Position numbers and translations under genes: made by a program. From Paraphotobacterium marinum (GTDB lineage: Bacteria > Pseudomonadota > Gammaproteobacteria > Enterobacterales > Vibrionaceae), in contig NZ_CP022356.1 of the NCBI RefSeq assembly GCF_002216855.1, positions 1,054,001 through 1,118,000 of the forward strand: DNA of 64,000 nt, read 5' to 3'. This document shows, piece after piece, positions 1-64,000 of the stretch. Position 1 is the first letter of the stretch. Every line of letters begins with the position of its first letter. Under the pieces are notes generated by a model, which ran no database searches, had not been told where the DNA came from, and was given only the letters and a program-made list of their open reading frames with translations.

Positions 1-772
1 TGCAGCAGGTTCTCATTCTATCATTGATAGTTATAATGCCATTATTTTAGGAGAAGCTAAGGTTATGATAGCTGGTGGCGCAGAAGCTGCAATAACACCG
101 GTTGGTATTTCAACCTTTAATGCTCAAACAGCATTGTCTACAAGAAATGATGATTTTGAAGTAGCGTCTAGGCCTTTTACTAAAGATAGAGATGGATTTG
201 TTATGGGAGAAGGCTCTGGCTGTTTAGTTTTAGAAGAATATGAGCATGCAAAAGCTAGAGGTGCTCATATTTATGCTGAGCTAGTTGGTTACGGTCGAAC
301 TGGTGATGGAGCAACTGGCGGAAGTATTACAGCACCTCATCCAAAAGGTCGTGGCGGGAAAAGAGCGATGATGAAAGCTCTTAAGCAAGCAAATAGAGAT
401 GTTAGTGAAGTAGATTACGTTAATGGACATTCTACAAGTACTGGAGCTGATTCAATAGAGATTAAAAGCATTATTGAGGTTTTAGGTTCAGAGAATGCAA
501 AAAACACACCCGTTTCAGGCACTAAATCGTTTACTGGACATCTTTTAGGAGCATCTGGTGCCTTAGAGGCAGTTTTCTCGGTAATGTCTATTGTGAATAA
601 TCTTATTCCTTTTACTAATAATTTAACACCTGAAAATTTAGATGATGAGTGCAAAGGTGTTCAACATGTTTTTGAAAAGCCATTAAATCAAGATGTGAAT
701 TTTGTTCTTTCAAACTCCTTTGGTTTTGGTGGTACAAATGCTTGTCTAGCTTTCTCATCTGTAAAAAAATAA
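1..772 (+). CDS. fabF: 3-oxoacyl-ACP synthase II, 5'-truncated by window edge
   Basis: Condensing enzyme of fatty-acid elongation (malonyl-ACP plus acyl-ACP gives 3-oxoacyl-ACP), cytoplasmic. The frame is open from base 2 and the first residues read AAGSHSI, the stretch that follows the active-site Cys in FabF; the base at position 1 (t) fits the last base of a Cys codon. The two catalytic His are visible in NGHSTST (codon 428-430) and TGHLLGASGA (539-541), and the C-terminal NSFGFGGTNA signature is intact. NGHSTST replaces the commoner NAHGTST. The N-terminal part lies outside the window, so operon context is unknown. Family assignment is firm; FabF rather than FabB rests on the TGHLLGASGA/FGFGGTNA wording. 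Confidence 0.93.
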   Translation, partial: AAGSHSIIDSYNAIILGEAKVMIAGGAEAAITPVGISTFNAQTALSTRNDDFEVASRPFTKDRDGFVMGEGSGCLVLEEYEHAKARGAHIYAELVGYGRTGDGATGGSITAPHPKGRGGKRAMMKALKQANRDVSEVDYVNGHSTSTGADSIEIKSIIEVLGSENAKNTPVSGTKSFTGHLLGASGALEAVFSVMSIVNNLIPFTNNLTPENLDDECKGVQHVFEKPLNQDVNFVLSNSFGFGGTNACLAFSSVKK

Positions 773-787
773 TGATTATCAAAATTT

Positions 788-815
788 CATGCTCTAAACT
801 TTGATTTGGAGCATG
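788..815 (+). terminator. fabF downstream hairpin
   Basis: CATGCTCTAAA (788-798) pairs with TTTGGAGCATG (805-815) with one G-T wobble and a 6-base loop. It lies 16 bases after the fabF stop. The T tract after it is poor (ATTTATCTTT), so termination is likely but not certain. Confidence 0.5.
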
Positions 816-945
816 ATTTATCTTTCTGCCCACCTATCATTTTAAGTCTTTTTTTTAAGCTCATCTAAATATTTTTTTCATTATTAATAAAACATGTTTT
901 TTTGTACTAATATATACATGACCATTCTTAATTAGAGGAAATTAT

Positions 946-1104
946 ATGAATCAAACTACTGCAGAAGTACTGTCAACTATGGAGACTCATAAAATAAAAG
1001 AAGCGGCTGACTCTCTCGCAAATGAAATAATTGAAGATTTAGAACAACTTAAAACAATTTATAAGTTTGATGATGGCTCCAGTTTGGAAATTAATAATTA
1101 TTAA
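946..1104 (+). CDS. small acidic protein, 52 aa, unknown function
   Basis: ATG at 946 preceded by TTAGAGGAAA, a good ribosome-binding site (GAGG about 8 bases upstream). The 52-residue product is acidic and predicted helical (EVLSTMETHKIKEAADSLAN, then IIEDLEQLKTIY), with no Cys, signal peptide or membrane segment. It ends 3 bases before the convergent MazG-like gene. I do not recognise a family. The clear ribosome-binding site and non-repetitive composition support a real gene. Confidence 0.55.
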   Translation: MNQTTAEVLSTMETHKIKEAADSLANEIIEDLEQLKTIYKFDDGSSLEINNY

Positions 1105-1107
1105 AAA

Positions 1108-1824
1108 TTACCAACTGTTTATTATATCAGCAAAATAAATTAGATTGGGCTTTGAAAAATTGGGAGGCTTAACTGCTTTCCCATCAGATATACGATAACA
1201 AACCTTATGATTCCTATCTTTGCTATGACGAAAAGCAACTTTTTTCGAATCTTCTTTTGACTGTGACAAAAGAGCTAAGCAGTGTTTATCTTCTACAGGC
1301 CAAAGCTTAGTCATATTTGAACGATGAACTTCCTCAACAGAAGCTAACAGCGGATAATTTATTGAATCTAATATAAGAAATATTTTTTTTAGAAAGTCAC
1401 ACGAAATAGTAAATATTTGGTCTTTAGTGTTATCATTAAAATTTAATTGTTCGAATATTTTGTTAATATTTAATAACAATTTTTCAATAATTTTCTTAGT
1501 TGTTTCTTTTGTTGTGTTAGGCGTAGATTGTGAGTCATTTTTACTAAAATCTTCAGCATTAAAATTGAAATTTGAGAAACTAACTAAATTACCCGCTAAA
1601 ACATATATCAAATCTGCTATGCCATCCGCCAGCTCTAGATTATCATGGTTATTGATAGCAGTTAAGGTTTCATGGCATTCTTCCAGTGTTAAATTTTTTC
1701 TCAATTGAAGTGTTTTTGCATTAAAAGGCTCATTGATCTCAATTTCTAATTTTTCATGAAACTCATATGAGAGTTCAAAACATCGCCTAATAAATTCGTT
1801 AGATTTCTTCATTTTTTGATTCAT
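1108..1824 (-). CDS. MazG-like nucleotide pyrophosphohydrolase
   Basis: Predicted NTP pyrophosphohydrolase of the all-alpha MazG/PRA-PH fold. With the ATG at 1824 the protein is 238 aa. The metal-binding signature EExxE...ExxD is visible as EECHE (about residues 48-52) and ELAD with a further Asp (about 64-71). The C-terminal part carries EVHRSNMTKLWP and SDGKAVKPPNFSKP, a layout typical of phage- and plasmid-borne MazG-like enzymes. The frame is open upstream to a TTG at 1854; ATG 1824 is preferred because GAAAG lies just before it and because an ATG is available; ATG 1812 is a third choice. It overlaps the end of the parA-type gene upstream, so the two are probably co-transcribed and translationally coupled. 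The middle (about 85-130) is Asn/Ser/Thr-rich and low-complexity. Substrate unknown. Confidence 0.72.
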   Translation of the reverse strand: MNQKMKKSNEFIRRCFELSYEFHEKLEIEINEPFNAKTLQLRKNLTLEECHETLTAINNHDNLELADGIADLIYVLAGNLVSFSNFNFNAEDFSKNDSQSTPNTTKETTKKIIEKLLLNINKIFEQLNFNDNTKDQIFTISCDFLKKIFLILDSINYPLLASVEEVHRSNMTKLWPVEDKHCLALLSQSKEDSKKVAFRHSKDRNHKVCYRISDGKAVKPPNFSKPNLIYFADIINSW

Positions 1825-2596
1825 ATCTTTCAATGTTTTTGTGTAAACTTTCAAACTCTAATGATAATTTATGTTGAGGCAAAAAATCAACTAGTGGAAC
1901 TTGACTATGATGAGATTCTTTCATTTTGATGCTCGCTGATAAAAATGGCTCTAGAACAGGGAGATTATCTGCAATTAATTGGTCAATAAGTTTTTGTGGA
2001 TGTTTTGCATTTTTAGTAAATTGGTTTACTATGATTCCCTCAACTTTTAATTGTCTATTATGATCTTCTTTTAATTCTTCTATATTTTGAAGTACGTTAT
2101 GGACAGCATGATGAGAGAACGTATCACAATCAAAAGGTATTAAAACACTATTTGAAGCTATTAATGCTGACTTGCTATAAAAATTAAGGTTTGGCGGCGT
2201 ATCTAGATAAATTCTATCGTAATATTTTGACAGTTCATCAAGACAATCCTTTAGTTTATAAATTCTATATCTCCGTTCAAGCTCCTTTTCAAGCTGTTCT
2301 AATTCTGGGCTAGAAGGAATAAAATCTAAATTTTTTATATTAGATGCTTGAGGGAAAGATTTGATTGGCTTTGTTGTTGAAAACCAAGTGGCAGTCTGGT
2401 TCAATAACTCGGCGACAGTGCCTGTATTGTTTTTGCTTTCGTCCGATTTATAACCTAGATAGTAGCTAGCATTACCTTGAACATCTAAATCAATTAATAA
2501 TGTTTTATATCCCTGGATGGCACTCATTGCAGCAAGATTACAACTAATACTAGTCTTTCCTACACCGCCTTTTTGATTAAAAATAGCTCTTTTCAT
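1799..2596 (-). CDS. ParA-family ATPase (orphan)
   Basis: Deviant Walker ATPase of the ParA/Soj/MinD superfamily, about 265 aa. The deviant Walker A motif FNQKGGVGKT is at residues 6-15, Walker A' reads LIDLDVQGN near residue 40, and Walker B reads YLDTPP near residue 120. ATG 2596 is preferred over the ATG at 2611: it places the motif directly at the N terminus as is usual, and GGAA sits about 9 bases upstream, whereas 2611 has no ribosome-binding site. There is no N-terminal HTH, so this is the short ParA type. No parB or centromere-like repeat is visible; the downstream, overlapping partner is a MazG-like enzyme. It could be a relic of a plasmid or prophage partition system, or a positioning ATPase for some other cargo. 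Confidence 0.85.
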   Translation of the reverse strand: MKRAIFNQKGGVGKTSISCNLAAMSAIQGYKTLLIDLDVQGNASYYLGYKSDESKNNTGTVAELLNQTATWFSTTKPIKSFPQASNIKNLDFIPSSPELEQLEKELERRYRIYKLKDCLDELSKYYDRIYLDTPPNLNFYSKSALIASNSVLIPFDCDTFSHHAVHNVLQNIEELKEDHNRQLKVEGIIVNQFTKNAKHPQKLIDQLIADNLPVLEPFLSASIKMKESHHSQVPLVDFLPQHKLSLEFESLHKNIERYESKNEEI

Positions 2597-2756
2597 AACA
2601 ATACATTCCATGTTTTTTTAATATTAAACATTATATATCAATACATGGTTAAAATTAATGTTTCACTATACAAAAATTAAAAAAAATAATAATTTGCTTG
2701 TCTGAAACTAAAAAATAAGTGAACATATAAATCTAGAGAGAACAAGGGATGCAAAT

Positions 2757-3765
2757 ATGTTAAAAGCTTTTTTGGTAATAGGAAGTGGTTTTACTGGTCT
2801 TACGGTGGTTCTTTAGTCATTATACTTTTAATTTGGTATGGTGTTGAGTTAAATGTTGAAATTAATCACTGGTTCGGCTCATTTTATAATTTATTACAAG
2901 AAGCAGTTACCAAACCGAACACTGTGAAACTAGAGACTGTTTATGATTTAGTGGGTGATTTTTTAAAAATTGCAATGGTCTATGTGATTGTCGGAGTGAT
3001 TAGTCAGTTCATAACGTCTCACTTTGTATTTAGATGGAGAACAGCACTTAATGATTATTATATGTCACACTGGCATAAAATAAGACATATTGAAGGAGCT
3101 TCACAACGTGTTCAAGAAGATACCATGCGTTTTGCAGATATTTTAGAAAATTTAGGTACTGCATTTATAACATCTTTATTGACACTGGTTGCTTTTTGCC
3201 CTTGTTGTGGACGCTTGGTAAAAATGTTAAGAATTTGCCTTTAATCGGTAATGTTGATGGTGCACTTGTTATTGTTGCTATTTTATCCTCAATTGTTGGG
3301 ACACTTGTAGTTGCTTTAGCTGGGATTAAGTTGCCAGGTTTAAATTTCAAAAACCAAAAGGTTGAAGCAGCATATAGGAAAGAGTTAGTACTTGGAGAAA
3401 ATAATTCAGCTAACTGTCAACCCTTAACTGTTAACACCTTATATAATAATGTAAGAAAGAATTATTTCACTCTTTATCTTAATTATTTATATTTCAATGT
3501 ATTTAGAATTAGTTACATGCAAGTGAGTGTTTTGATTCCTGCCTTTATGATGGCACCCAGCTTAATCGCAGGATTAATAACTTTTGGTTTATTTCAACAA
3601 ATTGTACGAGCTTTTGATCAAGTTCAATCTAGTTTTCAATACCTTGTGAATTCTTGGTCAACGATTGTTGAATTCATGTCTATCTATAAAAGATTACATG
3701 CTTTTGAGAAGGAAATACATAAAGTTGAAGAAAGTGATACAATGGAAACAAACGAAATCACTTAA
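2757..3765 (+). pseudogene. sbmA: SbmA/BacA-family peptide transporter, two frameshifts
   Basis: Inner-membrane importer of the SbmA/BacA family (proton-driven uptake of peptides and other antimicrobials). The ATG at 2757 has AAGGGA upstream. The frame breaks twice, and adding one base at each place restores a continuous protein of about 336 aa: at the A run 2762-2765 (then reading KSFFGNRKWFYWSYGG) and at the T run 3193-3197 (then reading LPLLWTLGKNVKNLPLIG). Family hallmarks are clear: HFVFRWRTALNDYY, HIEGASQRVQEDTMRFA, GIKLPGLNFKNQKVEAAYRK and FQYLVNSWSTIVEFMSIYKR. Relative to E. coli SbmA it lacks the extreme N-terminal segment, as in shorter family members. Its stop codon overlaps the stop of the convergent ligase gene. 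As written it is broken; because both breaks are single bases in homopolymers the gene may in fact be intact. Confidence 0.85.
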
Positions 3766-5412
3766 TCAATCCATTGTATAATTGAATTTTCAAAAAAGAG
3801 ATTGCAATACTGTGTATAACGCTCTTCAACTTTGTTTCTTTTGATTTTTAATGTTGGTGTTAGAAAGCCATTGTCGATTGTCCATTGGTGCGTTTCGACA
3901 ATGACCCCAATTATTTTTCATGATTACTTAAGGCATTATTTGTATTTTTTATCGCTGTTTGGAGCTTTTTATTAAACTTTTTTTTATCGCTATCTGAAAA
4001 GATTGATGCTACTACAACTAAGTATGGCCCATCTAAACCACGACCTAGGGTGGACACAAAGTCAACATTGCAAAAATTTAGAAAAATTTTTTCAATACGT
4101 GCGGGGTGTATATATTCACCTTTGGCTGTTTTGAATGCATCATTGATTCGTCCTAAAATATACAAATATCCCTCATTATCAAAAAAACCCAAATCACCAG
4201 TTTTAAAAAAATTATCGATAAAAATATTTTCATTAAATTTTTATTTTGATAGTATCCTTTGAAAAGACATTTTGAATTAATTAAAATTTCACTAGTTTCA
4301 GAAAGCTTAATACGAAAAGATTTTATAGGTTTCCCAATTGAGCCTATTTTGTGTTGATTATAAGGGTAATTTATTGCGCCAAGGCCCATGCTTTCTGTCA
4401 TTCCCCAGGCTTCGATAATGAAAATATCTAAACGACTATACCAATGTAAAAGGTTTTTATCTATTGGAGCTGAGCCCGTACCCATTATTCGTGCAGAACT
4501 CAGACCTAATTTAGATTTTATTAATTTTTTAATATATTGATTTACAAAAGGGATACTTAATAAAAATTTTAAAATAGGGCTAGGAATTTTTTCAGTAATT
4601 TTATCTTTAAAAATTTTCCAAAGTCTAGGAACAGAAATAAATATTGTCGGTTTACAATCCTTAAGATTTGAAGAAAAACTTTCGATATTAGCCGGAAATG
4701 ATATCAAAATACCATTTAAATATGCTGTTGACAAAATGTAAATTTTTTCAGTGATATGTGCTAAAGGAAGATATGAAAAAAAACGGTCTGAACAATTTAA
4801 TTTAACAAGCTCTGTAATGTACTGAGCAGCTGTATATATATTACCGTGAGTGACAATTACACCCTTGGGTTCTCCGGATGTACCAGATGTATAAATGATT
4901 GATGAGGTTGAATTTATAGAAATTTGGGGCATAGTTTGTTTTATGGAAGGCTGCTTTAAAACATCATCCCAAATTAATGTGGTTTTGAGGGGGCATGATG
5001 TGGAACCCAAGCTTAAAATTTTGGTGTGATGATTCAGTACAGATAATATTTCATCATAAGAATCAAGTTTGCCAATAAAAATAAAGTTACATTTACTGTG
5101 AGTTACAATATATTGTATATTTTCTTTGGTCGCACTTGGAAGAATAGGGACACTAACTAAACCGAATAAATTAACTGCAATATCAAATACAACCCATTCA
5201 AATGAATTTTTTGCAATAATCGCAACTTTATCATTTATCGATAAATCGTTATCTTTCATGAGTAAAATTAGTTTTAAGGCAAGATTATAAACTTCCTCAT
5301 AACTATAATACTTGAAGTCATTTTTATTATTTATATACTGTTTTAGAAAGTTTTTTTTAGGATTTAATTCATAATTCTCCAAAAAACAATCATAAATATT
5401 TTTTTCATACAT
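3762..5412 (-). pseudogene. AMP-forming long-chain acyl-CoA synthetase, two frameshifts
   Basis: Adenylate-forming enzyme of the long-chain fatty acid-CoA ligase type, about 550 aa when repaired. The main open piece (4153-5412) carries the P-loop SSIIYTSGTSGEPKG, FSYLPLAHITEKIY and the adenylate-binding EAWGMTESMGLG. A -1 shift near 4233-4240 moves the GDLGFFDNEGYLYILGR motif and the TAKGEYIHPARIEKIF region, with its putative catalytic Lys, into the next frame; a second -1 shift at the T run 3914-3918 moves the tail (IIGVIVETHQWTIDNGFLTP) into a third. Both are mended by one base. The start ATG at 5412 has AAGAGA upstream. The stop overlaps that of the sbmA-type gene. Chain-length preference cannot be told. 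A real pseudogene or an assembly error are both possible. Confidence 0.85.
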
Positions 5413-5526
5413 TATAGAATTCTCTTTGTTACTCAGTTGAACTATGAGCGAATCCTAGTTAAATTGAAAATAAAGAGTTCTATTAATGAGAAAAAAGTAA
5501 CATAAAAATTTTAAGATAATAATTAA

Positions 5527-5838
5527 TTAGGACCACATTACATTATTTTGATTTTTATGGGCATTTTTTAATAAATCAATTAAAGGTAATGCTCTAATTT
5601 TTAGGGGAATTTTAGGCTCATCGTCATCACTAACTTCCTGAACACTGTTAGTTCCAATTTTTTCAGAATTAATTTGATTTAAAGAAGATTGAAGTTTTTC
5701 CAATGCTTGTTGGATATCTTCTGTTAAAATTGCGCCCGGAGTCTTCTTTAAAAGGCCCATCATACCAATTAATTGTAGAGCAATATCACCGAACATAACA
5801 ACATCAGCATGGTTTTTTGTTTTAAAAGTTATTAACAT
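5527..5838 (-). CDS. DUF1840 family protein
   Basis: 103-aa cytoplasmic protein starting MLITFKTKNHADVVMFGDIA and containing GMMGLLKKTPGAILTEDI, the conserved N-terminal pattern of DUF1840, a small proteobacterial family without assigned function. The centre (QVSDDDEPKIP region) is acidic and probably unstructured; the C terminus (IRALPLIDLLKNA) resembles the family's second conserved block. It stands alone between the acyl-CoA ligase and glsB. Confidence 0.75.
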   Translation of the reverse strand: MLITFKTKNHADVVMFGDIALQLIGMMGLLKKTPGAILTEDIQQALEKLQSSLNQINSEKIGTNSVQEVSDDDEPKIPLKIRALPLIDLLKNAHKNQNNVMWS

Positions 5839-5991
5839 TATTTAATCCAAATTTTATTCAAGTCATATACATAATACTATAAATCTACACTAAATGCTTG
5901 CTCTTGATTTTGCTACTGTTATTGATTTATATTAATGTTAAATTTATTTATATAATAAATTTTATAATAATTTATAACATAAGGAGTTTTA

Positions 5992-6234
5992 ATGGGCATT
6001 ATTGCTTGGATTATTCTGGGTTTGATCGCAGGATGGGGTGCTAAAGAGTTTCTTCCTGGATATTTTCATGGTGGTTTATTCTTACAAATGTTGTTAGGTA
6101 TGGCCGGTGCTATTGTTGGCGGTTTTTTGGCAGGTTTAATTGGATTACATTCTGGTAATTTTTTGGGTAAATTATTTATTGCCTTCATAGGTGCCATTAT
6201 TATTTTATTTGTCTATAACAAGTTTATTCATTAG
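5992..6234 (+). CDS. GlsB/YeaQ/YmgE family stress-response membrane protein
   Basis: 80-aa, very hydrophobic protein with three predicted membrane helices and the Gly-rich pattern of the transglycosylase-associated (YeaQ/YmgE) family: WIILGLIAGWGAKEF, then GMAGAIVGGFLAGLIG. Members are small inner-membrane proteins often induced by envelope or general stress; the older name transglycosylase-associated does not imply enzymatic activity. AAGGAG lies about 6 bases before the ATG. Single-gene unit followed by a perfect inverted repeat. Confidence 0.88.
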   Translation: MGIIAWIILGLIAGWGAKEFLPGYFHGGLFLQMLLGMAGAIVGGFLAGLIGLHSGNFLGKLFIAFIGAIIILFVYNKFIH

Positions 6235-6239
6235 TGAAT

Positions 6240-6272
6240 TTAAGGAATAGTAATTTCATTACTATTCCTTAA
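6240..6272. terminator. 14-bp perfect inverted repeat after glsB-type gene
   Basis: TTAAGGAATAGTAA (6240-6253) and TTACTATTCCTTAA (6259-6272) form a perfect 14-bp stem with loop TTTCA, 5 bases after the stop. There is no following T tract, so this may be a transcript-stabilising hairpin or weak terminator. A symmetric sequence of this kind could also bind a protein dimer upstream of the next gene. Confidence 0.6.
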
Positions 6273-6302
6273 TAGGTGAAAAATGTTATATAATTAAGAA
6301 AA

Positions 6303-7202
6303 TTGAATTATATACAAGAGTTTATGCAAAGTTTTTTTTTAAAGATCAAAACTTTGATTTCTAATATCTATTCCACCTCTCATTTTATTAAAGCCGTACA
6401 AAGATTTGATAATAGGTTAGGGAATCACTTTGGTGCAGCAATAAGTTTTTACTCTATATTGTCTTTGATTCCAATATTAATGGTTATTTTCGCTATTGCT
6501 GGATATATGTTGTCATCGGATACGTCAAAACTTTTTTTAATAATTAATGAAATGATTGATAGTTTGGGTAATGATAGATTGTCTGACTCTTTAAAAAGTA
6601 TGTTAAATACTGCTATACAGCAAAGAACATCAGTTGGAATTACAGGACTGATAATAGCATTATTTACTGGTTTTAAATGGATTGGTAGTATCAGAGAGGC
6701 TTTGTGTGCTCAAACAAGAAATGTATGGGAGCAAGATCATAGCCAAAAAAGGCCCTTTTTAAAACAACATTTAATTGATTTCATTGCACTTATTGGTATG
6801 GTCTTCATTCTGATTATTTCGATAATTTTAACTACATTGAGTCATATGGCGGATGACAGTATACATAATATTATGAGTATGCTTAATTTAGATGTAAGTG
6901 AAGAAATCTCAGTTAGTTTTTCAAGATTAGTTTCAATGATGATTAATATAGTATTATTTATGTGGATATATTGGTTATTACCTCAAAAAAAATTTAAACT
7001 CATCACCATATTTTTGGGATCTCTTTATGCTGCTATAGTGTTTGAGATATTAAAACTTCTAATCTCTCAAACTTTTCCATTAATTAATAATACATTATCA
7101 GGCGCGACATTTGGATCAATTTTCGCTTTGATGATCTTTTTTTATATCTTTGCACGTATTATTTTATTTTTTGCCGCATGGATAGCAACAGCAAAAGAAT
7201 AA
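6303..7202 (+). CDS. YhjD/YihY (BrkB) family inner-membrane protein
   Basis: About 299 aa with six predicted membrane helices. RFDNRLGNHFGAAISFYSIL followed by GFKWIGSIREAL matches the YhjD branch of the YihY/BrkB superfamily more than E. coli YihY itself. YhjD has been linked to envelope lipid (lipid A precursor) export in E. coli suppressor work; a flippase-type role here is inference. The frame opens at TTG 6303; an internal ATG at 6324 gives 292 aa and has AAGAG only 3 bases upstream, so the start is uncertain. No motif suggests the old RNase BN label. Confidence 0.8.
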   Translation: MNYIQEFMQSFFLKIKTLISNIYSTSHFIKAVQRFDNRLGNHFGAAISFYSILSLIPILMVIFAIAGYMLSSDTSKLFLIINEMIDSLGNDRLSDSLKSMLNTAIQQRTSVGITGLIIALFTGFKWIGSIREALCAQTRNVWEQDHSQKRPFLKQHLIDFIALIGMVFILIISIILTTLSHMADDSIHNIMSMLNLDVSEEISVSFSRLVSMMINIVLFMWIYWLLPQKKFKLITIFLGSLYAAIVFEILKLLISQTFPLINNTLSGATFGSIFALMIFFYIFARIILFFAAWIATAKE

Positions 7203-7266
7203 AGAGTAATTAAGAAAGTTATCCACTAAAATTGTGCATAACTTTTAAGTAATATTTGGTAAATTA

Positions 7267-9188
7267 TTATTTAATCAATTTAACAGTGATATTATAGTTT
7301 TCATCATTTATATCTAAAATGGACACCTTCAAAACTTGCCCTATATCAAAAGTACATTCATTAGATTTCAATTGAAATAATTCGTTATTAAATTTAATTT
7401 TGTTATCGATTGAATTGGCTGGTAAGAAAACAGATGCTCCATTCTCAATTAACTTTAATCGTAAACCTGCTTTGGTGACATCAAAAACTTCAGCTTTAAA
7501 GATTGTATTATTTAATTTATGGTTTTTCAGGAAGTTTGCGTATAAAAAGTTATTTATTTCGCGCTCTGCAAAACGATGTAATTTTCTTTTTAAAATAGAA
7601 GCATCTAGAAAGTCACTATTTAATTCCTCAATAGGCTTGTCAACTGAAATAATGGATTTAATTAATCTATGATTAAGTAAGTCACTGTACTTTCTTATAG
7701 GAGAGGTCCAAGTTGCGTAATTTTGAATGCCCATCCCATAATGTGAGCCAGGATCGGTTGATAGACTTGTATGAGCATTAAATTTTCTTAATCTTTTTTT
7801 TATATAACCAGGCTGTTCATCTAACCATTCTCTATAATTCTTATAATTTTCAATCGTTAAATTTTCATTATTGTTATCGAAGAAATTGATATTGAGTTTT
7901 TTAAATAGAGACTCTATCTCCGTTCGTTTAGCCATATCTAAGCCAGAGTTAGTATTAAAAATACCCTTGTTTAACTTTGTTGCTAAAAAATGTCCTGCAA
8001 CTTGATTTGCTACAATCATTGCTTCTTCAACAATTTTGTGGGCTATATTTTTTGATTCTGTTTTGATATTTTTTACGCTGTTATCTTCATTTAACTCAAA
8101 TTTATATTCATTTTGATCTTTAAAAAGTATTTCATTTTTATGTCTATACGATAATCGTTTTTGACAAAATAACTCTAAAAGTTGAAGTTGTTGTTCAACT
8201 AAAGGATTAGAAGTTGGAAGATTTGTTTTGTTTTGTAAAAACTCAAATACTTGTTCATAGCTTAACTGCCCCTGAGATTTAATCCAAGCCATAAAAAAGT
8301 GAACATCTTTATTGATTTGCCCATTTTCATCAATTATAACTTCACAACAAAGAGTTGATTTTTTTTGATGTGGTCGAAGAGAGCATATTTCTTCACTTAA
8401 TTTTTTTGGTAACATTGGAACATTCATTCCTGGAAGATAAATAGTAGAGATTCGAACACGTGCTTCTTCATCTAATGTACTTTCATGTTCAAAATATGAG
8501 GTTGGATCTGCTATGGCTATGGTTAATTTATAAGAGTTATTACTAGCTTTTTCTATATAAAGGGCATCATCAATATCCTTTGTATCAGGACCATCGATAG
8601 TTACAAACGGCTTTTCGGTTAAGTCGATAAGTTTTTCGTCATTAAGAGCGAATGATACCTCTTGTTCATTAGGCCCATGAAAAGGAAGATTTAAGTTAGC
8701 TAATGCACTTTTCCATTTCTTAAAAATATCATCAGATTCAGCTACTTTAAATTGCACTTTACAGTTAAATGAGGTTTTATTATTCATTTTATGTTGTGAA
8801 AAATTACATAAAAACGTCTCATTCTCTTTCATGTCAATAATATTAGATTCTTCTATTTTAAAATGATGATTTATCAAAGCATTATCAGGTACAATGAAAA
8901 ACTTGTTATTTTTTTTGATTGCGGTGCCTGTAAAGCTTTCTAATTCAGAAGATATTAGCTTGATAGGCTCTGCATATTTTTTTTTATCTTGTTCTCGGAT
9001 AATTGCTTCAATTTTGTCACCATTTATTAATTGTTTCATAAATTTCTGAGATAAAAAGATTTTTTCTTTTTTTTCTGTTTCTAAAAACCAAATCCTTTTA
9101 CATGAGCCTTTACTGTCCCAGTCTTTTTAGGCAAGCTTTCTTCTAATTCTTTTTTTAATTTATTAAGTAAGGGATTGTCTTGAAGCAT
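7267..9188 (-). pseudogene. rnb: RNase II (exoribonuclease II), N-terminal frameshift
   Basis: 3'-5' exoribonuclease of the RNB family. The 590-aa open piece (7267-9039) holds most of the enzyme: a cold-shock-like domain, the catalytic DGPDTKDIDDALYIE motif with its Asp cluster, the TSPIRKYSDLLNHRL block and a C-terminal S1 domain. It starts internally. Upstream, an ATG at 9188 begins [17 protein letters not shown], matching the E. coli RNase II N terminus (MFQDNPLLAQLK), and runs to [12 protein letters not shown] before a stop. One extra base in the run at 9083-9087 joins the two frames ([15 protein letters not shown] leading into MKQLINGDKI). As written it lacks about 49 N-terminal residues but keeps the catalytic core. 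Confidence 0.87.
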
Positions 9189-9345
9189 AAAACATTGTTC
9201 TCTTTAAATTATAGATAGGTAAAAATTTAATTAAAATTATATTAAATAAATAGGACAAATAAAATAAATTATTTTAAATCAATTATAATAGTAATTAAAT
9301 TATAGAAATAAGCACTTCATTAGTGTAGAATGTACCGTTTTAAAA

Positions 9346-9422
9346 TTGGGACATAACTTTAGGTTGATAGAGTATCTCTATAGATAAAGAAGTCCCAAAT
9401 CAAATGATGATAATGGGGACTT
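9346..9422 (+). promoter_or_regulatory. deaD leader with mutually exclusive stems
   Basis: TTGGGAC (9346-9352) can pair with GTCCCAA (9392-9398), enclosing a small hairpin ATAGAG-TAT-CTCTAT (9367-9381). The same segment, as AAGTCCC (9390-9396), is also perfectly complementary to GGGACTT (9416-9422), which contains the ribosome-binding site (GGGGAC, a few bases before the ATG at 9424). The two pairings exclude each other, so the leader could switch between exposed and hidden ribosome-binding site. Pairing is seen in the sequence; regulation (for example by cold) is inference. Confidence 0.5.
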
Positions 9423-9423
9423 T

Positions 9424-11205
9424 ATGTCAAACAGTATAGAACGATTCGATCAATTAAACTTGAAGAGCTCAATTTTGAGTTCTTTAGAAGACATCAATTT
9501 TATAAATCCAACACCAATCCAAGCTGCATCGATCCCCCCTCTTTTAGATGGTAATGATGTTCTCGGTAAAGCTCAAACCGGTACAGGAAAAACAGCCGCC
9601 TTTTCGCTACCTATTTTAAATAAAATAAACTTTTCACAAAAAAAACCACAAGCAATTATCATGGCACCTACTAGAGAGTTAGCTATTCAAGTTGCCGCAG
9701 AAATCAAAACGTTAGGTCAAAATATTGAAAAATTGTTTGTAACGGAAATCTATGGAGGAGCTTCAATTGTTGATCAAATGAAGGTTCTGAAAAAAAATCC
9801 TCAAATTGTTGTTGGAACTCCAGGTAGAGTAAAGGATTTGATTTCACGTAATAAACTTCACTTGGATGAAGTAGAGACTTTTGTATTAGATGAAGCGGAC
9901 GAAATGCTAAAAATGGGTTTTGTGGATGATGTGACTTGGATTATGGAGCAAGCACCTAACTCAGCACAACGAGTTTTATTTTCAGCGACAATGCCTCCAG
10001 TGGTAAAAGACATTGTTAATAAATTTTTAAGAAAACCGGTTAAGATTGATGTTGCTGGTGAAAATAAAACAGTATCTAAGGTAGACCAAAAGTTTTGGGT
10101 TGTGAAAGGTGTTGATAAGGATGAAGCTCTTTCAAGGCTTCTTGAAACTGAAAATCCTGATGCGTCTATCATTTTTGTGAGAACAAAGCAAGATACGGAA
10201 AAACTATCTGATCACCTAACTAGAAAGGGCTTTAAGGTTTCCGCTCTTCATGGAGATATTCCTCAATCTTTAAGAGAACGAACTGTAGAGCATATCAAGA
10301 AAGGTGTTATTGATATATTAGTGGCGACTGATGTGGTAGCACGTGGACTTGATGTGCCGAGAATAAGCCATGTTTTTAATTATGATATACCTTTTGATGT
10401 TGAATCTTATATTCATCGAATCGGGAGAACAGGAAGAGCAGGGCGTTCAGGAAAAGCAATTCTTTTTGTTAGAACCAATCAATTAAAAATGCTAAGAACT
10501 ATTGAAAGAGTAACCAAATCAAAAATGAGTGAAATCTCACTTCCTCTTAGAGATGACGTTGCTAAAGCTAGATTAAACAAACTTGCTACTGATATTGAAC
10601 AAGAAAAAGAGTTTAAATATTTAGATAAATTTATAGCATTAAAAGATCAACTTAAAGAGAAGATTCAAATTAGTGATGATGAATTATGCGCAATTTTATT
10701 GAGAAAGGTTCAAGGCACCAGACCACTTTTTTATCAAGGGCCTGATCCTATGATTGCTGCTCTTGAAAGAGATCAAAAGAGAAATGAAAGAAGGAAAAAA
10801 GGTGAGAAAACAAAAAGTGGAGATGGATTTAAGGGAGATTGGGATACTTATCAGTTGCAAGTAGGAAGAGAACATGGTGTTCAGGTTAAGGATATTGTGG
10901 GAGCTCTTGCAAATGAGCTTGATTTATCAAAGGATTTAATTGGGGGTATTAAACTTACACCACGTCATACTTTAGTTCAACTGCCAAAGAATTTACAAGA
11001 TGCGACAGTAACTCATTTGAAAAAGTTAAAAATTAGACAAAACAAGGTCAATGCTGTTGTAGTTTATGATGATACAATGAATGAAAATAGAAAAAGTAGA
11101 CGAAATTCAGGGCACAGAGGTCGTTCAAGAAATGAACAAGGCAGTAGACCAGAAAGAAAGTTCGATAGAAATCGAGCTTCTAAAAATCGGGTAAAAAATA
11201 AATAA
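9424..11205 (+). CDS. deaD: DEAD-box ATP-dependent RNA helicase DeaD/CsdA
   Basis: 593-aa RNA helicase acting in ribosome assembly, mRNA decay and cold adaptation. All helicase motifs are seen in order: Q motif (NPTPIQAASIPPLL), I (AQTGTGKTA), Ia (PTRELAIQ), Ib (TPGR), II (DEAD), III (SAT), V (ATDVVARGLDV) and VI (HRIGRTGRAG). Then come the CsdA dimerisation-type linker, a DbpA-like RNA-binding domain (about residues 480-550) and a basic Arg/Ser/Asn-rich tail (about 555-593), which together distinguish DeaD from RhlE/SrmB. GGGGAC precedes the ATG within a leader that can fold two ways. Single-gene unit ending in a T-rich hairpin terminator. Confidence 0.95.
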   Translation: MSNSIERFDQLNLKSSILSSLEDINFINPTPIQAASIPPLLDGNDVLGKAQTGTGKTAAFSLPILNKINFSQKKPQAIIMAPTRELAIQVAAEIKTLGQNIEKLFVTEIYGGASIVDQMKVLKKNPQIVVGTPGRVKDLISRNKLHLDEVETFVLDEADEMLKMGFVDDVTWIMEQAPNSAQRVLFSATMPPVVKDIVNKFLRKPVKIDVAGENKTVSKVDQKFWVVKGVDKDEALSRLLETENPDASIIFVRTKQDTEKLSDHLTRKGFKVSALHGDIPQSLRERTVEHIKKGVIDILVATDVVARGLDVPRISHVFNYDIPFDVESYIHRIGRTGRAGRSGKAILFVRTNQLKMLRTIERVTKSKMSEISLPLRDDVAKARLNKLATDIEQEKEFKYLDKFIALKDQLKEKIQISDDELCAILLRKVQGTRPLFYQGPDPMIAALERDQKRNERRKKGEKTKSGDGFKGDWDTYQLQVGREHGVQVKDIVGALANELDLSKDLIGGIKLTPRHTLVQLPKNLQDATVTHLKKLKIRQNKVNAVVVYDDTMNENRKSRRNSGHRGRSRNEQGSRPERKFDRNRASKNRVKNK

Positions 11206-11221
11206 AAATCTTGTTATAATA

Positions 11222-11268
11222 AATCATGTAAGGTAAGTTCTTTCTTACTCTTATGTGATTTTTTTTAA
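11222..11268 (+). terminator. deaD terminator
   Basis: An imperfect stem (AATCA...GTAAG at 11222-11237 with CTTAC...TGATT at 11244-11260) is followed directly by eight T. It lies 17 bases after the deaD stop. Confidence 0.7.
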
Positions 11269-11398
11269 TCTCTGCTTCTTTAAAATTTAATAACAATTAA
11301 TGTGATATGGCACTGTTTTTATTCAATTAAAAACACATCATTTCAATTACTTATCTAGGCTTTCATTATTATGTATTAGGTTTCTTTGGAACTAAAAT

Positions 11399-11848
11399 AT
11401 GAAAAAAGAAAAATATTTTATTTTTTTTGTGTTGCTGTTTGTATTTCAATTTAATTTACATGCAAGTGCGTTAAACGATAAGAAGAATAGTATTTATCAG
11501 ATGGGATTGAACAGTGCTTGTCAATCACAAAACTCTATCGATCCAAGTTATTCGGCTTTCGATCAAGTTTTTGAAACTAATAAAGATTTTATCTCTGGCA
11601 AAAAATACGGAGAAAAACTTTGTTCAAAAAACAAAGAAAAAGTAAAAGATACAAAAATGTACCAAAGTTTTAATCCTACCTATCCTACAAATATACAAGA
11701 TAAATCAAGTTTTTTCCAAATGGGATATATGAGTGGATGTAGCCTTAATAATGAATTGCTAGATAATTTCCCGGAAGGCGCGATTGTTCTTGAAGATGAA
11801 CCTGATTATCAATTAGGCTTCAACTTAGCAAAAAAGTCTTGTTATTGA
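11399..11848 (+). CDS. secreted Cys-containing repeat protein, unknown function
   Basis: 149 aa with a signal peptide (MKKEKYFIFFVLLFVFQFNL, cleavage likely after LHA-S). The mature part has two copies of one pattern: YQMGLNSAC...FISGKKYGEKLC and FFQMGYMSGC...YQLGFNLAKKSC. Each has a MG/SxC start and a G-K-(x)n-C end, giving four Cys that could form two disulfides. It is probably periplasmic or outer-membrane associated. I do not recognise a named family. ATG with a weak ribosome-binding site (TTTGGAACT). Confidence 0.6.
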   Translation: MKKEKYFIFFVLLFVFQFNLHASALNDKKNSIYQMGLNSACQSQNSIDPSYSAFDQVFETNKDFISGKKYGEKLCSKNKEKVKDTKMYQSFNPTYPTNIQDKSSFFQMGYMSGCSLNNELLDNFPEGAIVLEDEPDYQLGFNLAKKSCY

Positions 11849-11935
11849 AAAACATTAAATAATAATCAATGATAAGGTATACATCATACATAATTTGGAT
11901 TAAAATAATTTTTTTATTAATAGGTAATTAAAAAA

Positions 11936-12838
11936 ATGCGATTTATTTTAACATTAGTTGTTTGTTTAAGCAGTTTTATCTGTCAGGCAAGAAGTTATGA
12001 TATGCCTAGTCCTGATGCGGCACAAATAGTTGGAAAGTTAAGTGTTTTAAAAAGTAATGGAATCTTTAATATTAAAGAAATTGCTCATAAATATAATCTC
12101 GGCGTTGTTGAAATCACAGAAGCAAATCCAAATATAGAGTATTTTACCCCAAGAAAGAATAAAACTTTAATTTTGCCAACCCAAACTATACTACCTCACG
12201 TGCCTTATAATGGAATCTTAATTAATCTTGCGGAGCTCCGTTTGTATTATTTCGATAAAAGCTCCAACAAGGTATATATTTTCCCTATAGGAATTGGAAA
12301 AGTGGATCGAAAAACGCCACTTATGACCACTTACATATCTTCAAAAATTATGAATCCAACTTGGACACCAACTGCACAAACAAGAGCCGAATATAAAGAA
12401 AAAAATAAATTTTTACCACCTGTTGTGCCAGCTGGACCGGAAAATCCTTTAGGTGATCGAGCAATGAGGCTAGCTGCTAATGGTGGTGTGTATCTTATTC
12501 ATGGAACTAATCAAAAATACGATATAGGTATGAGAGTGAGTGCGGGTTGCATAAGAATGAATCCGGATGATGTAAGGTGGCTATTTGATCAAGTAAAAGT
12601 TCACACGAAGGTTAGAATTATTAATACGCCAATAAAATACACACAAGGTGAAGATGGAAATATTTTTGTTGAAGTTCATCAACCATTATCCAAAGACTCA
12701 TCACAAGTTGGTCAGTTTAAGAATGTCAAAATACCTAAGAAGCTTCAAAAGTTAATACAAAATAACCCTAAAGCGCAAAATAAATTACAATTAGCGATTC
12801 AGCAACAAACAGGTTTGCCAGTTGAAATAACTAAATAA
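11936..12838 (+). CDS. L,D-transpeptidase (YkuD/ErfK family)
   Basis: Periplasmic peptidoglycan L,D-transpeptidase, 300 aa. Signal peptide ends near CQA; a LysM-like segment follows (IKEIAHKYNLGVVEITEANP), then the YkuD domain with catalytic His near residue 189 (HGT) and Cys near 205 (SAGCIRM). This layout is that of the E. coli ErfK/YbiS/YcfS group, which attach the C-terminal Lys of Lpp to diaminopimelate; YnhG/YcbB-type 3-3 cross-linking is the alternative. Three Lpp-like genes lie immediately downstream on the other strand, which favours the lipoprotein-anchoring role. The C-terminal tail is Gln/Lys-rich. Confidence 0.9.
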   Translation: MRFILTLVVCLSSFICQARSYDMPSPDAAQIVGKLSVLKSNGIFNIKEIAHKYNLGVVEITEANPNIEYFTPRKNKTLILPTQTILPHVPYNGILINLAELRLYYFDKSSNKVYIFPIGIGKVDRKTPLMTTYISSKIMNPTWTPTAQTRAEYKEKNKFLPPVVPAGPENPLGDRAMRLAANGGVYLIHGTNQKYDIGMRVSAGCIRMNPDDVRWLFDQVKVHTKVRIINTPIKYTQGEDGNIFVEVHQPLSKDSSQVGQFKNVKIPKKLQKLIQNNPKAQNKLQLAIQQQTGLPVEITK

Positions 12839-12856
12839 TTTAATGTTTAATACAAT

Positions 12857-12892
12857 AAAAAAAAGCCGAGTTCAATGAATTCGGCTTTTTTT
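12857..12892. terminator. bidirectional terminator, ldt / lpp1
   Basis: GCCGAGTTC and GAATTCGGC form a 9-bp stem (one G-T) with a 3-base loop, flanked by an A run on the left and seven T on the right. It serves the transpeptidase on + and the first Lpp gene on -. Confidence 0.88.
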
Positions 12893-12908
12893 ATTACTAT
12901 CTAAATTA

Positions 12909-13088
12909 TTACTTGCTGTAACCAGTAGATTGATTTTCAAGTGCATCTAATCTTTGGTTTGCTCTGTCAGCGTCAGCTTGAGCTTGCATAGCTTCTTTAT
13001 GTAATTCTTCGTGAGAAGGCTTGCTCGCACAACCAACCATTAGAGAAGAAAGAGCTACTGCAGCAATTAAAGTATATAACTTAACCAT
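12909..13088 (-). CDS. lpp: Lpp/OprI-type murein lipoprotein, copy 1
   Basis: 59-aa lipoprotein. Signal peptide with lipobox LMVGC (Cys20), then a coiled-coil helix (HEELHKEAMQAQADADRANQ, RLDALEN) and a C-terminal YSK. The mature chain of about 40 residues is shorter than E. coli Lpp (58). The terminal Lys is the residue that L,D-transpeptidases link to peptidoglycan in Lpp. Predicted to sit in the outer membrane and tether it to the wall. Alanine-rich heptads fit a trimeric zipper. Start ATG 13088 with AAGGATA upstream. First of three tandem paralogues, each with its own promoter space. Confidence 0.82.
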   Translation of the reverse strand: MVKLYTLIAAVALSSLMVGCASKPSHEELHKEAMQAQADADRANQRLDALENQSTGYSK

Positions 13089-13227
13089 AATATATCCTTG
13101 TTTAAATTTATTAATAATTACTTGTAAAATTATATAGTTACAAGTGTTGTTAATATAACAATTGATAGTTGAAGGTAAAACGAGTATGATGCAAAAGTGT
13201 GACGCGCATCAAATTTTTAGCAAAGAG

Positions 13228-13258
13228 AAACAATTTAAGGAATCCCTTAAATTGTTTT
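13228..13258 (-). terminator. terminator of lpp copy 2
   Basis: AAACAATTTAAGG (13228-13240) and CCTTAAATTGTTT (13245-13257) form a perfect 13-bp stem with a 4-base loop, about 20 bases after the copy-2 stop on the minus strand. Confidence 0.75.
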
Positions 13259-13278
13259 CAGTTGAATGGTGATTTGTT

Positions 13279-13458
13279 TTATTTGCTATAACCACCACCT
13301 TGACTTTCTAACGCATCAAGTCTTTGATTTGCTCTGTCTGCATCAGCTTGAGCTTGGACAGCTTCTTGATGCAATTCTTCATGTGATGGTTTGCTAGAAC
13401 ATCCAACCAAAAAGGCAGATAGGATAATACTAATAAATAATGTATATATTTTGTTCAT
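13279..13458 (-). CDS. lpp: Lpp/OprI-type murein lipoprotein, copy 2
   Basis: 59 aa, same architecture as copy 1: lipobox FLVGC (Cys20), coiled coil KPSHEELHQEAVQAQADADR, and C-terminal GGGYSK. The mature helix is nearly identical to copy 1, while the signal peptide and tail (ESQGGG for ENQSTG) differ. ATG 13458 with GGAGACA upstream. It is followed by a strong hairpin, so it is a single-gene transcript. Function as in copy 1; separate promoters would allow condition-specific expression. Confidence 0.82.
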   Translation of the reverse strand: MNKIYTLFISIILSAFLVGCSSKPSHEELHQEAVQAQADADRANQRLDALESQGGGYSK

Positions 13459-13614
13459 ATATGTCTCCTAAGGTAAATACAAAATTAAATTTTGTCCTAT
13501 GATTATAGACGTTGTTGATTTCTTAGTTTCAGATTTTTTGATTAGTCTCAATAAAGATACAAAAGGGAAGGAATGAAACTTGATTGTATAAACAAGTTCC
13601 ATTTTATGAAAATT

Positions 13615-13794
13615 TTATTTGCTATAACCTCCACCATGACTTTCCAAAGCATCAATTCTTTGATTTGCTTTATCAGCATCCGCTTGTGCTTGTTGAATTT
13701 CCTGCTGAAGTTCTTCATGTGTTGGTTGGCTTGAACAACCTACAACAAAACCTGATAAAACTAAACTCATAAATAATAATTGTAACTTCTTCAT
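13615..13794 (-). CDS. lpp: Lpp/OprI-type murein lipoprotein, copy 3
   Basis: 59 aa, most divergent copy: lipobox FVVGC (Cys20), SSQPTHEELQQEIQQAQADA, DKANQRIDALE and C-terminal GGGYSK. GAGGAG about 6 bases before ATG 13794 is the strongest ribosome-binding site of the three. Conservation of the register, the heptads and the terminal YSK across all copies supports retained function in each. GGAACTTG/CAAGTTTC about 15-40 bases past the stop may terminate it. Confidence 0.82.
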   Translation of the reverse strand: MKKLQLLFMSLVLSGFVVGCSSQPTHEELQQEIQQAQADADKANQRIDALESHGGGYSK

Positions 13795-13918
13795 TATAAT
13801 CTCCTCAAATATTTAAGATACTGTATTAAAAACAGTAATTTAAATATAGAACCTATTATATTTTTTTTATTATTTGTTTGTTTATTTCTCAAGAATAAGA
13901 CTTTGCTCTTGTTTAAAG

Positions 13919-14392
13919 TTAATGAGCGTGATGATGATCATAATCATCTGGTGAAATACTTGTAACTTTTCTATTTTTAACTTTTACAGCTACATTTTTA
14001 ATATCGCCGTTATTGAAAATTAAGCTGATATGAAAAGTATCAGCAACTTTTAATTGTTTTTTTAATCCAATAAGCATTAAATGATAGCTGCCTGGCTTTA
14101 GAGTTATTTCCTGATTACTGCCTATTTGAAGATATGGAATTTGTGCCATTTTAAAAACATTATTTTGTTTGAAAGTTTTATGAATTTCGATATTTTTAGC
14201 TATAGTAGATTTGACTTTAACAAGCCTAAGTTTGCTTTTTGTTAGATTTTTTATTTTTAAATAAATGCCTCCAACTTTATCTTTACTTGAAGTGCTGAAA
14301 GCATATGGATCTATAATGCTGATACCCTTAGCAGCATATAACGGGAACGAAAATAAAAGAGTAAAAATTAAGTAAATGGATAATTTTTTCAT
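13919..14392 (-). CDS. PCuAC-family periplasmic copper chaperone
   Basis: 157-aa secreted protein of the PCuAC (DUF461) family, which carries Cu(I) to cytochrome oxidase Cu-A assembly together with SCO1. Signal peptide ends near YAA. The family copper motif H(M)x10Mx21HxM is recognisable as IEIHK...FKMAQIP...SYHLMLIG; the residue after the first His is Lys rather than Met. A His-rich C terminus (DDYDHHHAH) may add a metal site. ATG overlaps the sco1 stop (ATGA), so translation is coupled. Last gene of a three-gene copper operon. Confidence 0.85.
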   Translation of the reverse strand: MKKLSIYLIFTLLFSFPLYAAKGISIIDPYAFSTSSKDKVGGIYLKIKNLTKSKLRLVKVKSTIAKNIEIHKTFKQNNVFKMAQIPYLQIGSNQEITLKPGSYHLMLIGLKKQLKVADTFHISLIFNNGDIKNVAVKVKNRKVTSISPDDYDHHHAH

Positions 14393-14979
14393 GAAATATT
14401 TTCCTTAATTGCTTTTTCAATTGCATGCACAATGATATTCGTATTCATAGTGTGTGGTATTTTAAACAGTAACTCACCGTTATTCCTCGTAAAATAAAAG
14501 TAAGAATTATGATTAATTGTGTAATTTAAAGAGGAGCCGTTTATTTCCGATTTTTTATAAATAATGCCGTATTGTTTTGCCAATATGTCAATTTTATGAG
14601 TGCTTAAAGTTATACCTTGAATCGATCTATGAAAATGTGATGCATATTCTTTAGTGATTTGAGAGGTATCTCTACCAGGATCCAGTGTGATGAAAATTGG
14701 TTCAATTTTGGATAAATTTTCTTTTGATAAACTATTAAGTGCACTGCTTAATATGGCTAATTGTGCAGGACATACATCAGGACAATGAGTGAAACCAAAA
14801 TAAATAACTTTGATTTTATTACCAGTATTTGAAAAAACCTTACTAAACGAAGTATCATATGATGTTATATTTGGTTCGATATTAGGTTGATGAAGATAGC
14901 TATAGGTTTTAAATCCCATAATAGAAATTATTATAAGTAAAAAAATATACTTAACTCTCCTCCATGATAAACTTAACAT
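14389..14979 (-). CDS. SCO1/SenC family copper-binding thioredoxin-fold protein
   Basis: 196 aa, anchored by an N-terminal membrane helix (KYIFLLIIISIMGF). The thioredoxin-like domain carries the copper-binding/redox motif FTHCPDVCP and a downstream His in INHNSYFYF. Role: assembly of the Cu-A centre of cytochrome c oxidase and/or disulfide reduction in the periplasm. It overlaps the 132-aa gene upstream by 29 bases and the PCuAC gene downstream by 4 bases. Confidence 0.9.
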   Translation of the reverse strand: MLSLSWRRVKYIFLLIIISIMGFKTYSYLHQPNIEPNITSYDTSFSKVFSNTGNKIKVIYFGFTHCPDVCPAQLAILSSALNSLSKENLSKIEPIFITLDPGRDTSQITKEYASHFHRSIQGITLSTHKIDILAKQYGIIYKKSEINGSSLNYTINHNSYFYFTRNNGELLFKIPHTMNTNIIVHAIEKAIKENIS

Positions 14980-15349
14980 TCACCAGTTCCCTCTTAGCCG
15001 ACTTTGAAATAAAAATTTTTCCACTCCATTCTGATGTATTTTGAAGACAAAGTGGAAGAAAAATATCACCTTCATAAAAATTTTGTTTTGTTTTATGGAG
15101 ATGAAAATAGTATGTTCCCATATCCATAGATGTTGAATTAATGGATAACACTAATGATTTAGGTAAGTTAAGTTTGTTAGTAGTGCTTAGATAAATTTTA
15201 TTGGGCTTAAGCTGTTTCAGCTGTCTGTTTTTTAACTTGATAATAAAGGAATCATGAGCACAATATCCATTAGACAAAACACATGAATTTTCAATTGAGA
15301 AAATTGTATTAGAAAATAAACTAAACCAAAATATTATAAAGTATTTCAT
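14951..15349 (-). CDS. secreted protein of the SCO1/PCuAC operon, unknown family
   Basis: 132 aa, signal peptide ending near IFS. The mature part has four Cys (ENSCVLSNGYC, LPLC) and a core SMDMGTYYFHLHKTKQNFYEG containing Met and His suited to copper ligation, then EWSGKIFIS. The fold looks like a small beta-sandwich of the kind found in periplasmic metal-handling proteins, but I cannot name the family. Being first gene in a tightly overlapping operon with SCO1 and PCuAC argues for a part in copper delivery. Confidence 0.6.
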   Translation of the reverse strand: MKYFIIFWFSLFSNTIFSIENSCVLSNGYCAHDSFIIKLKNRQLKQLKPNKIYLSTTNKLNLPKSLVLSINSTSMDMGTYYFHLHKTKQNFYEGDIFLPLCLQNTSEWSGKIFISKSAKRELVNVKFIMEES

Positions 15350-15419
15350 AATATTCAGGCTATTAAACTATCTATTATATGTCTAACTTGAATTCAGATC
15401 TTCTGGAAAGAAATCACGA

Positions 15420-16322
15420 TTATGTTTTTTTTAAAGAATTTAATAAATAAACTATAAATATCCCACAAAAGAAGGAAAAGAACGAATAATAAACGTAATT
15501 TTCTTGGCCAGTTAATAAAGTATATGTATTTGGCAAGACTTGATTAAACTCTAAAATTGAGAACTGGTATAAAGAACAATTTTCTATTTGCCAAGGCCAC
15601 AGCTTTATAAGTGTTCCAATCATTAGGCCAATTAAAAATAAGAATGTTGAGTCTTTATATTTTGTAAGAAAAAAGTTTAGTATTTTAGAAAAGCTTATAA
15701 GGCCAAAAAGAGCACCAAAGGCAAAAATTAAAATTGTATTGAGTTCAAAAGATTTAATGGCGTTTAAAATAGGAATATAATATCCAAATAAAACCAGCAA
15801 TAAACTTCCAGATATTCCTGGTAAAATCATTGCGCATATAGCAACAGCCGCAACAAAAAATGTATTCAAGGGAGTGAATGTAATCACAATAGAAGAAGAA
15901 GATGTCAGTATTAGCGCAACAAAAAAACCTAATAATGAAAATAATAATAATCGTTTCTTAATATTATTTATTTCTTGAAACATTATCACAATTGACATAA
16001 TCATTAGTCCCATAAAAAAAGACCATGTTACAACTGGGTAATGGGTTAATAAATATGTTATTACATGCGCAAATGAAAAAATACTCACTAAAATGCCACT
16101 AAATAAAAAAACTAAAAATTTGAAATTAATTTTTTGTAATGTAGCTTTAAGGCCATTTTTTTTGAAAAATATAACTAATTCTGGAGATATGCTGCTGATG
16201 CTTTGAATTAACTGAGGATAAATACCAGTTATAAAAGCAATAGTGCCACCAGATATTCCTGGGACTACATCAGCAGAGCCCATAGCAAGACCTTTCATAA
16301 AATTTATTAGATTTTTTAACAT
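15420..16322 (-). CDS. popT: DUF368 family protein, PopT-type polyprenyl-phosphate translocase
   Basis: 300 aa with about 8-10 predicted membrane helices. The N-terminal block FMKGLAMGSADVVPGISGGT and the second copy MILPGISGSLLLVLFGYY are the paired signatures of DUF368. Members (PopT) recycle undecaprenyl phosphate across the inner membrane for wall and O-antigen synthesis; that is established for some bacteria and inferred here. Neighbours (PBP7-type endopeptidase, Lpp, L,D-transpeptidase) suit an envelope role. Confidence 0.85.
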   Translation of the reverse strand: MLKNLINFMKGLAMGSADVVPGISGGTIAFITGIYPQLIQSISSISPELVIFFKKNGLKATLQKINFKFLVFLFSGILVSIFSFAHVITYLLTHYPVVTWSFFMGLMIMSIVIMFQEINNIKKRLLLFSLLGFFVALILTSSSSIVITFTPLNTFFVAAVAICAMILPGISGSLLLVLFGYYIPILNAIKSFELNTILIFAFGALFGLISFSKILNFFLTKYKDSTFLFLIGLMIGTLIKLWPWQIENCSLYQFSILEFNQVLPNTYTLLTGQENYVYYSFFSFFCGIFIVYLLNSLKKT

Positions 16323-16404
16323 TTATACAAAATAATAATATTTAAATGATAATAAGATAATAAACGAAAGAGCTTAATTTGGGAAGTTAAAAAACTATGA
16401 ACAA

Positions 16405-16602
16405 TTATGAATTAGAGAAGTTATTAAAATGTTCATGGTCTTCATCGAGGACTTCACTATATTTAGCTCTATTTTCTTTGATTAATTGAGCAGCATAACT
16501 GGGAGAAAAAGCATGTCTCTCTCCTTTGACTAAAAAATATTCATTCTCAAATATTTTATCTTTGTATTTACCATCTTCAAGGATTTCTACTATAACTTTC
16601 AT
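16405..16602 (-). CDS. small protein, 65 aa, unknown function
   Basis: ATG 16602 with TTAGGT about 8 bases upstream. Sequence is charged and soluble: KVIVEILEDGKYKDKIFENE followed by FLVKGERHAFSPSYAAQLIK. The early part looks like beta strands and the GERHxFSPSYAAQLIKEN part like a helix-containing motif. No family recognised. Lies alone between popT and the PBP7-type gene. Confidence 0.5.
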   Translation of the reverse strand: MKVIVEILEDGKYKDKIFENEYFLVKGERHAFSPSYAAQLIKENRAKYSEVLDEDHEHFNNFSNS

Positions 16603-16690
16603 TGTTTATACCTAATTGAAATAATTAACATTGTAAATCAAACAGATTCAGATCATCAAGATTTAAATATGAAAAAGTATATTTCATAAT

Positions 16691-18493
16691 TTAATTATAG
16701 TTTACTTTTAATTGGATTTGTTGACCTGGATGAATTGTTTTATTTATGTTTAAGTTATTCCATACTTTTATTTCTTTGATTGATACTTTAAATCTTGATG
16801 CAATAGAAGAAAGCGTATCCCCCCTTTTAACTTTATAAGTAATCACAAAGCTTTTTTTAACTTTTGGTTTAATTATTTCTTTGTGTTGTTCTTCAATTTT
16901 AGGGATAATAATTTTATCTCCAGGATGTATAATGTGTCCATTTCTAAAATTGTTTTCAGAAATTATTTTTTCAACATCAGTCTTTAACTGTGATGCAATT
17001 TGATAGAGAGAATCACCGGACTGAACTGTATAAACTTTTTGAGTGTTTTGAGCTTCTTTAGAATTTACAACCTTGGTTTTAGTTGTGTTATCTAATTTAA
17101 GTGTCTCACCTGGGTAGATATCTCCGTTATTATTAAGGTTATTATACTTAATAAGATTGTTTATACTTACTCCAACTTGTTTGGAAATGTCAAAAAGATT
17201 ATCACCTGACTTAACCTTGTAGGTTTGTGACTTTGGTTTTGTTTTTTGCGTAATTTTTTGCATTTTAGGTTTTTTAATTAATAACTTTTGTCCGGGGTGA
17301 ATATTTGAAGAAATGGACAAGTTATTTGCTTTGAGTAGTTGGCTAACTGTTATATTAAGCTTTTTTGCAATTAAAGTTAAAGAATCACCTTTTTTAACTG
17401 TATAATAGGAGTGATTGAAAAAAATTGGATTTCTATCAGGTTGATTTCTATCAACAGTTACTAAAAGTTTTTGGCCGACTCGAAGGCCTTTTCTGGGATT
17501 AAGTTTGTTTTCTTTTATAATTGCATTTGGTGTTATATTGTAATGATTTGCAATTGAATGGACCGAGTCTCCTCTCTTAACAGAATACGGAAAGGTATAT
17601 GTGGAATCTGAAAGCATCGAAAATTTCTTATTTTGATATCGTTTCACTGATAATGGTATCGTGCTTTTTTTTCCTGTAGCTAACCATTCTTTTATTCTTG
17701 AGGCATCAGCATAATTACTACTTTTTCTATGGTTATCTAGAATAACCATGATCACTCTTTTTCCATCAATATTTAAAACCATAGCCAAACTATGTCCAGC
17801 TATTCTTAAAGAGCCAGTTTTACTTAACAAAACATCCCATTTACTGCTTCTAACCATTTGATTGGTATTTACCATAGCCAGTTTGTATCTGGGATGTTTG
17901 AAATAAATCGTATCTGTAGCTGTAGTTGTGTCCTGTCTAATGATTTTGTAATTGTATGCTGCACGAACAAGCTTGACTAAATCTTCTGTAGTTGAAACAT
18001 TATTAGGGTGTAAACCGTTTGCATCTACAAAATGAGTATTATACATTTTAAGCGACCTGGCTTTTCTATTCATGGCTTGGATAAATTTGTTATAACCACC
18101 AGGGTAATTTGATGCCAGAGTAGAAGCTGCATAATTAGATGATGACATCAAGGCAAATCGAATAGAATCTCGTCTTGTCAGTTTTGAACCAATCTTAATT
18201 CTAGTTACTTTGTATTTATACATGTAATTTTGGAAGTCATATCTTGTGTATGTTAAATATTGATTTAAAGATTGCTTAGCATCTAAGACTACCATCGCCG
18301 TCATTAGTTTTGTTATTGACGCGATAGGCATGATTGTACTAGCATTTTTTTTGTAGTAGGGCTTACCTGTATAAAAATCACCAACATACATGCTTACTGA
18401 TGCAGTTTGAATGGGAGTTAGTGAACCTTTTGTAGCTGAGAACGAAGAAAATGAAATTAATAAGACTAAAAAAAATACTATAACCTGCTTCAC
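16691..18493 (-). CDS. PBP7-type D-Ala-D-Ala endopeptidase fused to five LysM domains
   Basis: About 600 aa, secreted. Serine peptidase S11 (PbpG-like) domain with SITK (about residues 59-62), SSN (near 118) and SKTGSLRIAG (near 220), the triad of low-molecular-weight penicillin-binding proteins. It is followed by five LysM repeats starting at roughly YSVKRGDS, YTVKKGDS, YKVKSGDN, YTVQSGDS and YKVKRGDT. GTG at 18493 is chosen as start: TTGGGAT lies about 7 bases upstream and it begins directly with a good signal peptide (VKQVIVFFLVLLISFSSFSA); the frame is open further upstream to 18565 but with no ribosome-binding site. It cleaves peptide cross-links in peptidoglycan; the LysM array would hold it on glycan strands. 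E. coli PBP7 has no LysM. Confidence 0.88.
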   Translation of the reverse strand: MKQVIVFFLVLLISFSSFSATKGSLTPIQTASVSMYVGDFYTGKPYYKKNASTIMPIASITKLMTAMVVLDAKQSLNQYLTYTRYDFQNYMYKYKVTRIKIGSKLTRRDSIRFALMSSSNYAASTLASNYPGGYNKFIQAMNRKARSLKMYNTHFVDANGLHPNNVSTTEDLVKLVRAAYNYKIIRQDTTTATDTIYFKHPRYKLAMVNTNQMVRSSKWDVLLSKTGSLRIAGHSLAMVLNIDGKRVIMVILDNHRKSSNYADASRIKEWLATGKKSTIPLSVKRYQNKKFSMLSDSTYTFPYSVKRGDSVHSIANHYNITPNAIIKENKLNPRKGLRVGQKLLVTVDRNQPDRNPIFFNHSYYTVKKGDSLTLIAKKLNITVSQLLKANNLSISSNIHPGQKLLIKKPKMQKITQKTKPKSQTYKVKSGDNLFDISKQVGVSINNLIKYNNLNNNGDIYPGETLKLDNTTKTKVVNSKEAQNTQKVYTVQSGDSLYQIASQLKTDVEKIISENNFRNGHIIHPGDKIIIPKIEEQHKEIIKPKVKKSFVITYKVKRGDTLSSIASRFKVSIKEIKVWNNLNINKTIHPGQQIQLKVNYN

Positions 18494-18728
18494 GAAATAT
18501 CCCAAATATAATTCAAAAGACAAAAAACATATATTAATAATTTGATAATAAATAGTAAAAATCAAGCATGAAAAATGTGCTTAATTAAAATTTTAAGCAT
18601 CATATCATAATTTTTTTATAAAAACATATAAATTAACATTCATCATAGCTATATAAATAGAGTGTTTGATATTTAAACTACTAATTTAAAAACGTATTGA
18701 TTTTGATTTTATATAAAGTTGAGGAAAC

Positions 18729-19655
18729 ATGAAAATTTTATTGATCGACGATGTTTATCTTGAAAGATTACATCTGTCTATACGATTAAAAAAAATTGGA
18801 CATGAAGTCTCATTATTAAGTTCTGGGATAGAGATAAAAGAAAAAATTGAATATTTTGAGCCAGATTTAATTTTGATGGATATCAATATGCCTGATATAA
18901 ATGGCATAGATTTGACTAAATGGATTAGAAGGAAGTTTAAAGATTGGATCCCTATTATTTTTCTTAGCTCTTATCAACAGCCCAATATAATTGAAAAAGC
19001 CATTATTGCAGGTGGCGATGATTATTTAATAAAGCCCGTAAATAGGACGGTCCTAGCTTCAAAAATTTTAGCTATGGAAAGAATCGCTATTATGCGGACT
19101 AAGCTTAAAAACAAAAACATACAAATTGAAGAAATGAATAACCGTTTGCAAAAACAGGCTAATGAAGATCCATTAACAGGATTATTTAACAGAAGATTCT
19201 TAAATCATAAAGTTGTAGAGTTTTTAAATATTCATGAAAGAAATCAACTTACATTTGTGTTGATAATGATTGATGTAGACTACTTTAAAAAATATAACGA
19301 CTTTTATGGGCACATCAAAGGTGATCAGTGTTTAACTCAAATTGCAAACGAATTAAATTTATTGTTTTCAAGAAAAGATGACATTGTTGCTAGATTTGGA
19401 GGTGAAGAGTTTATTATTCTCCTTGGAAATACTAACTTGGAACAGGGCATTAATCAGTGTCAGAGAATAAAAGAGCATTTCAGAAAACTAAATATATCTC
19501 ATGAGAAATCATTTTTAGATAAAAGACTTACCCTAAGCCAGGGTTTAATATGCGTAGACCCTAACATTATTATAGATTCAAATATCATTTACAATTTGGT
19601 TGATATTAAATTATATGAGGCTAAAAAAAATGGAAGAAACACATATGCTTATTAA
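18729..19655 (+). CDS. response regulator with GGDEF domain (diguanylate cyclase)
   Basis: 308 aa. N-terminal receiver domain (about 1-120) with acidic residues LIDD, phospho-acceptor Asp in LILMDINMPDINGID and the conserved Lys in YLIKPVN; a short coiled-coil linker; then a GGDEF domain (about 145-308) starting DPLTGLFNRR with an intact ARFGGEEF active site. Predicted to make cyclic di-GMP when phosphorylated (PleD/WspR type). No histidine kinase is adjacent and no EAL or PilZ protein lies in the window, so its input and effector are elsewhere. GAGGAA precedes the ATG. Confidence 0.93.
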   Translation: MKILLIDDVYLERLHLSIRLKKIGHEVSLLSSGIEIKEKIEYFEPDLILMDINMPDINGIDLTKWIRRKFKDWIPIIFLSSYQQPNIIEKAIIAGGDDYLIKPVNRTVLASKILAMERIAIMRTKLKNKNIQIEEMNNRLQKQANEDPLTGLFNRRFLNHKVVEFLNIHERNQLTFVLIMIDVDYFKKYNDFYGHIKGDQCLTQIANELNLLFSRKDDIVARFGGEEFIILLGNTNLEQGINQCQRIKEHFRKLNISHEKSFLDKRLTLSQGLICVDPNIIIDSNIIYNLVDIKLYEAKKNGRNTYAY

Positions 19656-19728
19656 ATTTATTTTTTAATCAATTCACTTTTTTCAATTTTTTGGTATCTT
19701 TGTAATAAGTATACTAATGGATTTTATT

Positions 19729-20388
19729 ATGAAAAAATTAAATAATATACAATTAAGAATAATTGGTTCTTTAATTGAAAAAGAATATACAACACCGGAT
19801 TATTATCCACTAACTTTAAACTCACTATTGAATGCTTGTAATCAAAAAAGTAATAGAGAGCCAGTTTTAAATTTAAAAGAAAGTGATTTGGACAATGAGC
19901 TTGAAAAATTAGAAAGTCTTAAATTGGTTCAAATAGACGATGCTAGTCGAGCTAAAAAATTTAGACAAAGATTTTGTAGTTCACCTTTTGGTTATTTAAA
20001 TACAACGCCTGCTGAAAGTAGTATTTTGTGTGTTTTATTTCTTAGAGGCCCACAAACACCAGGTGAAATTAAAAACAGATCTCAAAGATTATATGAATTT
20101 AAAAATTTAACAGAAGTTGAAGAAACCCTCTCTAACATGAGTCAAATAGAAAATAATATGATTGTTATGCTTCCTAAGCTACCTGGAAAAAGGGAGCAAA
20201 GATATATGCATAATTTTTCAGAGGAACCTTTTTTAAATGAATCCTCTGATAATATAATCGCGATAGATAATGACTTTCCAGATAATCCAGAAATTGAAAT
20301 AAAAAGCCTAAAAAACAAGCTAGAAGTAATAAAATCACAAATTTATGATATTGAAAGTAGATTAGATTATTTGGAAAGAAAGCTTTAA
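19729..20388 (+). CDS. yceH: YceH family protein (DUF480)
   Basis: 219 aa with two winged-helix domains. Matches E. coli YceH throughout: IIGSLIEKEYTTPDYYPLTL, CNQKSNREPVLNL, FLRGPQTPGEIKNRSQRLYE, LPGKREQRYMHNF, and a C-terminal coiled coil (LKNKLEVIKSQIYDIESRLD). ATG 19729 aligns with the E. coli start and has TGGA about 8 bases upstream; an ATG at 19717 would add four residues. Function not firmly known; the fold suggests nucleic-acid binding. Confidence 0.88.
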   Translation: MKKLNNIQLRIIGSLIEKEYTTPDYYPLTLNSLLNACNQKSNREPVLNLKESDLDNELEKLESLKLVQIDDASRAKKFRQRFCSSPFGYLNTTPAESSILCVLFLRGPQTPGEIKNRSQRLYEFKNLTEVEETLSNMSQIENNMIVMLPKLPGKREQRYMHNFSEEPFLNESSDNIIAIDNDFPDNPEIEIKSLKNKLEVIKSQIYDIESRLDYLERKL

Positions 20389-20441
20389 GAGGATTTGATG
20401 CCATTCAACTAATGTGGACGGCATCACTACTCAAATCTATT

Positions 20442-21788
20442 TTATTCTGCACCAGCTATTTGTAGTTGATCAAACCTAATTTTAGGAGCATAAAAATCCT
20501 TTTCGTAATTGAACTCTAACTCATTGCCAACTGCTTCTATTGATTGAATCATTTTATAAAAGTTACCGGCAACTGTTATTCCTCTAACTGGTGTTAAACG
20601 TTTCCCATCTTGGCATAGAAATCCTGACGCACCAAAGGAAAAATCACCACTCACCGCATCAGCTCCAGAGTGGACTCCTTGTAACTCAACAATTTCTAAA
20701 TATTTACCTGAACAAATATCTTGTTTTGTAGTTTTACCTGCCTCAATTAACATATGTTGTCCACCAACTGAAAGACCACCTTTAGATGATCTTGCTGCGT
20801 TAAAAGTATTTTTCACATTAAAAAACTTAGATGTTTTACTGTTATGAAGAAAGGTATTTAATATACCATTTTCGATAAGCTTTGTATCTGTTGATGCAAA
20901 TCCTTCATCATCGAAAGATTTAATTGCATTTCCACCTTTAATATATGAAATATCTGAAATTGATAATAAATCTGATGCAACAGTTGTTTCAATTTTTTCT
21001 TTCCATGGGTTGACGCCTTTCATTGCTGATTCACCCGAAAAACACATTCCAAACGCACCAAACAATTGATTTAGGCTTGAATTATCAAAAATAACAGAAT
21101 AATGGCCAGTTTGAATTGATGTTCCCTCAAGTAAGTCTTTTGCCATACCATAAGCATGATCAATACAGAAGCTAGGATCGAGCTCTTTAAAGTTTCTGCC
21201 AGTACTCACACCAACGAACATAGATTGTTTTGAATTATGCTCTAAGAGTGCAGACGTATAACAACTAAAAGATTTCTCAAGGTGTGAACACCATGCACCG
21301 TATGTGTTTGCATAAATCATGTTGGAGGTTGAATTTGAATAACCGTTATACGGTGCGGATTTGCAATATTCTTTAGATAGCATTTCGTCTTCTAAAAATA
21401 ATGCCAAATTAATCTTTTCATCCGTAGTAGTATGGTCATTTTGATAAATCTCTTCCTTGGGCGTTACAATATGGGAAGTTTGATTATTGAGTTTCTGATA
21501 TGAGTCAATTTTTGAATATTCAGCGCTTTCGGAGGCTTGGGAAAGCATTTCATCTAACATTTTTGGGAAAAGAGACTCTGAATATGAAGTTGCAACTTTT
21601 TCATCCTTAATAACCCTAATGCCAATTGAATGTGAAGAGGTTACTTTGTACTCAGATAACTGATTATTTTCTGATTTTAATGAAAAATTTTGACTACCAC
21701 CTGCAATTATATCTGCCTCAATGTTTAAATTTTTTGCTTTATCAAGAACATAAGTTACAGCATCATCAATACTTAAAGGTTTATCCAT
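20442..21788 (-). CDS. pmbA: metalloprotease subunit PmbA/TldE
   Basis: 448 aa, the non-catalytic partner of TldD; the heterodimer degrades unfolded peptides and processes microcin B17 and CcdA in E. coli. Family features: N-terminal repeats DIIAGGSQNFSLKSENNQLS, GVSTGRNFKELDPS, and the C-terminal GADAVSGDFSFGASGFLCQDG. The HExxxH site is absent, as expected for PmbA. Its start overlaps the tldD stop (TAATG), so the two are translated in step. Confidence 0.92.
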   Translation of the reverse strand: MDKPLSIDDAVTYVLDKAKNLNIEADIIAGGSQNFSLKSENNQLSEYKVTSSHSIGIRVIKDEKVATSYSESLFPKMLDEMLSQASESAEYSKIDSYQKLNNQTSHIVTPKEEIYQNDHTTTDEKINLALFLEDEMLSKEYCKSAPYNGYSNSTSNMIYANTYGAWCSHLEKSFSCYTSALLEHNSKQSMFVGVSTGRNFKELDPSFCIDHAYGMAKDLLEGTSIQTGHYSVIFDNSSLNQLFGAFGMCFSGESAMKGVNPWKEKIETTVASDLLSISDISYIKGGNAIKSFDDEGFASTDTKLIENGILNTFLHNSKTSKFFNVKNTFNAARSSKGGLSVGGQHMLIEAGKTTKQDICSGKYLEIVELQGVHSGADAVSGDFSFGASGFLCQDGKRLTPVRGITVAGNFYKMIQSIEAVGNELEFNYEKDFYAPKIRFDQLQIAGAE

Positions 21789-23176
21789 TATTCGTTACCT
21801 CCACCGACAAGAATTTTATTGACTTTTAGAGATGGTTGACCCACCGTGACAGGAACAGTTCCACTTGATGAACCACACATTCCAGCAGAGTATTCGACAT
21901 CTGACCCGACCATAGAAATTTCTTTCAAAACCTCTGGCCCTGTACTTATTAACGTTGCTGACTTGAGAGGTTTTGATATTTTACCATTTTCAATTAAATA
22001 TGCTTCTTGAACAGAAAAATTAAATTCACCTGTTCCAGGTTGTACAGATCCGCCTCCCATTTTTTTTGCATAGATTCCCTTTTCAACAGAAGATATCATT
22101 TCTTCAAAGGAGCTATCACCCGATTCAATATAAGTATTTCTCATCCGAGAGGTCGGTGCAAATTTGTAAGACTCTCTTCGACCTGATCCTGTAGGTTGAT
22201 ATCCAGTTTTAATACCACCCATTTTATCAACAAGAAAGCTAGTAAGAACGCCATCTTTTATCAGTTGTGTTTTTTGTGATTTTAATCCTTCATCATCGAT
22301 ATTAATAGAGCCCCATTTATTGGCAATTGTTCCATCATCGACGGCATTTACTACTGAGTTAGCAATAGTTTCATCTAACTTATCATAAAAAACAGAAGCT
22401 TTTTTAGCAACAGAAGTTGTTTCCAACAAATGTCCACAGGCTTCATGGAAAATAACACCACCAAAGCCATTACCAATTACTACAGGCAACTCGCCTGAAG
22501 GACAAACTGCAGCATTAAGCTTTATAAGAGCTTGCTTAGATACCTGAGCAGCTAGATATTTGGGATCAATGTGAGTATGAAACTCCCAACCTGCCATGGC
22601 TCCAGGGCCCTCAAAGCCTGTGGATTGTTGCCCGCCATCCTGAGCTATCGCAGTAGCTGCGAGTCTGATGTAGTTCCTATTATCGTTGACATGAAGGCCA
22701 GTTGAATTAAAAATTTCAATATCTTGTTCTTTCTGAGCAACTCTTCCAATAAACTGATTGATTTTATTACTTTCAGACCTTGCACTTTGATTCATTAAAT
22801 GCAAAAAACTTAACTTACTTTCGAGATTATTTGATTGATGAAGAGGTTGAGAAACTTCATGAAGATTAGAGCCTTTCATAAAGTTGAAGGATACGCTTTC
22901 TAACTGTAAGTTTTTTCGATCTTTAGCAGTAAGTATATCTACTATTTTCAACAGTTCTTTTTTGTCAGTACTGTTTGTGTAACCGTATAAAACTTTAGTG
23001 CCAAAAAAAAGTCGAATACCTATACCGAAATCAATCCCACCATTAATTTTATCAATTTCATTTGAAATGAGCTCTATCGAATGAGTGCGGCTTTGCTCAA
23101 CAAATAATTCTGCAAAATCAGCTCCTAAGAACATGGCGTGGTCGATAACATCCTTAGCAATTGCAGGACTTAACAT
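21788..23176 (-). CDS. tldD: metalloprotease TldD
   Basis: About 462 aa, catalytic subunit of the TldD/PmbA protease. The zinc site HEACGH is in GGVIFHEACGHLLETTSVA, with downstream DDEG and GSGRRESYKFAPTSRMRNTY as in the family. ATG 23176 is the start: AAGGAGT sits 8 bases upstream, whereas the longer frame from 23197 would include that ribosome-binding site as coding sequence. tldD and pmbA adjacent and overlapping is unusual compared with E. coli, where they are unlinked. Confidence 0.93.
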   Translation of the reverse strand: MLSPAIAKDVIDHAMFLGADFAELFVEQSRTHSIELISNEIDKINGGIDFGIGIRLFFGTKVLYGYTNSTDKKELLKIVDILTAKDRKNLQLESVSFNFMKGSNLHEVSQPLHQSNNLESKLSFLHLMNQSARSESNKINQFIGRVAQKEQDIEIFNSTGLHVNDNRNYIRLAATAIAQDGGQQSTGFEGPGAMAGWEFHTHIDPKYLAAQVSKQALIKLNAAVCPSGELPVVIGNGFGGVIFHEACGHLLETTSVAKKASVFYDKLDETIANSVVNAVDDGTIANKWGSINIDDEGLKSQKTQLIKDGVLTSFLVDKMGGIKTGYQPTGSGRRESYKFAPTSRMRNTYIESGDSSFEEMISSVEKGIYAKKMGGGSVQPGTGEFNFSVQEAYLIENGKISKPLKSATLISTGPEVLKEISMVGSDVEYSAGMCGSSSGTVPVTVGQPSLKVNKILVGGGNE

Positions 23177-23275
23177 ATTTGGGACTCCTTGAAACATTCA
23201 TAATGTATTATTTAATAAGGTATCATTAAATGAATTGTTGAAACAACCTTATTTCATGTGTTCAATATTTATTTT

Positions 23276-24214
23276 TTACTTTTTATTTTTGAGGTATCTT
23301 TTTCTTCTCTGTTCCTTTTTCTTTATTTTTTCATCTTTTTGTTTTTCAATTAGCTTTTGAGTTTCAATTAATTCAGATTCAATCATTTCTGGAGTTTCTA
23401 ATGAGATCTGTCCTAACTTTCCATTTCTGAAATCATGAATTAAAATTTCAGATGCTTTGTGTAAGTTTACTCGGCCTTTTGATTGAATACAGCCTCTTTT
23501 TCGCCCTATAGCTTCAAGAGTTAATATGGGATCTGAAAAGTCTTCTGGCATTAGTTCAAATCTAGTCAGCAATAGCTTTTGGTAGTTTGCACTTAAATAA
23601 TCCACAAGAAAAAAAGCAACTTCTTGATAATCGATGGCTGTATCACGTATTGCACCTGTTGCAGCAAGCCTAAATCCACTGTTTTTGTTTTCAACTTTAG
23701 GCCATAATATACCAGGAGTATCTAGTAAGTGAATACCATTACCTAAATTAATAAGTTGCTGTTGTCTTGTAACAGCAGGTTGATTTCCAGTAACAGCAAC
23801 ATTCCGTCCAGCTAAAAAGTTTATAATTGTTGATTTACCTACGTTGGGAATACCCATTATCATCGTTTTAATGGGCTTAATGTTATAGTTTTCTCGAGGA
23901 ACCAATTTTTTTGCCAACGGACATAATGCTTGAATACCGATTTTATCAGTTGTTGTCATATCTATACATTGAACATTTTCATTATTGTAATAGTTACACC
24001 ATTGTTTTATATTCTTTTTATCAGCTAGGTCATTTTTATTTAGAACTTTTATAAGAGGTTTATCTTTTATAAAGTCTGAAATGAGTGGGTTATTGCTACT
24101 GAATGGAATTCTTGCGTCTAAAATTTCAATAATCAAGTCAATTTTTGGGAGAATTTCTTGGATTTCTTTTTGAGCTTTATGCATATGGCCTGGAAACCAT
24201 TGGATAGTAGTCAT
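23276..24214 (-). CDS. rbgA: ribosome biogenesis GTPase RbgA/YlqF
   Basis: 312 aa, circularly permuted GTPase: G4 (VLNKNDLAD) precedes G1 (MGIPNVGKSTIIN) and G3 (LLDTPGILWPK). N terminus IQWFPGHMHKAQKEI is the YlqF hallmark. The C-terminal helical domain is followed by a Lys/Arg-rich tail (KIKKKEQRRKRYLKNKK) that would contact rRNA. Needed for late 50S assembly in Bacillus; in gammaproteobacteria the role is inferred. Confidence 0.9.
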   Translation of the reverse strand: MTTIQWFPGHMHKAQKEIQEILPKIDLIIEILDARIPFSSNNPLISDFIKDKPLIKVLNKNDLADKKNIKQWCNYYNNENVQCIDMTTTDKIGIQALCPLAKKLVPRENYNIKPIKTMIMGIPNVGKSTIINFLAGRNVAVTGNQPAVTRQQQLINLGNGIHLLDTPGILWPKVENKNSGFRLAATGAIRDTAIDYQEVAFFLVDYLSANYQKLLLTRFELMPEDFSDPILTLEAIGRKRGCIQSKGRVNLHKASEILIHDFRNGKLGQISLETPEMIESELIETQKLIEKQKDEKIKKKEQRRKRYLKNKK

Positions 24215-24352
24215 ATGTTTAATCCTAAATCGATGAATTATGAAGATATTAACATAAAATTATAAATTAAATAAAAAAACATTGCATTGAGTCAAGTAAT
24301 CGAATTAATTTGATTGAAAATTGTCAGAGAATAAGTTCTGTACCATATTTGC

Positions 24353-24796
24353 TTATTTCTTCCCAAGATAATAAGCTTCGAGGAATAACTCATGATTTAT
24401 GTTTAGTTGTTTATCAGTCTGATTTATAACCTTAGAGTATTTAATAGCATTTTCAAAAGCTAAACCAAAAATGATTTTTTGATATCCCAAAATAAAAAAC
24501 CAAATTTTTAACTCCAAAATAAATGTGTCTAAGTCTTGAAGTCGCATATTTATATCCTTAAATATATGATTTACTTTGGATATTGATGCTTGATGTTGCG
24601 AGATTGTTTTATAGCGTGTATCAACTTGTTGTGTGAAAAAACCCATTAATATATCATTTTTATCTTTATTTGATAATTTCATTAGAGTTTCATGAAATTT
24701 AACTTCATGTATAGTACAATATTCATCAAGATCTTTATCACTAAGCTTTAATTTTGATATGTTGATTTTCACTAAAGATTCTTTAAGAGAACTCAT
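24353..24796 (-). CDS. hypothetical protein, 147 aa
   Basis: No family recognised. Predicted mostly helical: charged N-terminal half (KINISKLKLSDKDLDEYC, HETLMKLSNKDKNDILMGFF), a coiled-coil centre (QASISKVNHIFKDINMRL) and an amphipathic or weakly hydrophobic helix near the C terminus (LKIWFFILGYQKIIFGLAF). No signal peptide. Stands alone, followed on the plus strand by about 290 bases of AT-rich DNA with a small CCAAAT/ATTTGG hairpin (24923-24940). Confidence 0.55.
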   Translation of the reverse strand: MSSLKESLVKINISKLKLSDKDLDEYCTIHEVKFHETLMKLSNKDKNDILMGFFTQQVDTRYKTISQHQASISKVNHIFKDINMRLQDLDTFILELKIWFFILGYQKIIFGLAFENAIKYSKVINQTDKQLNINHELFLEAYYLGKK

Positions 24797-25090
24797 CTGG
24801 TTATCTCTGAAATTAAAACGTATAAATTAAAGATTCTATAGTTAAACCTTGATAGAAACAATAATTAAAAAATAATTTTGAATAAAAAATATAAGTAATT
24901 AAGATTTTACCTGTTAATAATACCAAATTGTATTATTTGGAAAATAAATTGAAACTATATTGAGCGAAGATGAGAACTAAAATAAAAGGTTATCAAATAA
25001 ATAATTAAAACTTAATAAAAGATTAAATTTTAAATAAGATTCTATTAACAGATTGAAAGAAAACAAAAAATTTGGATTGAAGGAAAAATA

Positions 25091-26269
25091 ATGATATTAA
25101 AATATCTGAAAGAAAAAAATCAGCTGAGTTTTTTACTATGGACTGCAGCTGCTACAGCTCTTGCTTTTACTGGTTGGAGAGTTTTATTAAATAATTTTGC
25201 TGTAGATTTTATTGGCATGAATGGTCAAACCATAGGTATTCAGCAGAGCTTACGTGAGGTACCTGGATTACTAGCCTTCACTATTCTTTTTTGGTTGTTA
25301 TTTATAAAAGAACAATCTCTAATGCTCATTTCAATTAGCTTAATGGGGCTAGGGGTCGCCTTAACTGGATTTTTACCTACAGTGTATGGCTTTTATTTTA
25401 CAACGGTTGTAATGTCATTTGGTTTTCATTATGCGCAAGTATTAAATTCTTCTCTTGCATATCAGTTTTTTGAAAAGGAAAACTTTAACGCTCTAAATGG
25501 AAAGGTGCGTTCTAGTAGTGCTTTTTTTGCGATCATTTCTTTTATTATCATCATAGTGATGTTTAATTTTTTTCATTTGAGTTATAAAGTTGTATATATT
25601 GTTTCAGGTATTCTTGCTTTTTTAATTGCCTGTTATCTCTTTACTTTCCCAAAATTTTTAAATGGCAGGGAAAAACAGAAGAAAAAAATTATCATTAAAA
25701 GAGAATATTCACTTTTTTATTGGCTTCAATTTTTAAGTGGTGCACGACGACAAATTTTTGTTGTTTTTGCTTCCTTATTATTGGTTGCAAAATTTAATTT
25801 TAGCGTAACACATATGGCTATTTTATTTATGATTACACAACTAATGACTATGTTTATTGCCCCATATATTGGTAAAGTCATTGATGTATTTGGTGAAAAA
25901 AAAGCATTACACATTGAATATTTTTTATTGGTCATCATATTTATAGCATATGCTTATAATTCATCAGGTACAGTTGCTAGTTTTCTATATGTTTTAGATA
26001 ATTTAGTGTTTGCATTATCTTTAGCTCTTAATGGCTATTTTAAAAAAATTGCATCATATGAGGATCTAACCTCATCTAGTAGTGTGACGTTTACTATCAA
26101 TCATATAGCGGCTGTTTTTTTGCCATTTGCTTTAGGTTATGTTTGGATGTCAAGTATAAAAGAAGTTTTTCTGATAGCTGCTTCAATAGCATTTGTTAGT
26201 TTACTGAGTTCATTTTTAATTAAAATAAATAAAGAAGAAAGTACCTTACAATCAGCTATTAAATATTAA
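25091..26269 (+). CDS. MFS transporter
   Basis: 392 aa with about 11-12 membrane helices. Major facilitator layout: N-terminal bundle beginning FLLWTAAATALAFTGWRVLL, a basic central loop near residues 195-210 (GREKQKKKIIIKREY), and GKVIDVFGEKKAL as the loop between helices 8 and 9, resembling the family's G-x3-D-R/K-x-G motif. Substrate cannot be told. GAAGGAAAA precedes the ATG. No coupled metabolic gene adjacent. Confidence 0.8.
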   Translation: MILKYLKEKNQLSFLLWTAAATALAFTGWRVLLNNFAVDFIGMNGQTIGIQQSLREVPGLLAFTILFWLLFIKEQSLMLISISLMGLGVALTGFLPTVYGFYFTTVVMSFGFHYAQVLNSSLAYQFFEKENFNALNGKVRSSSAFFAIISFIIIIVMFNFFHLSYKVVYIVSGILAFLIACYLFTFPKFLNGREKQKKKIIIKREYSLFYWLQFLSGARRQIFVVFASLLLVAKFNFSVTHMAILFMITQLMTMFIAPYIGKVIDVFGEKKALHIEYFLLVIIFIAYAYNSSGTVASFLYVLDNLVFALSLALNGYFKKIASYEDLTSSSSVTFTINHIAAVFLPFALGYVWMSSIKEVFLIAASIAFVSLLSSFLIKINKEESTLQSAIKY

Positions 26270-26349
26270 TTTACATGGTAGATTTTATTTGCAGAATTTT
26301 AAGTAAAGTCTAATATTACAATGTAATGTGACTACAAGAGAATTTTTTA

Positions 26350-26919
26350 TTGTATATTTTTGCTTATGGGAGCCTAGTAAATCAATTTTCGCGGTCCTTC
26401 ACATATAAAGTCGAAGATGCAATTCCAGTGATTGTTGATGGTTTTATTCGCTCTTGGAGTGAGCTGAGTTATTCAAAAGCAGGAATATCACCTTTAGTGG
26501 CTCACAAAGGTGAAGGGACTTGTAACGGTGTTTTAATTCCAGTTTCTGAAGAACACTTGCATTTTTTTGATTTAAGAGAAAGGAACTATAAGAGAGTGAG
26601 AGTCTCAAGTAGTCAAATTTTAACTTTAAATAAATTACCTTTACCTTTAAAAAAAACAATTTGGATTTATATTGAAGATAAAGTTAATTTGACACAAAAA
26701 TCAACGCACTCATTTATTTTTCAAACTTATTTAGATACAGTATTAGCAGGGTTTCTTAGTATATCCGTTAAATTTGCAAACTTTTTTATGCATTCGACTT
26801 CGGGATGGAAGCCGATTCATAATGACAGATTGAATCCACTTTATTCAAATTATGATAGTAACTCAAAGATGCAAATAAAGTTGATTGATCAAGTTATAAA
26901 TGATTTTAAAATGATTTAA
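26350..26919 (+). CDS. gamma-glutamylcyclotransferase-like protein
   Basis: 189 aa starting at TTG 26350 (AAGAGA upstream), which begins MYIFAYGSLVNQ, the phosphate-binding YGSL motif at the N terminus of the GGCT/AIG2 fold. FFDLRERNYKRVRV lies where the family's catalytic acidic residue is found. Beta-barrel of about 100 residues followed by a helical C terminus. Enzymes of this fold release 5-oxoproline from gamma-glutamyl peptides; exact substrate unknown. 16 bases upstream of the DUF2750 gene. Confidence 0.7.
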   Translation: MYIFAYGSLVNQFSRSFTYKVEDAIPVIVDGFIRSWSELSYSKAGISPLVAHKGEGTCNGVLIPVSEEHLHFFDLRERNYKRVRVSSSQILTLNKLPLPLKKTIWIYIEDKVNLTQKSTHSFIFQTYLDTVLAGFLSISVKFANFFMHSTSGWKPIHNDRLNPLYSNYDSNSKMQIKLIDQVINDFKMI

Positions 26920-26935
26920 TTTAGAGAGAAAAAAA

Positions 26936-27289
26936 ATGACAACATTAACTACAGACCTTGATAGAAATTTGGATTTATTTGTTCAAGAAACCTCGGAAAC
27001 TAAATTAGTTTGGGGATTATGTAGTCCAGAAGAAGAATGGTTAATTATAGATTCGATTCAGTATGAAAATGCCGAAGTAATGCCTTTCTGGTCCAGTGAA
27101 AAAATGGCGCTTGAACATTGTGTTGAGGAGTGGTCAGATTTTTCTCCACAATCAATACCTTTAGATATGTTTCTTCAAGACTGGATGGTAACTTTTACAG
27201 AAGATGAAACATTAGTTGGGTTAAATTGGAATTTAAATCTTGAGGGGGAAGAGCTCGAACCGGAAATGATTTCAAGATTATTTGTGTAA
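26936..27289 (+). CDS. DUF2750 domain protein
   Basis: 117-aa acidic cytoplasmic protein. Matches DUF2750: VWGLCSPEEEWLIIDSIQYE, MPFWSSEKMALEHCVEEW, IPLDMFLQDWMVTF, LVGLNWN. Function unknown. Close spacing to the GGCT-like gene before and the SMP-30 gene after suggests one transcript. Confidence 0.8.
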   Translation: MTTLTTDLDRNLDLFVQETSETKLVWGLCSPEEEWLIIDSIQYENAEVMPFWSSEKMALEHCVEEWSDFSPQSIPLDMFLQDWMVTFTEDETLVGLNWNLNLEGEELEPEMISRLFV

Positions 27290-27316
27290 TTTTGGAAACG
27301 TTTTGGGAGTTTAATT

Positions 27317-28216
27317 ATGCTTAAATCTCTTATGTATGTTGTGTTTTGTTTTTTTGTTTCTTTATTTTCAAATTTCCTGTTTGCTAAATCTTTTGTACAC
27401 CAAAACCCAACAATCATAAATGGAAATTTTGGTTTTGTTGAAGGGCCTGTATGGGACAAAAAAAATAAACGCTTTTTATTTTCAGATATTCCAAATAATA
27501 AAATATATGCTTTAAATCCGAAGACTAAAAAGTTAAGTATTTATGATGAAAATTCAGGATATGCGAATGGACTTGATTTTGATAAGCAAAGAAATCTTTG
27601 GTCTGCACGTCATGATCGCAAACTATCATATCAAAATGAAGGTGGAAAAAAAATAATAGTTGCATCTTTATTTAATGGGAAGTTACTTAATAGTCCCAAT
27701 GACTTGGCGATTAAAAGTGATGGTAGCATATGGTTTACGGATCCTCCATTTGGCATTCAGGGGTATGGTCCTAAAAAAGCAAAATCAGAACAAGGCTTTA
27801 ATGGCGTATATCGTTATAAAAATGGGAATTTAAGCTTAGTTACGAGTGAATTAAAAATTCCTAATGGTATCGCTTTTTCATTGGATGAATCAAAATTATA
27901 TGTTGCGGATTCATCAAATGGATGGGTCTATCAATTTGATATTCATGGAAAGAAAGTTACAAATAAATTAAAATTCGTTCAAGTAACTGGTTCTAAGGGC
28001 TCTAAACCATTTGTAGATGGTATTGCAATTGACGCACATGATAATCTTTTTGCTGCCACAACAGGAGGTGTGAGAATTTTTAACAAAAAAGGACAGAAAT
28101 TAGATTTTATTAAAATTAAAGCCAAGCATGTAAGTAATATAGCTTTTGGTGGTTCAGACAATAAACTCTTACTTGTAACTGCATTTGATAAAATTTATTT
28201 GTATAAAATGTTGTAA
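27317..28216 (+). CDS. SMP-30/gluconolactonase-type beta-propeller, secreted
   Basis: 299 aa. Signal peptide (SLMYVVFCFFVSLFSNFLFA) then a six-bladed propeller typical of the SMP-30/LRE family: FGFVEGPVWDKKNKRFLFSD with the metal-binding Glu, NSPNDLAIKSDGSIWFTDPP, PNGIAFSLDESKLYVADSS and VDGIAIDAHDNLFAAT. These carry the Glu, Asn and Asp metal ligands of lactonases. Predicted periplasmic lactone hydrolase; substrate unknown. Confidence 0.85.
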   Translation: MLKSLMYVVFCFFVSLFSNFLFAKSFVHQNPTIINGNFGFVEGPVWDKKNKRFLFSDIPNNKIYALNPKTKKLSIYDENSGYANGLDFDKQRNLWSARHDRKLSYQNEGGKKIIVASLFNGKLLNSPNDLAIKSDGSIWFTDPPFGIQGYGPKKAKSEQGFNGVYRYKNGNLSLVTSELKIPNGIAFSLDESKLYVADSSNGWVYQFDIHGKKVTNKLKFVQVTGSKGSKPFVDGIAIDAHDNLFAATTGGVRIFNKKGQKLDFIKIKAKHVSNIAFGGSDNKLLLVTAFDKIYLYKML

Positions 28217-28504
28217 CTGAAAAAAGTTCTTTTGGAGGTAATTTTTTAAATATCTCAGTACAAGTTCATTTGTTTTCTTTCATGCGAAGTTATTATTTAT
28301 CACCCCAAGCCATTCCAATGAACTAAGTGAAAGTAATTTATTTATTTCCTGTATCATATTAATCTACCTGATAATTATATAAACCAATATCTTAAAACCC
28401 CAAATATTTTTTTAATTTTAAAATTTAATTAAAAGTGTAATATAAGAGTTTAAGTAAGTTGAACTAAAAATTTTTATAAGTTTATTAGAAAGGAAAACGA
28501 AAAC

Positions 28505-29121
28505 ATGAATAAAATTAAACATCAACAAGGGTATGAAACACCATCAAAAATTGTTTGTGTCGGAAGAAATTATTCAGAGCATACTAAGGAATTAAATAAT
28601 ACCCAACCTCAAAGTTGTATGTTTTTTCTTAAACCCAATTCCTCTATTTCTGATAGGTTAATGAGCACACACAATAATGAACTACTTCATTTTGAAAGTG
28701 AAATATGTTTTTTAGTGAATTCCGGTAAGTTAAGTTCTGTTGCTTTTGGACTGGATTTAACAAAAAGAAATCTACAATCACACCTAAAAAAGATGGGTTA
28801 CCCTGGGAAAGAGCCAAAGCGTTTGATGGAGCAGCTGTATTTTCAAAATTTGTTCCCTTTAAGAACCTAAATGAATTAAATATCGAATTATATATTGATA
28901 ACTCCTTAGTTCAAAAAGGTCATATTGAAGAAATGATATATCATCCAAATGAAATTTTGAAAGAAATAAATTCATTTATGCGTCTCGAAAATGGTGATGT
29001 TATTATGACAGGAACTCCAAAAGGAGTGGGAGAGGTCGGCTCCAATAGATTATTTAAGGGTATTATTAAAGAAAACGATCAAATTCTTATTCAGCAAGAG
29101 TGGGTGGTGGATAAATTGTAG
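28505..29121 (+). pseudogene. fumarylacetoacetate hydrolase family protein, one frameshift
   Basis: Member of the FAH/YcgM family (hydrolysis or decarboxylation of acylpyruvates). First piece 28505-28870 begins KIVCVGRNYSEHTKELN with the substrate/metal motifs LLHFESEICF (acidic residues). After the A run 28786-28791 one extra base restores DGLPWERAKAFDGAAVFSKF, then IYHPNEILKEINSFMRLENG and VIMTGTPKGVGEV to the stop at 29121. About 205 aa when repaired, the usual size of a YcgM-type enzyme. AGGAAAACG precedes the ATG. Confidence 0.85.
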
Positions 29122-29233
29122 CCATTTGATATTGAAATATGAGACGTTAATTAAACTTTAAGTATCAACTTCCAAATAACTTGATCATATTTTGTATGAT
29201 GGGATTAACAAAGTTTTCTAAGGAGAGGCAAAT

Positions 29234-31609
29234 ATGGATTTACACCCCCTGAAACTAGACGAGTTGTACAAAGAAGCAAATTCTTCTGAATGGAGCTTTC
29301 AATCAACTAAAGATATTAAACCTCTTAATGAAATAATTGGGCAAGATAGAGCAAAGCAAGCCGTATCATTTGCTATGTCAATAAGAGAAAAGGGTTATAA
29401 TATCTATGCCGTAGGAAGAAATGGCTTAGGTAAAAGAACCATGGTAATGAGGTATCTCAAAAATCACCATGAAAATAAACAAGAACGTTTTGATTGGTGT
29501 TACATAGCCAATTTTAAAAATATGCGATCGCCTTTAGCTTTAAGTTTGCCAATAGGTAAAGGGCAACCTTTTAAAACAGATATTCAGGATTTAATGATCA
29601 AGTTAGTTAAATCCATCCCTTTGGCTTTTGAAAATGAATTATATTTATCAAGAGTTGATAAATTAAAAATTGAACTTAACTCTAAACAAGAAACAGAAGT
29701 TAATAAAATAAAAATTAAGGCCAAAAAACAAAACATTGAATTAAAACTCACGCAATCTGGTGATTATCAATTTACAGCATTAAATGGAGATAAACCTCAT
29801 ACAGAAGAGACCTTTGAGTTATTGAGTGAGGCAGAAAAAAATAGCTTCGATGAGGTGATTACCCAGCTCGAAGGAGAACTTAGATCTCTCATAAGATCAT
29901 TAACTGAGCATGAAGAAAAGTACTCTAATAAAATTAATGAATTAGATATTGAAATTACTAAAGCCGTTTTGGATAAATATTTCATAGATTATGAAAAAAA
30001 ATATACCAATCAAAAGGATGTTATAAAATATCTAGAAGAGATGAAGGATGATATCGTCAAGAATCTCGATTTGTTTACCTCAGAGTCACCTCAATTGACA
30101 GATTCTGTGAATGATGTGGTAGAGCAAAAGATCCCGAGGAGATATCAAGTAAACTTGCTTGTTGCCAATCAAAAAGAGCATTACCCTATTATTATTGAAG
30201 ATAACCCACATTATCATAGTTTATTTGGTTATATTGAAAACTCTACTTTTAAGGGTACTGTTTTTACCGACTTTACATTAATTCAGGCGGGTAACCTTCA
30301 CAAAGCCAATGGTGGCGTATTGTTGATGGATGCTAATAAAGTCCTCGAGAGACCATACGTGTGGGATGGGATAAAACGTTCACTGAGAACAAAGTCTCTA
30401 AATTTTAGTTCGCTAGAAAGAGAAGTCACTCTAACAGGCACTGTATCTCTTGATCCTGAAGCGATCCCTTTAAATGTAAAGATTATTTTATTTGGTGATT
30501 ATCAAACATATAATTTACTACAGCAATATGATCCTGAATTTCATGAATTATTTCAAGTTATGGCCGATTTTGAAGATGAAATGGACCGAAACATCAATAA
30601 TGAATATAAATATGCTCAATTTATATCGAGTATTGTAAAAGATAATCAGTTATTAGATTGCGATCAATCAGCCATCAAAAAAATAATTGAGCATAGTGCT
30701 AGAAAAACAGGAGATCAAAACAAACTTTCGCTCCACTCTGCGGAAATTGCTAGCTTATTAAGAGAAGTCAACTATTGGGCACAAACAGAAAAGGCGAATA
30801 TTATTTCTGAAAGCCATGTTTTAATGGCATTAAAAAGCCAAGAGTTGAGAGCAAGTAAAATAAAAGATGAAATATTAAACAATATCAAAAAAGAAATTAC
30901 TTTATTGGATTTAGAAGGTTATAAAGTAGGGCAGGTTAATGCTCTATCGGTGATGAGCACACCCAACTTTTCTGTCGGAGCACCAAGTAGAATAACAGCA
31001 ACTATTTCTTTTGGTGAAGGTGAAATAATAGATATCGAAAGAGACGTAGAGTTAGGTGGTAATATCCACTCTAAAGGGGTAATGATTTTAACCGCGTTTA
31101 TTAACTCTTTATTTGGAAAAAATAAAAAAGTCCCACTTAAAACATCGCTGGCATTTGAACAGTCTTATTATGGCGTTGATGGGGATAGTGCCTCTATTGC
31201 TGAGTGTTGTGCGATATTATCGAGCTTTTCCAATATTCCGCTACGTCAGGATATTGCCTTAACAGGTTCAATGAATCAATTTGGCTACGTTCAGGCTATA
31301 GGTGGTGTAAATGAAAAAATTGAAGGTTTTTATAACGCCTGTCATATTAAAAATACTGGTCGAAAACATGGAGTCATTATACCAAAATCAAACCAACATA
31401 ATTTGATGTTAAATGAAGACGTTCGACAAGCAGTAAAAAATAAACAATTTTTTGTCTATCCTGTAGAGCATATATCTGAGGTTATAGATATGATGATGTC
31501 TGAATCTTTTGAACAGAAAATTTCCTGTAGTAATCATTTAAATGATAACTTAATGGCAAAGATATTTTCTAATATAGATGAAATTAGTAAACTTTCTGAA
31601 GTTAAATAA
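29234..31609 (+). CDS. Lon-family ATP-dependent protease (YcbZ/LonB-like)
   Basis: 791 aa AAA+ protease with Lon-type (S16) catalytic domain but without the Lon N-terminal substrate domain. Walker A reads GRNGLGKRT (near residue 63), then a long coiled-coil insertion (about 130-260), a Walker B-like block GGVLLMDANKVLERP, and a C-terminal protease domain with catalytic Ser in VDGDSASIAE (near 654) and Lys in VNEKIEGF (near 695). GAGAGG lies before the ATG. It ends 5 bases from the convergent LysR gene. Physiological substrates unknown. Confidence 0.87.
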   Translation: MDLHPLKLDELYKEANSSEWSFQSTKDIKPLNEIIGQDRAKQAVSFAMSIREKGYNIYAVGRNGLGKRTMVMRYLKNHHENKQERFDWCYIANFKNMRSPLALSLPIGKGQPFKTDIQDLMIKLVKSIPLAFENELYLSRVDKLKIELNSKQETEVNKIKIKAKKQNIELKLTQSGDYQFTALNGDKPHTEETFELLSEAEKNSFDEVITQLEGELRSLIRSLTEHEEKYSNKINELDIEITKAVLDKYFIDYEKKYTNQKDVIKYLEEMKDDIVKNLDLFTSESPQLTDSVNDVVEQKIPRRYQVNLLVANQKEHYPIIIEDNPHYHSLFGYIENSTFKGTVFTDFTLIQAGNLHKANGGVLLMDANKVLERPYVWDGIKRSLRTKSLNFSSLEREVTLTGTVSLDPEAIPLNVKIILFGDYQTYNLLQQYDPEFHELFQVMADFEDEMDRNINNEYKYAQFISSIVKDNQLLDCDQSAIKKIIEHSARKTGDQNKLSLHSAEIASLLREVNYWAQTEKANIISESHVLMALKSQELRASKIKDEILNNIKKEITLLDLEGYKVGQVNALSVMSTPNFSVGAPSRITATISFGEGEIIDIERDVELGGNIHSKGVMILTAFINSLFGKNKKVPLKTSLAFEQSYYGVDGDSASIAECCAILSSFSNIPLRQDIALTGSMNQFGYVQAIGGVNEKIEGFYNACHIKNTGRKHGVIIPKSNQHNLMLNEDVRQAVKNKQFFVYPVEHISEVIDMMMSESFEQKISCSNHLNDNLMAKIFSNIDEISKLSEVK

Positions 31610-31614
31610 AGTTT

Positions 31615-32508
31615 TTATTGAGTAATGACGTCTAGCTGTTTGAAGTTTACTTTCAAATAGCTTACAAATTTTGAGACTTTTATAGGCAAATTTGTTCGAT
31701 TTGGATAAAGCGCCCAGATTGTTTCACTGGGCGTTTCATATTGCTTTAAGACACGGATGAGTTTATGTTTATGAATGTATTCATTCAGATAATAACTAGG
31801 CAAACGACACAAACCAAGTCCTTTAATGGCTGCATCTAAAATAGCTTTACCGCTGTTATAGATGATATGAGAATGAAGTTTTACCTTTTGTTCTTGTCTA
31901 TTTTCATAGAAAAGCCAGTAATTCAAATTAACATTAGATTGTAAGCATTTGTGTTTTTTAATATCTTGAAAATGAACAGGGTGGCCAAATTTCTTTAAAT
32001 AATTGGGAGAAGCACAGACATAGTTTGCTCGAGATCCTATCTTGATTGCAATCAAATTTGAATCAGGTAATTTGCCAATCCTAATAGCCAAATCATATCC
32101 TTCTGAAATGATATCAATGTTATTATTTGTTAAATAAGCCTTTGATTGCATATCAGAATTTTCTTTTATGAAGTTATTTAGCATGGGAAGGATATATTCC
32201 TCTCCTAGCGTTACAGGCGCAGTGATCTTTATTAATCCTTTAGGCGTATTATTTAAATTAAAAATCTCATTTTCAGCATTTTCTAAATTTGTAACTAACT
32301 GGCTTGCATGTTTATAGAAAAGGCTACCTTCTGTTGTAAGAGAAACTTTCCTTGTTGAACGATAAAAAAGCTTTACTTTGAGTTTACTTTCAAGAAAATG
32401 AATTTTTCTGCTAACATGTGCAGCAGAGACATTTAGCTCTTTAGCTGCTTTTGTGAAGCTGAGGCAATCTGCTACCGCAACAAATTCAGTAATTCCATCA
32501 AAGCTCAT
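31615..32508 (-). CDS. LysR-family regulator, divergent from adhC
   Basis: 297 aa. N-terminal winged HTH (LSFTKAAKELNVSAAHVSRK) with LKVKLFYRSTRKVSLTTEG, followed by the two-lobed effector domain (GLIKITAPVTLGEEYILP). Resembles the CrgA/AaeR-type subgroup. Transcribed away from the class III ADH gene across a region holding two dyad-symmetric sites, so it probably controls that gene and itself. Effector unknown; a formaldehyde/glutathione signal is only a guess. Confidence 0.9.
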   Translation of the reverse strand: MSFDGITEFVAVADCLSFTKAAKELNVSAAHVSRKIHFLESKLKVKLFYRSTRKVSLTTEGSLFYKHASQLVTNLENAENEIFNLNNTPKGLIKITAPVTLGEEYILPMLNNFIKENSDMQSKAYLTNNNIDIISEGYDLAIRIGKLPDSNLIAIKIGSRANYVCASPNYLKKFGHPVHFQDIKKHKCLQSNVNLNYWLFYENRQEQKVKLHSHIIYNSGKAILDAAIKGLGLCRLPSYYLNEYIHKHKLIRVLKQYETPSETIWALYPNRTNLPIKVSKFVSYLKVNFKQLDVITQ

Positions 32509-32542
32509 ATTATTACCATAATGTAATAGTCTTTTTATAAAA

Positions 32543-33824
<1,282 letters not shown>

Positions 33825-33894
33825 AGATCAAATATTTGTTAACTTCATTAATAGATTTGATTTAAATGGATGAATTCATTTCAAATTAGAATGA

Positions 33895-33938
33895 AAGGTG
33901 ATTTTTCCTCATTAATAAAAGCAGTGAAAATCATCTTT
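33895..33938 (+). terminator. hairpin after frmA
   Basis: AAGGTGATTTT (33895-33905) pairs with AAAATCATCTT (33927-33937) with one wobble and a loop of about 21 bases; the tail is TTAATT. Moderate terminator candidate. Confidence 0.45.
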
Positions 33939-34083
33939 TAATTCGCTCAATTATTATCTTATTTTCATGGCTTGATATTTAAATTAGGTCAGATAATAAC
34001 ATTTAATTAAAATTGATAAGATAAAAGTCAAATAGTAATTTTGTCTGGTTCCAAATTAACATGCTCTTGTATACAATGGAAAT

Positions 34084-35376
34084 ATGAAAAATTGCATTGA
34101 AAATACTTTTATGAACACTTCTGTAAAAAATCAATCCTATCATATCAATCATTTTTCGATATCAGTTCCTTTGGACTACTCAGATCAAAACTCACAAAAT
34201 ATTGATATTCATTTAGAAGAAATAACTTACAAAGATAATAAAGAAAATAATTTACCTTACCTTGTGTATATACAAGGCGGACCTGGATTTGAACGGCCGC
34301 AGATAGAAAACATATCTGGTTGGTTAGATATAGCATTAAAATCTTACAAGGTTTTATTATTTGATCAAAGAGGCACAGGTAAAAGTTATCCTATAACGAA
34401 TAAGCTCATACAAAAAATTGATACAAATAAACAACTTGCATTTCTTTCTAACTTTAGGGCAGATTCAATTGTCAGAGATTTAGAAGCAATCAGAGAAAAA
34501 TTAAATGTTAAACAGTGGGCACTATTAGGGCAAAGTTTTGGCGGCTTTTGCATCATGACTTACTTATCTCACTATCCAGATTCAATTATTAAAGCATTTG
34601 TGACCGGTGGCATACCACCCATTGATATTCATCCAGATGATGTGTATAGAGCTACTTTTAAAAAAACGAAAGAAAAAAACAAACAATTTTTTAACAAATA
34701 CCCTGATTTACAGAAGAAGGTACAGTGTATTGCTAATTTCATACAAAATAATGAGGTGAAGCTTCCTAACGGTCAACTATTTACAGTAGAGCAGTTTCAA
34801 ATTGCTGGCATGTATCTGGGACAAGAAGGTGGCGCTCAAAAGCTGCATGAAATAATAGACGATGGTTATAATTACCTAAGAGCGAATTCTTTGCTTTCCG
34901 ATGCTTTTTTAAATGAAATGTTATCCATTCAGGTCTTTCAAACAAATCCTTTATATATCATTTTACATGAAGCTATCTATTGTGAGGGCTTTGCTTCAAA
35001 TTGGTCCGCAGAGTCTGTTCGAAATTCACTCGAAGAATTTAATTTTAAAGTTGGCTCGCCATTTTATTTTACAGGTGAAATGGTATTCCCTTGGATGCTT
35101 TCCCAAATGAAGATGTTGAAACATTTTGAAGGTGTAGGGAATCAAATAGCTCAAAAAAATAATTGGAAACATCTTTATGATATTAATCAATTAAAAAATA
35201 ACAAAGTACCTGTTGCAGCATTTGTTTACAAAGAGGATATGTATGTAGACTATGAACTGTCACAACAAACCATTCAACATATTGCTAATTTAACCCAAAT
35301 CGTTCATTCATCATATGAGCATAATGCTATAAAGATACATGGGAAAGAAATTTTTGAGGCCTTAGAAAAAATCTAG
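34084..35376 (+). CDS. alpha/beta hydrolase, proline iminopeptidase-like (S33)
   Basis: 430 aa cytoplasmic serine hydrolase. Oxyanion-hole motif YIQGGPGFERPQ, then LFDQRGTGKSYP, nucleophile elbow LLGQSFGGFCIMTYLSHYPD (Ser in GQSFGG), and a helical cap. HGGPG-type (here QGGPG) plus DQRGTG are hallmarks of prolyl aminopeptidases, which remove N-terminal Pro. The His of the triad is probably in YEHNAIKIHGKEIF near the end. Length fits the larger family branch. Confidence 0.83.
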   Translation: MKNCIENTFMNTSVKNQSYHINHFSISVPLDYSDQNSQNIDIHLEEITYKDNKENNLPYLVYIQGGPGFERPQIENISGWLDIALKSYKVLLFDQRGTGKSYPITNKLIQKIDTNKQLAFLSNFRADSIVRDLEAIREKLNVKQWALLGQSFGGFCIMTYLSHYPDSIIKAFVTGGIPPIDIHPDDVYRATFKKTKEKNKQFFNKYPDLQKKVQCIANFIQNNEVKLPNGQLFTVEQFQIAGMYLGQEGGAQKLHEIIDDGYNYLRANSLLSDAFLNEMLSIQVFQTNPLYIILHEAIYCEGFASNWSAESVRNSLEEFNFKVGSPFYFTGEMVFPWMLSQMKMLKHFEGVGNQIAQKNNWKHLYDINQLKNNKVPVAAFVYKEDMYVDYELSQQTIQHIANLTQIVHSSYEHNAIKIHGKEIFEALEKI

Positions 35377-35400
35377 AGAATCCATTGATTTATATAATAA

Positions 35401-35423
35401 AAAGGAACCCAAAAGGTTCCTTT
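35401..35423. terminator. bidirectional terminator, peptidase / RND pump
   Basis: AAAGGAACC (35401-35409) and GGTTCCTTT (35415-35423) form a perfect 9-bp stem with loop CAAAA, preceded by more A and sitting between two convergent stops (35376 and 35443). Confidence 0.88.
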
Positions 35424-35442
35424 CATATATTAATGGATTGAC

Positions 35443-38400
35443 TTACTTTCTTTTGAATAAGCAATAGGCAATGGGGACTATAAATAGTGAAAAAATAGTT
35501 CCTAAAGTTAAGCCGATAACAATAATACAAGCGATTTCTTTATGAGAATTTTCTGAAATACCTGTACTAAAGAATAATGGGATTGCACCGAGTATCATTG
35601 TTGCAGTAGTCATAAGAATTGGCCTTAATCTCACAGTTGCTGCTTTTGTGACAGCCTCAGTAACTGATTTAGACTCATCCAATAGACTGTTTGCAAACTT
35701 TGTAATCAGTATTCCATGCTTAGATATTAACCCTGCTAGAGTAAGTATCCCAATAATACTAAATAGATCTAGGGTTGGTTGAAAATTTGGTGTTTTCATA
35801 ATAAATAGCATTCCCCATAATGCGCAAATAACACTTAAGGGGACTGTTAAAAGAATAATAAATGGATCTTTATAGCTATTAAATAGTGCAGCAAGAATCA
35901 GATATATAAAAATAATACAAGCTATAGATATATAGATAGTGGTGTTATTTTCATTTTGTAATTTTTGAAGAAGATAATCAGGTTGAAGGTTATAACCCTT
36001 GGGTAAGGTGCTATTTGCAACTGATGTAACACTTTTTATCAATTCACTCAAAGGTAAACCAGTTTTTGGCGTCACATTAATAGAAATATATTCTGAACCA
36101 CTTTCTTTACTAATCATTTTTAATGAATTAGCCCTTTTAATATTTACTAGTTGACTCAGCCTAACGGATGCATTATTTTCATTTTTGACATAGATGGACT
36201 TTAAGATACTTAAATCCTTTAATTTATCTTCGTTAGGCCCTATAAATATGTTATAGGCATTTCCATCAAAAAAATATTGATTGGATAATTTGGTGCGCCC
36301 TACATTAGTATTTAAAGCATCAATAATTGCAGCAGGAGCAACTTTTAATCTAGCAGCTTCATTATAATTTATTTGTATTTGATATTCCTGATTATTAAAT
36401 TTAGCACCAAGCTTTGCATCTAATACATTAGGATTGTTTTTGAGCCTTTCAACAATTACGTTAGCTTGTTTAACAAGATTTGTGACTGAACTACCAGATA
36501 AATTAAAACTCAAGGAATTATCGGGATTGCCTGGAGGTTGATTTATATTAGCGGGAAATACGAATGCACTTGATAAAGCCAATGGTTTTTTCATTATCAT
36601 TTCACCAGTTAGACCTTTGGCAATATCTAGAAATTGACCTTGTGGGTTTAGATATTTACTGTACATTTGGCCAAATAATATAATTCCATTTGTTCCTAAT
36701 ATTGGCTGAGCCGATATAGAGGCCGTTTTTTCAATATATTTATTATCATTTAGTATTTTTATTAAAGGCTGCGTTAACTCCTTTGTTTTGAGTAGTGCCG
36801 TACCTTCAGGTGCTTGCATGATTCCGACAATAGTTCCATCATATTCTGCCGGCTCCGCGACAGATGGAAGTTTACTAAATATAAGTGGTGAAGAGGCAAC
36901 TAATCCAATAAATATTGCAATAGGGACCCATTTGTTTTTAATGGTCCATGTTAAAATGTTTTGATATTGTGTCGTTAGTCTATCAAAAAACGAGTCTAAT
37001 TTTTGCTCGAATTTAGAGTGTTTGTTATTTTTTAATAAAATAGCACACATTGCTGGTGAGAGCGTTATGGCAACTAATCCAGATATTAAAATAGAGATAC
37101 TCAGTGTTATTGCGAATTGTTGCATATAAACAGCTTGTTCTGATTTGGGCACAAAAAACAATGGCACAAAAATAGCAGCAACCACGATTGTCATTCCCCA
37201 AATTGAAAAATTGATCGTTTTAAGACTTTCAATTGTTGTTTCAATAACTGATTTTCCAGAAGTTTGATATCTTTGCGCATTTTCTAATACTATAATCGCA
37301 TCGTCAACAACAAGACCAATCGCTAAAACAAATGCAAGTAAAGAGTATATATTAAGAGAGTAACCAAGCATATAAAGAACCATACACGCTCCGAGTAAGC
37401 ATATAGGGATCGTAACCGTTGGAATTAAAGATAATTTAAATTGACCAATAAATAATAATGTGACAAGTGCTACTGCTATAATAGTTATTATTATTGTTTC
37501 GAACACTTCATTTAAGCTGTGTTGAAAAGCCTTAACTGTATTCTTCATTATGATTAATTTAGAGCCACTGGGTAACTCCGATCTTACTTTATTAAACTCT
37601 TTTTGTACTCGCTTTCCCCACTCAATAGGGCTAGCATTTAATGATGGGGATAACATCCATAAAACAGATCTCTGGCCGTTAGCAAAGATATAGGCTTCAT
37701 CATTTTTATAGAAACCTATATTAACTTGAGCGATATCTTTTAGATAAATATTAGTATTGTCACGAGTTGTTATAATTAGATTTTTAATTTTATCAAGGTT
37801 ATCTGTAGCAGCTTGTTTAAATGTGAGTTGAATGGTTGTTGATTTATTAACTACAGAGCCTAAATTAATATCTTTTGTAGCTGACTCTATTATGCTTTTG
37901 ACATCTTGCGGACTCAGGTTATAGTTATTAAGTTGTGTTTGATTTAATTGGATTAAAACATCAGGAGCGATAGGATACATCTGATTCTGACCAGAACCCT
38001 CTAGCTGCTGAATTTGGGGACGAAAAGTTTGGTTATATATTTGTGATACAAATTCGTAGTAATTCATATCTTTGGGGACTGTAATGAGAGCTATATACAT
38101 ACTAGCATTTGGTCCCTGACTTCCAGGTTGAGCAATAGTAATTTGAGGGCTATCAGCATCATTAGGTAAATTGGCAGATGATATTTGTGCCTGAATTTCT
38201 GAGAGAGATTGTGAAAACTCATCTCTAGTGATACCTGTCTCAAAATCTAAAGTAATTGTTGATGTACCTGACTGCGATGAAGAGCTCATATGAGCGACAT
38301 GCTCAACACTTTGCAAGTTGGTTTCTAGTGGTGTTGTAATCGAATTAGCGATTAAATTAGGGCTAGCTCCAGATAAATTAACAGTGATTTGAACTGAAGG

Positions 38401-38526
38401 TTGGAAAATATCTGGTTTATACATTAAAGGAAGTTGCATAAATCCTAAAATGCCCAACAAGAGGAGTGACAAACTAATGACACTCGCTAAAATGGGCTTT
38501 CTAATGCAAATTTCTGAGAGACTCAT
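35443..38526 (-). CDS. RND efflux pump inner-membrane permease (AcrB/HAE1 family)
   Basis: 1027 aa with the RND layout of twelve membrane helices and two large periplasmic loops. Family motifs: N-terminal CIRKPILASVISLSLLLLGI, GLVVDDAIIVLENAQRY in helix 4 with its proton-relay Asp residues, and TAATVRLRPILMTTATMILG near the C terminus. Tripartite proton-driven export of drugs, lipids or toxic compounds. The adaptor gene is directly upstream with a one-base overlap. No outer-membrane channel gene is in the operon, so a TolC-like protein from elsewhere would be needed. Confidence 0.93.
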   Translation of the reverse strand: MSLSEICIRKPILASVISLSLLLLGILGFMQLPLMYKPDIFQPSVQITVNLSGASPNLIANSITTPLETNLQSVEHVAHMSSSSQSGTSTITLDFETGITRDEFSQSLSEIQAQISSANLPNDADSPQITIAQPGSQGPNASMYIALITVPKDMNYYEFVSQIYNQTFRPQIQQLEGSGQNQMYPIAPDVLIQLNQTQLNNYNLSPQDVKSIIESATKDINLGSVVNKSTTIQLTFKQAATDNLDKIKNLIITTRDNTNIYLKDIAQVNIGFYKNDEAYIFANGQRSVLWMLSPSLNASPIEWGKRVQKEFNKVRSELPSGSKLIIMKNTVKAFQHSLNEVFETIIITIIAVALVTLLFIGQFKLSLIPTVTIPICLLGACMVLYMLGYSLNIYSLLAFVLAIGLVVDDAIIVLENAQRYQTSGKSVIETTIESLKTINFSIWGMTIVVAAIFVPLFFVPKSEQAVYMQQFAITLSISILISGLVAITLSPAMCAILLKNNKHSKFEQKLDSFFDRLTTQYQNILTWTIKNKWVPIAIFIGLVASSPLIFSKLPSVAEPAEYDGTIVGIMQAPEGTALLKTKELTQPLIKILNDNKYIEKTASISAQPILGTNGIILFGQMYSKYLNPQGQFLDIAKGLTGEMIMKKPLALSSAFVFPANINQPPGNPDNSLSFNLSGSSVTNLVKQANVIVERLKNNPNVLDAKLGAKFNNQEYQIQINYNEAARLKVAPAAIIDALNTNVGRTKLSNQYFFDGNAYNIFIGPNEDKLKDLSILKSIYVKNENNASVRLSQLVNIKRANSLKMISKESGSEYISINVTPKTGLPLSELIKSVTSVANSTLPKGYNLQPDYLLQKLQNENNTTIYISIACIIFIYLILAALFNSYKDPFIILLTVPLSVICALWGMLFIMKTPNFQPTLDLFSIIGILTLAGLISKHGILITKFANSLLDESKSVTEAVTKAATVRLRPILMTTATMILGAIPLFFSTGISENSHKEIACIIVIGLTLGTIFSLFIVPIAYCLFKRK

Positions 38527-39632
38527 TATTTTCCTCCTTTTGCATTTTTAGGTATAACCTGAACATTTGCGCCGTTTGAAACACTATCTATTGAGCTTGT
38601 GACAATTAAATCACCTTTTTTTATACCACTTTTGATTAATATAGTATCGCCAATTTGTGATTCAATTGTAATGGGCTTTTGAACTACTTTATTATTTTCA
38701 ACAACATAAACATAATTACCCGTTAAGGCTGTTACCAAACTCAGAGCCGGTATGTAAAATGATTTATAATTTGGATTTAATAATTGTTCTGCATCAACAT
38801 ACATGCCTGTTACAAACTTTGCATTATCTTGTTGAGGGATTGGAGCCCTAAGCTTATATGCGTTGGTATCAGGTGAAATGTTAGGCGAAATATAAGACAC
38901 TTTTGAGTTTATTTTATGTCCATTGGAGTCTTCAAAAGATACTTTTTGGCCTATAAATAGATCTTGACGATATTTTTGAGGTATAGAATATTCAATAAAT
39001 TGTTCTTGATTATTGGAAAGAGATACAATCTCACTATTTACTTCTACGTAAGAGCCTTCTGTTAAAATAGTATCATTGTTGTTATTGGTAGTTTTTGTAT
39101 TTGCGATTAATCCAATCTGACCACTAAAAGGAGCGATTATCTTTGTATCTTGAAGATCTTTCTTAGCTTCTGCTAACAAAGATATAGTGTCTTTATATTT
39201 ATCTAGCTTGTCTTCAACATCAGAAAGTGAAACAACACCAGATTTTACTAGTTTTTCATATCTATTATAATTTTTATTCGCTGTCTGAAAGGCTTGTTCT
39301 CGATTTTGTAAAGCTTCTATCTCTTTAGAGTCATCGATTTGAACTAAAAGATCACCTTTTTTTACATATTGTCCAGGCTTGACATAAATCTTTTTAATAG
39401 TGCCAGATGTTTTAGATGTAAGCATTAAGTTTTGTCCTGAAATAACTATACCTTGAGCATCTATGCTTAAAGGAAATACTTTTTGAGAGGCGGACATTAC
39501 TGTTACAGGCTGTGCCGGGAACTTTGGTGCTTTGGGTGCAGAGCTTTTAATAAAATATTGGTATATGAAAAATACACTTAAAAGTAACACAAAAAGAATA
39601 ATATATTTCTTTTTAAAAGACGTTTTAAACAT
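38526..39632 (-). CDS. RND efflux periplasmic adaptor (membrane fusion protein)
   Basis: About 368 aa from ATG 39632, which has AAAGGAA upstream and leads into an N-terminal membrane anchor (YIILFVLLLSVFFIYQYF). Barrel-sandwich (lipoyl) halves flank a short alpha-hairpin (LQNREQAFQTANKNYNRYEK), followed by a beta-barrel domain (APFSGQIGLI region). The frame is open to 39713, but the added residues (SCSKFFKSTKERKEKG) look non-functional and place the membrane helix inside, so I exclude them. Partner of the RND permease. Confidence 0.9.
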   Translation of the reverse strand: MFKTSFKKKYIILFVLLLSVFFIYQYFIKSSAPKAPKFPAQPVTVMSASQKVFPLSIDAQGIVISGQNLMLTSKTSGTIKKIYVKPGQYVKKGDLLVQIDDSKEIEALQNREQAFQTANKNYNRYEKLVKSGVVSLSDVEDKLDKYKDTISLLAEAKKDLQDTKIIAPFSGQIGLIANTKTTNNNNDTILTEGSYVEVNSEIVSLSNNQEQFIEYSIPQKYRQDLFIGQKVSFEDSNGHKINSKVSYISPNISPDTNAYKLRAPIPQQDNAKFVTGMYVDAEQLLNPNYKSFYIPALSLVTALTGNYVYVVENNKVVQKPITIESQIGDTILIKSGIKKGDLIVTSSIDSVSNGANVQVIPKNAKGGK

Positions 39633-39988
39633 AGATATTCCTTTCTCTTTTCTTTCTTTTGTTGATTTAAAAAATTTTGAGCATGATAATGCTTTACGTA
39701 ACGTTAATGTCAATAAACGAGAATAAATAATTTAGGATAATGGTTGCCTGGCCATTTTATTAAAAAATTTAAAGGAGAAGTATAACTTTTTTAAAGAAAT
39801 AATACTTGATTTTTTTTGCTCATTTATTGAAATTTATATATCAAGGAACTGATTCTTTAGAAAGTTAACTTATTTTACTTAGCAAAATAAGGACTTTTGT
39901 CCTTAGTTTTCAGAAAAAGAGAATTTTTCTCTAAATTTTTAAGTACTAATTTAATTATTACAGCTAAATAAACTCAGCTTAATCTATT
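39633..39988. other. intergenic region between RND operon and lepB1
   Basis: About 355 bases without a convincing gene. It must carry the RND operon promoter (minus strand). Seen here: AGCAT-N4-ATGCT and TACGTAACGTTAA near 39680-39708, an AGGAC-N4-GTCCT dyad at 39890-39903, and an AGAGAA/TTCTCT hairpin near 39918-39931. Confidence 0.6.
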
Positions 39989-39989
39989 G

Positions 39990-40021
39990 AAAAAAAAAGC
40001 ACAATAATATGTGCTTTTTTG
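39990..40021. terminator. terminator of lepB1
   Basis: A run, GCACA, short loop, TGTGC, T run: a symmetric rho-independent terminator 18 bases after the minus-strand lepB1 stop, able to work in both directions. Confidence 0.88.
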
Positions 40022-40038
40022 ATTTTTTCTATTGTTGT

Positions 40039-40944
40039 TTAATTAATAGTTCCAATTCTATTGAATCTAACCCCTGAAGGTATCCAAGAATCCTTTTTGA
40101 AATCAAAGCTGATCCAAATAAAGGTCGCTTTACCAATTAGCTCTTGCTCAGATAAAAAGCCCCAATAGCGACTATCAAGACTATTATCTCGATTATCTCC
40201 CATCGCAAAATAGTGTCCCTTTGGAACGACCCAGGTATCATAAGGCTCATTTTTTTGATGATAAATAGGCGGTAAATACTCAGCAATATTTGGAGGCAAA
40301 TTGGGTGTAATTAAAATATGGTGGGCAACTTTACCCAGTTGCTCTTTGTATTCATCCATAGGCTCATTGGTCATTTCACTAATATAAGAGCTTTGCTTCA
40401 AGAATGTTTTCGGCACTGCTTCAAGTTTATTATTACAGGTTTTATCTGCTGAGTGACATGCTTTTTTAATGTAAAGTTGATGATCTTTATAAACAATGGT
40501 GTCGCCAGGCAAACCAATAATTCTTTTAATCAGATTAATTTTAGGATTACTTGGATCGGTAAATACAGCGATATCCCCTCGATGAGGCTCTCCAGTTGGG
40601 ATTATTTTCTGATGAAAAACGGGATCATATATGCCATAAGAAAACTTTTGCACGAGAATGAAGTCACCAGGAAGTAACGTTGGCATCATAGAGCCAGAAG
40701 GAATTTGGAAAGGCTCAAATACAAAACTTCGAATAAACCAGACAATGAATAAGACTGTAAAAAGAGATGCTAAAAACTCACTGGTTGTTTGTTTCTTTTT
40801 TGGAGGCTTTGCTTCCGATACGTTAGATTCAGCTAATACAGCCATTTTTTTCTTTTTACGCTCACGCAGCCAAAAAACAAAACAGACAAAAGTAAGTATT
40901 GTTAACCCAGCAGAAAACAAATCTGCCGTATTAAAATTTAACAT
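40039..40944 (-). CDS. lepB: signal peptidase I, copy 1
   Basis: 301 aa inner-membrane serine peptidase that removes signal peptides from exported proteins. Two N-terminal membrane helices (about 8-26 and 58-72), catalytic Ser85 in FQIPSGSMMPTLLPGD, general-base Lys140 in NLIKRIIGLPGD, and box E MGDNRDNSLDSRYWGF. Four Cys are scattered, with CHSADKTC in a family-variable loop. It is the last gene of a minus-strand group after a zinc-ribbon protein and a DUF2937-like protein. Nearly identical to copy 2. The usual lepA-lepB-rnc context is missing. Confidence 0.95.
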   Translation of the reverse strand: MLNFNTADLFSAGLTILTFVCFVFWLRERKKKKMAVLAESNVSEAKPPKKKQTTSEFLASLFTVLFIVWFIRSFVFEPFQIPSGSMMPTLLPGDFILVQKFSYGIYDPVFHQKIIPTGEPHRGDIAVFTDPSNPKINLIKRIIGLPGDTIVYKDHQLYIKKACHSADKTCNNKLEAVPKTFLKQSSYISEMTNEPMDEYKEQLGKVAHHILITPNLPPNIAEYLPPIYHQKNEPYDTWVVPKGHYFAMGDNRDNSLDSRYWGFLSEQELIGKATFIWISFDFKKDSWIPSGVRFNRIGTIN

Positions 40945-41006
40945 AAATATTTAATTCCAAAATTTAAAATATATAACAAAGTACTGTTACCATATAAAAA
41001 AGTCAA

Positions 41007-41543
41007 TTATTTGGTTATATTTAATTTATTATTATATTTGAAAAAGAATCTTTTACAGAAACTGATACAAATAAACAAAATGAATTCGATAAATAGTGCA
41101 ATGATAAAACCTATGACTAAACCGGTTGCGATTGCTCTTGGAGTTAAAGTTATCTTGTAATCATAATTAATGATAACTTCATGTCTAATTTCAGGAAAAG
41201 GATTTTTCAATATGATCCAATAGCTTTTGATGTTGTCTTTTTTCAAAATATCGTTATATTTCTTGAGGTTATTATATCTATTATATAAGTTTACAATGGT
41301 TTCACCACCAGAGGAAAACACCCTATCTTTAGAAGAACGATAATATGAAATAAGATCATTTAAGTTACCGTTAAAATATTTATCAGCATCTTTTTGATAA
41401 GAATTGAGCGTACTTTGAGATTCCAAAAAATGTGAGTTTAATGCATTTTTATAGTTGTTTACTAGAGAGGGGAGTTGAATACCAACTAATACGCTCCCAA
41501 TAAGTATCATTAATTTTGAATATTCAATTATTTTTTTCATCAT
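41007..41543 (-). CDS. DUF2937-like membrane protein
   Basis: 178 aa. An N-terminal hydrophobic helix (YSKLMILIGSVLVGIQLPSL), a long helical extracytoplasmic part (SLVNNYKNALNSHFLESQST...), a conserved-looking block GNLNDLISYYRSSKDRVF, and a C-terminal membrane helix (AIATGLVIGFIIALFIEFIL). This order matches DUF2937 proteins of proteobacteria; the match is by pattern only. Start overlaps the stop of the zinc-ribbon gene. Confidence 0.6.
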   Translation of the reverse strand: MMKKIIEYSKLMILIGSVLVGIQLPSLVNNYKNALNSHFLESQSTLNSYQKDADKYFNGNLNDLISYYRSSKDRVFSSGGETIVNLYNRYNNLKKYNDILKKDNIKSYWIILKNPFPEIRHEVIINYDYKITLTPRAIATGLVIGFIIALFIEFILFICISFCKRFFFKYNNKLNITK

Positions 41544-41731
41544 TAAAAAAGTACTGGTATAAAAATAGTATTAAGCATTATGAAAATAAAAAAAAGTCCA
41601 TAACGTATTTTCTTTACGGACACCTTTTGACGAAAATCAGATTCACAAAAGGGACATACATATGTCAGGTTTTTTGAAAGCTTCAAAGATTTTATGGGTA
41701 AATAACTTTCACAATTTTCACATTGTTTCAT
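41543..41731 (-). CDS. small zinc-ribbon membrane protein
   Basis: 62 aa: MKQCENCESYLPIKSLKLSK, then CPFCESDF gives a CxxC-x18-CxxC zinc ribbon, followed by a basic stretch and a single C-terminal membrane helix (YGLFFIFIMLNTIFIPVLF). Predicted tail-anchored in the inner membrane with the ribbon in the cytoplasm. Family name not known to me; resembles CXXC-20-type short proteins. Stop and next start overlap (TAATG). Confidence 0.65.
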   Translation of the reverse strand: MKQCENCESYLPIKSLKLSKNLTYVCPFCESDFRQKVSVKKIRYGLFFIFIMLNTIFIPVLF

Positions 41732-41829
41732 TTTTTAAATCATACTATGAAAATACATTTATTTATATTACACTTTAGAAAATTATTAATATAGTTTTAT
41801 TTTAGCTTACAATTCAACAAGGATGTTAT

Positions 41830-42162
41830 ATGAATACAATAATATCATTTTTATCTAATATGGGCTCCTATTTAACTCCGTGGCTTCATGATATATCCGC
41901 AGGTATGGTTGCATGCCTCTTAGTTATTTTTGGTGCTGATATTAATAAATTCATTAAGAAAAAACTGGGCGCTCAAAACTTTATTTTAAGAACATTCGTT
42001 TTTATTATTGTGAATGCCTTTGTTTTTGGTCTTGTCATCATAAAACTCTCACCTTGGGTTGAATATCAATTGGGAAGTATCCCAACAGAATGGATGTTTT
42101 TAGTTGTCGTTGGTGTTTTCGTTTTCTTTGGTGTTTGGGCACAAAAAAATGGTCAAGCTTAG
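41830..42162 (+). CDS. DUF3392 family membrane protein
   Basis: 110 aa with three predicted membrane helices. LTPWLHDISAGMVACLLVIF followed by FGADINKFIKKKL, then FILRTFVFIIVNAFVFGL, matches DUF3392, small proteobacterial inner-membrane proteins of unknown function. AAGGATG lies before the ATG. Divergent from the zinc-ribbon gene (98 bases between) and upstream of lepB copy 2. Confidence 0.78.
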   Translation: MNTIISFLSNMGSYLTPWLHDISAGMVACLLVIFGADINKFIKKKLGAQNFILRTFVFIIVNAFVFGLVIIKLSPWVEYQLGSIPTEWMFLVVVGVFVFFGVWAQKNGQA

Positions 42163-42217
42163 GTAAAACCAATCTCTTAAATCAACTCAATTTTGAAAAA
42201 CCTGGAGAATAAATTTT

Positions 42218-43123
42218 ATGTTAAACTTTAATACGGCAGATTTGTTTTCTGCTGGGTTAACAATACTTACTTTTGTCTGTTTTGTTTTTTGGCTTCGTGA
42301 GCGTAAAAAGAAAAAAATGGCTGTATTAGCTGAATCTAACGTATCGGAAGCAAAGCCTCAAAAAAAGAAACAAACAACCAGTGAGTTTTTAGCATCTCTT
42401 TTTACAGTCTTGTTCATTGTCTGGTTCATTCGAAGTTTTGTATTTGAGCCTTTCCAAATTCCCTCACGTTCTATGATGCCAACGTTACTTCCTGGTGACT
42501 TCATTCTCGTGCAAAAGTTTTCTTATGGCATATATGATCCCGTTTTTCATCATAAAATCATTCCAACTGGAGAGCCTCATCGAGGGGATATCGCTGTATT
42601 TACCGATCCAAGTAATCCTAAAATTAATCTGATTAAAAGAATTATTGGTTTGCCTGGCGACACCATTGTTTATAAAGATCATCAACTTTACATTAAAAAA
42701 GCGTGTCACTCAGCAGATAAAACCTGTAATAATAAACTTGAAGCAGTACCGAAAACATTCTTGAAGCAAAGTTCTTATATTAGTGAAATTAACAATCAAC
42801 CTATGGATGAATACAAAGAGCAACTGGGTCAAGTTGCTCATCATATTTTAATTACACCCAATTTACCTCCAAATATTGCAGAGTATTACCCACCTATTTA
42901 TCATCAAAAAAATGAGCCTTATGATACTTGGGTCGTTCCAAAGGGACACTATTTTGCGATGGGAGATAATCGAGACAATAGCAAAGATAGCCGATATTGG
43001 GGCTTTTTGTCTGAGCAAGATCTAATTGGTAAAGCGACCTTTATATGGATTAGCTTTGATTTCAAAAAGGACTCATGGATACCCTCTGATGTTAGATTTA
43101 ACCGCATAGGGCTTTTAGACTAA
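42218..43123 (+). CDS. lepB: signal peptidase I, copy 2
   Basis: 301 aa, differing from copy 1 at only about a dozen positions. Catalytic Ser85 and Lys140 are kept, but the residue before Ser is Arg instead of Gly (IPSRSMMPTL), an uncommon change beside the nucleophile. Other differences: P48Q, Q112H, several in the 195-210 region, and the last residues (IGLLD for IGTIN). CTGGAGAA precedes the ATG. Homology with copy 1 begins and ends at the coding sequence. Probably active, perhaps with changed kinetics. Followed by a third, divergent copy. Confidence 0.93.
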   Translation: MLNFNTADLFSAGLTILTFVCFVFWLRERKKKKMAVLAESNVSEAKPQKKKQTTSEFLASLFTVLFIVWFIRSFVFEPFQIPSRSMMPTLLPGDFILVQKFSYGIYDPVFHHKIIPTGEPHRGDIAVFTDPSNPKINLIKRIIGLPGDTIVYKDHQLYIKKACHSADKTCNNKLEAVPKTFLKQSSYISEINNQPMDEYKEQLGQVAHHILITPNLPPNIAEYYPPIYHQKNEPYDTWVVPKGHYFAMGDNRDNSKDSRYWGFLSEQDLIGKATFIWISFDFKKDSWIPSDVRFNRIGLLD

Positions 43124-43164
43124 TATTATATATAGCCAAGGGTGCTTTAGATGAAGATTTATAC

Positions 43165-44046
43165 ATGAATATATTTCTCGTTGTTTTAACTTTAATTTCT
43201 TTAATGTGCTATATATTTACGCATATTTCCTACAGTAGATTTTATGCATTAATAAAGCGAGATAATAACGTATCACGCTTTATTTATATTCTTTATCACT
43301 CAAGGGTACTTGCTGAGTTCTCAAAATGGCTACCTTTCCTATTAGTTTTCACATTTGTAAAATTATTTATCATTGAACCCTTTATAATTGTTACCAATAG
43401 TATGAGCAAAACTTTAAATTCTGGTGACGTGACTTTAGTGAATAAAATGGCATATCGAATTAATATTCCTTTAACATCAATAAAATTAGTTTCACTGTCT
43501 AGCCCTAAACGAGGTGATGTGATTGCGTTTAAAGGGAATACTAATAATCCTATAAACCAAGTAAACCGTATTATTGGGTTGCCCGGAGATACATTAAAAT
43601 ATCAAGATAAAGAGCTATATATAAAGAAAAAATGTTATGAAGGCTTATGCCCAAACTGGGAAAAAATAGAGAAAAATTATACTTCAATGACTAAACAAAA
43701 AGCAGAATATATGGAAAATAACTTAATTGAGTATAAACAAAAATTAGATGGTAAAAGTTTTAAGATTCTTAACAATGATATGTTAACGAGCAATCTTGTG
43801 GGAGATACTTTCCAGCAAAAAAACACACCAGAAAATGTATGGGTTATTCCTGAAAAGCATTATTTTGTAATGGGTGATAATAGAGATAATAGTTACGATA
43901 GTCGGTTTTTTGGATTTGTACCGGAAAAAAATATTATAGGTAATGTAGCATACAACATTTTAAATATTCAATTGAATCACAATAAAAGTTGGTTGTTTTG
44001 GTTACCCCAAAGAATATCCTTTAATAATTCAGGTACTATACAGTAG
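43165..44046 (+). CDS. signal peptidase I paralogue lacking the catalytic lysine
   Basis: 293 aa, LepB-like through its length: membrane helix (LLVFTFVKLFIIEPFII), Ser box VTNSMSKTLNSGD, box D NQVNRIIGLPGDTL and box E VMGDNRDNSYDSRFFGF. Ser79 is present, but the residue matching Lys140 of the neighbours is Asn134 (codon AAC 43564-43566), at the same 55-residue spacing; the Pro of SMxPTL is Lys. Without the general base it should not cleave by the Ser-Lys mechanism. The rest is well conserved with no stop or shift, so it may have a binding or regulatory role. 41 bases after lepB2, probably the same transcript. Confidence 0.85.
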   Translation: MNIFLVVLTLISLMCYIFTHISYSRFYALIKRDNNVSRFIYILYHSRVLAEFSKWLPFLLVFTFVKLFIIEPFIIVTNSMSKTLNSGDVTLVNKMAYRINIPLTSIKLVSLSSPKRGDVIAFKGNTNNPINQVNRIIGLPGDTLKYQDKELYIKKKCYEGLCPNWEKIEKNYTSMTKQKAEYMENNLIEYKQKLDGKSFKILNNDMLTSNLVGDTFQQKNTPENVWVIPEKHYFVMGDNRDNSYDSRFFGFVPEKNIIGNVAYNILNIQLNHNKSWLFWLPQRISFNNSGTIQ

Positions 44047-44505
44047 ATCGAATTTATTATAATGTTTTTTGATAAATGAAAAACGATGAAAATTTCGTCA
44101 CATTATTAGTGCATTTAGCAATTTTAGAAACAATAAAATTATGAACCATACCAAAAATAAGACTCTTTATTTTTTTATTACAAAAAAAGAACTAGTTATA
44201 CATTAATCATTTTGTAGAAAAGCTATTCAGTTATACTTTTAGTCAAGAGCATATTAACTGTGGCATTTTATTACTAAGATTGATTTTATAGTGTGAATAT
44301 GTTTTTTTTTGATGCAGGTTTTAATAATATTATTTTTTTTATTTAAATGTTCTTTTTGATTTACATTACCCTTGTTGAAATTGTATATTTTATGTGTGGG
44401 ACTGATTATTATTTTTTTAAGTAAAAAATTTATGTTAATAATGAAATAAGAATTTTTAAATTCTTATTTAAAGTTTTAATTTTTAATAAAGATGAAAGGA
44501 TTATT
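44047..44505. other. gene-free AT-rich region upstream of slyB
   Basis: About 460 bases with many T runs and no open frame of note. A perfect 12-bp stem AAATAAGAATTT / AAATTCTTATTT (44444-44469) with a 2-base gap lies about 37 bases before the slyB start, in the likely leader. No RNA gene recognised. Confidence 0.6.
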
Positions 44506-44973
44506 ATGAAAAAAGTAGGTATAGCTGTTTTAGTATGTTTGTCATTAGGAGTTACAGCTTGTGCACAAAACCCATATGGTGATGCTTATACGACATCAAG
44601 TGCTAGAAAAGTTCAAAATGTACAGTATGGTACAGTTGTTAATTTAGAGCCTGTTACAATTGATGATAAAACGGGAAATGTTATCGGTACTGTAAGTGGA
44701 GCTGTGTTAGGTGGTATTGCAGGTAGTGCGATAGGTGGCGGCACAGGAAACCTTCTTGCAACTGCAGGTGGAGCTATTCTAGGGGGCGCTGCTGGTAATG
44801 CTGTTGGTGGTGCTATTGGTAAGAGTAATGGTGTTAATATCACAATAAGATTAGATAACGGTAGAACAATTTCTGTAGTTCAAGCTGTTAATAAGAGAGT
44901 TTTATTTAAGAAAGGCGATAGAGTTCAAGTTAACAGACAAGGACAAACTGCGAGAGTTTCTTTAGCTAATTAA
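44506..44973 (+). CDS. slyB: SlyB/Pcp-type outer-membrane lipoprotein (glycine zipper)
   Basis: 155 aa lipoprotein: signal peptide with lipobox GVTAC, then a Gly-zipper pair of hydrophobic segments (GAVLGGIAGSAIGGGTGN and GGAILGGAAGNAVGGAIG), then a C-terminal beta domain (NITIRLDNGRTISVVQAVN, VQVNRQGQTARV). This is the SlyB/17-kDa antigen layout. SlyB forms ring-like nanodomains around outer-membrane proteins under PhoPQ control in E. coli; here only the family is shown. AAAGGAT precedes the ATG. Confidence 0.9.
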   Translation: MKKVGIAVLVCLSLGVTACAQNPYGDAYTTSSARKVQNVQYGTVVNLEPVTIDDKTGNVIGTVSGAVLGGIAGSAIGGGTGNLLATAGGAILGGAAGNAVGGAIGKSNGVNITIRLDNGRTISVVQAVNKRVLFKKGDRVQVNRQGQTARVSLAN

Positions 44974-45095
44974 AAATATAGTAAATAATTAGAAAGTAAA
45001 AATAAAATAAAAAATACAGTGGCGAATGTAAGGTATTCAATTCTTTTCTCCCATTGTATTTTTTTATGATAATGTGGAACGTGAATAAAGATCAT
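44970..45095 (-). CDS. possible small membrane protein, convergent with slyB
   Basis: 41 codons from ATG 45095 (IFIHVPHYHKKIQWEKRIEY, then a hydrophobic helix LTFATVFFILFLLSNYLLYF). The frame extends upstream a further 20 or so mostly hydrophobic codons (IIFIFGNLFFLICVTSVIM) to a stop, so a two-helix protein with an unusual or lost start is possible. No ribosome-binding site. Its stop codon overlaps the slyB stop. The composition looks protein-like, but the evidence is weak. Confidence 0.3.
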   Translation of the reverse strand: MIFIHVPHYHKKIQWEKRIEYLTFATVFFILFLLSNYLLYF

Positions 45096-45275
45096 AATCA
45101 CTGAAGTGACGCAAATTAGAAAAAAAAGATTTCCAAAAATAAAGATAATGGATGTAAAAAATCATTCATCTCAAAAACCAAACAAAACGACATATAATAA
45201 ATTTAAATAAGAAATTTAAAAAAGCATGAATAAGATTAATTTTTTGAGAAGTATATATCTAATAGCTTTCAACTT

Positions 45276-46157
45276 TTAATTAGGTAAGGAATATTTACTT
45301 ACGAAATCAATAAATATTTTTAGTTTTTCTGGCTGGTACTCTCTGTGGTTATATATGAGGTATTTATCCCTGATATTGGATGACCAATCTGGGAGAATAT
45401 GAATTAACTCTCCATTTTTTATATAATTTCTGACAAGGATGTCTGGTATTAATGTTATACCCAGCCCAGATAAACAGGCTTTTTTGACGAGATCGATTTC
45501 ATTGACCTCAAAACGAGCTTTGTCACTTATTGTCACAACCTCATTAAGTGAATTTTTAAGACTCCACCTGAGCAAAGGTTTGCCTTTTAAAAGGGCATGT
45601 TGATGGAGATCATTTGCATGTTTTGGCATAGGGTTATGTTTTAAATATTCGGGTGAAGCAACAAGAATATCTGCCAAAGTTCCCAGCTTTCTTGCAATTA
45701 AGGTTGAGTCACGAAGGCGTCCAGCTCTAAATATCACATCCCAATCCGTAGGATCCAATGTTTCTGGCTCGTTACTTGTTTCCAGTAAGACATCAATTTG
45801 AGGATATTGCTGCATGAAATCATTTAAAAGTGGTTGTAGACCATATTTAATAAAATTTGCAGGAGAAGCAATTTTCAATTGACCAGCTGCACCCATACAT
45901 TCTTCTGTAATACTTTCAGCACTATTAACTATTTTTTGTAATAAAGGGCCGCATTCGTTGTAAAACTTTTCACCAGCTTCAGTTAAAGATAATTTTCTAG
46001 CATGTCTGTTGAGTAATCGAATGTTTAAAGAATCTTCTAATGCTTGTATTCGTCTTGTCATTGTCGCTACAGGCACAGTTGATTTTCTTGATGCTGCAGT
46101 ATAACTTCCATTTTCTACAACTAACCTAAAAAGGTTTAAGTCATCTAGTAACTTCAT
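45276..46157 (-). CDS. LysR-family transcriptional regulator
   Basis: 293 aa. HTH near the N terminus (GSYTAASRKSTVPVATMTRR, LNIRLLNRHARKLSLTEAG) and a substrate-binding domain (GQLKIASPANFIKYGLQP). Belongs to the DsdC/AaeR-like branch with LEDSLNIRLL. Both neighbours are unrelated single genes, so the target is not evident; the upstream omp gene on the same strand is separated by a terminator. Confidence 0.9.
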   Translation of the reverse strand: MKLLDDLNLFRLVVENGSYTAASRKSTVPVATMTRRIQALEDSLNIRLLNRHARKLSLTEAGEKFYNECGPLLQKIVNSAESITEECMGAAGQLKIASPANFIKYGLQPLLNDFMQQYPQIDVLLETSNEPETLDPTDWDVIFRAGRLRDSTLIARKLGTLADILVASPEYLKHNPMPKHANDLHQHALLKGKPLLRWSLKNSLNEVVTISDKARFEVNEIDLVKKACLSGLGITLIPDILVRNYIKNGELIHILPDWSSNIRDKYLIYNHREYQPEKLKIFIDFVSKYSLPN

Positions 46158-46241
46158 ATATTTTACCTTCCCAGTTTCTTCAAAATTCCATGTTAAATGA
46201 AATGGTTATATTTAAGGTAGTATTATAACGTGATTTAACTC

Positions 46242-46270
46242 AAAAAAAAAGCACTTGAAGTGCTTTTTTT
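46242..46270. terminator. terminator between omp and lysR
   Basis: Nine A, GCACTT, one-base centre, AAGTGC, seven T. It lies about 16 bases after the minus-strand omp stop (46286) and before the lysR promoter region. Confidence 0.88.
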
Positions 46271-46285
46271 CAGAAGTGCTCTTTA

Positions 46286-46816
46286 TTAGAATGTATATGT
46301 TGCGCCAACTGTGAATAGATCCATACTATTCGTGTTGCTATTTGGACCGAAGCCACCATCACCAAATGTATGTGTCCAAGCAGCATTTAAAGCTATATTT
46401 TGATTTAAAGCATACTGACCACCAGCAGAGATAATTGGTTGCCAATTAGTTTTTCTTGGACCTGGATCATAGTCGTTTGTGACATAAGACATACCAGCTT
46501 TACCGATTAAGCTCCATTGTTGATCTAAATTGAACTTAGCTACACCTAATAGATTTATTTGATCAATGCTATTGTCAGTACCGCGTTTTGAAGCATCGGC
46601 TAACAGATCTGTATAACCAATTTCAGGACCAAAAGCTGCTCTATCAGAAGTTTGGAATAGATAACCACCTTTAATACCGAATGTTAATGGTGTGTTATGA
46701 GCACCACTTACACTTGCAAGACCTAGATCAGCTCCAACATATGGACCAGTTTTCGCAAATGCACTTGTTGAAACACAAACTGCGCCAATTACGAGTGGTA
46801 ATAGTAGTTTTTTCAT
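46286..46816 (-). CDS. small beta-barrel outer-membrane protein A
   Basis: 176 aa. Signal peptide (KLLLPLVIGAVCVSTSAFA), then alternating beta strands (GPYVGADLGLASVSG, FGIKGGYLF, FGPEIGYTDLL, WSLIGKAGMSYV) ending in a terminal aromatic residue (GATYTF), as needed for BAM insertion. Fits an eight-stranded OmpA-type barrel without a periplasmic domain. Role unknown. AAGGAAAA before the ATG. Confidence 0.8.
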   Translation of the reverse strand: MKKLLLPLVIGAVCVSTSAFAKTGPYVGADLGLASVSGAHNTPLTFGIKGGYLFQTSDRAAFGPEIGYTDLLADASKRGTDNSIDQINLLGVAKFNLDQQWSLIGKAGMSYVTNDYDPGPRKTNWQPIISAGGQYALNQNIALNAAWTHTFGDGGFGPNSNTNSMDLFTVGATYTF

Positions 46817-46999
46817 TATTTTTCCTTAAGTTTATTTTGTTAGCAAATTATAAAACATCTATTGTTCATAATGTCAGCTAATTGTAAAAAAATATTTATA
46901 ATTTCCTTAATTGAATACTGTATTAAATTCTAATTATGAAGTCAATATATCTTAAGTTTAATATTAAGTTATTCAGCAAATATTAATGTAAAATTATAT

Positions 47000-47947
47000 T
47001 TATAAATACGGATCTGGTTCACCCTCTGGCCTAGTTTTCAAAAATCTTAAAATCCACATATATTGTTCGGGATGCTCTTTTATGTATTCCTCTATACATA
47101 CATTCATTTTTCTTGCATCACTGATATCAGAGGAAGGGAAATTATCAAAGATAGGAGAGAAATTGATTTCAAAAACATTTTCAGATGTATTATACCCAAC
47201 CAATAAAGGTAAGACGATCGAATCTGTAATGCGTGCTAAACGACCAAGACCTGTTAATGTGGCTTTGGTTGTATCAAAAAAATCAACAAATACACTTGAT
47301 TCTGGGCCTAAATCTTCATCAGGTAGGTAGTACCCTATATACTTGTCTTTTTTTATTGATTTAATAAAGGGTTTTATTCCACCACTTCTGAGATAAACTC
47401 TTCCGCCAAATTGAACTCTTTGTTTATGCATTAAGTATTCAAATACGGGATTTCTTTGTTTTTTAGCCATCGCTGATACAGGAAAACCTAAAGAAGCTAA
47501 ATAAATGGCGGGAATGTCAATTGCCCAAGTATGTGGAACAAGCAAAATGATATTCTTCTTCGAAGAAAGAGCCAAATCTAGATATTTTTGGTTATGAACT
47601 TTTACATGTCGATGGAGCCAATTTTTTCCTTTAAAAGAAACGGAAGAAATAGTAAGAAAAAAGCATACTGCTGTAACATATTGTTCAAACAAGATAGATT
47701 CAATTTCTTCAGAGCTTTTTTGTGTAAAACACAATTTTAAGTTTGCTCTGGCTCTCTTATTTACCTTGTTTTTTAATTTTACCAGTCTTTTTGAAATAAA
47801 TTTTGCAAACTTTAACTGTATTGAGTGAGGTAACCAAGAAATTATATTACAAAGCACTAAACTGAACCAAGTTAACCAGTGTTTAGGATACAAGAATTTA
47901 AAACTAAATTTAGGGTTATACGCATTTGGATCAAAGTGACTATTCAT
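47000..47947 (-). CDS. LpxL/LpxM-type lipid A acyltransferase
   Basis: 315 aa inner-membrane acyltransferase of the HtrB/MsbB superfamily, adding secondary acyl chains to Kdo-lipid IVA. N-terminal membrane helix (HWLTWFSLVLCNIISWLPHS), the catalytic HX4D/E motif VPHTWAIDIPAI, and the family pattern MAKKQRNPVFEYLMHKQRVQ and YYLPDEDLG followed by SVFVDFF. Which position it acylates cannot be told. Divergent from ubiC. Confidence 0.9.
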   Translation of the reverse strand: MNSHFDPNAYNPKFSFKFLYPKHWLTWFSLVLCNIISWLPHSIQLKFAKFISKRLVKLKNKVNKRARANLKLCFTQKSSEEIESILFEQYVTAVCFFLTISSVSFKGKNWLHRHVKVHNQKYLDLALSSKKNIILLVPHTWAIDIPAIYLASLGFPVSAMAKKQRNPVFEYLMHKQRVQFGGRVYLRSGGIKPFIKSIKKDKYIGYYLPDEDLGPESSVFVDFFDTTKATLTGLGRLARITDSIVLPLLVGYNTSENVFEINFSPIFDNFPSSDISDARKMNVCIEEYIKEHPEQYMWILRFLKTRPEGEPDPYL

Positions 47948-48098
47948 GAGAATTCTTATTGTTATATTTGTATTGATTATAAATGAGAAACTTTCTCTTG
48001 ACTATCCGCAAAATTGTAAATTTGTTTTTAAAAGATGTTAGATTGACATCTTAGCTGTTCGGGTTTAGTATTTCAGCCAAATATTAATTTGTTTTTAG

Positions 48099-48596
48099 AT
48101 GATGAAATACTTAGAGTTACTAGATAATGGTCATTGGACACCGATAGAATTAAATAATGTAAGCTTGTCATTGAAAACTAAAAATATATTGATAGCAAAC
48201 TCCTCCTTGTCACATATTCTAAAAATGTACTGTAATGTTTTTAGCGTACAATTATTAAATTTACCTGAATCGAACATTTTTGGTATTGAAAAAGAATCAA
48301 TGCTTAAACGTTCTGTTGTTTTAAAAGGTGATGGTGTTGATTGGGTTGTAGCTCAATCTTTTTTTAGAAAAGATGTTAAAGATCTTCAATACCTTCAGTT
48401 AACAAAAAGTAAAGAACCCATCGGTTTTAATATTTTTAAATCTCAAAAAACAAAACGCCAAGATTTGAGGATTTATTCTTTTAAATATCAAGAACAACAT
48501 TTATTAGCTCGTAAATCAACAATAATCTTCCATGAAAATCCTATATATCTCCAAGAAATTTTTTTGAAAGAATGCCCTATATATAATTTAAGTTAA
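48099..48596 (+). CDS. ubiC: chorismate pyruvate-lyase UbiC
   Basis: 165 aa, size of E. coli UbiC. First step of ubiquinone synthesis: chorismate to 4-hydroxybenzoate and pyruvate. Pattern agreement along the chain: SLSHILKMYCNVFSVQLL, LKRSVVLKGDGVDWVVAQSF, EPIGFNIF, LLARKSTIIFHENPIYLQEI and C-terminal FLKECPIY. The Glu of LQEIFL and the Arg of LKRSVV match UbiC active-site residues. No ubiA follows, unlike in E. coli. Sequence is divergent, so moderate certainty. Confidence 0.75.
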   Translation: MMKYLELLDNGHWTPIELNNVSLSLKTKNILIANSSLSHILKMYCNVFSVQLLNLPESNIFGIEKESMLKRSVVLKGDGVDWVVAQSFFRKDVKDLQYLQLTKSKEPIGFNIFKSQKTKRQDLRIYSFKYQEQHLLARKSTIIFHENPIYLQEIFLKECPIYNLS

Positions 48597-48793
48597 ATAA
48601 TTTGATATAGATCCTTGAAAATATTTGAATTTTTGATCTTTTAGTCTTGAATTTTTATTAATTTGATGAAAATATACACATATTGTTAATTTAATAAGCC
48701 GTAAATTTTTAAACAATTTACAACCCGATTAACAACAATAAAATCAGTAGTCTTAATTTATTTCAAGGATGTTTTAATTTTAAGAGGTGTTTT

Positions 48794-49528
48794 ATGTTAA
48801 ATGGTAAAGTATGTATTGTAACAGGCGGTGCTCAGGGTATTGGGAAATGTATTGCTGAAACTTTTTTAAAAAATCATGCTAAAGCAGTATATGTTTGCGA
48901 TATGAATATCAGTGAATTATCTGATATGAAAGCAAAATATTCGAATCTATATCCTGTAGAGCTTAATGTAACCGATAGAAATGGAGTAGCTCAGTTTGTT
49001 CATGGCGTGATGCAAGAGCAAGGACATATTGATGTTTTGATAAATAATGCAGGTATTACAAGAGATAATCTTTTGGATAAGATGTCTGAACAAGAATGGG
49101 ATTTAGTTTTAGACGTTAATCTTAAAGGTATTTTTAATATGACACAACTTGTTGCGCCAATTATGGTTGAACAAAACGCAGGCTCGATTGTTTCTATGTC
49201 TTCAATTGTGGGTACAGATGGTAACATAGGTCAAACGAATTATGCTGCTTCTAAGGGTGGGTTAATTGCAATGAGTAAAAGTTGGGCGAAGGAGTTTGCT
49301 AGAAAAGGAGCGCAGGTCAGGGTTAATTGTATTGCACCAGGATTTGTAGAAACACCAATGACAGTTAATTTGCCAGAAAAAGTAATAAGCTACATGAAAG
49401 GGAAAACCCCTTTGGGTAGAATGGGGAAACCTGAAGATATCGCAAATGGCGTCCTATTTTTGTCATCTGAACAATCAGCATTCATAACGGGACAAGTTTT
49501 AAAAATTGATGGTGGTTTAGTTATTTAA
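48794..49528 (+). CDS. fabG: 3-oxoacyl-ACP reductase FabG-like SDR
   Basis: 244 aa short-chain dehydrogenase. NAD(P) site [28 protein letters not shown], catalytic Ser in [17 protein letters not shown], Tyr-Lys in YAASKGG, and C-terminal [15 protein letters not shown]. [18 protein letters not shown] wording is typical of FabG (fatty-acid cycle) and PhaB; other SDRs are possible because it is not in a fab cluster here. AAGAGG before the ATG. Confidence 0.85.
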
Positions 49529-49611
49529 AGCAAATATTTACTGAAAAAATGCATTTTTTTTACATAAATATTAAACTAGATAATAAATAACATTTGATTA
49601 ATGTGTGAGTG

Positions 49612-51230
49612 ATGCAACTTTTAAAACAATTTGAAGTATTATTCCTAAATTATAAAGGGTTACATACTCGCACTAATGTCCATGAAATTTCTAATTTATT
49701 AAATTGCTCTTTGAGAAATGCTAGAAATGTTCTTAAAAATTAGATAATGCTGGCTGGATCAAATGGAGTCCCGCGATTGGAAGAACGCATGTTTCTGAAT
49801 TAGAGTTTTTAGAAACACTTATTTCACTTCAACGCAAACAAGTACTGGATCTTCTGATTAGAAATGACTATCGTCAAATTGATAAGAGTTTTATTCTAAA
49901 AAATAAATTTAACTTTGATGAGGTTTGGTTAGAACAATATCTAGGTCAAGTTTCAATTTATCGTCTACCAATTAAATTTTCGCAGTTTCATATAACTCAA
50001 TTTAAAACTAAAAGTTTATCAGATCAAAATCTCCTTGATAAATTTGTATTTAATAATTTAGTTTCTTTAGATCTAAAAAGCGGTAATATTAAGCCTCATT
50101 TATGTGATAAGTTTGAGCTTTTATCAGATCAAGTTACTTGGCGATTTTATTTAAGGAAAAATATTTTCTGTCATGATGGACGCATTCTTAATACCTTGAG
50201 TGTTTTGAAAGCATTACAACACAATCTTCATAATAATATGATTTATAAACATATTGTTGATATGAATGCCAAAAAAAACTGGATTGATTTTACTTTAAAG
50301 CACAAAGATTTAATGTTCCCTTTTCTAATGACACGTCCTGAAGCAACTATTAGAATGATAGGATTAGATGGCGAGCTAATTGGAACAGGCCCCTATGTTT
50401 ATAAAGAAAGTACGAATCAAGTCATTTCTTTTCAATTATTTGAACATTTTTATAATTTATCTCCGTCTTATGATGAAATAGAATTAATTAATTTAGATAA
50501 TAAGTTTTTTAATATGTTAGAAACACTTAATCATGATAGGGTTGGATTTATTCGGAAGAACTATTCTCAGTTAAATGGAAGTGGGATAATTTATATGTTT
50601 ATTAATCAAAACAATCCAAATATACAATGTTTGCATGAGTTGTTAAGCCCAGAATGCTTAATTCAAACAAATCCAAACTTAATTTCGAAATACAAGCTTC
50701 AAAACTCCTTTTTCTTTGATAAAAACGATGATTTACATTCAGATATGATTGAAGTAAATGAACCTACTCTAATAAATAACAAACAAGTTATTAAAATTGG
50801 ATTTTTTAAAGATCGTCTTGTTGATCATGACATTGCTGAAACTTGTCAAAAATACTTACGTTCAATGGGTTTTCATGTATCTTTAGTTAAATTAGATTAT
50901 ATCAAATTTTTAAATCAAAATTCTGCAGATGCCTTTGATGTTTTAATTACAAGCAGCTATTACTGTAAATTAATCGATTTAATGTATGAAATTAACCTAA
51001 TATTAAGAGCACTGGATGCATCTAATAATATGGAAAATACCAAATTATTAAATGATTTTTTGCAGAATAATTCACGAGCAGAAGTAACTGCCAAACAATT
51101 AAATGATTGTTTTTATCAATTAATGGAACAAAAAATTTGTAAGCCTCTATTTCATCAGAAGAAGTTAAATTACATTTTAATTCCTGAAATAAACTTAACT
51201 TTAAGGGAAATAGATCCAACTTTTGTCTAA
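49612..51230 (+). pseudogene. sgrR: SgrR-type regulator with solute-binding domain, one frameshift
   Basis: SgrR family: N-terminal winged HTH followed by a periplasmic-binding-protein-like domain; in E. coli it activates sgrS under sugar-phosphate stress. ATG 49612 begins MQLLKQFEVLFLNYKG and an HTH (NVHEISNLLNCSLRNARNVL), then meets a stop. Adding one A in the run 49735-49739 gives KKLDNAGWIKWSPAIGRTHV and an open frame to 51230, about 540 aa. Matching blocks include WRFYLRKNIFCHDGR, LIGTGPYVYKESTNQVISFQ and FQLFEHFYNLSPSYDEIE. No sgrS/sgrT or thiamine-transport genes lie beside it. Confidence 0.85.
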
Positions 51231-51319
51231 AAATTCTAACATTAACAACTAAAATCAATATATTTCTTATTTTAATTTCTTTATAATTAAAAAACATTAA
51301 AATTCTTGCACATCCCTTT

Positions 51320-52750
51320 ATGAAATCAATTCTAACAATATGTTTTAGTTTACTCTTTTTACCATTTTATTCTTATGCTAGTACTCAGAACCTAAGTTAT
51401 AACTTTACAAACAGTTGGGTAGGTTACATTTGTGTTGGTATTTTTGTTATCGCTTATATTTTTGTGATGTTTGAAGAAAAACTTCAATTAAAAAAATCGA
51501 AACCAGTATTGTTAGCTGCGGGGTTAATTTGGCTCATTATTGGATTTTATTTTTCATCGAAAGGATTAAGTGAAGTTGCACGTGATGTTTTAAAGCATAA
51601 TTTAGAAGAATATGCAGAGCTATTACTTTTTCTGTTGGTGGCTATGACTTACATAAGTGCAATGGAAGAACGCAGGGTCTTTGATAAATTAAAAGCTTGG
51701 CTCATTGAGAAAGAATTTTCTTACACAAAACTTTTTTGGATCACTGGGATCTTATCTTTTTGTATCTCACCCATTGCTGATAACCTAACAACTGCACTCT
51801 TAATGTGTGCAGTTGTTTTGAAAGTTGGAAAAGGTAACTTAAAGTTTATTAATTTAGCTTGCATTAATATAGTATTAGCTGCTAATGCTGGTGGTGCATT
51901 TAGCCCATTTGGTGATATTACCACTCTAATGGTTTGGCAAGATAGACATGCAACCTTTTTCCAATTCTTTTATTTGTTTATTCCTGCAGTTGTAAATTAT
52001 ATGATTCCTGCATTAATCATGTCCTTTTTCATATCCAAAGAAACTCCATTAAAAACAATAGAAAATGTTGAGTTAAAAAGAGGTGCTAAACGCATTATTG
52101 CTTTATTTTTAGTAACTGTTTGTACATCAGTCTTTTTTCACGCAGCGCTTGATTTGCCGCCAGCAATCGGCATGATGATGGGCTTGGCATATCTTCAATT
52201 ATTTGGATTTTTCTTACAGAAAACGTTACCAAAATCATTAGAAAAAAAGAAGAATTTAGCTAGATTAAATAATGATATGGATAAATTAGAAAGATTAGGA
52301 TCAGTGGTTCCTTTTGATGTCTTTAAAAGGATTTCATTGGCTGAATGGGATACTTTACTCTTTTTTTATGGAGTCGTATTAAGTGTTGGCGGTTTGAGCC
52401 TTCTTGGTTATTTAAGCGTCTTATCTAATGTTATGTATACTCATTGGAATCCAATCTATGCAAATTCTTTAGTTGGGATTATTTCGGCCATAATTGATAA
52501 TATCCCGGTTATGTTCGCAGTACTTTCAATGGAACCACATATGAGCTTGGGTAATTGGTTATTAATCACTTTAACAGCAGGTGTAGGGGGTAGTTTATTG
52601 TCCATTGGATCGGCAGCAGGTGTGGCCTTAATGGGAGCGGCTCATGGCAAATATACCTTCATGGGACATTTAAAGTGGACGCCCGTTATTTTCTTAGGAT
52701 ATGTTGCCAGCATTATTACCCATCTATTTATAAACGCCAATTTATTTTAA
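51320..52750 (+). CDS. nhaD: NhaD-type Na+/H+ antiporter
   Basis: 476 aa with a cleavable-looking N-terminal segment (FSLLFLPFYSYAS) and about 12 membrane helices of the ion-transporter superfamily. Conserved charged-residue regions: ITGILSFCISPIADNLTTAL, NAGGAFSPFGDITTLMVWQ and SAIIDNIPVMFAVL (Asp-Asn in the second half), then GSLLSIGSAAGVALMG. Exports Na+ or Li+ in exchange for protons; common in marine and alkali-tolerant bacteria. Followed by a good terminator. Confidence 0.92.
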   Translation: MKSILTICFSLLFLPFYSYASTQNLSYNFTNSWVGYICVGIFVIAYIFVMFEEKLQLKKSKPVLLAAGLIWLIIGFYFSSKGLSEVARDVLKHNLEEYAELLLFLLVAMTYISAMEERRVFDKLKAWLIEKEFSYTKLFWITGILSFCISPIADNLTTALLMCAVVLKVGKGNLKFINLACINIVLAANAGGAFSPFGDITTLMVWQDRHATFFQFFYLFIPAVVNYMIPALIMSFFISKETPLKTIENVELKRGAKRIIALFLVTVCTSVFFHAALDLPPAIGMMMGLAYLQLFGFFLQKTLPKSLEKKKNLARLNNDMDKLERLGSVVPFDVFKRISLAEWDTLLFFYGVVLSVGGLSLLGYLSVLSNVMYTHWNPIYANSLVGIISAIIDNIPVMFAVLSMEPHMSLGNWLLITLTAGVGGSLLSIGSAAGVALMGAAHGKYTFMGHLKWTPVIFLGYVASIITHLFINANLF

Positions 52751-52770
52751 AATGGATCAATTTTGGAGCA

Positions 52771-52797
52771 GTGCCTTATTTTAGGGCATTTTTTTAT
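52771..52797 (+). terminator. nhaD terminator
   Basis: GTGCCT, TATTTT loop, AGGGCAT with a following run of seven T, 20 bases after the nhaD stop. Confidence 0.85.
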
Positions 52798-52887
52798 TTA
52801 TAATCAATTGATTTTATTGGTTTTTTTTTGGCATCAAGTTTGCATAATAATTTATGAGCTTTATTCATTTTTCTGGAGGGTTCAATT

Positions 52888-53189
52888 ATGTTTGAAAGAA
52901 GCCAACAATATAAACTATTAAAAAATGCCAGAAGAAAAAACGTACACATTAAGATTAATCCATTAGGTTATTTAACACTTGAATTAAAAAATGGTAACAA
53001 AAGATATTTAAAAGCAAAATTTGAAGATATTCATTTCACACATGGCAAGCAGTCGACCAAGGTAAGAGTCAAGCCTCAATCTGATAAAAAAGATTGGCTC
53101 ATTCATTTAGAGCATCAAGATGCACAAGATTTAAAAATAAAATCAAAGAAGCTGAAGATGACTTTGAAAGTTTGATGGATCAGTTATAA
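52888..53189 (+). CDS. small basic protein, paralogue of next gene, 3' frameshift
   Basis: As written the frame ends at 53175 (95 aa). If the A run 53133-53137 had one more base, the C terminus would read DLKNKIKEAEDDFESLMDQL and stop at 53187-53189, which matches the acidic tail of the next gene (ELKCLMDEAEEELETLMCDL). The shared core is NPLGYLTLELKNGNKRYLKA with KFEDIHF and a C-terminal helix LEHQDAQDL. CTGGAGG precedes the ATG. No known family; a small beta-rich domain with a helical tail. Confidence 0.65.
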
Positions 53190-53245
53190 ACTTATAAGTC
53201 TAGGGAAATATTGTTTGTATTTGATAAGTAGTTTTCGAGGTTTAT

Positions 53246-53551
53246 ATGATTATTAAATCACGTCGATATGTTATTCAGGGAAAAATAAAATTGCCTTCAC
53301 AAGTTATGGTTAACCCAACAGGCGAGATTACCGTACTAATTCAAGATCAAAATAGAAGACTAGAAGCGAGTTTTGAAGATGTTATTTTTCAACGTAAAAA
53401 ACATACCACTGCACTGAAATGTAAAAATTGCAATTCTACCTCGAAACGTTGTAAATGGGTCTTAGAGCTTAATCATGAAGATGCATACGAATTAAAATGT
53501 TTAATGGATGAAGCTGAAGAAGAGCTTGAAACGTTAATGTGTGACCTATAA
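53246..53551 (+). CDS. small protein with Cys cluster, paralogue of previous gene
   Basis: 101 aa: VNPTGEITVLIQDQNRRLEA, SFEDVIFQRKK, then KCKNCNSTSKRCKW (three or four Cys, possibly metal-binding, absent from the paralogue), ELNHEDAYELK and an acidic tail DEAEEELETLMCDL. GAGGTT precedes the ATG. Tandem duplication with divergence. Function unknown. Confidence 0.65.
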   Translation: MIIKSRRYVIQGKIKLPSQVMVNPTGEITVLIQDQNRRLEASFEDVIFQRKKHTTALKCKNCNSTSKRCKWVLELNHEDAYELKCLMDEAEEELETLMCDL

Positions 53552-53623
53552 TTATAATGGATTTGTTTTTAAGTACTTATGGTCTAATCTTAAAAGATAA
53601 TTTGTTTTATTAGAGAAATAAAT

Positions 53624-53764
53624 ATGAATATTTTTAATTTAGATGCAGATTTCAGAATTGATGAGCTTTTACATGATCCAGAGCATAAACATATTTTTGG
53701 TGTTGAAATGAAAGATAGTGAACTAGTTGACTACAATCAAAATGAACTTGTGGATAGAAAATAG
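53624..53764 (+). CDS. small acidic protein, 46 aa
   Basis: ATG 53624 with TTAGAGAAATAA upstream. MNIFNLDADFRIDELLHDPE, then HKHIFGVEMKDSELVDYNQN and VDRK. Acidic, His-containing, no membrane segment. Third small gene in a row after nhaD; too short for family assignment. Confidence 0.45.
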   Translation: MNIFNLDADFRIDELLHDPEHKHIFGVEMKDSELVDYNQNELVDRK

Positions 53765-53823
53765 TTTATTAAATGAATGTAACTAAAGATAATATTTAAA
53801 ATTAACTCTTGTCTTGTAAAATA

Positions 53824-53852
53824 AGCACCATGTTAATTGTTAGGCATGGTGC
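53824..53852. terminator. terminator of omp B
   Basis: AGCACCATG (53824-53832) and CATGGTGCT (53844-53852) form a perfect 9-bp stem with an 11-base loop, followed on the minus strand by TATTTT. Confidence 0.8.
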
Positions 53853-53860
53853 TATAAAGT

Positions 53861-54508
53861 TTAAAATTTATAATTTACACCGACGAATATATTGTTTGTT
53901 TGCAATACAAGGTCTCCGTCATCAAAATCATTACCGATGTCCTTACCAGATGTGTCTCCATCTATGTAAGTATAAGTAGCTTCCAAAGAAAATTGCTCGG
54001 TTAGGTTAAAGCCAGCACCCAGACTACCGGTAAATTTCCAAGCATCCTGATTTTGTTTGAAAGATTTACCTTGAATGTTCTCTTTAGTCTCCCCATTGAC
54101 ATAAGCTACACCAGCTTTAGCAAATAAATAGAAATCATCATTTATGGGAAATTGAGCTCTTGCGACTAGAGGAATATAGTAATCATTTTCATATTTAACA
54201 CTAGCATTAATACCAAGAGCATTAAGACTATATTTAGGTGAGTACCCAAACATACCAATACCAATTTCAGGACCAAGTAAAAAATAATCTGTTATCGGAA
54301 ATAATACTCCACCATTAATTTCACCGACAAATCCATCATCATCTTTTTTGTTAAAACCATAGCTTTGCCCAGCCGCAGTAGTAATATCGGCGTCTGGTAA
54401 GTCAGTAAAAGAGTAACCCACTTGAGCACCTATATATGGTACTGGATCAGCATAAGCTACTCCGGCCATTCCAGTGCATAATGCAATGCCTAATAACGTT
54501 TTTTTCAT
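53861..54508 (-). CDS. small beta-barrel outer-membrane protein B
   Basis: 215 aa. Signal peptide (KKTLLGIALCTGMAGVAYA), strands such as PYIGAQVGYSFTDLPDADI, YFLLGPEIGIGMFGYSP, FYLFAKAGVAYVNGETKEN and FSLEATYTYIDGD, and terminal NNIFVGVNYKF. Same architecture and many shared motifs with the 187-aa protein downstream on the sequence (GAGFNLTEQ / GAGYNLSQN, ATYTYIDGD / ASYNYVDGD). A duplicated pair of barrel proteins. Confidence 0.82.
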   Translation of the reverse strand: MKKTLLGIALCTGMAGVAYADPVPYIGAQVGYSFTDLPDADITTAAGQSYGFNKKDDDGFVGEINGGVLFPITDYFLLGPEIGIGMFGYSPKYSLNALGINASVKYENDYYIPLVARAQFPINDDFYLFAKAGVAYVNGETKENIQGKSFKQNQDAWKFTGSLGAGFNLTEQFSLEATYTYIDGDTSGKDIGNDFDDGDLVLQTNNIFVGVNYKF

Positions 54509-54787
54509 AATGTATACCTTGTTTATTTGTGAATTTATTTCAAAAAATCAATAACAAAAAATTATCGATTTATAAAATTAAAATTAGCAAATAAAAAATA
54601 ATGTGCAAATAGAAAAATTTTATTTATGCGATTTATATCGCGTAAGCTTAGATGTTTGAAATATGTCTTATGAAGATAACTAATTGAAAATAATATTTAT
54701 TTTAAAGAATGAATTTCTATTCAAATATCAGTATCAACTTTGAGATTTTAAAAGAAAAAAGGCTTGTGGTATGAACTTTATTAAAGC

Positions 54788-54816
54788 TAACTGGAGGTGA
54801 GTATTGACTCCAGTCA
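54788..54816 (-). terminator. hairpin after omp C
   Basis: ACTGGAG (54790-54796) and CTCCAGT (54808-54814) with an 11-base loop, about 22 bases after the omp C stop on the minus strand. Confidence 0.6.
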
Positions 54817-54835
54817 TAAGAAATTTCAAATATTA

Positions 54836-55399
54836 TTAGAAGCTGTAATTTACACCAACTGAAACATTTTGGAAACGAGATGTATTATTTTTTCGTGTGT
54901 TTGAATTATCTATGTCATCACCATCTACATAATTATAAGAGGCTTCAAGCGCTAAGTTTTGAGATAGGTTATATCCAGCACCTAAACCAAAAGATGCATG
55001 CCAATCGCTATTATCATAACTCAGACCAGAATCCTTTTGAGTTTGGCTGACATACGTGATACCAGCTTTACCAAAAAAATACAGTTCATTACTAACTTGC
55101 CATTGTAGTTTAGCCATAACTGGAACATAGTAATTTGTATCTAGCTTCCAACCAGCTTCTTTAGGGCTATAAAAGTTAGTTCCTAATCCCATTTCAGGAC
55201 CTAAAGATAAGCTACTTGTTAAAGGAAATAAATAGCCAGCATGGATGTCGCCACTTAAACCATTATCATGACTACTCTTATTACCTAAGTTCATCCAGGA
55301 ATATCCGCCTTGAACACCGACATAAGGGCCTACTCCACTTGCAGATGCAGTTCCAACAAAGCCAGCTATCAATGCTGTAGCTAATAGAATTTTTTTCAT
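54836..55399 (-). CDS. small beta-barrel outer-membrane protein C
   Basis: 187 aa. Signal peptide (KKILLATALIAGFVGTASA), then PYVGVQGGYSWMNLGNKSSH, LSLGPEMGLGTNFYSP, LYFFGKAGITYVSQTQ, GLGAGYNLSQNLALEASYNY and C-terminal FQNVSVGVNYSF. Paralogue of omp B. AAGGATA before the ATG. Predicted eight-stranded barrel; function unknown (adhesion or membrane stability are typical roles for this fold). Confidence 0.82.
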   Translation of the reverse strand: MKKILLATALIAGFVGTASASGVGPYVGVQGGYSWMNLGNKSSHDNGLSGDIHAGYLFPLTSSLSLGPEMGLGTNFYSPKEAGWKLDTNYYVPVMAKLQWQVSNELYFFGKAGITYVSQTQKDSGLSYDNSDWHASFGLGAGYNLSQNLALEASYNYVDGDDIDNSNTRKNNTSRFQNVSVGVNYSF

Positions 55400-55558
55400 A
55401 AAAATATCCTTGATTATTTTGTACGTTGTTTTTTATCTGTGTTTATATTAACTAAAATTAAGTAAATTTCAACGAATAAGTATAATTTATACTTCCAAAA
55501 TAAGTTTGGTTAAGGAGTTATTAAGTTAAGTGTCGAATATGTTAAAGATGGGGAAAGG

Positions 55559-55581
55559 AATCCCGAAGGGACTTCGGGATT
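55559..55581. terminator. hairpin after iron/2-oxoglutarate oxygenase gene
   Basis: AATCCCGAAG (55559-55568), loop GGA, CTTCGGGATT (55572-55581): perfect 10-bp GC-rich stem 15 bases after the oxygenase stop. Confidence 0.78.
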
Positions 55582-55596
55582 TTAAAAGAAATTGGA

Positions 55597-56436
55597 TTAT
55601 TTCACACCCAATTGTTGTAATCGTTCTTGTAAATATGATTGGGCGGTGTATCTTTCGGATAAAATAACATCTGGTCTTGGGTGTAAAAACAAGGGTAAAG
55701 AAATTCTAGATTTATCAGAGCCTTTACCAGTAGGATTAATGACGCGATGAGAAGTTGAAGGATAATAGCCTTGAGTTGTCTCTTGGAGCATATCGCCTAT
55801 ATTAACGATTAGCGTACCAAAATCAGAGGGCACGTCAATCCATTCGCCTGACTTTGTTTTGACCTGAAGTCCCGGCTCATTTGAGGCTGGGAGTATTGTA
55901 ATTAAATTGATATCTTCATGTGCCGCAGCACGAATTGCACCAGGCTCTTCGTCTCCCTTCATTGGAGGGTAGTGAAGTACCCTTAAAAGAGACTGACTAC
56001 TGTTTTCTATCATTTCTGTTAGAGGTTGAGAAAAATGCTGCTTGATATTTTCAGGCGTATTATCTTCAATTTTTTGAAGTAAATCTTTAGCAAATAGAAT
56101 TGTTGTGTCGTAGTAATCTAAAATTTCATGTCGCAATTGATTTGGAATTTGACCCCACGGATAGATGTGAAAATATTCTTTAATATCCTTTACAGTATGA
56201 TTTTTAGCAACTTCTGAAATAGAAGACGGAAAAAAACCATCTTGAGTGTCTTTATTAAAAATAAAGTTATTTTTCTCATCAGTGTTAAAAAAATTGGCCC
56301 AGTTTTGATAAATCGTTTGTACTTTATTTTTAGAAATGGGATGATTTTTAATTACACCAAAACCTGTTTCTTTTAAAGACTCAGCAAAATCTTTGCCGAA
56401 ATTTTCAGAATTATAATCTATTGCTTGTAGTATCAT
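55597..56436 (-). CDS. isopenicillin N synthase-like Fe(II)/2-oxoglutarate oxygenase
   Basis: 279 aa. N-terminal DIOX_N-type domain (FAESLKETGFGVIKNHPIS), catalytic HxD in AAHEDINLITILPASNEPGL, distal His in TSHRVINPTG, and the Arg of SRISLPLF that binds 2-oxoglutarate: the 2-His-1-carboxylate site is complete. Substrate unknown; bacterial members act on many small molecules. Divergent from an MFS gene 90 bases away, which may move the substrate or product. Confidence 0.87.
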   Translation of the reverse strand: MILQAIDYNSENFGKDFAESLKETGFGVIKNHPISKNKVQTIYQNWANFFNTDEKNNFIFNKDTQDGFFPSSISEVAKNHTVKDIKEYFHIYPWGQIPNQLRHEILDYYDTTILFAKDLLQKIEDNTPENIKQHFSQPLTEMIENSSQSLLRVLHYPPMKGDEEPGAIRAAAHEDINLITILPASNEPGLQVKTKSGEWIDVPSDFGTLIVNIGDMLQETTQGYYPSTSHRVINPTGKGSDKSRISLPLFLHPRPDVILSERYTAQSYLQERLQQLGVK

Positions 56437-56526
56437 TTTAAAATTGTATGTGTTATAAAGATGTCTTAAATGATATCACAAATAATAAAAAAACGCTTTC
56501 TTAAAATAAAAATACAAGATTTGAAA

Positions 56527-57720
56527 ATGAAAAAAAAATTAAATTTGGTTTTAACATTACTACCAGCATTTTTCTTGATAGGTTCATTTAGTACTTTTAT
56601 TGAAATATTTCTGCCTATTCTTAAGCATCATTTTAACATCAATTATGCAACATTATCCCTATTTGATACCGCTTTCTTCATTACTTATGCCTTTATGTCG
56701 GTAATTATTGCATTTGTCGTAGATAAAGTCGGCTTAAAAAAAGGGTTTCTTATGGCTCTTGGTATTTTAATTTTAAGTTGTGTGAATTGGGGTATATTAT
56801 TTAGATTGAACAATGCCAGTATATATTACTTTTTAATAAATACTTTCATCATGGCAGTCGGTGTGGTGGTTTTATTTATAATTTGTGAGTATGTAGGACT
56901 CTTTTATTCTGATAAAAAAGATACTGGAAAATTATCTATGTTTCAGTCAATGCATTCTCTGGGTGCATTTCTCACGCCTTTTGTGATCAGTACAATTATC
57001 TATTCGAAAAGTGAAATTAATCATAAATCTTTTGAAAACTTATCAAATCTATCTTTTATTTTCATCATATTTATAATATTAAGTATTGTTTTAATGACCC
57101 GTGTAAAGTATATCAATGCACCTCACCTAAGCAGCAAATTTGATAAGAGTTCAAGTTCCAACTGGAATGCAGAGCGATTTTATAAATGGTTGGCATTATT
57201 TCTTTATGTAGGAGTAGAGGTAACACTTGCTACATTTTTAATGAACCAAGCAATTTCTAAGTTTGAGGTTTCGCCTTCCTTTGGTGCTAAGTTATTTACC
57301 ACTTATTGGCTTTTAATGATTGTAGGTAGATTTATCGGTGGTTTCTTGATTGCTCCTAACAATGAAAAGAAACTAGTTTTTATAATGTGCAGCATCAATA
57401 TTATATTGGTTGGATTTTCTGTATTTTCGTATTCAATCTGGGGATTGTTAGCATTAACTGCAACTGGCTTATTGAATGCTATTTTATTTCCATTGTTATT
57501 TAGTTTAGGTTTCCAAAACAAGGAATCTTTGAACATCAAGCAGTCAGGTGTTATGGCAACGGCTATTTCTGGAGGCGCTATTGTTCCTTTATTTACTGGC
57601 CTTTTAGCAGATACATTTAGTTTAAATTCTAGTTTATTTTTGAGTATTATTTGCTATCTATTAATTATATTCTTACAACGTTCATTACCTAAGAAAGTTA
57701 ATTCAGTTACCAATTGTTAA
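56527..57720 (+). CDS. MFS transporter, TsgA/FucP-like
   Basis: About 397 aa with 12 predicted membrane helices. LPAFFLIGSFSTFIEIFLPI, FDTAFFITYAFMSVIIAFVV, DKVGLKKGFLMALGILIL and MFQSMHSLGAFLTPFVISTI resemble TsgA and the fucose-permease branch. ATG 56527 is chosen because it gives a usual short cytoplasmic N terminus and leaves room for the divergent promoters; ATG 56470 would add 19 basic residues. Pairs with the oxygenase gene. Confidence 0.8.
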   Translation: MKKKLNLVLTLLPAFFLIGSFSTFIEIFLPILKHHFNINYATLSLFDTAFFITYAFMSVIIAFVVDKVGLKKGFLMALGILILSCVNWGILFRLNNASIYYFLINTFIMAVGVVVLFIICEYVGLFYSDKKDTGKLSMFQSMHSLGAFLTPFVISTIIYSKSEINHKSFENLSNLSFIFIIFIILSIVLMTRVKYINAPHLSSKFDKSSSSNWNAERFYKWLALFLYVGVEVTLATFLMNQAISKFEVSPSFGAKLFTTYWLLMIVGRFIGGFLIAPNNEKKLVFIMCSINIILVGFSVFSYSIWGLLALTATGLLNAILFPLLFSLGFQNKESLNIKQSGVMATAISGGAIVPLFTGLLADTFSLNSSLFLSIICYLLIIFLQRSLPKKVNSVTNC

Positions 57721-58496
57721 TGAATAGCCCAGAGATAATATTTACAGAATAGACTTAATATATTTCTATATGCGCACATTTAATTGATGAGAATCAAGTG
57801 TTTTTAGATAAAACTTTGTTATTAATTTATGTGATTTTTCTTTTAATTGGTGTCTTCAAAGAGTTTTATATAAAATTTTTCTTTTAAAATATATTTATTT
57901 TGGAAGGGATGAAAAAATTAGAAAGTATTATTTTTATCATAGAGTTACAAAAAAATTGTGATGAATTTTGGCATATATTTTGTGTTTAAATCAAGATTAA
58001 ATTTCATCAAATCCATGCATATACATTTCGTTTACTCAACACATTTTAGGTACATTAATCCCAAAGTTATCGACTTTTTTATCTATTTAAGAAAAAATAA
58101 AAATTTGAAAAACTTAAAAGTAAAGATATAAATTACTGTTTTTAATTTAAATTTGGAATATCTTTATTCTATTTATAAATTCGATTCTAACAATACAATT
58201 TAACTAATAAGATAGATAAAATAATAAGTTTATATCCTGGAAGGTATTTAAATTTGTATTTAAATAAGTTAATTTATGTAAGATTTTGTCATCTTTAATA
58301 TTTTTGAAATAAAAGTGACATAAACTCTTAGGGAATAATTCAAAACTTTTGATATGGACATTTAAAGGTAATTAAAATCCTAGTAAGTTTCAGTTCTAAA
58401 TGTCTTTATTCTTTTTGTTTTAGGACAATTGTCCTATTCATGTTGTTTTGAGTTTGTTATTCTCATTTTAAATTATTTGAACAGGAAATACTTTTC
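57721..58496. other. gene-free region before the trb operon
   Basis: About 775 bases, very AT-rich, no convincing open frame on either strand. Contains ATTTAAAT-TTGT-ATTTAAAT (about 58246-58265), an inverted repeat GACATTTA (58357-58364) / TAAATGTC (58397-58404), and the 16-base palindrome at 58421-58436. No tRNA or attachment site seen. This may be the junction between chromosome and a conjugative element. Confidence 0.65.
58421..58436. promoter_or_regulatory. perfect 16-base palindrome, likely trb operator
   Basis: TAGGACAATTGTCCTA is a perfect dyad 60 bases before the first trb ATG, in the expected promoter position. A T-rich stretch (TTCTTTTTGTTT) lies just upstream. Probably the binding site of a dimeric repressor; the protein is not in the window. 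Confidence 0.6.
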
Positions 58497-58853
58497 ATGA
58501 AAAAATTGAAATTTATAAAAAATATTTTTACATATGGACAAAATAAAATTTTAAGTTTTAGTATTTTATTTTTTTTAGGTTGTAACCAAGCTTTTGCAAT
58601 GGGTATGGATCAAGGTGGAGACATGCCATGGGAAGGACCTTTACAAAAAATTATGGACTCATTAACTGGACCTGTCGCAAGAATATTAGCTGTATTAGTC
58701 ATTGTTATGGCTGGATTTGGTATTGCTTTTGGTGAGTCAGGCTCTGGAGTAAGAAGATTACTACAAATTGTAATGGGCTTAGCTATCGTATTTGGAGCAG
58801 CAAGTATTGTTGCAAGTTTATTTGGCGGCGATTCAAGCGGAATAGCTATCTAA
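58497..58853 (+). CDS. trbC: conjugal pilin TrbC/VirB2
   Basis: 118 aa pre-pilin: long signal peptide ending near AFA, then MPWEGPLQKIMDSLTGPVAR, the TrbC signature, and two membrane helices (ILAVLVIVMAGFGIAFGE, LLQIVMGLAIVFGAASIVAS). Forms the conjugative pilus. AGGAAA precedes the ATG. First gene of the operon. Confidence 0.92.
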   Translation: MKKLKFIKNIFTYGQNKILSFSILFFLGCNQAFAMGMDQGGDMPWEGPLQKIMDSLTGPVARILAVLVIVMAGFGIAFGESGSGVRRLLQIVMGLAIVFGAASIVASLFGGDSSGIAI

Positions 58854-58868
58854 TTTACGAGGTTTATC

Positions 58869-59126
58869 ATGAACTCAGTTCCAGGGTTTCAGATTTCGGT
58901 TCACAGTGCACTTACGAAACCTATTTTGATGATGGGAGCTTCAAGAAGTTTTACGCTTCTTAATGCTTTTACATGTCTTGCATTATTATTTGGCTTTCAT
59001 TCTTTGATAGTCATTCCAGTATCCATTTTAATCCAAATAATTGCAGGACAAATCACCAAAAAAGATCCAAATGGGTTTGAGATTTTATTAAGGCATATCA
59101 AACAAAAAAATTATTATAAAGTGTGA
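58869..59126 (+). CDS. trbD: T4SS inner-membrane protein TrbD/VirB3
   Basis: 85 aa, with VHSALTKPILMMGASRSF and a hydrophobic hairpin (LNAFTCLALLFGFHSLIVIP), then KKDPNGFEILLRHIKQKNYY: the VirB3/TrbD pattern. It works with the VirB4 ATPase in pilus assembly. 15 bases after trbC and 4 before trbE. Confidence 0.88.
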   Translation: MNSVPGFQISVHSALTKPILMMGASRSFTLLNAFTCLALLFGFHSLIVIPVSILIQIIAGQITKKDPNGFEILLRHIKQKNYYKV

Positions 59127-59130
59127 GTTT

Positions 59131-61554
59131 ATGTTTAATTTAACTGAATTTAGAAAAAAAGCGGATCGAATGACGGATCTTTTACCTTGGGCAGCACTTG
59201 TTCATCCTGGGGTAATGCTGAATAAAGATGGTTCTTTAATGCAAGTCATGCAATATAGAGGACCAGATATTGAGTCTTCGACCCCATCACAGTTGGTTTC
59301 AGCTACAGCTAGACTTAATAATGCATTGAAAAGATTAAATGCTGGATGGGCATTATTTATAGAAGCTAGAAGAGAGCAGGCGGTAGCCTACCCTAAAGAA
59401 CAACATTTTCCAGATCCAGTTAGCTTATTAGTAGACTCTGAAAGAAGTGCACTTTTTCAAAGCGAACAAGAGCACTTTGAAAGTCATTATTATATTACTT
59501 TCGTTTATTTACCGCCCAAAGATATCGTTTCAAATCAATCAAAATTTTTTATTTCTGAAACTGGCAACAGAAAACAACAGAATTCATATAAAAATGAATT
59601 AGACTATTTTTTGACGACGACAAGAAAAATTTTAGATATTTTGCAAGATTTTATGTTTGAATCTAACGTTTTGGATGATGAGTCTTTATTAACCTATTTG
59701 CATTCATGCGTATCATTAAAAAAACAAAAGCTGTTAGTTCCAGAAACACCGATGTACTTAGATGCCTTTATTGCAGATACTCCTTTAACAGGAGGATTAT
59801 CTCCAATGTTAGGAGATGTTTATCTGAAAACTATATCTATCATGGGTTTTCCAGGTACTTCAACTCCAGCGATTTTAGATCAGCTCAACCATTTGCCTAT
59901 TGAATATCGTTGGGTCTCTAGATATTTACCTCTTGATAAGCTTGATGCTGAAAAAATGCTTAAAACATATCGAAGGCAATGGTTTTCAAAGAGAAAAGGG
60001 ATGCTTTCAATGTTAACTGAAGTATTTTCCAAAAGTGAAAGTCCGCTGCAAGATAGTGCTGCAATGAGAAATGCTCAAGATGCTGATATTGCAATGGAGG
60101 AGTTGGCTGATGACCATGTGTCTTTTGGTTATTCTACTTTTACTGTGACTGTATGGGATAAAGATCAAAATCATGCAATTGAAAAAGCAAGAGAAATAGA
60201 GCGAGTGATTAATGGTTTGGGCTTCACGACAATCTGTGAGTCGATGAATGCTGTTGAGGCTTGGCTATCATCCATTCCTGGTAACACTGTTGCAAATGTT
60301 AGAATGCCATTAATACATAGTCTTAATTTATCTCATTTAATTCCTTTTTCTGCTTTATGGGCTGGACCTGAAAAAAATAAACATTTGAATGCTCCTCCGT
60401 TATTATATGCTCGAACAAGTGGAAATACGCCATTTAGACTTTCAAATCATATCAATGATGTCGGACATCAGATGATTATTGGACCAACTGGCGCAGGTAA
60501 ATCTGTTTTATTATCGACTATGGCACTTCAATTTCTTCGATATAAAGACGCACAAGTTTTTGTATTTGATAAAGGTGGCAGTTTCCTTTCTTCAACATTT
60601 GCTGTTGATGGTCATTATTATAATGTGGGAAGTCCTGACCCTTCAGGTTTAGTTTTTCAACCTCTTGCTCATATTAATGAAGAGTCTGAGAGAATTTGGG
60701 CTAATGATTGGATTTTAGGGATTATATCAAATGAAAATATTGAAATTACACCAGAAATTAAAGAAGTCGTTTGGAATGCACTCAATAACTTAGCCAATTT
60801 TGAGGCTCATCAAAGAACAATGACAGGTCTAAAGGCGCTGATTCAAAATCAACAAGTGAGGTTGGCGCTTGATTCATATGTCATTGGAGGAGCTTATGGT
60901 CATATTCTAGATAGTGATACGGAAGTTTTTTATAAAAAGAATTGGCAATGTTTTGAAATGGAAGAATTAATGGATATGCCAGATGTTATTCCACCCGTTC
61001 TTTCATATCTTTTTCATGTACTAGAAAAAAGATTTGATGGCCGTCCAACTATGATGATATTGGATGAGGCTTGGTTATTTTTGGATAACCCAATTTTTGC
61101 CAATAAGATTAGAGGATGGTTGAAGACTTTAAGAAAATTTAACGTATCTGTAATTTTTGCAACTCAATCAGTTGAAGATACGATTGATAGTGATATTGCA
61201 TCCGCTTTAATAGAGTCTTGTCCTTCTCGAATATTTCTTCCAAATGATAGGGCACTAGAGCCTAATGTAAAAAAACATTATATCGACTTAGGACTTAATG
61301 AAACCCAGGTTAATATTCTGGCCAATGCTATTCCGAAAAGACAATATTATTTTGAGTCTCCAGAAGGAAATGCTCTATTTGATCTAGCTCTTGGGCCCAT
61401 AACACTGGCGATTGTTGCTTCATCAAAATCAGAAGACAAAAAGAAGATTAAAGAATTGCATCTTGAATCTGATCATAATGCATATTTGAAGAATTTTTTT
61501 AATTATAAAAATTTAAATTGGGTATCAAGCTTGATGGAAACTTCTGATGACTGA
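59131..61554 (+). CDS. trbE: T4SS ATPase TrbE/VirB4
   Basis: 807 aa. N-terminal CagE/VirB4 domain beginning LTEFRKKADRMTDLLPWAAL, then the ATPase domain with Walker A IGPTGAGKSVLLS (near residue 450), Walker B MMILDEAWLFLDNP (near 645) and the following FATQSVEDTIDSDI. Length and motifs match TrbE. It energises pilus assembly and substrate transfer. Overlaps the next start by 8 bases. Confidence 0.95.
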   Translation: MFNLTEFRKKADRMTDLLPWAALVHPGVMLNKDGSLMQVMQYRGPDIESSTPSQLVSATARLNNALKRLNAGWALFIEARREQAVAYPKEQHFPDPVSLLVDSERSALFQSEQEHFESHYYITFVYLPPKDIVSNQSKFFISETGNRKQQNSYKNELDYFLTTTRKILDILQDFMFESNVLDDESLLTYLHSCVSLKKQKLLVPETPMYLDAFIADTPLTGGLSPMLGDVYLKTISIMGFPGTSTPAILDQLNHLPIEYRWVSRYLPLDKLDAEKMLKTYRRQWFSKRKGMLSMLTEVFSKSESPLQDSAAMRNAQDADIAMEELADDHVSFGYSTFTVTVWDKDQNHAIEKAREIERVINGLGFTTICESMNAVEAWLSSIPGNTVANVRMPLIHSLNLSHLIPFSALWAGPEKNKHLNAPPLLYARTSGNTPFRLSNHINDVGHQMIIGPTGAGKSVLLSTMALQFLRYKDAQVFVFDKGGSFLSSTFAVDGHYYNVGSPDPSGLVFQPLAHINEESERIWANDWILGIISNENIEITPEIKEVVWNALNNLANFEAHQRTMTGLKALIQNQQVRLALDSYVIGGAYGHILDSDTEVFYKKNWQCFEMEELMDMPDVIPPVLSYLFHVLEKRFDGRPTMMILDEAWLFLDNPIFANKIRGWLKTLRKFNVSVIFATQSVEDTIDSDIASALIESCPSRIFLPNDRALEPNVKKHYIDLGLNETQVNILANAIPKRQYYFESPEGNALFDLALGPITLAIVASSKSEDKKKIKELHLESDHNAYLKNFFNYKNLNWVSSLMETSDD

Positions 61555-62185
61555 ATTTAAATCAAAGCAACCACAAAATTATAATTATGGCGAAGTCACT
61601 ACTCCTTTTAATCAAAATAACCAAAGATGGGATCATCCCATTGGTGAAAAATTAGAAAAGGCAAGTAAATGGAGAGTTTATACAATCACACTTCTTTCCA
61701 TAGCATTAATTTTAGTTTTTCTGATATTGGTTACAGCTAATACATTTAAAATTAATGTATTGACAAGCCAAGTGAGCAAATCTGGCTTTGTGATCTCAAA
61801 AGGGGTATTAACAAAGCCTGAGAATATACAAAATGATTTTCAAATTTTAAAAATAACCTTTATTAAAAATATTTTAGAGTCTTTTTTTAAGTCTCAAAAT
61901 AATCATAAGTTTATGTCAGAAGATAGTTTTCAAAAACTAAACTTTTTAAAAAAAGAAAACCTGAAATTTGTGAAAATAGCAAATGTTAAGCCTCTTGGTA
62001 GCAACATATTCATCATTAATTATGATGTTAAACAAAAGGGTGTCATATTGAAGCGAAGTATTAAGGCTATAGTTGCCACAAAGAAAGTAACTGATAATAA
62101 AGACCTTAATATCAACCCATTACAGTTATTTTTGCAACGTGTTGAATTAAAAGCTTATAAGCAAGAGAAAGATAAAAATGAATAA
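61547..62185 (+). CDS. TrbF/VirB8-like protein, divergent copy
   Basis: 212 aa: N-terminal cytoplasmic TTPFNQNNQRWDHPIGEKLE, one membrane helix (YTITLLSIALILVFLILVTA) and a periplasmic domain ending in PLQLFLQRVELKAYKQE. The segment before the helix matches the TrbF pattern TPY...W(D/N)xxxG...NWR, and the layout equals that of the next gene, so I read it as a second, divergent VirB8-like subunit. Overlaps both neighbours. Confidence 0.65.
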   Translation: MTEFKSKQPQNYNYGEVTTPFNQNNQRWDHPIGEKLEKASKWRVYTITLLSIALILVFLILVTANTFKINVLTSQVSKSGFVISKGVLTKPENIQNDFQILKITFIKNILESFFKSQNNHKFMSEDSFQKLNFLKKENLKFVKIANVKPLGSNIFIINYDVKQKGVILKRSIKAIVATKKVTDNKDLNINPLQLFLQRVELKAYKQEKDKNE

Positions 62186-62822
62186 CAAATATATCAAAGC
62201 TCAAAATGAGTGGAATGATCGATTGGGCTCTGCTGATAAGCAGATCAAAAACTGGAAGCTTGCCTTTTTTTCAAGTTTGATCATTGTAATACTTTTATCA
62301 ATTGCGTTTATTATAACATTGATGAGACAGCAAAATTTTGTTTATGTTGCTGAAGTAAAACCAAATGAGCAAATTGCAAATATTCACCCTATTTTAAATA
62401 GAGTCACTGCGACTAAGGTTCAAGAGGAAGCTTTCGTTTCAGATTTTATTAAGGATATAATGAATATTCCTTTAGATCCTGTCGTTCTTCAAAAACAATG
62501 GGTCAATGCTTTTTCTTCTTCCGAAGGACGAGCAAAAGATCAATTAAATCAAATTATTCGAAAAGATCGACCATTTAAAAATGTTGGCCAGATAACAAGG
62601 GAAATTAAGCTTATTAATTTTAATGCGTTAAGTGATCATACTTATGAGTTTAATTGGGAAGCAAAAACTTATGCTCGATCTGGCAAAGAAATTTCATCTG
62701 AATTGTTTCATGGCAGCTTTACCGTTCAAACGTCACAAGAAAAGCCGGCTTCAAGCTTTGAGGCATTACAGAATCCATTTAATTTAAAAATCGCTTATTT
62801 TGACTTTAGTAAAAAGGGGTAA
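62178..62822 (+). CDS. trbF: T4SS core protein TrbF/VirB8
   Basis: 214 aa: YIKAQNEWNDRLGSADKQIK followed by NWKLAFF, membrane helix (SSLIIVILLSIAFIITLM), and an NTF2-like periplasmic domain with FVYVAEVKPNEQ and YEFNWEAKTYARSGKEIS. This is the standard TrbF layout. VirB8 proteins nucleate assembly of the secretion channel. Overlaps the preceding gene by 8 bases. Confidence 0.88.
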   Translation: MNNKYIKAQNEWNDRLGSADKQIKNWKLAFFSSLIIVILLSIAFIITLMRQQNFVYVAEVKPNEQIANIHPILNRVTATKVQEEAFVSDFIKDIMNIPLDPVVLQKQWVNAFSSSEGRAKDQLNQIIRKDRPFKNVGQITREIKLINFNALSDHTYEFNWEAKTYARSGKEISSELFHGSFTVQTSQEKPASSFEALQNPFNLKIAYFDFSKKG

Positions 62823-62825
62823 AAG

Positions 62826-63860
62826 ATGAGAGTCTATTTACAAAAAAAATTTTTGTTTTCATGTTTAAGTTTAGTTCTCGTTGGTTGTTCAACAGCTGGT
62901 CCCTGGCAAACAAACAGTCAGAATGATCCTGATTTAAAAGCGCCTGAAGTGGTTAACTATATCCCTGCAAGCGATGTCAAAAAAACAAAAGTGGTTGTCG
63001 ATCATTACATACCTGTTGCTGTACCAGGTCAAATGATGCCGGTTCCGACAAAATCTCAACTAAAACCTAAAGCTTTTTTAACTAAAGAAAAAGCAGTCGC
63101 TTATGCAAACAAAAAAGCGACGAGAACGCCCAAATCATCTGATTTTTTTAATTCGATGATGCGATACAATTATATGCCTGATGCCTTGTATACCGTTTAT
63201 ACAGCGCCAATGCATATAACAGATGTTGTTTTAGAACAAGGTGAAGTGATTAATTCAATAGCAGCCGGTGATGTGCCTGATTGGCAAATATCGAGTACTT
63301 TTAGTGGAGAAGGCTCATCTAAACAATATCATGTTTTAATTAAACCAAATTCATCAGGTCTTGAAAATACGGTTTTAATTACAACAAATAAACGTACCTA
63401 TCACCTAATTTTGAAATCTACGAACAATAATGTTTATATGGTATCAGTGGAATTTAATTATCCTCATGATATGGTGCAAACCTTCCAAACATCAAATACG
63501 CCAGTATCTAAAGCCTTAAGTAACTCTGGATTACCAACATTAGATCCAAATACATTAAATGTTGATTATCGTTATCGAGTTTTAAAAGGAAAAAAACCAA
63601 CTTGGTTCCCGACTAAAGTGTATAGTAGTGGACATCAAACATTTATAAAATTTAATAATAAATTTTATAATTCTAGTACTCCAGTGTTAATGGTAGCTAA
63701 TGACCAAGGTAAATTTGGTACGATGACTGCAAATTATAGAGTTAAAGGTCAATATATGATCGTTGATGGTATCTATGATCATATGCGTCTTCAAACTGGA
63801 AACAAAACGAATGGGAAAGAAACCATTGTTGAAATTGAATCGGTAGGTCAGCATGTCTAA
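62826..63860 (+). CDS. trbG: T4SS outer-membrane core lipoprotein TrbG/VirB9
   Basis: 344 aa. Lipobox LVLVGC after a short signal peptide, a Pro/Lys-rich linker, then the VirB9 N- and C-terminal beta domains (YTVYTAPMHITDVVLEQGEV, AAGDVPDWQISSTFSG, KRTYHLILKSTNNNVYMVSV; PTWFPTKVYSSGHQTFIKFN). It forms the outer-membrane ring with VirB10/TrbI. AAAAGATG context at the start; 3 bases after trbF. The lipobox is notable because VirB7 usually supplies the lipid anchor. Confidence 0.9.
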   Translation: MRVYLQKKFLFSCLSLVLVGCSTAGPWQTNSQNDPDLKAPEVVNYIPASDVKKTKVVVDHYIPVAVPGQMMPVPTKSQLKPKAFLTKEKAVAYANKKATRTPKSSDFFNSMMRYNYMPDALYTVYTAPMHITDVVLEQGEVINSIAAGDVPDWQISSTFSGEGSSKQYHVLIKPNSSGLENTVLITTNKRTYHLILKSTNNNVYMVSVEFNYPHDMVQTFQTSNTPVSKALSNSGLPTLDPNTLNVDYRYRVLKGKKPTWFPTKVYSSGHQTFIKFNNKFYNSSTPVLMVANDQGKFGTMTANYRVKGQYMIVDGIYDHMRLQTGNKTNGKETIVEIESVGQHV

Positions 63861-64000
63861 TTTACTTAATAATGTGCCAAAAGGAATTACGCTTATCAAT
63901 AAAAAGCTTGTGATTGTATTGGCAGCAAGCTTAGTTTCGATTATTGTAATTGCAGTCACTTTATCTTTTTCTGATCAGAAAAAAATAAATCCAAATACTC
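63853..64000 (+). CDS. trbI: T4SS core protein TrbI/VirB10, 3'-truncated by window edge
   Basis: ATG 63853 overlaps the trbG stop by 8 bases. The 49 residues available show a short cytoplasmic N terminus (SNLLNNVPKGITLINKK) and one membrane helix (LVIVLAASLVSIIVIAVTLS), as in VirB10/TrbI. Position right after TrbG supports the call. Remainder lies outside the window. Confidence 0.75.
   Translation, partial: MSNLLNNVPKGITLINKKLVIVLAASLVSIIVIAVTLSFSDQKKINPNT

Follow-up and report, generated by a model that had tools for sequence, protein, structure and literature searches.

We propose, with rather better than even confidence, that the leader of deaD in Paraphotobacterium marinum NSCS20N07D is a cis-acting translational switch that folds during transcription and has temperature and helicase activity as its likely inputs. 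The leader and the gene lie on chromosome II, within a stretch of 64,000 nucleotides (the window, along which all positions are counted). DeaD is a cold-adaptation helicase. The encoded protein fell under the cut-off of the best NCBIfam model (553 versus 989 bits), and we therefore use 'deaD' for the DeaD-type helicase of Vibrionaceae. The switch would be built from three segments, A, B and C, which are listed here with the neighbouring features.

9326..9331, forward strand: probable -10 hexamer, TAGAAT, with transcription putatively starting near 9338
9346..9352, forward strand: segment A, TTGGGAC, the 5' arm of the open form, with its partner at 9392-9398
9350..9355, forward strand: part of A, with a predicted closed-form partner at 9423-9428 (start codon); strongly dependent on the folding ends and sought in the window only
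9357..9361, forward strand: 5' side of the inner helix of the open form, CTTTA, predicted to pair with TAAAG at 9385-9389
9367..9381, forward strand: apical hairpin ATAGAG-TAT-CTCTAT, from the sequence and the predicted fold
9390..9398, forward strand: segment B, AAGTCCCAA, the switching segment common to both stems
9415..9422, forward strand: segment C, Shine-Dalgarno-like GGGGA plus CTT, the partner of B in the closed form
9424..11205, forward strand: deaD, DEAD-box RNA helicase with DEAD, Helicase_C, DeaD_dimer and DbpA domains

The original prediction had been that B is perfectly complementary both to A and to letters covering the ribosome-binding site, and the segments, this dual complementarity and the coordinates (TTGGGAC at 9346-9352, AAGTCCCAA at 9390-9398 and GGGACTT at 9416-9422) all proved exact. 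GGGACTT lies over the Shine-Dalgarno sequence, of which the GGGGA occupies 9415-9419, and the ATG follows at 9424. A and B form seven Watson-Crick pairs (duplex energy -11.2 kcal/mol), and B and C form seven, or eight counting one G-U pair (-12.6 kcal/mol). In the B:C form, GACATA (9350-9355) is able to pair with TATGTC (9423-9428) over the start codon, a pairing for which the choice of folding ends matters strongly.

Dinucleotide shuffling of 9338-9423 produced two 7-bp arms overlapping by 5 nt or more in the middle segment in 56 of 20,000 cases. When the 3' arm had to lie inside the last 14 nt, the count fell to 19 of 20,000. The criterion was set after the feature had been seen. The fold of 9300-9460 had a z score of -2.80, which 2 of 200 shuffles attained. 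A looser 'partner change' score did not discriminate: the window value was matched by 5 of 60 shuffles, and the values of three other leaders by 8 (L034), 25 (L018) and 49 (L030) of 60. Because this score is common in shuffles, thermodynamic bistability alone proves little, and the case is carried by comparative evidence. Coincidence is an unlikely source of the exclusive-stem feature in the window. Partner changes near the start codon are indeed common in shuffles, and a covariance model built from relatives misses the window leader, as described below, but the rarity of the specific feature in shuffles and the presence of the same layout in 74 relatives make it very improbable that we are looking at an accident of an AT-rich leader with no regulatory role.

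Matches to deaD at 61-70% identity were present in all 36 Vibrionaceae relatives searched, and 80 named loci came from a second search: 51 of the Vibrionaceae type (L031-L081) and 29 from Shewanella and other groups. Leader extraction from 89 Vibrionaceae-type loci yielded 75 distinct leaders, the window and 74 relatives, after removal of 12 duplicates and of two loci in which the start pattern failed (L016 and L041). By eye, L041 fits the layout, and L016 keeps 5 bp of A:B with just three contiguous pairs of B:C. The alignment places A, B and C in this order in all 75 leaders, and the layout is a common one: a -10-like hexamer comes first, followed by A, as GTCCC or GAGGCCC, an insert that varies, B, as GGGACC or GGGGCCCC, and lastly C, which in the relatives is mostly GGGATCCC and stands immediately 5' of the ATG. 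The relatives have GTCCC or GGCCC in A and GGGAC or GGGCC in B, and the window has the opposite strand sense. With helix-anchored registers, the A/B cores were GTCCC/GGGAC in 41 leaders, GGCCC/GGGCC in 27, GGCCC/GGGTC in 2, GTCCC/GGGGC in 2 and GGGAC/GTCCC in the window alone; in the remaining 2 of the 75 (L008 and L111) the core lacked a 5-bp partner. The possibility that relatives would lack the complementarity does not hold, as a contiguous A:B helix of at least 5 bp was found in 73 of 75 leaders and a B:C helix of at least 4 bp also in 73 (at least 5 bp in 46). An energy of -7 kcal/mol or lower for both duplexes was seen in 69 of the 75 leaders and in 4 of 450 shuffles; 74 of the leaders and 63 of the shuffles had at least four expected pairs in each duplex. 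We define the Vibrionaceae deaD leader element by the A/B/C order together with A:B and B:C complementarity, and the window leader has all of these. As complementarity is kept with other letters in the relatives, the switch is probably real. The strand-swapped version in the window is an unusual natural experiment, in which the complementarity stays and the letters change.

The consequences of this swap were apparent when segments were exchanged in silico. Pairing of the window A with the relatives' B (mean -4.7 kcal/mol) or of the relatives' A with the window B (-1.6) was far weaker than the window's own A:B (-11.2). For B:C, the window B with the relatives' C gave a mean of -8.3, and the relatives' B with the window C gave -6.6, compared with -12.6 for the window's own. 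A and B of the Vibrio and Photobacterium types cross-paired at -9.5 and -11.4, nearly as well as with their own partners (-9.9 and -12.5). Because the B:C swaps and the cross-pairing between Vibrio and Photobacterium types are tolerated, the sharp incompatibility is confined to A:B. The palindromic C of the relatives (GGGAUCCC) may have let B change sense first and A afterwards, with pairing kept throughout.

Covariation was seen in the open form of 27 Vibrio leaders (A:B plus inner stems), where 19 cells were changed on both sides versus 7.0 in shuffles; the covariation score of 0.208 was reached by none of 500 shuffles, and slid versions attained at most 0.064, for a structure taken from the same alignment. 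These counts covered A:B and the open form, with B:C outside them. The both-side changes in the Vibrio leaders sit in the inner stems and none falls within the five A:B pairs, and in alignment A3 (21 leaders, without the Vibrio type) A:B covaried at one pair only, which was not significant (54 of 500 shuffles). RNAalifold gave the A:B helix with little covariation and a weak C hairpin for alignment A1. For A2 it gave an A:B helix whose inner stem was extended, and this fold held up against both shuffles and slid versions. Across all 75 leaders, the inner helix beside A:B was at a chance-like level (at least four pairs in 75 of 75 versus 90% of shuffles; at least five in 45 of 75 versus 53%).

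These comparisons bear on the reading that only the closed B:C hairpin matters, as a static or melting ribosome-binding-site hairpin (fourU-like or a simple thermometer) that keeps deaD low, with A:B incidental. With most of the ends tested, the window is predicted to finish in B:C, and the ability of the window B to pair with the relatives' C marks B:C as the more robust pairing. However, A changes with B, the window A suits the window B far better than the relatives' B, the A/B cores match in 73 of 75 leaders and Vibrio leaders show covariation in the open form. In addition, a melting hairpin opens in the heat, the wrong direction for a helicase of cold adaptation (as its role is generally understood), and the predicted shares do not move with temperature. 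We therefore regard the reading in which A:B is incidental as unlikely.

The covariance model was built from 21 relatives, with the window excluded, and was run on genomes with the stricter filters of large searches. Of the 36 Vibrionaceae relatives, whose genomes supplied 12 of the 21 training rows, 33 had a match at deaD; none of 24 other genomes of the order did. Two weak matches lay off deaD (E values of 0.06 and 0.07), one of them on the window organism's own chromosome I. The model did not recognise the window leader, for which the best overlapping match had 4.8 bits (E value of 1.6), was in the wrong register and ranked under two nearby chance matches. By this model of sequence and structure the window leader, with its letters swapped, is outside the Vibrionaceae element, so that position and logic, and not sequence, are the grounds for regarding the window element as homologous.

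A switch of this kind requires that A is transcribed. A -10-like hexamer was present in 74 of 75 leaders at a median of 24 nt upstream of A, by a hexamer list picked after the alignment had been seen, and the distance in the window is also 24 nt. The window promoter candidate, TAGAAA-17-TAGAAT, agrees at 9 of 12 positions, which is weak on its own because a shuffled version of the region has 2.9 such sites on average. Since the hexamer-to-A distance in the window equals the family median, the window transcript probably includes A, and a transcription start downstream of 9352, which would have counted against the switch, is made unlikely by the position of the hexamer. Upstream of the -10-like hexamer, 70 of 75 Vibrionaceae deaD leaders carry a conserved TGTGAnnnnnnTCAM, which we take to be a CRP-like site and which is absent from the window.

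In the growing window RNA, A:B was predicted at 0.95-1.00 for transcripts ending up to 9418, and B:C at 0.87 or above from 9424 onward. Prefixes ending 14 nt before the ATG held A:B (at least three expected pairs) in 72 of the leaders at 10 °C and in all 75 at 37 °C, and full-length leaders did so in 43 and 45 of 75, respectively. What comparison and prediction show is the shared A/B/C layout, the joint change of A and B and this predicted order of folding. At 25 °C, A:B was predicted to exceed B:C in 41 of 75 leaders, and this split in end states across relatives makes the exchange a natural control point. For the window, the direct-path barrier out of A:B was 12.3 kcal/mol at 37 °C, 19.7 at 10 °C and 23.1 at 4 °C, values that are upper bounds and whose rise in the cold is partly trivial helix strengthening. 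With longer 3' ends, the window is predicted to be mostly in B:C at every temperature, and would thus be off unless kinetics intervene.

The original prediction had coupled two exclusive stems, one hiding the ribosome-binding site, with cold control. The stems are supported by the relatives; the cold control is not supported as an equilibrium effect, as no family-wide temperature trend was seen in the 75 leaders (mean predicted A:B share of 0.534 at 4 °C and 0.577 at 37 °C). A cspA-like thermosensor that responds to cold at equilibrium, with temperature itself picking the fold, has some appeal for the window, where the piece 9338-9440 goes from favouring B:C by 3.3 kcal/mol at 37 °C to favouring A:B by 0.3 kcal/mol at 4 °C. 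But this shift towards A:B is absent with many other folding ends and has no counterpart in the 75 leaders, and we consider such a thermosensor quite improbable; a simple equilibrium thermometer across relatives is not supported by the predictions. Because the family lacks an equilibrium shift and the window shift depends on the ends, we would assign any input from cold to kinetics or to a protein.

In the kinetic switch that we favour, A and B would be transcribed first and pair to give the open form. As C, the ribosome-binding-site segment, emerges, B may exchange A for C, giving a closed form in which the Shine-Dalgarno sequence would be hidden, possibly together with the start codon in the case of the window. 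Translation would then be set by whether a ribosome loads ahead of the exchange from A:B to B:C. One likely input would be temperature, with slower exchange in the cold keeping the open form for longer. The other would be RNA helicase activity, including that of DeaD, which when plentiful would speed the exchange and so exert negative feedback; with strand exchange as the putative controlled step, DeaD is the obvious candidate protein. We infer the transcript start, the effect on translation, the cold input and the feedback by DeaD.

A different role for the same structure would be to present GGA motifs to an RNA-binding protein such as CsrA, with the two stems setting their exposure. Consistent with this, 30 of 75 leaders (of the Vibrio type, for example L018, L045 and L058) contain a CUGA-ANGGAN-UCAG-like hairpin, which we take to resemble a CsrA site, and most leaders have GGGA within C. 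The hairpin pattern is missing from the other 45, including the window, whereas nearly every leader of the set has the A/B/C layout, and we give little credence to a leader that is mainly a protein-binding site.

Shewanella deaD leaders (L083-L084, L087-L090, L092-L101, L108 and L109; 1385-1512) have in common a block that is almost invariant, CGACACGGGGTTGATTTTC ... CACAAGGCTACAACCCATG. Within it, GGGGTTG has two possible partners, one upstream and the other CAACCC before the ATG, a logic like that of Vibrionaceae in unrelated letters. The motif was present in 18 of the 21 loci tabulated (it is missing from L085, L086 and L091; L102-L107 and L110 are outside the table). In the prefix of all 18, GGGGTTG was predicted to pair with AATCGAC-like letters upstream of it in a hairpin of 8 pairs, and in 16 of 18 the full-length fold shifted it mainly to CAACCC-like letters before the ATG at both temperatures, narrowly so in L109. 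The exceptions were L101, which keeps A:B at 10 °C, and L098, in which it pairs with neither. The generic partner-change score of L083 was matched by 6 of 60 shuffles. Because the Shewanella segments hardly vary, we treat them as a lead and not a demonstration. Among 17 leaders with a start found (of 20 fetched) from other families of the order, none stands out by this score, the lowest being the Shewanella-type L131 (7 of 60). In some other families, L121 (and by eye L123 and L132) seems to have a different type of leader, with a short reading frame, presumably of the yrbN type, and a common GTAGACTGGC stretch.

Rfam 15 gave no match in the window at the gathering cut-off; at E values of up to 1, 12 related loci gave three weak matches, none in the deaD leader and all far under the cut-off. 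An open-licence literature search, in which 'deaD' also matches 'dead', contained no deaD leader switch from Vibrionaceae or Shewanella among the matches listed, which is weak evidence of absence. In attenuator-type leaders and translational riboswitches, one segment beside the ribosome-binding site is contested by a sequestering and an anti-sequestering stem. The predicted stems of the deaD leader likewise compete for one segment next to that site, but no ligand-binding domain was matched in it through Rfam. Exclusive-stem translational leaders are a known class, of which the deaD leader would be a variant not found in Rfam here, and the prediction of a switch has good support.

Among leaders of cold-adaptation genes, the cspA mRNA leader of Escherichia coli is described in passages of PMC6386945 as a thermosensor, and the likeness is that in both cases the fold of the leader would control translation, on the deaD side by prediction. 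By contrast, the deaD leader precedes another gene and has a short exclusive-stem switch with one shared segment and no general predicted temperature shift; the two were compared in sequence through Rfam only. By prediction the deaD leader is of the cspA type in having alternative folds that affect the ribosome-binding site of a cold-adaptation gene, a role taken from general background. The crhR gene of Synechocystis also encodes a DEAD-box helicase, and PMC3485376 reports that crhR expression is temperature dependent and autoregulated, properties that belong to crhR. The difference is that its abstract, on a cyanobacterium, describes transcript and protein accumulation and half-life, not an exclusive-stem leader.

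More tentatively, the leaders may form an uncatalogued self-tuning family in which the encoded helicase catalyses the exchange of a kinetic switch, so that the cell reads its own RNA-unwinding capacity, with a three-segment logic written in unrelated letters in Vibrionaceae, inverted in Paraphotobacterium and found also in Shewanella; we hold this as a possibility well short of an even chance. If confirmed, the mRNA of a helicase would be read out by the helicase's own reaction, and the leader would offer a compact test of how bacteria sense lost RNA-unwinding capacity in the cold. It would also add a leader family absent from Rfam here, across Vibrionaceae and perhaps Shewanella.

We also noted features of the surrounding DNA. 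Among the 81 loci L001-L081, 60 have a divergent rnb homologue within 1.5 kb upstream of deaD; none of the 29 loci L082-L110 does. In the window, the rnb gene (exoribonuclease II) next to deaD looks interrupted near its start (9017-9188, reverse strand): the N-terminal piece (...KGFGF) stops at 9081, the long frame starts at 9039 and about 50 profile positions are missing, which could be either a sequencing error or a real frameshift. Elsewhere in the window, the list of open reading frames contains two genes in opposite orientation (40039-40944 and 42218-43123) that by eye are signal-peptidase-like and nearly identical, and a third, diverged signal-peptidase-like copy, also recognised by eye, lies at 43165-44046.
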